Below are positions 1-35,314 of a stretch of DNA of 35,314 nt, piece after piece. Below the pieces are notes generated by a model. That model did not search any database. It was not told where the DNA came from and was given only the letters and a program-made list of their open reading frames with translations. This DNA comes from Pseudomonadota bacterium (GTDB lineage: Bacteria; Pseudomonadota; Gammaproteobacteria; Burkholderiales; Burkholderiaceae_C): positions 1 through 35,314 of the forward strand of contig JAFEFZ010000256.1 in NCBI GenBank assembly GCA_018240325.1, written 5' to 3'. Made by a program: the position numbers and the translations under genes. Within the stretch, counting starts at the first letter, position 1. Each line of letters opens with the position of its first letter.

Positions 1-46
1 GTGGCCAACGGAGTGAATAAGAATTTGGCTGAACGGAGTTGGCCAC
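1..46. repeat. Hairpin repeat with conserved 28-nt loop, copy A (left end cut by window)
   Basis: Arms 1-9 (GTGGCCAAC) and 38-46 (GTTGGCCAC) are perfectly complementary and enclose a 28-base loop at 10-37. The loop is identical to that of the copy at 8048-8129 except for one base. The arms differ from that copy yet remain complementary to each other. The left arm may continue beyond the window. It lies downstream of the minus-strand yajQ gene, so it could act as a transcript-end structure, but there is no T-run. Complementarity and loop identity are seen directly; function is unknown. Confidence 0.8.
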
Positions 47-186
47 CCCGTCGGCGGCCCCGTGCAGCACGTTTTCGCGTGGGAGCGACCGCACGCGGTG
101 AAACGATGAACGACCGCAACGGGCCTCCAGTCGGCAGCGAAGGACTGGGTTTCAACATGGGGATTGCCGCACCGGCCGCAGCGGCA

Positions 187-687
187 TCAGTCGCGGAAGT
201 TGTCGAAGCCCAGCGGCAGCTCGGTGATCTCGCGCTTGAGCAGCGCGATCGCCGCCTGCAGGTCGTCGCGCTTGGCACCGCTGATGCGCACCGCGTCGCC
301 CTGGATCGCGGCCTGAACCTTCAGCTTGCTGCCCTTGAGCAGCTGCTGGATGCGCTTGCCGGTGGCCGCATCGACGCCCACCTTCACCGGCACCGGCTGG
401 CGCAGCTTGTCGCCGCCGGCCTTCTCGACCTTCGCGCCCAGATCCAGGAAGCGCACGTCGACGCCGCGCTTCGCGAGCTTGCCCAGCACGATGTCGCGCA
501 CCTGGCCGAGCTGGAAATCGCTGTCGGCGTGCAGCAGCAGGCTGCGCTCCTTGCCCTTGTCGATCAGCTCCACGCGCGCGTCGGAGCCCTTGAAGTCGAA
601 GCGGGTGGCGATCTCCTTGTTGCTCTGGTCGACGGCGTTGCGCAATTCGACCGCATCGGGTTGGAGCACGGTGTCGAAGCTGGGCAT
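187..687 (-). CDS. yajQ: YajQ family nucleotide-binding protein (UPF0234)
   Basis: This 166-residue cytoplasmic protein matches YajQ along its whole length: the N-terminus MPSFDTV, the segment [14 protein letters not shown] near residues 22-35, and the C-terminal end [10 protein letters not shown]. The family has two ferredoxin-like folds. Members bind nucleotides, with cyclic-di-GMP binding shown for some homologues, and have been linked to virulence regulation and phage transcription; the role here is inferred. The length is normal for the family (about 160-165). The ATG at 687 is chosen because the conserved N-terminus begins there; upstream in-frame sequence is the shadow of murB. It diverges from murB with a 42-base gap, so both promoters must lie in that short stretch. 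Confidence 0.95.
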
Positions 688-729
688 GGCAGGCGGGACG
701 CGGTGGGTTCGATCAGCGAAAATTGTCCC

Positions 730-1770
730 ATGCCCGCCCCCACCACTGCCGAGTTGAGCGTCGAGCGCCGCGCGAGCCTGCGCGCGCTCAACAGCTTCGG
801 GCTGCCGGCGGTGGCGGCCACGCTGGTGCGCGTGCGCAGCGAAGCCGAGCTGCGCCGGGTGATCGACCACCCGGAATTCGGCCGCGCGCCCAAGTTGATC
901 CTCGGCGGCGGCAGCAACCTGGTGCTCACGCGCGACGTGACCGCGGTGGTGCTGAAGGTCGAGATCATGGGCCGGCAACTGCTGCGCGAGACCGGCGACG
1001 CCTGGATCATCGAGGCCGGCGCCGGCGAGAACTGGCACGCGCTGGTCGAGTGGACGCTGGCGATGGGCTGGCCGGGGCTCGAGAACCTGGCGCTGATCCC
1101 GGGCACCGTGGGCGCCGCGCCGGTGCAGAACATCGGCGCCTACGGCGTCGAACTGGCCGAGCGCTTCGACTCGCTCGACGGCATCGACCTGGTCACCGGC
1201 CGCACGGTCACGCTCGACGCGCGCGCCTGCGCCTTCGGCTACCGCGACAGCGTGTTCAAGCAGCTGCTGGCCGGCAAGACGCTGATCACGCGGGTGCGCC
1301 TGCGCCTGCCGCGGCCGTGGCGCCCGGTGCTGGGCTACCTCGAGCTGCAGCGGCGCATGCACGAGACCGGCAACCACGCGCCCGATGCGCGCACCGTGTT
1401 CGACTGGGTGTGCGCGATCCGCCGTGCGAAGCTGCCCGACCCGGCGCTGATCGGCAATGCCGGCAGCTTCTTCAAGAACCCGGTGGTCAGCGCCGAGCAG
1501 TGCCGCGACATCATCGGCCGCGACCCGTCGGTGGTGCACTACCCGCTGCCCGACGGCAGCGCCAAGCTCGCGGCCGGCTGGCTGATCGACGCCTGCGGCT
1601 GGAAGGGCAAGTCGGTCGGCCGCGCCGGCGTGTACGAGCGCCAGGCGCTGGTGCTGGTCAACCGCGGCGGCGCGATCGGCGCCGAGGTGCTGACGCTGGC
1701 GCGCGCGATCCAGGAAAGCGTCTACGGCCGCTTCGGCATCCGGCTCGAACCGGAGCCGGTGATCATCTGA
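730..1770 (+). CDS. murB: UDP-N-acetylmuramate dehydrogenase MurB (type I)
   Basis: MurB reduces UDP-GlcNAc-enolpyruvate to UDP-MurNAc with NADPH and FAD, the second committed step of peptidoglycan precursor synthesis in the cytoplasm. The 346-residue product shows the FAD-binding loop LGGGSNLVL near residues 58-66, the block [18 protein letters not shown] near 120-137, the segment [10 protein letters not shown] carrying the catalytic Ser, and a C-terminal LEPEPVII carrying the conserved catalytic Glu. Length is close to E. coli MurB, which places it in the type I group. The reading frame stays open upstream to base 1, but that part is antisense to yajQ and the repeat; the ATG at 730 starts the conserved region. 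No Shine-Dalgarno sequence is visible, and an A/T-rich stretch (AAAATTGT) lies just before the start, so the transcript may have a very short leader. Confidence 0.96.
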
Positions 1771-1845
1771 AGCCGACCGACCGGCAGTCTGACCGACGCT
1801 TCGACCGTCCGCCCGAGCGGCCGGCCGGCAGACCACCCCGCGGAT

Positions 1846-4233
<2,388 letters not shown>

Positions 4234-4735
4234 GCGGCGCGGCTGTAGTACACGGCGTTGCGCAGCGCGGGGTCGCTGTCGAAGGGGTAGATGAGGAACA
4301 GCGGCCCCTTGTCGCGCACCGACATCGGCTTGTCGTCGAGCAGCCGCGCCACCAGCACCTGGTGCAGCCGCGCGTCGTCGAGGGGCAGCTCGACCTGGTA
4401 GTCGTTGAGCGCGGTCGCACGCACCGTGCTGCCTTCGCAGCCGGCGGCGGCGAGCACGTCGCGCAGCAGCGGCCCGCTGAACTTGCGCGGTTGCGGGTAC
4501 CACGGCGTCCAGGTGACGAAGCTGTGCTGCGGCAGCTTGCTGAGCATCGCCATGTCGAACACCGCGTTCGCGCCGGCGTTGGGCGACCGCACCCGGCCGG
4601 TGATCGTCAGCACCACGGTGCCCGTCGCCGGATCCAGCGCCCACGCATGGGGGGGCAGCGGCAGCGCCATGAGCAGCAACGCGCAGAAGCGGCGGCGGGT
4701 CGGCATGTTCCGGAAGCAGACAGGTTCCAGCCCCA

Positions 4736-4765
4736 ATGCCGTGTCGCCACGCGGCGACACGGCAT
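4736..4765 (-). promoter_or_regulatory. 13-bp perfect hairpin/operator in the leader of the kinase operon
   Basis: Arms ATGCCGTGTCGCC (4736-4748) and GGCGACACGGCAT (4753-4765) are perfectly complementary around the 4-base loop ACGC. The structure ends 29 bases before the ATG of the secreted protein and lies downstream of a -10-like TAGAAT. It could be an operator for a dimeric regulator or an RNA stem in the 5' leader. There is no T-run, so it is not an obvious intrinsic terminator. The structure is seen directly; its role is inferred. Confidence 0.6.
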
Positions 4766-4769
4766 GGCG

Positions 4770-4775
4770 ATTCTA
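4770..4775 (-). promoter_or_regulatory. Candidate -10 element for the secreted protein/kinase operon
   Basis: The minus strand reads TAGAAT here, one base off the TATAAT consensus, about 64 bases upstream of the start codon and just before the 13-bp hairpin. No good -35 box is visible at the usual spacing, so an activator may be needed or the site may be fortuitous. Confidence 0.4.
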
Positions 4776-4937
4776 GGATGGGGCCGTGGCGCGCCCGCGA
4801 CACCGGGCGCGGGGCCCGGCGGGGGCTGCCGCGTGGCCGGGCCGAAGGGCGCTTCCCGGCCCTCGGTTTACAGTGCGCAACGGCTCGGGATCGGCCGGGC
4901 GGCGAACACCCGGCAGCCGCTGCGAGGAGGCCATGCG

Positions 4938-5798
4938 ATGAAACTGATGCGAATCGGCCCGAAGGGCGCCGAAAGGCCGGCGCTGCTCGACGCGGCCGGC
5001 GGGCTGCGCGACTTGTCGGGCGTGCTCGCCGACATCGGCCCCGCAGCGCTGAGCCCGGCCGGGCTGGAGCGGCTGGCGCGCGTGCGCGCCGACGATCTGC
5101 CCTTGCTGCCCGCGGCGCGAATCGGCGTGCCCTGGTCGGGCATGGGCAAGTTCGTGGCGATCGGGCTGAACTACGCCGACCACGCGGCCGAGGCCAAGCT
5201 GCCGATCCCGAAGGAGCCGATCGTGTTCCTGAAGGCGACCAGTTGTGTCGTCGGCGCCAATGATCCGGTGGTGCTGCCGCAGGGCTCGGTCAAGACCGAC
5301 TGGGAAGTCGAGCTCGGCGTGGTCATCGGCAGCCGCGCGCGCTGCGTGGCCGAGGCCGACGCGCTCGCGCACGTGGCCGGCTACTGCGTGGTCAACGACG
5401 TGTCGGAGCGCGAGTACCAGCTCGAGCGCGGCGGCCAGTGGGACAAGGGCAAGGGCTGCGACACCTTCGGCCCCGTCGGCCCGTGGCTGGTCACCGCCGA
5501 CGAGGTGCCCGACCCGCAGGCGCTGGCGTTGCGGCTCGAGGTCAACGGTGTGCGCCGCCAGGCCGGCAGCACCCGGTCGATGATCTTCGGCGTGGCCGAG
5601 CTGGTGTCGTACCTGAGCCGCTTCATGACACTCGAGCCCGGCGACTGCATCACCACCGGCACGCCGCCCGGCGTGGGCATGGGCATGAAGCCGCCGCAGT
5701 TCCTGAAGCCGGGCGACGTGATGACGCTGGGCATCGAAGGCCTGGGCGAGCAGCGGCAGCAAGTGCATGCCTGGGATCCGGCGCTGATCGACGGCTGA
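4938..5798 (+). CDS. Fumarylacetoacetate hydrolase family protein
   Basis: The 286-residue protein carries the FAH fold: the opening of the catalytic domain is GLNYADHAAEA near residue 79, followed by PIVFLKATSCVVG, the metal-binding acidic set in DWEVELGVVIG (two Glu) plus the Asp in NDVSEREYQ, then KGCDTFGPVGPWLV and the C-terminal TGTPPGVGMGM. Family members cleave or decarboxylate 2-oxo acids, for example 2,4-diketo-3-deoxy-L-fuconate hydrolase or ureidoglycolate lyase-like enzymes, using Mg2+ or Mn2+ in the cytoplasm. The substrate cannot be assigned here. The start is fixed by the Shine-Dalgarno GAGGAGG at 4924-4930. It diverges from the kinase operon and is followed by an acyl-CoA ligase, which does not by itself identify a pathway. 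Confidence 0.92.
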   Translation: MKLMRIGPKGAERPALLDAAGGLRDLSGVLADIGPAALSPAGLERLARVRADDLPLLPAARIGVPWSGMGKFVAIGLNYADHAAEAKLPIPKEPIVFLKATSCVVGANDPVVLPQGSVKTDWEVELGVVIGSRARCVAEADALAHVAGYCVVNDVSEREYQLERGGQWDKGKGCDTFGPVGPWLVTADEVPDPQALALRLEVNGVRRQAGSTRSMIFGVAELVSYLSRFMTLEPGDCITTGTPPGVGMGMKPPQFLKPGDVMTLGIEGLGEQRQQVHAWDPALIDG

Positions 5799-5952
5799 TC
5801 CAGGCGCAGGCGCGCGCCGCCGATCGGCTGCGCCCCGCCGGCAGCGGCCCATGCGCCGGCGCGGGTTTGTCCTGATCCAGCCGCCGGCGCGTGCAGGCCG
5901 CGCATCGGCTATACCGGCCGACCTGTCCACTGCGCACTGCCTGCCGCCTGTC

Positions 5953-7653
5953 ATGACCGAATCGACCCGCCCCCATCACCGCATCTGGCCCCGGCGGTTG
6001 CCGCGCGAGCTGGCCGTGCCGCAGACTTCGCTGTGGTTCAACCTGGCGACGGCCGCCGCCCGCTACCCCGACAAGGCCGCGTACCGCTTCTTCGGCCGCG
6101 CGCTGAGCTTTCGCGAGCTGCACGCCCAGGCCGAGGCGCTGGCCGGCTGGCTGCAGGCCGCCGGCGTACGTGCCGGCGACCGGGTCGCGATCTACCTGCA
6201 GAACTGCCCGCAGTTCGTGGTGGCGCTGTACGCGATCTTCCGCGCGAATGCGGTGGCGGTGCCGGTGAACCCGATGAACCGCGCCGACGAGCTCGGCCAC
6301 TACATTACCGACCCGCAGACCAAGGTCGTGATCTGCGCGGCCGACCTGGCCGGCTTCGTCGACGAGGCCAACCGCGCGCTGCCCGAGGCGCAGCGGCTCG
6401 CGGCGGTGCTGGTCACGCGCTATACCGATGCGATGCCCGAGGGCCCACTCGACCCGGCGGAGGCGCCGAGCCCGGCGATCGAGCAATGGCTGCGCGCCGA
6501 ACACCCGCTGCCCGCGGGCGGCGTGCGCTGGGCCGACGCGCTCGCGGCCGGCCATGCGCCGGGGCCGCACACCGCCGGGCCCGGCGACCTGGCGCTGCTG
6601 CCCTACACCTCGGGCACCACCGGGCTGCCCAAGGGCTGCATGCACACCCACGCGACGCTGATGCACAACGCGGTGTCGGGGCAGTGGAGCCACAGCGGCC
6701 CCGAATCCGTGGGCCTAGGCGTGGTGCCGATGTTCCACATCACCGGGATGATGCTGTGCGCGCTCGGCCCGGTGTTCACCGGCTCGACGCTGGTGCTGAT
6801 GCCGCGCTGGGACCGCGAGCTCGCCGGCCGGCTGTTCGCGCGCCATGCGATCACCCACTGGACCTGCATCCCGACGATGGTGATCGACCTGTTCGCCAGC
6901 CCCAACTACAAGCGCTTCGACCTGTCGAGCCTGCGCTACATCGGCGGCGGCGGTGCGGCGATGCCGCACGCGGTGGCGCAGCGGCTGCAAGACGAGTTCG
7001 GCCTGACCTTCGCCGAGGGCTACGGCCTGACCGAGACTGCCGCGCCCAGCCACAGCAACCCGCCCGAACGCGCGAAGCTGCAGTGCCTGGGCATCCCGTT
7101 CTTCGGCACCGACGCGCGCATCGTCGACCCGGCCAGCTTCGAGGAACTGCCGCCGGGGCAGGACGGCGAGATCATCGTCCACGGGCCGCAGGTGTTCACC
7201 GGCTACTGGCGCCACGCGCAAGCCACCGAAGCCGCGTTCATCACCTTCGAAGGCAAGCGCTTCTTCCGCACCGGCGACCTCGGCCGCATGGACGACGAGG
7301 GCTACTTCTTCATCACCGACCGGCTCAAGCGGATGATCAACGCCAGCGGCTACAAGGTCTGGCCGAGCGAGGTCGAGCTGCTGCTGTTCAAGTGCCCGCT
7401 GGTGCAGGAGGCCTGCATCATCGGTGCGAAGGACGAATACCGCGGCGAGACGGTCAAGGCCGTGGTGGTGCTGCGCGCCGAGGCCAGGGGCAGCGCCACG
7501 CCCGAAGACATCATCGCCTGGGCGCGCGAGCACATGGCGGCGTACAAGGTGCCAAAGATCGTCGAATTCGCCGATGCGCTGCCCAAGTCGGGTTCGGGCA
7601 AGGTGATGTGGCGGCAGCTGCAGGACCGGGAGGCGCAGGGCAGGACCGGCTGA
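5953..7653 (+). CDS. AMP-dependent acyl-CoA synthetase (fatty-acid--CoA ligase type)
   Basis: The 566-residue enzyme belongs to the ANL adenylating superfamily, which activates a carboxylic acid with ATP and forms its CoA thioester. Signature motifs in order are the ATP-binding loop YTSGTTGLPKGCMHTH (near 217-232), the A5-type motif GYGLTETA, RTGDLGRMD, the hinge region TDRLKRMINASGYKVWPSEVE, and the C-terminal KSGSGKVMWRQL containing the adenylation Lys. Overall similarity is to medium/long-chain fatty acyl-CoA ligases; chain length preference is not visible. The ATG at 5953 begins the conserved N-terminus, with in-frame sequence upstream looking non-coding. No clear Shine-Dalgarno precedes it. 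A stretch containing CTATACC about 45 bases upstream could be a -10 element. It stands alone: the next 594 bases hold only repeats. Confidence 0.93.
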   Translation: MTESTRPHHRIWPRRLPRELAVPQTSLWFNLATAAARYPDKAAYRFFGRALSFRELHAQAEALAGWLQAAGVRAGDRVAIYLQNCPQFVVALYAIFRANAVAVPVNPMNRADELGHYITDPQTKVVICAADLAGFVDEANRALPEAQRLAAVLVTRYTDAMPEGPLDPAEAPSPAIEQWLRAEHPLPAGGVRWADALAAGHAPGPHTAGPGDLALLPYTSGTTGLPKGCMHTHATLMHNAVSGQWSHSGPESVGLGVVPMFHITGMMLCALGPVFTGSTLVLMPRWDRELAGRLFARHAITHWTCIPTMVIDLFASPNYKRFDLSSLRYIGGGGAAMPHAVAQRLQDEFGLTFAEGYGLTETAAPSHSNPPERAKLQCLGIPFFGTDARIVDPASFEELPPGQDGEIIVHGPQVFTGYWRHAQATEAAFITFEGKRFFRTGDLGRMDDEGYFFITDRLKRMINASGYKVWPSEVELLLFKCPLVQEACIIGAKDEYRGETVKAVVVLRAEARGSATPEDIIAWAREHMAAYKVPKIVEFADALPKSGSGKVMWRQLQDREAQGRTG

Positions 7654-7845
7654 GCGTGCGCGCCGCTTCGGTTGCGCGGGCGCGCCGGTTGGTCTACGTG
7701 CAAGGCCTGGGCCAATTGGGAGCAGGCACCGTGCGCCGTCGTACTCCTCGGTCCATCGCTGTCGGTTCGCGGCCCGTTGCAGTCTTTGCTCGATCCACCA
7801 AGAGCAGCCTTCCGCACGTCTTTTCTTGGCATACGGGGCCGCGAC
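7654..7845. other. Gene-free stretch between the acyl-CoA ligase and the repeat composite
   Basis: This is part of a 594-base interval without a credible gene. Short open frames cross it on both strands, but they lack recognisable domains and ribosome-binding sites and do not keep the GC-rich third-position pattern of neighbouring genes. It looks less GC-rich than the flanking genes. It runs straight into the inverted repeats starting at 7846 and may be part of the same intergenic repeat unit. Confidence 0.5.
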
Positions 7846-7955
7846 GGGGTGGCCGACTGCGTTCAGCCCAATTTCTTCTTGGCTCCGGCATCACATCGCT
7901 GCGCGATATGAGCCTTCACCGAAGCGCTGCGCGCTTTCACTGCGCCGGCCACCCC
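7846..7955 (-). repeat. Degenerate copy C of the conserved-loop hairpin, inverted
   Basis: On the minus strand the segment 7886-7858 aligns with the 28-base loop of copies A and B (shared blocks GGAG, AAGAA, GGCTGAACGCA). It is flanked at 7846-7857 by GGGGTGGCCGAC, whose near-complement GCCGGCCACCCC lies at 7944-7955 with one mismatch. Between the loop motif and the second arm sit about 57 extra bases absent from the other copies. It is inverted relative to copy B, 92 bases away. Confidence 0.6.
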
Positions 7956-8047
7956 GCCGTCGGCCCCGGGCGGTGGTGTGCCGACGCTGCTGTTTGCGCG
8001 CTGCTCGATGCAGTGGGGGTCTGCTGAAGAAGCGCTCAGGCGGTGCC

Positions 8048-8129
8048 GGCAAAGCCGGCAAGGGGGTGGCCGGCGGAGTGAATAAGAATTTGGCTGAACG
8101 CAGCCGGCCACCCCCTTGTCGGCTTTGCC
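8048..8129 (+). repeat. Conserved-loop hairpin repeat, copy B (complete)
   Basis: The arms 8048-8074 and 8103-8129 are 27 bases each and complementary at all positions except one that would form a G-U pair in RNA. They enclose the 28-base loop 8075-8102, identical to the loop at window positions 10-37 except at one base. The inner stem reads GTGGCCGGC/GCCGGCCAC here and GTGGCCAAC/GTTGGCCAC in copy A, so two adjacent base pairs have changed on both sides. It lies in the interval between the acyl-CoA ligase and the convergent DUF924 gene, where it could also stop transcription from both directions. Confidence 0.85.
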
Positions 8130-8247
8130 TCAGCTTACGGTAGTCAGCAGAGGGCGGCGCCGCACGCCGCCGACGTGTCCGTGCCGCGATGGCGACGCCC
8201 CTCGGACACCGGGTGCCGCGCGGCTGCAGGCACGACCCCCGCCGCGC

Positions 8248-8859
8248 TCAGAACCCCGAGCCCGGCTGCTTCAGGAACTCGACTTCCTCGGGCGTCGACG
8301 CGCGGCCGAGCGCTTCGTTGCGGTGCGGGAAGCGGCCGAAGCGCTCGATGATCACCGCGTGCTTGTGCGCCCATTCGAGCAGCCCGGCCAGCGCCGGCTC
8401 GTCGTCGCCGAGCTGCGCGAACAGCCGCATCGATTCGCGCTGCATCGCCGCGTCCTCGGCGTGCTCGAAGGGCAGGTAGACGAACTGGCGCTGCACGCCC
8501 GCCAGGGTGCGGTCGGCGCCGCTCGCCACCAGCGCCTGCGCCGCGGCGAGCGCGCGCGCGTCGCCGGCGAACATGCCGGCCGTGCCGCGCGCCGAGTTGC
8601 GCGTGAACTGGTCGAGCACGAGGATCTGCGCCAGCGCACCCGGCGGCTGCGCCGCCCAGTGCGCGAGCCCGCCGCGCAACGCCGCGTCGATCAGCGTGCC
8701 GAAGCGCGCGCCGATCGCGGCGTCGAAGGCCTCGTCCTTGCGGAACCATTCGTCGCGCGGCTGCAGGTGATGGGCATCGCCGGGGCGGCCGAACCAGAAA
8801 TCCAGCACCGCCTGGGCGTGCGGGTCGATCGCGGGGGTATGGGTCGCGGCGGGCATCAT
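8248..8859 (-). CDS. DUF924 family protein
   Basis: The 203-residue soluble protein matches DUF924: AVLDFWFGRPGD near the N-terminus, DEWFRKDEAFD, LDQFTRNSARGTAGMFAGD in the middle, FVYLPFEHAEDAAMQRESM, and AHKHAVIIERFGRFPHRNEALGR near the C-terminus. The family is all-helical and TPR-like, and its biochemical role is unknown. Two ATGs lie in tandem (8859 and 8856); the first overlaps the TGA of the GNAT gene by four bases (ATGA), supporting translational coupling within the prolyl oligopeptidase operon. It is the last gene of that operon and faces the repeat composite. Confidence 0.9.
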   Translation of the reverse strand: MMPAATHTPAIDPHAQAVLDFWFGRPGDAHHLQPRDEWFRKDEAFDAAIGARFGTLIDAALRGGLAHWAAQPPGALAQILVLDQFTRNSARGTAGMFAGDARALAAAQALVASGADRTLAGVQRQFVYLPFEHAEDAAMQRESMRLFAQLGDDEPALAGLLEWAHKHAVIIERFGRFPHRNEALGRASTPEEVEFLKQPGSGF

Positions 8860-9137
8860 CGCTCCAGCAGGTCCTGGGTGTCGGGGTGGCGGCGCATGTA
8901 CACCTGCACGTACGAGCACACCGGCCGCACGCGCAGGCCTTGCGCGCGCGCGTAGACGAGCGCTGCGCGCACCAGCGCGGCGGCCACGCCGCGGCCTTCG
9001 GCGGCGTGCGGCACTTCGGTGTGCACGATGTCCATCACGCCGCCGCGCAGCCGGTACGCGCATTCGGCAGTGCCGCCTTCGACTTCGGCGGCGAAGCGCG
9101 CCGCCGCCGGCTCGTGCCGGACTTCGATCTCGTTCAT
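8856..9137 (-). CDS. Small GNAT family N-acetyltransferase (YjdJ/COG2388 type)
   Basis: This 93-residue protein has the compact GNAT core of the YjdJ-type family: Ala-rich opening, AECAYRLRGG, DIVHTEVPHAAEGRGVAAALVRAAL (acetyl-CoA pyrophosphate loop around EGRGVA), then a short C-terminal helix-strand ending RPVCSYVQVYMRRHPDTQ. Full-length GNATs are about 150 residues; this family is naturally short. The acceptor is unknown. The start ATG overlaps the TGA of the upstream peptidase (ATGA), and its own stop overlaps the DUF924 start, so the three genes are translationally coupled. Confidence 0.88.
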   Translation of the reverse strand: MNEIEVRHEPAAARFAAEVEGGTAECAYRLRGGVMDIVHTEVPHAAEGRGVAAALVRAALVYARAQGLRVRPVCSYVQVYMRRHPDTQDLLER

Positions 9138-11200
9138 GGGGTTGCCGCGAGTTGCTGCCACAGGAATCCGAACTCCAGCGCGCTCATGTCGGCGCGCTGC
9201 GCATTGTCGGCCGCGCCGCCGTGGCCGCCTTCGATGTTCTCGACCAGCAGCGCGTCGTGACCCTGCTCGCGCAGGCGCGCGGCCATCTTGCGCGCGTGGC
9301 CCGGGTGCACGCGGTCGTCGCGGGTGCTGGTGGTGAACAGCACCGGCGGCAGCCGGGTGCCGCGCGGCGGCACGTGGTGGTAGGGGCTGTAGGCCGCGAT
9401 CGCCGCCCAGTCGCCGGGGTCGTCGGGGTTGCCGTATTCGCTGATCCAGCTCGCGCCGGCCAGCAGCCGGTGGTAGCGCCGCATGTCCAGCAGCGGCACC
9501 TGGCAGACCACCGCGCCGAACAGCTCGGGGCGCTGCAGCATCACCGCGCCGACCAGCAGCCCGCCGTTGCTGCCGCCCATGATGCCCAGGCGCTGCGGCC
9601 GCGCGATGCGCTGCGCGGCCAGGTCCTCGGCCACGGCGATGAAGTCGTCGAAGGCGCGCTGGCGGCGGCGCCCCTGCGCCGCCTGGTGCCAGGCCGGGCC
9701 GTATTCGCCGCCGCCGCGGATGTTGGCCACCGCCAGCACGCCGCCGCGCGCGAGCCACGCATTGCCCCAGACGCCGGAGTAGAACGGCTGCTCCGAAGTC
9801 TCGAAGCCGCCGTAGCCGTACAGCAGCGTCGGCGCGTCGCCGCCGGCGCGCGCATCGGCCGGCCGCACCACGAAGTAGGGCACGCGCGTGCCGTCGCGCG
9901 AATGCGCGAAGCGCTGCTCGACGCGCAGCCCGGCGGTGTCGAACCAGGCCTGGCGCGCCTTCAGCGGCGCGCGCTCGTCGCTGCCCGCCGTGCCCAGCGC
10001 CAGCGTGTCGGGCGTGAGGAAGTCGGTGTAGCCGAACAGGTACTGCGCGGCCAGCGGGTCGGCCGGCACCAGCGGGTCGTGCAGCGCCTGCACGTGCAGC
10101 GTGCCCGGGAAGGGCGCGGCCGCCTCGCGCGCGTGCCAGCCGCCGCCGTCGAAGCGCTGCTCGACGAGCCGACCGGCGACGTCGTCGAGCACCTCGAGCA
10201 GCAGCGCATGCCGGGTGGCCGCGTAGCCGGCGAGCGAGCGCGACGGCGACGGCGTGAACAGCGCGGTCCACTCGGCGCGGCCTTCGAGGTAGGCCTGCGC
10301 GTCGGCCGCGAGCAGCGCGCCTTGCGGCCAGATGCGGCCGCCCTGCATCCAGTCGCTGCGCAGACTCAGCAGCACCTGGCCGTACCAGAACGCCAGCTCG
10401 GCGTCCTCGGGCTTGGCCAGCCGCTCGAGCCCATCGCCGCGCTGCAGCCACAGCTCGCTGGCGAAAAAGCCGGGCGCGCGGGTGAACACGGTGCGCTCGT
10501 AGCCCGGCGTGCGGTCCACCAGCACGCCGGCGAGCACGTCGTCGGGCCGGGCCTCGAACACGACCGGCGCTTCGCCCAGCGGCTGGCCGCGGCGCCAGCG
10601 CCTGATCACGCGCGGGTAGCCCGAGTCGGTCAGCGAGCCGGGGCCGAAATCGGTGCCCACATAGACGGTGTCGTCGTCGAGCCATTCGACCTCGGTCTTG
10701 GCCTCGGGCAGCGTGAAGCCGCCGTCGACGAAGCGGCGGGTCTCGAGGTCGAACTCGCGCACCACCACCGCGTCGGCGCCGCCGCGCGACAGGCGCAGCA
10801 GGCAGCGCCGGTATTCAGGCCCGAGGCAGACGGCGCCGCCCCAGGTCCCGTTCTCGCCTTCAGCCTGCCCCAGTGCATCCACGTCGAGCAGCAGCTCCCA
10901 CGCCGGCTGCGGCCGGCGGAACTCGGCCAGCGTCGTGCGCCGCCACAGCCCGCGCGGGTTGGCGGCGTCCTGCCAGAAGTTGTACAGATGCCCGCCGCGG
11001 CGCTGCACCGCCGGGATGCGGTCGGCCGCATCCAGGATCTGGCGCGTGCGCGCGCGCGTGGCTTCGAACGGCGGCCAGGCCTCGATGCGCGCGCGCGATT
11101 CGGCATTGCGCGCGCGCACCCACGCCAACGCGCGCTCCGACTCGACTTCTTCGAGCCAGAGCCAGGGGTCGGGTTCGGCGGCGGCGGGTGCGTGGGTCAT
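9134..11200 (-). CDS. Prolyl oligopeptidase (peptidase family S9A)
   Basis: The 688-residue protein has an N-terminal beta-propeller (DPWLWLEEVESERALAWVRARN opening, roughly residues 70-420) and a C-terminal alpha/beta-hydrolase domain. The catalytic triad can be placed: Ser544 in MGGSNGG, Asp at about 629 in TRDDRVHPGHA, and His660 in EGGHGG. RGGGEYGPAWHQA near residue 495 is typical for S9A. Such enzymes cut short peptides after Pro in the cytoplasm. No signal peptide is visible, so an intracellular location is likely. The start at 11200 gives the conserved DPWLWLE motif close to the N-terminus. It leads a three-gene operon with GNAT and DUF924 genes. Confidence 0.94.
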   Translation of the reverse strand: MTHAPAAAEPDPWLWLEEVESERALAWVRARNAESRARIEAWPPFEATRARTRQILDAADRIPAVQRRGGHLYNFWQDAANPRGLWRRTTLAEFRRPQPAWELLLDVDALGQAEGENGTWGGAVCLGPEYRRCLLRLSRGGADAVVVREFDLETRRFVDGGFTLPEAKTEVEWLDDDTVYVGTDFGPGSLTDSGYPRVIRRWRRGQPLGEAPVVFEARPDDVLAGVLVDRTPGYERTVFTRAPGFFASELWLQRGDGLERLAKPEDAELAFWYGQVLLSLRSDWMQGGRIWPQGALLAADAQAYLEGRAEWTALFTPSPSRSLAGYAATRHALLLEVLDDVAGRLVEQRFDGGGWHAREAAAPFPGTLHVQALHDPLVPADPLAAQYLFGYTDFLTPDTLALGTAGSDERAPLKARQAWFDTAGLRVEQRFAHSRDGTRVPYFVVRPADARAGGDAPTLLYGYGGFETSEQPFYSGVWGNAWLARGGVLAVANIRGGGEYGPAWHQAAQGRRRQRAFDDFIAVAEDLAAQRIARPQRLGIMGGSNGGLLVGAVMLQRPELFGAVVCQVPLLDMRRYHRLLAGASWISEYGNPDDPGDWAAIAAYSPYHHVPPRGTRLPPVLFTTSTRDDRVHPGHARKMAARLREQGHDALLVENIEGGHGGAADNAQRADMSALEFGFLWQQLAATP

Positions 11201-11335
11201 CGCAACGGGCAGGCAGGTGAAGGCGGGCAGGGGGTGCGGCAGGCGGCTGGCAGGCGGCGCGGCAGACGGCTGGCAGGCGGCGCGGCCGGCATGGGTGCCG
11301 GATCGTGCCGGGCGCGGTCGCGCGCGGCATGCGCG

Positions 11336-12316
11336 TCAGTCCACCTTGGCGCCGGAGGCCTTGACGACTTCCTTCCACTTCAGCGTCTCGGCGGCGATGA
11401 AGTCGCCGAGCTGCTTGGGCGTGCCGCCCACCGGCGTGGCGCCGAGCTTGGCGAAGCGCTCGATCACCTCGGGCTTCTTCAGGATGTGGTCGACTTCGGC
11501 CGACAGCTTGTCGATGATCGGCTGCGGCGTGCCGGCCGGCGCCATCAGCACGAACCAGGATTCGGCCTCGAAGCCGGGCAGCACGCTGGCCACCGTGGGC
11601 ACGCCCGGCAGCTGCGGCGCCGGCTGCGCCGAGGTGACCGCCAGCGCCCGGACCTTGCCCGCCTGGATCAGCTGCATCGCCGAAGGCAGGTTGTCGATCG
11701 ACAGGTCGATCTGGCCGGCCATCAGATCCTGCAGCATCGGCCCGCTGCCGCGGTAGGGCACGTGGGTGATGAACACGCCGGCCCTGGCCTTGAACAGCTC
11801 GGTCGACAAGTGGCCGGAGGTGCCGTTGCCGGGCGAGCCGTAGGTCAGCTTGCCGGGCTGCTTCTTCAGCAGCGCGATCAGCTCGGGCAGGCTCTTGACC
11901 GGCAGCTGCGGGTTGACCATCAGCACGTTGGGCACGCGCACCACGAAGGACACCGGCACCAGGTCCTTCGCGGTGTCGTAGGGCATCTTCGCGTACAGGA
12001 ACTGGTTGATCGCCTGCGTGCCGGGCGTGCCCATCAGGAAGGTGTAGCCGTCGGGCGCAGCGCGCGCCACCTCGGCGGCACCCAGGTTGCCGCCGGCGCC
12101 GGCCTTGTTGTCGACCACGAAGGTCTGCCCCAGGCTGCGCGTGAGCTGGTCGGCGACGATGCGCGCCGACAGGTCGGTGGTGCCGCCGGCCGCGAAGGGC
12201 ACGACGATGCGCACCGGCTTGGTCGGCCATGCGGGCTGGGCCGCCACGCCGGCGCTGCCCAGCCAGGCGAGGGCAGCGGTGCCGATCAGCACGAGGCGGC
12301 GAGTCGTCGGATTCAT
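11336..12316 (-). CDS. TctC/Bug family tripartite tricarboxylate transporter receptor
   Basis: The 326-residue periplasmic protein has a signal peptide (MNPTTRRLVLIGTAALAWLGSAGVAA) and the Bug family signature: WPTKPVRIVVPFAAGGTTD at the start of the mature part, VVDNKAGAGGNLGAAEVARAAPDGYTFLMG, LTYGSPGNGTSGHLSTELF, THVPYRGSGPMLQDLMAGQID, and a C-terminal KLGATPVGGTPKQLGDFIAAE. These proteins bind carboxylates, amino acids or nicotinate for TctAB membrane components, none of which are in the window; orphan receptors are very common in Burkholderiales. The start is supported by a strong AAGGAGG on the minus strand about 8 bases upstream. The ligand is not predictable. Confidence 0.94.
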   Translation of the reverse strand: MNPTTRRLVLIGTAALAWLGSAGVAAQPAWPTKPVRIVVPFAAGGTTDLSARIVADQLTRSLGQTFVVDNKAGAGGNLGAAEVARAAPDGYTFLMGTPGTQAINQFLYAKMPYDTAKDLVPVSFVVRVPNVLMVNPQLPVKSLPELIALLKKQPGKLTYGSPGNGTSGHLSTELFKARAGVFITHVPYRGSGPMLQDLMAGQIDLSIDNLPSAMQLIQAGKVRALAVTSAQPAPQLPGVPTVASVLPGFEAESWFVLMAPAGTPQPIIDKLSAEVDHILKKPEVIERFAKLGATPVGGTPKQLGDFIAAETLKWKEVVKASGAKVD

Positions 12317-12398
12317 GAAGGTTGCCTCCTTGCAGCGGGACGAATCGAAGGGTTCTCGGGGAAACGCCGGGCCGCCCCGGGTCTCCTTGGCCCCACGG

Positions 12399-12425
12399 GG
12401 AGCGGGCTGGGTGCAGCCCGGCTCC
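12399..12425. other. Stem-loop between the acyltransferase and TctC genes
   Basis: GGAGCGGGCT (12399-12408) pairs with AGCCCGGCTCC (12415-12425) apart from one bulged base, around a six-base loop. It lies 14 bases after the acyltransferase stop and 83 bases before the TctC start on the minus strand. No T-run follows, so if it terminates transcription it would be Rho-assisted or weak. Confidence 0.4.
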
Positions 12426-12438
12426 TCTGGGGGTGTGC

Positions 12439-13986
12439 TCAGGCGGCGGCCTTGGGCGTGCGCGCGGCCCTGCGCCGGCGTGCCGGCGCCTTGCCCACCA
12501 CCTCCAGCTTCGGGCGCGCCTTGCGCGGCGCCTTGGCGGCCGGCGCGGGCAGAGGTGCCGGCGCTGCCTCGGCGGGCAGCGCCGGCGCCAGCCGGCGCAT
12601 CGCATCGAAGGCGCGGGTGATGCCGTCGGCGATGTCGCGCACGTCGGGCACCGCGCGCCGGCAGGCGATCAGGCCGAAGCACAGCTGGCCCATGTAGCTC
12701 TGCACCGTGATGTTCAGCGCGACGCCGTGGATCACGATCGACACCGGGCAGTAGTCGAGCATCTGCGCGCCGGCCATGTACAGCGGCACCTGCGCGCCGG
12801 GCACGTTGCTGATCGTCACGTTGGCCACGCGGATGCGGTCGGCCAGGCGCGTGCGGCCGTACAGCGACACCAGCCCCGACAGCAGCCAGGGCGCGCCGAT
12901 CGACGGGAAGTCGGTCGGGATCAGCTCGCCGAACACGCCCATCGTGCTCTTCATCGAAGCCGTCGCCGCCTTGATCGCCGCCAGGCGCTCGAGCGGGTCG
13001 GCGATCTGCGAGCCCAGCTCGACGAAGGTCATCGTGACCTGGTTGTTCATGCGCGTGTCGCCCTCGTCGCGCAGCGACACCGGCACGCCGGCCACGAGCG
13101 AGGCCGCCGGCAGCTCGCGCGAATCCTTCAGGTAGCCGCGCAGCGCCGTCGAGCACAGCCACAGCACGGTGTCGTTGACCGACGCCCCGTGCGCCTTGCC
13201 CAGCGCCTTGGCCTCGGCCAGCGGCAGCGACGCGGTGGCGAACACGCGCTGGTTGGTGATCGTCACGTTGAAGGGCGTCGGCGGCGCCAGCGCGAACAGG
13301 CTGCGGCCCGAGGAGTCGGCGCGCTCGGCCCACGACTTGCGCACGCTGCCGGCCAGCGCCTTGCCCAGCGGCATCACCAGCCTGCCGACCATGCGCAGCT
13401 GGTGCCAGGTGTTCGACAGCGCCGCGCCCAGCAGCTCGGCCACGCCGAGCTGGTAGGCGTGCGGGCGGCGGTGGCGCGGCGCCTTCACCTTGCGCGGCAC
13501 CGGCGTCACGTCGAGCATCGCGTTGCCCAGCGCCACGCCGGCCTGGCCGTCGATCGCCGCGTGGTGCACCTTGATGTAGTAGCCCATCGTGCCGTCGGCC
13601 AGGCCGTCGATCACGTAGATCTCCCACAGCGGGCGGCTGCGGTCGAGCAGGCTGGAATGCAGCCGCGCGGCCAGCGCCTCCAACTGCTCCTGCGTGCCCG
13701 GCCTGGGCAGCACGGTGTGGCGCACGTGGTAGTCGAGGTCGATGTCGTCGGCCTCGATCCAGACCGGGTTGGCCAGGTCGAAGGGCATCAGCGCCAGCTT
13801 GCGCGTGAACACCGGCGCCAGGTGCAGGCGCTTGGCCATGTGGGCCTTGACGTCGTCGTGCCAGTTGCCGTCGTAGCCGTCGGGCAGCCGGCAGCGGTGC
13901 AGCGAGCCGACGTGCATCGGCATCTCGGCGGTTTCCAGGTGCAGGAAGGCGGCGTCGATCGCGCTCAGGTGCTGCATCTTGTTCAT
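12439..13986 (-). CDS. WS/DGAT family wax ester synthase/diacylglycerol O-acyltransferase
   Basis: The 515-residue protein carries the family active site HHAAIDG at 141-147 (HHxxxDG), after an N-terminus LSAIDAAFLHLETAEMPMHVG typical of this family, and later LRGYLKDSRELPAASLVAGVPVSLR, TMTFVELGS and NVTISNVPGAQVPLYMAGA (the ND/NVPG region). Such enzymes transfer acyl groups from acyl-CoA to long-chain alcohols or diacylglycerol, making storage lipid at the membrane or lipid-body surface. The last 50 or so residues are an Ala/Pro/Lys/Arg-rich basic tail that is not part of the enzyme fold. The ATG at 13986 starts the conserved region and has GGAGACAGG upstream; a TATGGT -10-like box is at 14026-14031. 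It diverges from the ProQ-family gene. Confidence 0.93.
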   Translation of the reverse strand: MNKMQHLSAIDAAFLHLETAEMPMHVGSLHRCRLPDGYDGNWHDDVKAHMAKRLHLAPVFTRKLALMPFDLANPVWIEADDIDLDYHVRHTVLPRPGTQEQLEALAARLHSSLLDRSRPLWEIYVIDGLADGTMGYYIKVHHAAIDGQAGVALGNAMLDVTPVPRKVKAPRHRRPHAYQLGVAELLGAALSNTWHQLRMVGRLVMPLGKALAGSVRKSWAERADSSGRSLFALAPPTPFNVTITNQRVFATASLPLAEAKALGKAHGASVNDTVLWLCSTALRGYLKDSRELPAASLVAGVPVSLRDEGDTRMNNQVTMTFVELGSQIADPLERLAAIKAATASMKSTMGVFGELIPTDFPSIGAPWLLSGLVSLYGRTRLADRIRVANVTISNVPGAQVPLYMAGAQMLDYCPVSIVIHGVALNITVQSYMGQLCFGLIACRRAVPDVRDIADGITRAFDAMRRLAPALPAEAAPAPLPAPAAKAPRKARPKLEVVGKAPARRRRAARTPKAAA

Positions 13987-14135
13987 GGGGCCTGTCTCCG
14001 GCGGGTGCCGCGGCAACGGACGTGCACCATAGCATGCGCTGGTATCGGTCGCGGCTGCGATGCGCGCCGATTGCGACGCAGCGGCCGGCGTTGCGGCGGG
14101 CCTGGCGCTCATCGGCGTGGCCGCCCGCCAGCAGC

Positions 14136-14141
14136 GACAAT
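14136..14141 (+). promoter_or_regulatory. Candidate -10 element for the ProQ-family gene
   Basis: GACAAT lies 30 bases upstream of the start codon. Its spacing and resemblance to TANAAT suggest a sigma-70 -10 box. A -35 element is not convincing. Confidence 0.35.
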
Positions 14142-14171
14142 GCGCACCCCAACGGCGCCGACCGCGCACCG

Positions 14172-14771
14172 ATGAACCACACCCCCGAAACCGTGGCCGG
14201 CGCGCCGGCGGACGACACCGCCGAAGCGCTGAAGCAGCGCTTCCCCGCCGCCTTTGCCGGTGCGCCGCGGCCGCTGAAGCTGCGCATCCAGGCCGACATC
14301 CAGGCGCGCGCGCCGGGCGTGTTCACCAAGGCGGCGCTCGGCGCCTTCCTGCGCCGCCATACCGGCCGCCACGGCTACCTGCTGGCGCTGGCGCGCGGCG
14401 GCCCGCGCTTCGACCTCGACGGCCAGCCCGCGGGCGAGATCAGTGCCGAGCACGCGCAGGCGGCCGCCGCCGAGCTGGCGCGCCGGCGCGAGCAGCGCGG
14501 CCAGCGCGAGCGCGAGCTCGACGACCAGCGGCGCGAGCGCGCCGCGCTGCTGCGCGCCTACGAGGCCAGCCGCGTGTCGCGTGCCAACTTCTGTGCGCTC
14601 AAGGGCATCCCCGAGGCGGCGCTCGATGCGCTGCTCGAGCTGGCGCGGCGCGAGGCGGCCGAACGCGCGGCCGTGCGCCACGACCGGCCCGCGAACCAGC
14701 GGCCGGCACACGGCCGGCCCGCGCAGGGCCGGCCGACGCACGAGCGGCGCCCGCCGATGCGGGCGCGCTGA
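14172..14771 (+). CDS. ProQ/FinO family RNA chaperone
   Basis: The 199-residue protein begins with a FinO/ProQ RNA-binding domain at about residues 18-95: LKQRFPAAFAGAPRPLKLRIQADI, FTKAALGAFLRRHTGRHGYLLALARGGPRFDLDG. It is followed by a strongly charged helical region (about 95-165, rich in Arg/Glu, probable coiled coil) and a C-terminal low-complexity tail with repeated RPA/GRP units ending RRPPMRAR. ProQ-type proteins bind small RNAs and mRNA 3' ends. The tail probably adds unspecific RNA affinity. The start ATG gives the usual short N-terminal lead. It is followed 40 bases later by the PAS/REC gene on the same strand. Confidence 0.9.
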   Translation: MNHTPETVAGAPADDTAEALKQRFPAAFAGAPRPLKLRIQADIQARAPGVFTKAALGAFLRRHTGRHGYLLALARGGPRFDLDGQPAGEISAEHAQAAAAELARRREQRGQRERELDDQRRERAALLRAYEASRVSRANFCALKGIPEAALDALLELARREAAERAAVRHDRPANQRPAHGRPAQGRPTHERRPPMRAR

Positions 14772-14811
14772 GACCGCGCGGCGCTCGCACCGAAACCGAC
14801 CTGAGATCGCG

Positions 14812-16365
14812 ATGACACCGCCCGTGCCCGGCGCAGGCCCGACGATGCCGCCCGACGACTTCGCGTCGCTGTTCGAGCAGCTGCCGATCGGCGCCTACCG
14901 CTCGACGCCCGACGGCCGGCAGCTGCGCGCCAACCCGGCGCTGGTGCGGCTGAACGGCTATGCCGACGAGGCCGAGCTGCTGGCCGCGGTGGGCGACATC
15001 GGCCGCGAGTGGTACGTGCAGCCCGGGCGGCGCGACGAATTCCAGCGCCGGATGCAGCGCGACGGCCAGGTGGCGGATTTCGTCTCCGAGGTCTTCCGCC
15101 ACAAGACCCGCGAGCGGATCTGGGTGCGCGAGCACGCGCACCGGGTCTGCGATGCGCACGGGACGGTGTGCTGCTACGAGGGCACGGTCGAGGACATCAC
15201 GCCGCAGCACCGCGCCGAGGAAGCGCTGGCCGCGAGCGAGCGGCGCTTTCGCGCCTATGTCGAGAAGTCGCCGGTGCTCACCGTGGTCTGCGACGTGCAG
15301 GGCCGCATCGGCTACGCCAGCCCGGCGGCGCTGACGCTGCTCGGCGTGGCGCCCGAGGCGATGTGCGGCACCCTCGCCTTCGACTGGCTGCACCCGGACG
15401 ACGTCATCGCGCTGCAGCGCGAGTTCGAGCGCGTGATCGAGCGCAACAACAGCGGCGAAGAGAGCACCTGCCGCGTGCGCTGTGCCGACGGCTCGTACCG
15501 CTACCTGGCGCTGTTGGGCAACCAATGCCTGGACGATCCCGCGGTGGCCGGGCTGGTGCTGAACGGGCACGACGTCAGCGGCCGGGTGCTGGCCGAGGCG
15601 GCGCTGCGCCGCCTGAACGTCGAGCTCGAGGAGCGTGTGCGCCGGCGCACCGGCGAGCTGCTGCAGGCGCGCGATGCAGCCGAGTTCGCGAGCCGCCGGC
15701 AGGCGCAGATGCTGCGCAGCGCCGCCGACGGGCTGCAGCTGCCGTTGCAGGCGCTGCTCGCCGCGGTCGCGCCGCTGCCCGGCCTGTGTGCCGCGCAGGC
15801 CGGCGCCGAAGCCATCGAGGCTGCGCGCAAGGCGCTGCGGGCAGCCGAGGGCCTGGGCCGCGGGATCGCCGACCTGTCGATGCTCGCGCGCCTGGAGTCG
15901 GGCGCGGCCCTGGGCGACACGCCCGTGCCTGCCGAGGGCGCGGCGCCTTCGGCCGCACCGGCTGCACAGCCGGCCGGCGCCGCGCCGCAGCCGCGCGCGG
16001 CGCGGCTGCTCTACATCGAGGACAACGCGATCAACCTGATGCTGATGCAGGCGATGATCGACACGCAGCCGCAGTGGCAGCTGCAGTGCGCGGCGCAGCC
16101 CGAGGCCGGGCTCGAGATCGCGCGCCGCGAGCGGCCCGACCTGATCCTGCTCGACATCCGGCTGCCGGGCATCGACGGCTACGAGGTGCTGCGCCGGCTG
16201 CGCGACGATGCGCGCACCGCGGCGATCCCGGTGGTCGCGGTCAGTGCCGATGCGATGCCGGCCGACGTGCGCCGCGGGCTGCAGGCGGGCTTCGCCGACT
16301 ACCTGACGAAGCCGGTGGAACTGCAGCGGCTGATCGCTGCGCTGCAGCGGCTGTTGCCGAGTTGA
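14812..16365 (+). CDS. PAS-PAS-degenerate DHp-response regulator protein
   Basis: The 517-residue soluble protein has two PAS domains (about 15-135, ending with CYEGTVEDITPQHRAEEAL; and about 140-265, ending with LNGHDVSGRVLAEAAL), a coiled coil, and a segment (about 285-365) that follows the histidine-kinase dimerisation pattern: ARDAAEFASRRQAQ, then AADGLQLPLQALL where SHELRTPLNAIL would be expected, and a terminal MLARLESG. The phosphoacceptor His position is Asp306. The ATPase domain is absent; an Ala/Pro linker leads directly to a receiver domain with Asp448 (LLDIRLPG) and Lys500 (YLTKPVE). It cannot autophosphorylate, so the receiver must be phosphorylated by another kinase or the protein works as a PAS-gated scaffold. 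The signal bound by the PAS domains is unknown. Confidence 0.88.
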   Translation: MTPPVPGAGPTMPPDDFASLFEQLPIGAYRSTPDGRQLRANPALVRLNGYADEAELLAAVGDIGREWYVQPGRRDEFQRRMQRDGQVADFVSEVFRHKTRERIWVREHAHRVCDAHGTVCCYEGTVEDITPQHRAEEALAASERRFRAYVEKSPVLTVVCDVQGRIGYASPAALTLLGVAPEAMCGTLAFDWLHPDDVIALQREFERVIERNNSGEESTCRVRCADGSYRYLALLGNQCLDDPAVAGLVLNGHDVSGRVLAEAALRRLNVELEERVRRRTGELLQARDAAEFASRRQAQMLRSAADGLQLPLQALLAAVAPLPGLCAAQAGAEAIEAARKALRAAEGLGRGIADLSMLARLESGAALGDTPVPAEGAAPSAAPAAQPAGAAPQPRAARLLYIEDNAINLMLMQAMIDTQPQWQLQCAAQPEAGLEIARRERPDLILLDIRLPGIDGYEVLRRLRDDARTAAIPVVAVSADAMPADVRRGLQAGFADYLTKPVELQRLIAALQRLLPS

Positions 16366-16462
16366 CGGGCGCCGCGCTTCGGCGGGCGGCGCGCGCCTGT
16401 GCGCAAGCCCGGGGCCGTCCGGCGGCCCAGACGGGTCTCGAGGGTTGCAAAGGAGGTGGACG

Positions 16463-17263
16463 ATGAACGATCGGATCGAGATCAACATGGATGGCGGCGT
16501 GGCCGATGTGCGCCTGGTCCGCGCCGACAAGATGAACGCGCTCGACGACGCGATGTTCGCCGCGCTGCGCGAAGCCGGCGAGGCGCTGAAGGCGCGCGCC
16601 GGGCTGCGCGCGGTGGTGCTGTCGGGCGAGGGCCGCGCCTTCTGCGCCGGGCTGGACACCGCCAACTTCGGCAAGATGGCCAGCGGCGAGCGCGGCGGCG
16701 CGCGGCTGCTCGCCGGCGAGCGCACGCCCGGCGGCGCCAACCCGCCGCAGCACAGCGTGATGGTGTGGCGCGAGATCCCGGTGCCGGTGATCGCCGCGGT
16801 GCACGGCGTGGCCTACGGCGGCGGCTTCCAGCTGATGCTCGGCGCCGAGCTGCGCTTCGTCGCGCCCGACACCAAGCTGTCGATCATGGAGATCAACTGG
16901 GGGCTGGTGCCCGACATGGGCGGCATCGCGCTGCTGCGCGGGCTGCTGCGCGACGACCTCGCGCGCGAGCTGGTCTACACCGGGCGCGTGTTCAGCGGCA
17001 GCGAAGCCGGGCAGATCGGCCTGGCCACGCGCGTGTGCGCCGATCCGCGCGCCGAAGCGCTGGCGCTGGCGCACGAGATCGCCGCGCGCAGCCCGAAGGC
17101 GATGCGCGCCGCCAAGCGCCTGCTCGACCTGGCCGCCGATGCCGACGCCAAGACGATCCTGCTGGCCGAAAGCCGCGAGCAGGCGGCGCTGATCGGCTCG
17201 GCCGAGCAGGCCGAGGCGGTGCGCGCGCGCCTGGCCGGGCGGCGCGGCGACTTTGCCGACTGA
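16463..17263 (+). CDS. Crotonase/enoyl-CoA hydratase family protein
   Basis: The 266-residue protein has the crotonase oxyanion-hole segments AFCAGLDTANF (near 60-70) and GVAYGGGFQLMLGAELRF (near 117-134), followed by MEINWGLVPDMGG. In enoyl-CoA hydratase the first catalytic Glu sits where Gln is found here (GGGFQL), while the second Glu (MEINWG) and the Asp of PDMGG are kept. The Glu and Asp correspond to those of dienoyl-CoA isomerase, so isomerase activity is possible; the reaction is not settled by sequence. The start is fixed by an excellent Shine-Dalgarno, AAAGGAGGTGG, ending three bases before the ATG. Its stop codon touches the large palindrome that follows. Confidence 0.92.
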   Translation: MNDRIEINMDGGVADVRLVRADKMNALDDAMFAALREAGEALKARAGLRAVVLSGEGRAFCAGLDTANFGKMASGERGGARLLAGERTPGGANPPQHSVMVWREIPVPVIAAVHGVAYGGGFQLMLGAELRFVAPDTKLSIMEINWGLVPDMGGIALLRGLLRDDLARELVYTGRVFSGSEAGQIGLATRVCADPRAEALALAHEIAARSPKAMRAAKRLLDLAADADAKTILLAESREQAALIGSAEQAEAVRARLAGRRGDFAD

Positions 17264-17424
17264 AGAGGCTGAGAGGCTTTCGCCCATGCCCGCCTTGCAC
17301 GCCGGAACACGCCGGCTCGTCGTTGCAAATGCTCGCCATAGCTCGAGCTATGGCTGCGCTTTGCGCCTAGTTCCGACGCGTTCCGGCGCGCCTTTCGGGC
17401 ACGGCCGAAAGCCTCTCAGCCTCT
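17264..17424. repeat. 161-bp imperfect palindrome with perfect 19-bp ends and 20-bp centre
   Basis: The outer arms 17264-17282 and 17406-17424 are perfectly complementary over 19 bases (AGAGGCTGAGAGGCTTTCG and its complement). The centre 17335-17354 is a perfect 20-base palindrome (core CCATAGCTCGAGCTATGG). The regions between arm and centre are also largely complementary (blocks around TGCCCG, CGCCGGAAC, GCAAA). The whole unit is symmetric around 17344. It begins directly after the crotonase stop codon. It could be a REP-like or MITE-like genomic repeat, a terminator, or both. No transposase is present. Confidence 0.85.
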
Positions 17425-17577
17425 GAAGGCCGGGTGCAGCGCGCGCAGCCGCAGCCGGCCCTGCGGCCGCAGCGTCGGCAGCATGGGGATCGGCGCCGGA
17501 CCAGAATCGCATGGCCCGGTGCGCAAGCCTTGGGATGCTTGCCCCGGCGGCGGTCGACGATCCCGGGAGCCCCAGCG
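17425..17577. other. Interval between palindrome and AhpD-like gene
   Basis: No gene is seen. It must contain the promoter of the AhpD-like gene if the palindrome stops transcription from upstream. A GGGAG stretch 7-11 bases before the next ATG serves as ribosome-binding site. Several CCGCAGCC/GGCTGCGG-like short inverted repeats follow the palindrome. Confidence 0.4.
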
Positions 17578-17925
17578 ATGGAACATCCGATGTACCCCGC
17601 CAGTTCGGTGGAAGCGGCGCGCAAGCGCAAGGAGCTGACGCCGCAGACCTCGGCGGCGTTTCGCGCGTTCAGCGAAAGCGTCTTTGCCGAAGGCGCGCTG
17701 CCGGCGAAGATGAAGCAGCTGATCGCGGTGGCCGTGGCCCACGTGACGCAGTGTCCGTACTGCATCCGCGGCCACACCGCACAGGCGCTGCGCGACGGCG
17801 CCACCGAGCAGGAGCTGATGGAAGCGATCTGGGTCGCGGCCGAGATGCGTGCCGGCGGCGCCTACGCGCACTCCAACCTGGCGATCGACACGATGAACCA
17901 GGTGCGCGCCCGCCAGAGCGGCTGA
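17578..17925 (+). CDS. Carboxymuconolactone decarboxylase/AhpD-like protein
   Basis: This 115-residue protein has the AhpD-like core: KMKQLIAVAVAHVTQCPYCIRGHTAQALRDGATEQELMEAIWVA. Cys59 and Cys62 of the CPYC motif and His66 match the two redox Cys and the following His of AhpD (CxxC-x3-H). The His between the two Cys in AhpD is Tyr61 here. Such proteins reduce peroxides or act as redox partners through the Cys pair. The length is typical for the single-domain subfamily. The ATG at 17578 is preferred over the upstream frame because the latter runs into the palindrome-derived region. It is followed by 67 bases and a cyclase-ATPase gene on the same strand, with no evident functional link. Confidence 0.92.
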   Translation: MEHPMYPASSVEAARKRKELTPQTSAAFRAFSESVFAEGALPAKMKQLIAVAVAHVTQCPYCIRGHTAQALRDGATEQELMEAIWVAAEMRAGGAYAHSNLAIDTMNQVRARQSG

Positions 17926-17992
17926 GCCGCGGCGCCGTGGCCGGCGCGGCGGCGCTTGACCGCATCGCCGGCGCACGCGATGCTGCGGCGCC

Positions 17993-20908
17993 GTGGATGC
18001 CGCACCGACGACCGAAGCGCGCGCGCTGCTGCTGACCGACCTGGTCGGCAGCACGCGTCTGGCCGAGCGCCTGGGCGATGCGGCGATGGCCGAGCTGAAC
18101 GCGGCGCACGACCGCGCGGCCCGCGATCTGCTGCGCGCCTGGGGCGGGCGCGAGATCGACAAGACCGACGGCTGGCTGCTGCTGTTCGACAGCGTCGCCG
18201 CGGCGGTGGGTTGTGCGCTCGCCTACCACCGGGCGATCGCCGCGCTGCCTACGCCGCTGGCGGCGCGCGCCGGCGTGCACTGGGGCGCGGTCACGCTGCG
18301 CGCCAACCTGCCGCCCGACGTGGCGCAGGGCGCCAAGCCGCTGGAAGTCGAAGGCCTGGCCAAGCCGGTGGCGGCGCGGGTGATGTCGCTGGCCGGTGCG
18401 GGCCAGACCCTGCTCACGCGCGAGGCCCGCGAGCAGTTGCCCGCGGCAGCGTGGCGGGTGCAGGCGCACGGCCACTGGCGGATCAAGGGCGTGGCCGAGC
18501 CGATCGAGTTGTTCGAGGCCGGCGACGAGGGCGCGCCCTTCGTGCCGCCGCCCGATTCGGGCAAGGTCTACCGGGTGGTGCGCCGCGGCGAGCTGTGGCT
18601 GCCGATGCGGGAAGTGCGGCACAGCCTGCCGGCCGAGCGCGACGCCTTCGTCGGCCGCGGCGACGCGTTGGCCGACCTGGCCGGGCGCTTCGGCGCCGGC
18701 GCGCGGCTGGTGTCGGTGCTGGGCATCGGCGGCAGCGGCAAGACGCGGCTGGCGGTGCGCTACGGCTGGGTCTGGCTCGGCGACTTCCCCGGCGGCGTGT
18801 GGTTCTGCGACCTCGCGCAGGCGCGCAGCACCGACGGCCTGCTGCACGCGGTGGCGCAGGGGCTGGACGTGCCGCTGGGCGCGGGCGACGCCGTCGCGCA
18901 GCTCGGCCACGCGATCGCCGGGCGCGGCGCCTGCCTGGTGGTGCTCGACAACTTCGAGCAGGTGGCGCGCCATGCGGCCGACACGCTCGGGCGCTGGCTC
19001 GACCGCGCGGCGCGGGCGCGCTTCCTGGTCACGACGCGCGAAGTGCTCGGGCTGCCCGGCGAGGAGGCGCTGGCGCTGCCGCCGTTGCGCGCGCCCGAGG
19101 CCGAGGCGCTGTTCCTGCGGCGCGCGGCGGCCGCGTGGCGCGGCTTCGAGCCGTCGGCGGCCGACCGCCAGGCCGTGACCGAGCTGGTCGCGCTGCTCGA
19201 TGGCCTGCCGCTGGCGATCGAGCTCGCGGCGGCGCGGGTGCGCGTGATGCCGCCGGCGGTGCTGCGCGACCGCATGGACCAGCGCTTTCGCGTGCTGGTG
19301 GCCGGCGGCGGGCGCCGCGACCGGCAGGCCACGCTGCGCGCCGCCTTCGACTGGTCATGGGAGCTGCTGGACGCCGCCGAACGCACGGCGCTGGCGCAGC
19401 TGTCGGTGTTCGCGGGCGGGTTCACGCTCGAAGCCGCCGAGGCGGTGCTCGATCTGGCGGCCTGCGGTGCGACGCCCTGGGCGGTGGACGTGCTGCAGTC
19501 GCTGGTCGACAAGTCGCTGGTGCAGCGCGTGGGCGACAACCGCTTCGAGCTGCTGCAAAGCGTGCAGGACTATGCCGCCGAGCACCTGGCGTCGCCGGGG
19601 CGCCTGGCCGGCAGCGGGCCGCAGGCCGCGCGTGCGGCGCAGTTGCACCATGCACGCTGGTTCGCCGCGCGCGGCACGGCGGCCTGGGCGCTCGACGGCG
19701 AGGCCGATCTCGACAACCTGGTGGTCGCCTGCCGCCGATCGGTGCTGCACGGCGATGCGCCCGCGGCGGTGGGCACGCTCGAGGCAGCCTGGGAAGTGCT
19801 GAGCCGGCGCGGGCCCTTCGGCGTCGGCGCCGAGCTGGCGCGCGCGGTGGCCGCTCTGCCGGGTCATTCGGCCGCCGGGCGGGCGCGGATCGGCCTGGTC
19901 GCCGGCAGCGCGCTCGACGCCATCGGCCGCAGCGACGAAGCCGGGCAGAGCCTGGGCGCCGCGCTGGACGATGCCCGCGGCGCCGGCGACCGCCGGCTCG
20001 AAGCGCAGATCCTGCTGCAGCTGGGCCATTGGCACGGCAACGAATCGCGGCCCGAGGCGGCCGAAGACCACTACGCGCAGGCGCAGCAGGCCGCCGCCGC
20101 GGCCGGTGCCCGCGAGCTGGCGTGCGCCGCCGCCAACGGCCTGGGCACCGTGGCGATCGACCGCGGCGACGCTGCCGCGGCGCAGCAGCACTACCAGGCG
20201 GCGCTGCGGCTGGCCGGCGAGATCGGCGACCGGCGTTCGCAATGCCGCGTGCTCGGCAACCTGGGCGGCCTCGAGCTGAACCAGGGCCGGCTCGGCGAAG
20301 CCGAGGGCCTGCTGCAGGAACAGCTGCGCCTGGCGCGCGCGCTGCGCAACCGCATGTGGGAAGGCAACGCGCTGTGCAACCTCGGTGCGCTGCAGCAGAT
20401 GCAGAGCCGCTGCGCCGAAGCGCAGGCGCTGGCGCTGGCGGCGCTGGAGCTGGCGCGCACGATCGGCCACCGGCGCCTGGAATGCGTGGTGCACTGCAAC
20501 CTCGGCCTGAACGCGTTCGCGCAAGCAGACCGGCAGGCGGCCGAAGCGCACTACGGCGACGCGCTGGCGCTGGCGCGCGAGCTGCACGACCGGCGCTCGC
20601 AGGGCCTGTTCCTCGGCTACCTCGCGCAGGTGCAGGCGGCGGCGCGGCGCATCGACGCGGCGCGCGCCAGCCTGGCGGCGGGCGAAGCCCTGCTGGCGGC
20701 GGTGGCTGACCGCTTCAGCCTCGGGCTGCTCGCCTGCCACCGCGCCGAAGTCGAGCTGGCGGCGGGGGACTTTGCAGCGGCGCACTCCGCACGCGCCGAC
20801 GCGCGCCGCACGGCGGATGAGCTCGGGGCCGGCGACGCGTCGGAGCTGGGGCTGGCGTTGGCGCGGGCCGAAGCCATGCTCGCCGATCGGACGGCCCCGG
20901 CCGGTTGA
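17993..20908 (+). CDS. Class III cyclase domain-AAA ATPase-TPR multidomain protein
   Basis: The 971-residue protein starts with a class III nucleotide cyclase-like domain (about 1-165; TDLVGSTRLAERL with metal ligand Asp16, and EIDKTDGWLLLF with Asp59). Next comes an NB-ARC/AAA-type ATPase starting at FVGR (about 219), with Walker A GIGGSGKT (Lys250), Walker B VVLDNFEQV, LVTTREVLGL and GLPLAIELAAARVRVMP. The last 350 residues are TPR repeats (for example CRVLGNLGGLELNQGRLGEAEGL). The position of the cyclase transition-state Asn appears to be Pro125 (KPVAAR, Arg129 kept), so catalysis is doubtful. Architecture recalls STAND regulators without a DNA-binding domain. The start is GTG; no ATG occurs until after the first metal-binding motif. 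No Shine-Dalgarno is evident. Confidence 0.9.
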   Translation: MDAAPTTEARALLLTDLVGSTRLAERLGDAAMAELNAAHDRAARDLLRAWGGREIDKTDGWLLLFDSVAAAVGCALAYHRAIAALPTPLAARAGVHWGAVTLRANLPPDVAQGAKPLEVEGLAKPVAARVMSLAGAGQTLLTREAREQLPAAAWRVQAHGHWRIKGVAEPIELFEAGDEGAPFVPPPDSGKVYRVVRRGELWLPMREVRHSLPAERDAFVGRGDALADLAGRFGAGARLVSVLGIGGSGKTRLAVRYGWVWLGDFPGGVWFCDLAQARSTDGLLHAVAQGLDVPLGAGDAVAQLGHAIAGRGACLVVLDNFEQVARHAADTLGRWLDRAARARFLVTTREVLGLPGEEALALPPLRAPEAEALFLRRAAAAWRGFEPSAADRQAVTELVALLDGLPLAIELAAARVRVMPPAVLRDRMDQRFRVLVAGGGRRDRQATLRAAFDWSWELLDAAERTALAQLSVFAGGFTLEAAEAVLDLAACGATPWAVDVLQSLVDKSLVQRVGDNRFELLQSVQDYAAEHLASPGRLAGSGPQAARAAQLHHARWFAARGTAAWALDGEADLDNLVVACRRSVLHGDAPAAVGTLEAAWEVLSRRGPFGVGAELARAVAALPGHSAAGRARIGLVAGSALDAIGRSDEAGQSLGAALDDARGAGDRRLEAQILLQLGHWHGNESRPEAAEDHYAQAQQAAAAAGARELACAAANGLGTVAIDRGDAAAAQQHYQAALRLAGEIGDRRSQCRVLGNLGGLELNQGRLGEAEGLLQEQLRLARALRNRMWEGNALCNLGALQQMQSRCAEAQALALAALELARTIGHRRLECVVHCNLGLNAFAQADRQAAEAHYGDALALARELHDRRSQGLFLGYLAQVQAAARRIDAARASLAAGEALLAAVADRFSLGLLACHRAEVELAAGDFAAAHSARADARRTADELGAGDASELGLALARAEAMLADRTAPAG

Positions 20909-20936
20909 CGCGCAGCCGGTGCGGGCCAGGCGCGCG

Positions 20937-21446
20937 TCAGGCGCGGTTGCGGATCCACGGATCGAGCCAGCACTCGCGCGTGGGCGCTTCGGTCTCGGTC
21001 TCGTTGGTCACGGTGACGGTGTACTTGAAGACGCCGACGCTGCGGAACCGGTTCTTCCAGCGGAACGAGACCAGGTCGTTGCCGCGCTTGCCGCCGGTGA
21101 AGTTCTTGGGCGGCCAGTCGTTGGTGAACGCCACGCCGTCGATGGTGAAGCGGTACGCGGCGCCGACGGGCTGCCGGACGATCTTCCAGTAGACCCACTT
21201 GTCCGCAAGCCTGCGGAAGGTGACCAGGTCGGCCGCGGGATCGACGAGCTTGATCCGGCAGCTGTCGGTGCCTTGGTCCACGACTTCCAGCTCGATCACG
21301 CATTCGGTCTGGTTGTCGCCGTCCTGGCAGGGCTTGAGGCTCGTGGACGCGCCGTCGAACTGGACCGGCGCGTTGAGCTTCTCCTGCGCGCCGGCCGATG
21401 CACACAGCGCGAACAGGCCGATCCAGAGGATGTGCGGTGCATGCAT
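20937..21446 (-). CDS. Hypothetical secreted protein with four cysteines
   Basis: I do not recognise this 169-residue protein. It has a signal peptide (MHAPHILWIGLFALCASAGA, cleavage about residue 20) and a mature part rich in aromatic and polar beta-strand-like segments: VIELEVVDQGTDSCRIKLV, WVYWKIVRQPVGAAYRFTIDGVAF, NDLVSFRWKNRFRSVGVFKYTVTV. Mature cysteines are 40, 49, 63 and 159, enough for two disulfides in the periplasm. It looks like a single compact beta-sandwich. The start is supported by AGGAG on the minus strand about 9 bases upstream. It converges with the cyclase-ATPase gene (28-base gap) and diverges from the HAD gene. Confidence 0.8.
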   Translation of the reverse strand: MHAPHILWIGLFALCASAGAQEKLNAPVQFDGASTSLKPCQDGDNQTECVIELEVVDQGTDSCRIKLVDPAADLVTFRRLADKWVYWKIVRQPVGAAYRFTIDGVAFTNDWPPKNFTGGKRGNDLVSFRWKNRFRSVGVFKYTVTVTNETETEAPTRECWLDPWIRNRA

Positions 21447-21652
21447 CGAGAGTCTCCTGTGGGTTGTTGTGATGCGCACCGCGGGCCGGCGGGTTGCAGA
21501 CCGGGCGGCGGCTTCCGGCTGGCCGCACGGTGCGCGTCCCAGTATCGATGAGCGGGCTGCGGCGGGCAATGCGCGGTGCCGCGGTTTCGCGGCGGCCGGC
21601 ACCTTCAGACTTGGGGGATGCGGGCGGCGGCGCCAGCCGCCGGGCCGGAACC

Positions 21653-21658
21653 TATAGA
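21653..21658 (+). promoter_or_regulatory. -10 element of a possibly leaderless promoter (HAD gene)
   Basis: TATAGA ends eight bases before the ATG at 21667. A sigma-70 promoter with this -10 would start transcription at about the start codon. No Shine-Dalgarno precedes the ATG, which fits a leaderless or near-leaderless mRNA. The -35 region is not recognisable. Confidence 0.4.
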
Positions 21659-21666
21659 GTCGCGCC

Positions 21667-22272
21667 ATGTCCCGCCCCGTCCTTGCCATCGACGCCGACG
21701 GCGTGCTCGTCGACCTGCACGTCGGCTACGCGCGCGCCTGGCAGGCCGCCTTCGGCGTCTATCCCGACGAGCGCGACCCGCTCGCCTACTGGCCGATGGA
21801 CCGCTGGGCGGTGGAGCAGGTCGATGCCGAGCAGCGGCTGCTGCTGCGCGCGCAGTTCCAGAACCCGGAGCTGTGGGCCACGCTGCCGGCCATGCCGGGC
21901 GCGGTGCAGGCCTGCCGCCGGCTGCACGACGCCGGCTACGAGCTGGTGTGCGTGACCGCGCTGGACAAGCCGTTCCAGCGCGCGCGCCAGGCCAACCTGA
22001 AGGCGCTGGGCTTCCCGATCCGCAAGGTGATGGCCACCGGCCACGCCGAGGGCGACCGCAGCCCGAAGGCCGATGCGATCGAGGCGCTGCGCCCGGTGGC
22101 CTTCGTCGACGACTACATCCCCTACCTGCGCGGGCTGCCGGCGTGGGTGCACACCGCGCTGGTGCTGCGCGCACCGCACGGCAGCCCCAACGTCGGCGAT
22201 GAATTGCGCCACGCACGCTCGGTGCACCAGGACCTGGCGGCCTTCGCCGATCACTGGCTCGGAGCGGGCTGA
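21667..22272 (+). CDS. HAD family hydrolase
   Basis: The 201-residue cytoplasmic protein shows HAD motif I DADGVLVDL (nucleophile Asp9, acid/base Asp11), a motif II Thr in VCVTALDKPF, a Lys in the motif III region (SPKADAI) and motif IV FVDDY. The cap between motifs I and II is short and helical. Phosphatase activity on a small phosphorylated metabolite is likely but the substrate is unknown. The ATG lies right at the conserved N-terminus. It converges with the WYL regulator gene. Confidence 0.9.
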   Translation: MSRPVLAIDADGVLVDLHVGYARAWQAAFGVYPDERDPLAYWPMDRWAVEQVDAEQRLLLRAQFQNPELWATLPAMPGAVQACRRLHDAGYELVCVTALDKPFQRARQANLKALGFPIRKVMATGHAEGDRSPKADAIEALRPVAFVDDYIPYLRGLPAWVHTALVLRAPHGSPNVGDELRHARSVHQDLAAFADHWLGAG

Positions 22273-22295
22273 TCCGGTCCCCGCGCCGCGACCCG

Positions 22296-22348
22296 TGCCC
22301 GGGCGGCGTCTGCGGCATACGGGCCGCGCGGCGCCGACAGCCCGGGCA
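22296..22348. terminator. Possible bidirectional terminator between HAD and WYL genes
   Basis: TGCCCGGGC (22296-22304) and GCCCGGGCA (22340-22348) are perfectly complementary 9-base arms around a 35-base spacer that holds an inner GCGGC/GCCGC stem. It sits between two convergent genes (stops at 22272 and 22366). T-runs are weak on both sides, so it is only a candidate. Confidence 0.35.
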
Positions 22349-22365
22349 GGGATCTTTGCGCGCCG

Positions 22366-23358
22366 TCAGCCGGCCGCCGCGGCTTCGTCGTAGCGCTGCG
22401 CCGCGCGGCGCAGACGCTGCGCGACGTCGTCGGCGAGCGCCTGCGGCGCCAGCACGCGCACCTGGTCGCCGTGGCGCAGGATGTCCATCGCCAGCTCGGT
22501 CGGGTCGGCATAGGGCAGCCGCAGGCGCAGCCGGCCGTCGGCCAGGCGGGTGGCCTGCTGGCGCGCGTGCCATTGCTCGTCGGCCACCCACTGCGCCGCC
22601 TCGGCGCTGAATTCGAGCGTCGCCCACTTCAGCCGCCGGCCGGCGAACACGCCGTAGCCGCCGTCGAGCTCGGCGCGCAGCTTGGCCAGCGGCAGCTCGC
22701 GGGCGCGCGCGGGCAGCACCGCGGCTTCGCGCACCGCGTCCAGCGCGAAGCGGCGCAGGCCGTCGCTGAGGTGGCACCAGGCGTCGAGGTACCAGGTGTT
22801 GCGGTAGTGGGTCAGGCGCTGCGGCGACACCTCGCGCCGGCTCTCGGCGCCGCGGCCGCGGGTGTAGTAGCGCAGCTGCAGCCGGCGGCGCTGCAGCAGC
22901 GCGCTGCCGATCGTCTCGAAGTTGCGCGCATCGACCGGACGGCGCGCCGTCGCGACCACCTGCACCCGCTGCAGCAGCTCGGCCGCGGCGGTGTCGCCGC
23001 TGGCGCCCAGCAGCCCTTGCAGCTTGTCGCGCAGCGGCTGCAGGTGGCGCCCGAGCATGCTCTGGGCATCGAGGCCGTCGATCAGCTGGTGCATCGTCAG
23101 CAGCGCGTGGATCTCGCGGTCGCTGAACCACAGCCCGGGCAGCTCGTGCGCGGCGCCGCGCGCATCGCCGGCGAAGCGGTAGCCGTTGTCCAGCCGGTCG
23201 TACACGATCGGCGCGTCGAGCCGGTCGCGCAGGTACTGCAGGTCGCGCTTGAGCGTCGCCGGCGACACCTCGAGCTCGGCGCGCAGCGCGTCGAAGGCGA
23301 CGCAGCCGCGGCTGCGGATCAGGCGCTCGATCTTGTAGAAGCGTTCGGTGCGGTCCAT
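22366..23358 (-). CDS. WYL domain transcriptional regulator (HTH-WYL-WCX)
   Basis: The 330-residue protein has an N-terminal helix-turn-helix of the DeoR-like type (FYKIERLIRSRGCVAFDALRAELEVSPATLKRDLQYL, about 6-45), a central WYL domain whose signature appears as TWYLDAW preceded by LQLRYYTRGRG, and a C-terminal WCX region (RLRLRLPYADPTELAMDILRHGDQVRVLAP). WYL domains sense small ligands or nucleic acid. The ATG at 23358 (MDRTERFYKIE) is preferred over one ten codons upstream because the family begins here. It diverges from the Ala-rich unknown gene with 141 bases between; that intergenic region contains a short inverted repeat that may be its operator. Confidence 0.92.
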   Translation of the reverse strand: MDRTERFYKIERLIRSRGCVAFDALRAELEVSPATLKRDLQYLRDRLDAPIVYDRLDNGYRFAGDARGAAHELPGLWFSDREIHALLTMHQLIDGLDAQSMLGRHLQPLRDKLQGLLGASGDTAAAELLQRVQVVATARRPVDARNFETIGSALLQRRRLQLRYYTRGRGAESRREVSPQRLTHYRNTWYLDAWCHLSDGLRRFALDAVREAAVLPARARELPLAKLRAELDGGYGVFAGRRLKWATLEFSAEAAQWVADEQWHARQQATRLADGRLRLRLPYADPTELAMDILRHGDQVRVLAPQALADDVAQRLRRAAQRYDEAAAAG

Positions 23359-23424
23359 CGGGGGCTTTCGGGGCGTGTGCCGGCGCATCGGCGTGCGGCG
23401 ATGGTAGCGGACCAGGCTTGCGCT

Positions 23425-23441
23425 GGCTCATCCACTGAGCC
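23425..23441. promoter_or_regulatory. Operator-like inverted repeat upstream of the WYL regulator
   Basis: GGCTCA-TCCAC-TGAGCC is a perfect 6-base inverted repeat with a 5-base centre, lying in the 141-base space between the divergent WYL regulator and Ala-rich gene. Position and symmetry fit an autoregulatory operator; short repeats of this size also occur by chance. Confidence 0.3.
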
Positions 23442-23499
23442 TGTGGCCGGCGACACTGCCGCCAGGCGTGCGGCGGTTCCGTGCGTGCAGGAGAGCGTG

Positions 23500-24294
23500 A
23501 TGACCCAGGCGATGCTCGATCTCGAACGGCCCGGCGAGGCCCTGGCCGCGGCGGCGGCGCCCGCTGCCGCAGCGCCGGTGGCCCGCGCAGTGCCGGCAGC
23601 AGCGGCCGCGAAATTGCCGCTGGCGTCGGCAGCGGACTCGGCAGCACCAGCGGCAGCATCAGCAGCACCGACCGACTGGCGCGCGGCGCTGGTGCTGGCG
23701 CAGCAGGCCGAAGCCGCACCCGACGGCCTGGCCGCCGGCCGCGACGCCGCCGCCTGGTGGCGGCTGGCGCTGCTGCGCAGCTTCGTCACGCCGCTCGCCC
23801 ACGGCGAGGCCGCACGGCTGCCGCTGCGCGTGCTGCCGCCGCCCGGGTTGAAGCCGGTCAACCCGGTGCAGGCGTTGCAGGCGGCGCTGACGCTGGCGCT
23901 TGCCCGCCGCGGCGGCGTGGCGCGGCTGCAGCCGCTGGGCGCGCGCCTGCCGGCGGCGCAGCGGCTGGCGCTGCACCTGTTCGTGAATGCGCTGCTGCCG
24001 CGGCTGATCGAGCAAGGGGCAGGCGCGGCGGTGCTGCCGGCGGCTGCGCTCGAGGCGGCCTGGGCCGACGCCCGCGTCAACCGGCGCTGGCAGGCGTTCG
24101 CGCTGGCGCTCGATGCCGACGCTGCGGCGACGCTGCTGCCGGCGCTGCCCCGGCGCGCCGCGGCGCCCCGAGCGGCCGCACGGGCGACAATCCGGGCCCC
24201 GTCACAGGAGCGCTGCCGATGGCCGTCTACCAGCTCGATGAACATGCGCCGCAGCTCGGCCCCGGCGCCTGGGTCGCCGAAAGCGCGACCGTGA
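23500..24294 (+). CDS. Ala-rich hypothetical protein
   Basis: This 264-residue product is not recognised. The first 60 or so residues are low-complexity Ala/Pro. The middle (about 65-225) looks like a compact helical domain with WWRLALLRSFVTPLAHGEAARLPLRVLPPPGLKPVNPVQALQ features, then RLALHLFVNALLPRLIE and DARVNRRWQAFALALD. Third codon positions are strongly GC-rich in this frame as far as about 24180, so it is very probably translated; GGAG precedes the ATG. The frame runs 76 bases into the next gene before its stop, and those last residues (about 240-264) look unlike the rest. It lies divergently next to the WYL regulator. Confidence 0.65.
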   Translation: MTQAMLDLERPGEALAAAAAPAAAAPVARAVPAAAAAKLPLASAADSAAPAAASAAPTDWRAALVLAQQAEAAPDGLAAGRDAAAWWRLALLRSFVTPLAHGEAARLPLRVLPPPGLKPVNPVQALQAALTLALARRGGVARLQPLGARLPAAQRLALHLFVNALLPRLIEQGAGAAVLPAAALEAAWADARVNRRWQAFALALDADAAATLLPALPRRAAAPRAAARATIRAPSQERCRWPSTSSMNMRRSSAPAPGSPKARP

Positions 24295-24743
24295 TCGGCC
24301 GTGTCGCGCTCGGGCCGCAGGCCAGCGTGTGGTACGGCGCCGTGCTGCGCGGCGACAGCGACTGGATCCGCCTGGGCGCGCGCACCAACGTGCAGGACGG
24401 CAGCGTGCTGCACGCCGATGCCGGCGTGCCGTTGACGCTGGGCGACGACGTGACCGTCGGCCACCAGGTGATGCTGCACGGTTGCACCATCGGCGACGGC
24501 AGCCTCGTGGGCATCCAGGCGGTGGTGCTGAACCACGCGCGCATCGGCCGCTGCTGCGTGGTCGGCGCGGGTGCGGTGGTCACCGAAGGCAAGGCGTTCG
24601 CGGACTACTCGCTGATCGTCGGCGCGCCGGCGCGGGTGGTGCGCAGCTTCACGCCGCAGGATTTCGAGCGCTTCACGCGCTCGGCGCCGCAGTACGTGCA
24701 ACTGGCGCAGCGCCACCGCGCGGGCCTGCGCCGCATCGACTGA
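24219..24743 (+). CDS. Gamma-carbonic-anhydrase-like protein (left-handed beta-helix)
   Basis: The 174-residue protein is a hexapeptide-repeat beta-helix of the gamma-carbonic anhydrase/YrdA-PaaY group. Blocks such as WYGAVLRGDSDWIRLGARTNVQDGSVLHAD and VTVGHQVMLHGCTIGDGSLVGIQAVVLNHARIG carry the His residues that bind the metal in this family (LHAD, VGHQ, LHGC). It ends with an alpha-helix. Many members bind metal but have no measured hydratase activity, so the reaction is left open. CAGGAG lies about 10 bases upstream of the ATG. A GACAAT box 27 bases upstream could be a separate -10. The stop codon abuts the hslO start (TGAATG). Confidence 0.93.
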   Translation: MAVYQLDEHAPQLGPGAWVAESATVIGRVALGPQASVWYGAVLRGDSDWIRLGARTNVQDGSVLHADAGVPLTLGDDVTVGHQVMLHGCTIGDGSLVGIQAVVLNHARIGRCCVVGAGAVVTEGKAFADYSLIVGAPARVVRSFTPQDFERFTRSAPQYVQLAQRHRAGLRRID

Positions 24744-25697
24744 ATGGACGAACTGCACCGCTTCGTGTTCGCCGGAGCGCCGGTGCGCGGCCTGCTCGTG
24801 GGGCTGCGCGAATCGTGGCGCGAACTGCTCGCGCGCCGTGCCGGCGAGCCCTATCCCGCGCCGGTGCGCGCGCTGCTCGGCGAGATGACGGCCGCGGGCC
24901 TGCTGCTGCACGCCAACATCAAGTTCGACGGCGCGCTCGAGATGCAGATGCAAGGCGATGGGCCGGTGCGGCTGGCGGTGGCCGAAGTGCAGGCCGACCT
25001 GCGCTTCCGGGCGACGGCGACGCTCGCGGGGCCGGTGCCCGAAGCGGCCGAGCTGCCGGCGCTGGTCGACGCGCGCGGCCGCGGCCGCTGCGCGATCACG
25101 CTCGACCCGGCGGCGGGCCGGCCCGGCCAGAGGCGCTGGCAGGGCGTGGTGGCGCTGCACGACGCGCACGACCGGCCGCTGCCGCGGCTGGCGCAGGTGA
25201 TCGAGCAGTACATGCAGCAGTCGGAGCAGCTCGAGACGCGGCTGGTGCTGGCCGCCGACGACCGCGTGGCCGCCGGGCTGCTGATCCAGCGGCTGCCGGC
25301 GGTCGGCGGCTCGCGCCCTTCGGGCGAACGGCCCGAGGACGCCCGCGGCGGCAGCGAAGACTTCAACCGCATCGCCCAGCTCGCGGCCACGCTGACGCGC
25401 GACGAGTTGCTGACGCTCGACGCCGACACGCTGCTGCGCCGGCTGTTCTGGCAGGAGCCGTTGCAGCGCTTCGCGCCGCGCCAGCCGCGCTTTGCCTGCC
25501 GCTGCTCGCGCGATCGCGTGGCCGGCGTGCTGCGCGGCCTGGGCCGCTCGGAAGTCGATGCCGTCATCGCCGAACGCGGCGCGGTCGAGGTCGGCTGTGA
25601 ATTCTGCGGCGCCGCCTATCGCTTCGACGCGGTCGACGCGGCGCAGCTGTTCGTGCCGGCCGCCGACCGGCCGCCGGGGCAGGGCGCGCTGAATTGA
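24744..25697 (+). CDS. hslO: Redox-regulated chaperonin Hsp33
   Basis: Hsp33 is a cytoplasmic holdase activated by oxidation, protecting proteins during peroxide or hypochlorite stress. The 317-residue product contains an N-terminal domain starting DELHRFVFAGAPVRGLLVGL, the stretch QVIEQYMQQSEQLETRLVLA near 151-170 and a C-terminal zinc site with Cys252, Cys254, Cys285 and Cys288 (CRC and CEFC), which are the redox switch. Length is slightly above E. coli Hsp33. The ATG follows the stop of the gamma-carbonic-anhydrase-like gene with no gap, so the two are co-translated. It converges with the NadR-type kinase. Confidence 0.96.
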   Translation: MDELHRFVFAGAPVRGLLVGLRESWRELLARRAGEPYPAPVRALLGEMTAAGLLLHANIKFDGALEMQMQGDGPVRLAVAEVQADLRFRATATLAGPVPEAAELPALVDARGRGRCAITLDPAAGRPGQRRWQGVVALHDAHDRPLPRLAQVIEQYMQQSEQLETRLVLAADDRVAAGLLIQRLPAVGGSRPSGERPEDARGGSEDFNRIAQLAATLTRDELLTLDADTLLRRLFWQEPLQRFAPRQPRFACRCSRDRVAGVLRGLGRSEVDAVIAERGAVEVGCEFCGAAYRFDAVDAAQLFVPAADRPPGQGALN

Positions 25698-25716
25698 TCG
25701 CCCCGGTTGCGGCGCT

Positions 25717-26265
25717 TCAGCCGCCGTGCAACAGCGGCGCCGCCGCGGCCAGCGCCGCATCGAGCCGGGCGTCGCCGCGGCCGCCGACCAGCACCCACGG
25801 AACCCGATGCGCGTGCAGCAGCGTGCGCAGCAAGGCGTCCACCGGCGCGCGCACCTGCGGGCCGTCGCGCTGCAGGCCGTCGGCCTGCCACGGCAGGTCG
25901 AGCGCGGTAACCAGCGTCAGGTGCACGTCGCGCCGGTGCAGCCGCACCGCAGCCTCGTCCAGCGACGCGTCGCCGAAGACCAGCCGGCTGTAGACCGCGG
26001 TCATCAGCGCGCTGGTGTCGGCGACGACCAGGTCGTGGCCGGCGGCGGCCGCCGCGATCCGCCGGTGCTGCTCGGCGGCGATCGCCGCCTGCTCGTCGAT
26101 GCGCGGCGTGCGGCCCTCGCGCTCGCACCAGCCGCGCAGCCATTCCGCCACCCAGGTGCAGCGCAGGCCGGTGTCGGCGGCCAGGCGCCCGGCCAGTGCC
26201 GCGGCCAGCGTGGTCTTGCCGGTGCTCTCGGCACCGAGCACGGCGATCACGCGCGCCTCAGCCAT
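25717..26265 (-). CDS. NadR-type ribosylnicotinamide kinase (ATPase domain only)
   Basis: This P-loop protein corresponds to the C-terminal kinase domain of NadR, which phosphorylates nicotinamide riboside to NMN. It has Walker A GAESTGKTTL near the N-terminus, WVAEWLRGWCEREGRTP, a Walker B-like LVVADTSALMTAVYSRLVFG, and LPWQADGLQRDGPQVRAPVDALL, which matches NadR's DDGLRSLG region. The NMN adenylyltransferase and HTH domains of full NadR are absent, so NMN must be adenylated by another enzyme. I use the ATG at 26265 (182 residues); one two codons upstream at 26271 is possible. Both overlap the end of pnuC, which supports joint transport and phosphorylation of the substrate. Confidence 0.87.
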   Translation of the reverse strand: MAEARVIAVLGAESTGKTTLAAALAGRLAADTGLRCTWVAEWLRGWCEREGRTPRIDEQAAIAAEQHRRIAAAAAGHDLVVADTSALMTAVYSRLVFGDASLDEAAVRLHRRDVHLTLVTALDLPWQADGLQRDGPQVRAPVDALLRTLLHAHRVPWVLVGGRGDARLDAALAAAAPLLHGG

Positions 26266-26890
26266 GCGCATCCGCCAGGCGCCGCCAGGCGCGCCAGCCG
26301 CTGACCGACAGCAGCGCGAACAGCGCGTACAGCAGCGTGGTCAGCCACAACGCCTTCAGTGCGAACAGCGCGACGCTGAAGATGTTGACGGCGAGCCAGA
26401 CCAGCCAGTTCTCGACGTACTTGCGCCCCAGCAGCCATTGGCCGGCGATGCTGCCCACGGTGGGCAGCGCGTCCCACCACGGCATGTCGCTGTCGGTGGT
26501 GTGGCGCAGCAGCAGCGCCAGCAGCGGCCAGCCGGCCAGCACCGCGAGCCCGATCCGCCAACGGCCTGCCGCACCGAGCCGGCGCACGCGCAGCGCGCCG
26601 CCGTCGTCGCCGCGGCCGCGCAGCCACTGCCACCAGCCCCACAGCGCGACCGCCGCGAACAGCAGCTGCAAGGCCGCCTGGCCATAGAGCCGGCTGTGCC
26701 GGAACAGCAGGAAGTACAGCAGCGACGCCGCGATCGCCAGCGGCCAGCCGGTCGGGTTGACGCGGATGTTGCAGCCGACCATCGCCAGCGACAGCACGAC
26801 GGCGACGACTTCGGCCCAGGTGATGTCGGCGCCGGCGACGACGAAGGCAGGCGCCAGCAGCGGCTGCACGGCCTGCGCCAGCGCGTCCAC
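26258..26890 (-). CDS. pnuC: Nicotinamide riboside transporter PnuC
   Basis: The 210-residue inner-membrane protein shows about seven hydrophobic segments and the PnuC signatures: NIRVNPTGWPLAIAASLLYFLLF, ALWGWWQWLRG (WWxW), LPTVGSIAGQWLLGRKYVENWLVWLAVNIFSV (Q..ENW..W..N). PnuC moves nicotinamide riboside by facilitated diffusion, with trapping by phosphorylation. The start is GTG at 26890, with GAGG 8-11 bases upstream on the minus strand. It begins ten bases after the ftsB stop and overlaps the kinase gene at its end, so it forms a transport/kinase pair inside the eno-ftsB cluster. I see no riboswitch-like leader in the ten-base gap. Confidence 0.93.
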   Translation of the reverse strand: MDALAQAVQPLLAPAFVVAGADITWAEVVAVVLSLAMVGCNIRVNPTGWPLAIAASLLYFLLFRHSRLYGQAALQLLFAAVALWGWWQWLRGRGDDGGALRVRRLGAAGRWRIGLAVLAGWPLLALLLRHTTDSDMPWWDALPTVGSIAGQWLLGRKYVENWLVWLAVNIFSVALFALKALWLTTLLYALFALLSVSGWRAWRRLADAHG

Positions 26891-26900
26891 CGATGCCGCC

Positions 26901-27179
26901 TCAGCGCTTGGGCGGGCCGAGCTGCACCAGGATCTCGTCGGGCTTGACCATGCCGAGCTCGGAGCGCGCCCGCTCTTCGACCATCTCGAGGCCTTCCTTC
27001 AGGTCGCTGATCTCGGCTCCCAGGCGCTGGTTGCGCAGCCGCGCCGCAGCGTTGGTCTGTTCCTGCGCGTCGAGCTGCGACTGCAGCTGCACCACGTGCG
27101 ACAGCCCGCCCTTGCCGAGCCACAGCTCGGCCTGCACCAGCGCCAGCAGCGCGATCAGCAGCAGGGGAATCAGGCGCAT
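26901..27179 (-). CDS. ftsB: Cell division protein FtsB
   Basis: The 92-residue bitopic protein has an N-terminal membrane anchor (RLIPLLLIALLALVQAELWL, about 2-21) and a periplasmic coiled coil (about 28-70: VVQLQSQLDAQEQTNAAARLRNQRLGAEI) ending EERARSELGMVKPDEILVQL, the FtsB hallmark that binds FtsL and FtsQ in the divisome. Length is normal. The eno-ftsB linkage is standard in beta- and gammaproteobacteria; here two lipoprotein genes have come between them. Confidence 0.93.
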   Translation of the reverse strand: MRLIPLLLIALLALVQAELWLGKGGLSHVVQLQSQLDAQEQTNAAARLRNQRLGAEISDLKEGLEMVEERARSELGMVKPDEILVQLGPPKR

Positions 27180-27206
27180 CGGTGGGTCGCGTTCGCCGGC
27201 GGTGCT

Positions 27207-27599
27207 CTAAGGCTCGCCGAGGGTCAGGACTTTGAGCTTGGCCATGCGTTCGTTGAACGACGCGACCACCTTTTTCAGCAGGTCGGGCCTGTCGGCCGCC
27301 TCGCCCGACTGGCGGAAGCTCACCCGGTAGCTGCCGTCGGGCAGCACGCTCAGCGTGCCGGTGATCTCGGCACCGCCGTCGGTGCCCACGGCGGTGCCGG
27401 CGCGCCGGTCCTGCCGGCTGACCGCGAGCTTCTGGTCGGTCAGCGCGCCGACCATCGAATCGAAGCTGCGGTCGTAGCTGCTCAGGCTGACGATGTCGGG
27501 CGCCGAACTCGGGCCGGAACCGGCGCAGCCGGCGGCGGCGAGCACGGCCGCTGCCGCCCATCCCAGTGCCGCCCGCCGGCGCAGCGCCCCCGGTGCCAT
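27207..27599 (-). CDS. Putative lipoprotein, paralogue of the adjacent upstream gene
   Basis: The 130-residue product has a signal peptide with lipobox LAAAGC near residues 20-25 and a small domain: YDRSFDSMVGALTDQKLAVSRQDRRAG, then EITGTLSVLPDGSYRVSFRQSG and LLKKVVASFNERM. This pattern repeats in the neighbouring product (FDRAFDAALGAMSAQGLSIATQDRASG; RVAFDQSG; LVQRVVADYNRRM), so the two arose by tandem duplication. Function is unknown. A membrane-anchored periplasmic or outer-membrane location is inferred. The start overlaps the previous stop by one base (TGATG). Confidence 0.82.
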   Translation of the reverse strand: MAPGALRRRAALGWAAAAVLAAAGCAGSGPSSAPDIVSLSSYDRSFDSMVGALTDQKLAVSRQDRRAGTAVGTDGGAEITGTLSVLPDGSYRVSFRQSGEAADRPDLLKKVVASFNERMAKLKVLTLGEP

Positions 27600-27991
27600 C
27601 AGCGGCCCATGCGCCGGTTGTAGTCGGCGACCACGCGCTGCACCAGCTCGGGGTCGGCGCCGCCGCTCTGGTCGAAGGCCACGCGCGTCGTGCCGTCGGC
27701 CTGCGGCCGCACGCTCGCGGTCAGCGACATCGCGCCGCGGCGGCCGACGATCACCCCCGACGCGCGGTCCTGCGTGGCGATCGACAGGCCTTGAGCGCTC
27801 ATCGCGCCGAGCGCGGCGTCGAAGGCGCGGTCGAAGGTGCTCGGGTAGGCTGCCGGCACCGGCGTGCCGTAGGGGTAGGCAACGCAGCCGCTCAGCACGG
27901 CCAGCGCTGCCAGCACCGCCGTGAGCACGCCCGCCGCCCGCGCGCGCCGCGGCGGGGCCGGGCGGGTCGTGGGGGTGCAGGGCGGCAGCAT
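27599..27991 (-). CDS. Putative lipoprotein, first of a tandem pair
   Basis: The 130-residue product has a long basic N-region, hydrophobic core and lipobox LSGC (about 33-36), followed by FDRAFDAALGAMSAQGLSIATQDRASGVIVG, MSLTASVRPQADGTTRVAFDQSG and VVADYNRRMGR. It is clearly related to the next gene. The domain resembles small lipoproteins that pair a Phe/Tyr-Asp-Arg helix with a beta-meander, but I cannot name a family. It starts 13 bases after eno and ends inside the start of its paralogue, so it belongs to the eno transcript. A GTG inside the N-region could be the true start. Confidence 0.8.
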   Translation of the reverse strand: MLPPCTPTTRPAPPRRARAAGVLTAVLAALAVLSGCVAYPYGTPVPAAYPSTFDRAFDAALGAMSAQGLSIATQDRASGVIVGRRGAMSLTASVRPQADGTTRVAFDQSGGADPELVQRVVADYNRRMGR

Positions 27992-28004
27992 CGCAGCAGC
28001 GGTT

Positions 28005-29622
<1,618 letters not shown>

Positions 29623-29692
29623 GGCGTGTCCTCAGCAGCTGAAGCCGTTCAGGCCCGGGAACCGGCGGGTCGGCATGTCGGCAGCAACGGCC

Positions 29693-30550
29693 TCAGCAAG
29701 TGAAGTCATTTTCCAGCAGCGGCTGCTGCTTGATCACGCGGTCCACCGCCAGCAGCTGCTCCAGCAGCGCGCGCATGTGCTTCAGCGGCACCGCGTTCGG
29801 GCCGTCGCTCAGCGCCCTGGCCGGATCGGGGTGCGTCTCCATGAACAACCCGGCGATGCCCACCGCCACCGCCGCGCGCGCCAGCACCGGCACGAACTCG
29901 CGCTGGCCGCCGGAGCTGGTGCCCTGGCCGCCGGGCAGCTGCACGCTGTGCGTGGCGTCGAAGACCACCGGCGCGCCGGTCTCGCGCATGATCGCCAGGC
30001 TGCGCATGTCGGAGACGAGGTTGTGGTAGCCGAAGCTCACGCCGCGCTCGCAGGCCATGAAGCGATCTTCCGACAGGCCGGCTTCCCTGGCCGCCGCGCG
30101 CGCCTTGTCGATCACGTTCTTCATGTCCTGCGGCGCGAGGAACTGGCCCTTCTTGATGTTCACCGGCAAGCCGGCCTGCGCGACCGCGCGGATGAAGTCG
30201 GTCTGCCGGCACAGGAAGGCGGGGGTCTGCAGCACGTCGACGGCCGCGGCCACCGCCGGAATCTCGGCCTCGGCATGCACGTCGGTCAGCACCGGCACGC
30301 CCAGGTCGCGCCGGACCTGCGCCAGGATCTCGAGGCCGCGCTCCATGCCGGGGCCGCGGAAGCTGGCGCCGCTGGAGCGGTTGGCCTTGTCGTAGCTGCT
30401 CTTGAAGATGAAGGGGATGCCGAGTTCGGCGGTGATCTCCTTCAATCGCCCGGCGACCTCGGTCTGCAGCGTTTCGCCCTCGACCACGCAAGGGCCGGCG
30501 ATCAGGAAGAAGGGCCGGTCGAGGCCGACCTCGAAGCCGCACAAGTTCAT
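29693..30550 (-). CDS. kdsA: 3-deoxy-8-phosphooctulonate synthase (KDO-8-P synthase)
   Basis: KdsA condenses phosphoenolpyruvate with arabinose-5-phosphate to give KDO-8-phosphate for lipopolysaccharide core synthesis. The 285-residue product shows [12 protein letters not shown] (Cys21), [50 protein letters not shown] and FMETHPDP. The Cys in AGPC, with the His of ATHS and Glu of METH, fits the metal-dependent class (E. coli has Asn at the Cys position). It is 70 bases downstream of pyrG. Its Shine-Dalgarno AGGGGG (30555-30560) can pair with an upstream CCCCCT. Confidence 0.97.
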
Positions 30551-30554
30551 GAAG

Positions 30555-30589
30555 CCCCCTTGGCCCTGCGGGCCGTCGCCGCGAGGGGG
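30555..30589 (-). promoter_or_regulatory. Stem-loop that includes the kdsA ribosome-binding site
   Basis: On the minus strand CCCCCT (30589-30584) can pair with AGGGGG (30560-30555), which is the kdsA Shine-Dalgarno, four bases before the ATG. Inside lies a perfect GGCCC-GCA-GGGCC stem (30574-30562). The paired form would hide the ribosome-binding site in the pyrG-kdsA intercistronic region. The pairing is seen; regulation is inferred. Confidence 0.4.
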
Positions 30590-30620
30590 AGCGAGCGCCT
30601 CCGCAACGGCCGAGCGGCGC

Positions 30621-33292
<2,672 letters not shown>

Positions 33293-33593
33293 CGGCCGCG
33301 CGGCGAGGCCGCCCCGGCGCGCTGCCGAATCTGGACGCGCGCCGGCGTTTCGAGCGCTTGCGGCAACCCGAATTCGGGCAGCAGAACGGGTTCGACGAGG
33401 GCCACGAGGCGATGCACGGCCTTCAGGACGTGGCCGTCGGCCTGGACGGCCGCGCTGCGGCGGCCAGGGGCTGTGGCGCAGCGGCGGCGCAGGCTGCGCG
33501 AGTGTGCCGGGGCCTTGCGCAGGCCCGCCGCCGGCAACGGTCGCCGGCGTCTGTTACCTTCGCGGCAGTTGAACTGACAAGAAGGGGCCGCCG
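33293..33593. other. Interval between PEP-CTERM gene and gshA
   Basis: No gene is recognised in these 301 bases. Open frames on both strands (about 33320-33537) keep GC-rich third positions and give unremarkable amino acid mixtures, so a decayed or very small gene cannot be excluded. AGAAGGGG 9-16 bases before the gshA ATG is the ribosome-binding site. GTTACCTT around 33553 might be part of the gshA promoter. Confidence 0.4.
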
Positions 33594-35147
33594 ATGGGCC
33601 TGACAGCCGACCGTCTGGTGGAACGCCTGCTCGCGCTGCCGCGCGATGCGCTGGCCGGCATGCGCTGCGGCATCGAGAAAGAGAGCCTGCGCGTGCTGCC
33701 CGGCGGCGGGCTGGCGCTGACGCCGCACCCGACGGCGCTGGGATCGGCGCTGACCCACCCGCACATCACCACCGACTTCAGCGAGTCGCAGCTCGAGCTG
33801 ATCACCCGCCCGCACACCGAAATCGATGCCTGCCTGGCCGAGCTGACCGAGATCCACCAGTTCGTCTACCGCACGTTGCAGGCCGCGGGCGACGAGATGC
33901 TGTGGGTCGGCAGCATGCCCTGCGGGCTGCCGCCGGACGAGAACATCCCGATCGGCAGCTACGGCGCGTCGAACATCGCGCGCATGAAGAGCGTCTACCG
34001 CATGGGCCTGGGCCACCGCTACGGCCGGCGCATGCAGACGATCTCGGGCATCCACTACAACTGGTCGCTGCCCGGGTTGGACAACACGCGCTACTTCGGC
34101 CTGATCCGCAACTTCCGGCGCCAGTCGTTCCTGCTGCTGACGCTGTTCGGCGCGTCGCCGGCGGTGTGCACGAGCTTCGTCGCCGGGCGCGATCACGGCC
34201 TGGAGCTGCTCGCCGGCAACACGCTGTACCTGCCGCACGCGACCTCGCTGCGCATGGGCAACCTCGGCTACCGCAGCGAGGCGCAGGCCAGTCTGGCGGT
34301 GTCGTACAACAGCCTGGACAGCTACGGCGCTTCGCTGCAGCAGGCGCTGACCCGAAGCTATCCGGCCTACGAGGCGATCGGCATCCGCAACCTCGGCGGC
34401 GAGTACAACCAGCTGGCCACCAGCCTGCTGCAGATCGAGAACGAGTTCTACGGCACGATCCGGCCCAAGCGCGTGATCCACCCCGGCGAGCGGCCGCTGC
34501 ACGCGCTGCGCGAACGCGGCGTCGAATACGTCGAGGTGCGCTGCATGGACCTCGACCCCTTCCTGCCGGTGGGCATCGACGCCGCGGTGATGCGTTTCCT
34601 CGACCTGTTCCTGCTGCACTGCCTGCTGGCCGACAGCCCGCCCGACACGCCCGACGAGATCGCCGCGCTCGGCCGCAACCAGCAGCGCACCGCGGCGCGC
34701 GGCCGCGAGCCGGGGCTGATGCTCGAGCGCGCCGGGCGCGAAGTGGCGCTGATCGATTGGGGCGCCGAGATCGTCGAGCAGTGCGCGCCGCTGGCCGGCG
34801 CGCTCGATGCCGCGCTCGGCGGGGGCGGCTACCGCGATGCGCAGCGCGCGGCGCAGGCCGCGCTCGCGTCACCGTCCAGCCTGCCGTCGGCGCGCGTGCT
34901 CGCGGCGATGCGCGCCGACTTCGACGGCTCCTACGTGCGCTGCACGCGCGCGCTGTCGAAGGCGACGCGCGCGCACCTGCTCGAGCTGCCCTGGTCCGAC
35001 GAGGCGCAGCAGCGCTACGCGGCGCTGGCCGCGCAGTCGCTCGCGCAGCAGCGGCAGATCGAAGCTGCCGACGCGATGCCCTTCGAGGCCTACCGGCAGG
35101 ACTACCTGTCGCCGCGGCGGCTGGGCCTGCCCAGCGCCGCGGACTGA
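33594..35147 (+). CDS. gshA: Glutamate--cysteine ligase (type 1)
   Basis: GshA joins L-glutamate to L-cysteine with ATP, the first step of glutathione synthesis. The 517-residue product follows the E. coli-type family: GMRCGIEKESLRV near the N-terminus, HPTALGSALTHPHITTDFSESQLELIT, WVGSMPCGLP, YGASNIARMKSVYRMGLGHRYGRRMQTISGIHYNWSLP, and GVEYVEVRCMDLDPFLPVGID in the C-terminal half. Length matches type 1 enzymes. The ATG is supported by AGAAGGGG upstream. It is a single gene, separated by 301 bases from the PEP-CTERM gene and converging with the partial gene at the window end. Confidence 0.97.
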   Translation: MGLTADRLVERLLALPRDALAGMRCGIEKESLRVLPGGGLALTPHPTALGSALTHPHITTDFSESQLELITRPHTEIDACLAELTEIHQFVYRTLQAAGDEMLWVGSMPCGLPPDENIPIGSYGASNIARMKSVYRMGLGHRYGRRMQTISGIHYNWSLPGLDNTRYFGLIRNFRRQSFLLLTLFGASPAVCTSFVAGRDHGLELLAGNTLYLPHATSLRMGNLGYRSEAQASLAVSYNSLDSYGASLQQALTRSYPAYEAIGIRNLGGEYNQLATSLLQIENEFYGTIRPKRVIHPGERPLHALRERGVEYVEVRCMDLDPFLPVGIDAAVMRFLDLFLLHCLLADSPPDTPDEIAALGRNQQRTAARGREPGLMLERAGREVALIDWGAEIVEQCAPLAGALDAALGGGGYRDAQRAAQAALASPSSLPSARVLAAMRADFDGSYVRCTRALSKATRAHLLELPWSDEAQQRYAALAAQSLAQQRQIEAADAMPFEAYRQDYLSPRRLGLPSAAD

Positions 35148-35148
35148 A

Positions 35149-35180
35149 GCCGCGGCGGGTGCCGCACCGGGTGCCGCGGC
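35149..35180. terminator. GC-rich inverted repeat after gshA, possible terminator
   Basis: GCCGCGGC at 35149-35156 recurs at 35173-35180, itself self-complementary, so the two can pair around a 16-base spacer. It lies in the convergent space between gshA and the partial gene. No T-run is present, so termination is only a suggestion. Confidence 0.3.
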
Positions 35181-35214
35181 CCCGGCGGTCGAAGATCCGG
35201 CGCGAGCTTCGGCT

Positions 35215-35314
35215 TCAGCCGCAGCTGCCGCAGCAGCCGCCGCCTTCGGCCGCGGCGGCCACCGTCGCGGCGAACACGCGCTTGGGCGTGTAGCCGGCTT
35301 CGCGGATCGCATCG
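35215..35314 (-). CDS. C-terminus of a small Cys-rich protein, possibly a metal-binding HMA-type protein (partial)
   Basis: Only the last 32 residues are in the window: AIREAGYTPKRV followed by an Ala-rich stretch and the end GGGCCGSCG. The AIREAGYTP piece resembles the last helix and turn of heavy-metal-associated (HMA) domains, and the Cys-rich end fits metal binding. The start lies beyond the window, so the identity is tentative. It converges with gshA. Confidence 0.45.
   Translation of the reverse strand, partial: DAIREAGYTPKRVFAATVAAAAEGGGCCGSCG

What the first reader, a model, noticed from the sequence alone, without database searches (positions are those of the whole stretch)
1..46. 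Hairpin family with a fixed 28-base loop and covarying arms
Two hairpins in the window (1-46 and 8048-8129) have loops identical at 27 of 28 bases, while the stems differ but stay paired: GTGGCCAAC/GTTGGCCAC against GTGGCCGGC/GCCGGCCAC. Usual REP/BIME elements conserve the stem more than the loop. A conserved single-stranded loop with compensated stem changes suggests selection on a folded RNA or DNA form, or an element that uses palindromes as insertion sites.
Basis: partly seen in the sequence, partly recalled or inferred. Interest (0 to 1): 0.72.

Follow-up and report, generated by a model that had tools for sequence, protein, structure and literature searches.

The report
Paired-hairpin mobile repeats with shared loop
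A bacterium carries dozens of copies of a small mobile-looking DNA element made of two facing hairpins that share one loop sequence while their stems change but stay paired, which hints that something unknown reads the loop and only needs the stem to fold.

Summary
The 26-base loop core occurs 54 times in the window's own genome (44 exact; reversed control 0). Copies are halves of a ~0.35-0.5 kb interspersed element: two hairpins, A and B, inverted, loops about 156 bp apart in short-loop pairs. The window holds three hairpins, not two: 8048-8129(+) has a long-loop partner at 7832-7970(-). In 60 aligned hairpins from four genomes, 18 of 27 stem pairs show changes on both sides and 89.6% of cells stay paired. 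Loops and arms are roughly 3-8 times less diverged than spacer and flanks between two species. Five copies sit in narrow gene junctions; hflK-hflC has a 459-base gap here, and no loop was found at that locus in 31 relatives. The family is abundant in 4 of 81 genomes of the genus. Two further genomes hold elements of the same plan with another loop and other stems; in four of four pairs the loops agree and the arms do not. I read it as a non-autonomous mobile element, REPIN-like in plan but without the REP-associated transposase in this genome. Loop recognition is inferred. Template-switch repair is a serious rival for the covariation.

The parts
1..64 (+). hairpin of class A, outer 5' arm lost at the contig start; inner stem 1-9/38-46, loop 10-37, rest of the 3' arm to 64
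   Evidence: model R1 71.7 bits, truncated at 5'
65..153 (+). A-side outer flank of element 1, similar to the same flank of other copies; ends about 35 bases short of the stop codon (187-189) of a DUF520 (yajQ-like, name recalled) gene on the minus strand
   Evidence: end judged by eye from the flank comparison
7742..7831 (+). A-side outer flank of element 2, between an AMP-binding gene (ORF 5851-7653, +) and a DUF924 gene (ORF 8248-9063, -)
   Evidence: boundary by eye
7832..7970 (-). class A hairpin with a long (85-nt) loop, partner of 8048-8129
   Evidence: 43.3 bits, E 5e-8 over 68,343 bases; z -7.8
7879..7938 (+). stretch inside that loop holding a palindrome that also occurs alone in other genomes of the genus
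7971..8047 (+). spacer between the two hairpins of element 2
8048..8129 (+). class B hairpin, 27-bp stem (8048-8074/8103-8129), 28-nt loop 8075-8102

Best explanation
It is a family of small non-autonomous mobile elements. SHOWN: dozens of dispersed copies; inverted pairs of hairpins; stems that stay paired while changing; a loop shared by the two hairpins of a pair; hairpins much less diverged than spacer and flanks between two species; presence between adjacent genes at five sites that lack it in the relatives read; high copy number in only a few of the genomes held for the genus. INFERRED: a transposase or recombinase acting in trans, not identified, recognises both ends as folded single strands or cruciforms. 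It reads the loop, so both loops must agree, and needs the stem only as a shape, so arms may change together. INFERRED: survival at gene junctions follows because insertions elsewhere break genes, and because one flank carries a ribosome-binding-like GGTGGAG just before the start codon of the next gene.
For: 54 loop copies, control 0. Covariation: 18 of 27 pairs changed on both sides, covariation score 0.329 against 0.176 shuffled (0 of 500) and at most 0.170 in slid versions. Changes on both sides also occur within a class, in about 5 of 27 pairs in A and 10 of 27 in B, some resting on one copy. Divergence between 9 G000 and 10 G093 elements: loops 0.066 and 0.094, arms 0.058-0.152, spacer 0.461, flanks 0.420 and 0.443. 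In G000 the hflK-hflC, hisC-hisB, sbp-cysT, oppC-oppD and SDR-thioesterase gaps are 459, 496, 456, 367 and 354 bases; none of 31 hflC loci and none of 17 loci for the other four genes in relatives holds the loop (sequences). Model matches: 50, 57, 30 and 22 in G000, G093, G016 and G022, at most 12 in each of the other 77 of 81 genomes. A second family with the same plan: in four of four pairs the loops agree at 53-59 of 67 (0 of 300 shuffles each), the arms at 13-18 of 27 (51-270 of 300 shuffles).
Against: No transposase tied to the hairpins was found: 0 Y1_Tnp matches in G000 and in G084, and no transposase among 8 ORFs scanned around second-family elements. No consistent target duplication: of five junctions only hisC-hisB has an exact TGACATG on both sides. 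Copies were mostly collected through the loop, which overstates its constancy; class B loops of G016 differ from class A loops. Three G022 hairpins that pair poorly were left out of the alignment. Class A pairs poorly in its outer four positions. Loop recognition is untested. Sequence homology between the two families is not significant.
Confidence: 0.6

Rival explanations
1. The pattern is made by mutation, not selection: template switching during replication repairs one arm from the other, and gene conversion between the two inverted loops of an element keeps them alike.
For: Template switching can create and maintain perfect stems with multi-base compensatory changes (PMC8794818, abstract). 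6 of 60 hairpins are mosaics of A and B arms. Long-loop variants occur in both A and B hairpins.
Against: Spacer and flanks diverge far more than arms and loop between species, which conversion of loops alone does not explain.
Confidence: 0.3
2. It is a REPIN/BIME family moved by a REP-associated tyrosine transposase (RAYT, Y1 HUH) that is lost from, or missing in, these draft assemblies.
For: Inverted doublets, ends better conserved than spacer, compensatory changes and extragenic sites are REPIN traits (PMC3116915, section 10 part 1). G016 and G022 each have one weak Y1_Tnp match.
Against: 0 Y1_Tnp in G000 (98.8% complete) and in G084, which I equate with G093; both carry high copy numbers. 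The G016/G022 genes have no such loop in the fetched stretches of about 3.2 kb. No conserved GT(A/G)G head at the foot of the palindrome.
Confidence: 0.15
3. The hairpins act as RNA: transcribed stem-loops that stabilise or process operon mRNA, with the loop bound by a protein or small RNA.
For: Very stable RNA folds; several copies lie between co-oriented genes.
Against: Because the pair is inverted, any transcript carries one sense and one antisense loop. Element 2 of the window lies between convergent genes. No Rfam family at gathering score in 13 sources. Relatives do without the element at the same junctions.
Confidence: 0.15
4. The loop is a site-specific recombination site: inverted loops let the middle invert and let elements exchange halves.
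For: Six mosaic hairpins of both reciprocal kinds (4 AB, 2 BA) in two species; in the three of G000 the switch from A to B lies across the loop (rows by eye).
Against: In the three mosaics of G016 the switch lies inside the left arm, not in the loop (rows by eye). Ordinary homologous exchange would give the same. No element with two mosaic hairpins, as expected after inversion, was seen complete. (Odds lowered from 0.1 after this recheck.)
Confidence: 0.07

Closest known systems
REPINs (REP doublets forming hairpins), Pseudomonas and other RAYT-bearing bacteria (PMC3116915)
   Same: Inverted doublet, extragenic, spacer less conserved than ends, compensatory changes, non-autonomous, many copies
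   Different: Hairpin units are 82 nt with 27-bp stems and a 28-nt loop rather than short REPs; the loop, not a GTRG-headed palindrome, is shared by both ends; no RAYT found in the genome
Bacterial MITEs (for example Correia elements, RUP, ERIC; recalled apart from search listings)
   Same: Few hundred bp, non-coding, dispersed, partly palindromic, insert between genes
   Different: No terminal inverted repeats matched to an insertion sequence and no consistent target duplication found here
BRE, Beta-proteobacterial repeat element (PMC3110155, passages)
   Same: GC-rich intergenic repeat in beta-proteobacteria suspected of mobility
   Different: About 90 bp, sometimes tandem; its sequence was not readable here, so kinship could not be tested

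Membership tests
REP/REPIN | linked RAYT (Y1_Tnp, PF01797) in the genome | tested here: not met
   0 matches in G000; 0 in G084; one weak match each in G016 and G022, with no such loop nearby
REP/REPIN | GT(A/G)G head followed by a GC-rich imperfect palindrome (PMC2817692, passage) | tested here: not met
   GTGG/GTAG occurs inside the stem (alignment columns 19-22), paired, and is GCGG in the G084 class B rows
REP/REPIN | inverted doublets with compensatory changes | tested here: met
MITE | short non-coding dispersed element absent from orthologous sites in relatives | tested here: met
   (five sites)
MITE | target-site duplication of fixed length | tested here: inconclusive
   exact TGACATG on both sides in 1 of 5 junctions, partial likeness in three, none at sbp-cysT (by eye)
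MITE | ends matching an autonomous element | tested here: inconclusive
   no longer copy with a gene between the hairpins among those read; many copies end at contig edges, and no transposase family other than Y1_Tnp was searched genome-wide
Known structured RNA | match to an Rfam family | tested here: not met
   0 at gathering score in 13 sources; in 6 further sources only sub-threshold microRNA models
BRE | sequence similarity to the published ~90-bp repeat | not testable with these tools
   no sequence found in the readable text

The most novel reading that the evidence does not exclude
A class of mobile element whose two ends are large hairpins told apart by stem but recognised by a common loop. 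The loop cassette is renewed in both ends together, so that different lineages of one genus carry different loops on the same two-hairpin frame. It is moved by an enzyme that is not a Y1 REP transposase and is still unknown.
Probability: 0.27. Interest if true: 0.78.

Novelty: new variant of a known kind. Interest (0 to 1): 0.55.

Why it matters
If the loop is the recognition site and the stem only a shape, the family is a natural experiment on how structure-reading DNA enzymes find their ends, with dozens of hairpin copies per genome to compare. It also shows repeats splitting tight gene pairs while both genes keep a stop and a start. And it gives a test case for the open question of whether stem covariation proves selection or can arise from template switching.

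Tried and rejected
RAYT-driven REPIN: Y1_Tnp absent from G000 and G084. Known RNA family: none at gathering score; in six sources searched by E-value only microRNA models far below their cut-offs, treated as chance. Phage or plasmid carrier: no exact loop match in viral contigs; no similar stretch in plasmids or phages at E 1e-5. Autonomous partner: none seen. Of the flanking ORFs found around four second-family elements I scanned 8; all were ordinary metabolic or regulatory genes. Homology between the two families by sequence: not significant, arms reached by 29-242 of 500 shuffles and the long loop by 87 of 500. (downstream-flank query) was badly designed: I joined a flank consensus to its own reverse complement, so its counts are not used. 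One search split some of the eight second-family hairpins a few bases out of register; one search repeats the pair comparison with fixed register and shuffles, and its numbers are the ones given. The 28-bp loop as a dif/Xer site or the hairpin as an integron attC site: considered from memory only, not tested.

Of the other 89, one search kept 63 distinct complete short-loop hairpins, leaving out 13 truncated, 10 identical and 3 long-loop ones. Alignment A1 then used 60 of the 63: I left out L082, L087 and L088 (G022), which pair at only 13, 16 and 13 of 27 without gaps. They are degenerate or carry an indel and would lower the pairing figure. In one search pairs 1, 2 and 4 fail in 24-27 of 60 rows, pair 3 in 13 and pair 11 in 37.

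Full report
SETTING. The window is the whole of contig C173 of a 4.18-Mb draft genome in 321 contigs, 98.8% complete. Two relatives with the same loop come from records titled Burkholderiales bacterium UWPOB_RUBRI1 and RUBRI2, a third from Proteobacteria bacterium CTSoil_113. From contig lengths and coordinates I equate RUBRI2 with G016, RUBRI1 with G084/G093 and CTSoil_113 with G022/G085. That the genus is Rubrivivax-like is only a guess from the isolate names.

THE OBSERVATION. Both hairpins are as described, and the loop core occurs twice in none of 100 shuffles. The own genome has 54 loop matches with up to 3 mismatches, 44 of them exact, against 0 for the reversed pattern. A search with 80 bases of the first hairpin also gives 54 places, many at contig ends, as expected of a repeat that breaks assembly. 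Where two short-loop halves lie on one contig the loops are inverted and about 156 bp apart. Nine G000 elements were complete enough to extract; other loops stand alone, at contig ends or after internal deletions.

ANATOMY. Class A hairpins have arms like GGCCGACGGCGGGGTGGCCAAC/GTTGGCCACCCCGTCGGCGGCC; class B have GGCAAAGCCGACGAGGGGGTGGCCGGC/GCCGGCTACCCCCTCGGCGGCTTTGCC. Both loops read outward from the spacer. Some copies of either class have a long loop that contains a palindrome also found alone in other genomes of the genus. Outer flanks are mosaic. At gene starts they often end in a hairpin and GGTGGAGCAACTGANATG; the motif has 22 matches with up to 3 mismatches in the genome against 1 in the control, some at loci with a different repeat instead of A/B.

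COVARIATION. I aligned 60 hairpins from G000, G016, G022 and G084 (rows dropped: see Tried and rejected). 89.6% of 1620 cells pair (shuffled 80.9); 18 of 27 pairs have changes on both sides (shuffled 12.2, none of 500 reaching 18); further pair types 40 (shuffled 34.9, 2 of 500 reaching it); the covariation score is 0.329 (shuffled 0.176; best slid version 0.170). Relatedness of the rows is not controlled by these shuffles. Part of the signal is the A/B split, but within class A (29 rows) about 5 pairs and within class B (25 rows) about 10 pairs still show Watson-Crick types differing on both sides, some in a single copy. In G084 several pairs of the class B stem have changed and stay paired (rows L056-L060). 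Against this: the outer four pairs of class A mostly or often fail, and pair 11 fails in 37 of 60 rows. Six rows are mosaics of A and B arms; the switch lies across the loop in the three of G000 and inside the left arm in the three of G016 (by eye).

WHAT IS CONSERVED. Nine complete G000 elements and ten G093 elements were compared. Between species, loops differ at 0.066 and 0.094 per site, arms at 0.058-0.152, spacer at 0.461, flanks at 0.420 and 0.443. Within a species the spacer differs at only 0.12-0.14. This is what separate bursts from different source copies would give, with the hairpins being the part that must be kept. Caveat: copies were found largely through their loop, and class B loops of G016 have drifted from the class A loop. 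The region comparison found no G016 or G022 pairs with its pattern, so it rests on two species.

MOBILITY. In G000 the gaps hflK-hflC, hisC-hisB, sbp-cysT, oppC-oppD and SDR-thioesterase measure 459, 496, 456, 367 and 354 bases (gene names are my reading of the translations). Of 31 hflC loci in relatives none holds the loop (up to 7 mismatches). The hflK-hflC gap could be measured in 20 of them: 19 have 0-19 bases and one (G014) has 95, filled by another repeat; 11 could not be measured by the script. Of 17 loci for the other four genes none holds the loop; not all of these 17 need be true orthologues. The ends of the insert lie next to TGA and ATG, but a target duplication is exact in only one of five (TGACATG at hisC-hisB).

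DISTRIBUTION. A covariance model of the hairpin matches 21 of 81 genomes of the genus at E 0.001, with 50, 57, 30 and 22 matches in G000, G093, G016 and G022, 2 in G101 and at most 12 in any other. These are matches, not hairpins: some hairpins match on both strands. At most 57 candidates were scored per genome, so G093 may be undercounted, and the stricter filters lose weak matches. No exact loop match was found in viral contigs, and nothing similar in plasmids or phages.

A SECOND FAMILY. The weaker matches in G067 and G009 led to elements with the same plan: two inverted hairpins with about 27-bp stems and loops of about 67 nt that contain an inner hairpin. I read parts of 35 G009 contigs and 5 of G067, so counts there are not complete. 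In four of four pairs the two loops agree at 53-59 of 67 positions (0 of 300 shuffles reach it in each), while left and right arms agree at 13-18 of 27, reached by 51-270 of 300 shuffles. In one first-family pair the loops agree at 27 of 28 and each arm at 19 of 27, reached by 23 and 27 of 300. Sequence kinship between the families is not significant. The neighbouring genes scanned were ordinary.

MECHANISM. Shown: dispersal, pairing kept, shared loop, presence at sites empty in relatives. Inferred: both ends are read through the loop by one enzyme, and the stem is only a shape. The inverted arrangement favours action on DNA, since a transcript would carry one loop and one antiloop. The obvious enzyme, a Y1 REP transposase, was not found in G000 or G084; G016 and G022 have one weak match each, without such a loop in the fetched stretch. 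Other transposase families were not searched genome-wide. Rivals are listed. Template switching (PMC8794818, abstract and outline seen) is the strongest and is not exclusive.

LITERATURE SEEN. PMC3116915: abstract, outline and section 10 part 1. PMC2817692, PMC3110155 and PMC2267715: passages. The rest: search listings. Nine searches listed no paper that I recognised as describing this family; most subscription papers are not held, so absence from print is not shown.

VERDICT. Real, mobile-looking and structurally unusual; closest to REPINs in plan but failing two of their defining features. New variant of a known kind, interest 0.55.

Noticed in passing
G000 C30:360-430, C190:25790-25860, C73:2246-2312, C180:9847-9866 and others: A repeated stretch ending exactly at start codons (hairpin, GGTGGAGCAACTGA, N, ATG) upstream of unrelated genes, also at loci without the A/B element, where another GC-rich repeat takes its place.
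   Followed up: partly
window 7879-7938; L048, L049, L050, L052, L080: Palindrome TTGGCTCCGGC..TCACATCGCTGCGCGATATGAGCC inside long loops, also alone in several genomes of the genus.
   Followed up: partly
L142 (G014), between hflK and hflC: A different GC-rich repeat inserted at the same junction, flanked by an exact direct repeat CCTGACATGA.
   Followed up: no
L149 (G022, oppC-oppD) and L196 (G093, SDR-thioesterase): Other GC-rich repeat-like sequences occupy junctions where G000 has the hairpin element, as if several repeat families share these sites.
   Followed up: no
L026, L038, L039 (G000); L077, L079, L081 (G016): Mosaic hairpins with one A and one B outer arm, both reciprocal kinds.
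   Followed up: partly
L169 (G016), L170 (G022): One weak Y1_Tnp-like gene each, in similar gene surroundings by eye, without the loop in the fetched stretch of about 3.2 kb.
   Followed up: partly
window 17264-17315 and 17373-17424: Another long inverted repeat, 52-nt arms 83% complementary, 57 nt apart.
   Followed up: no
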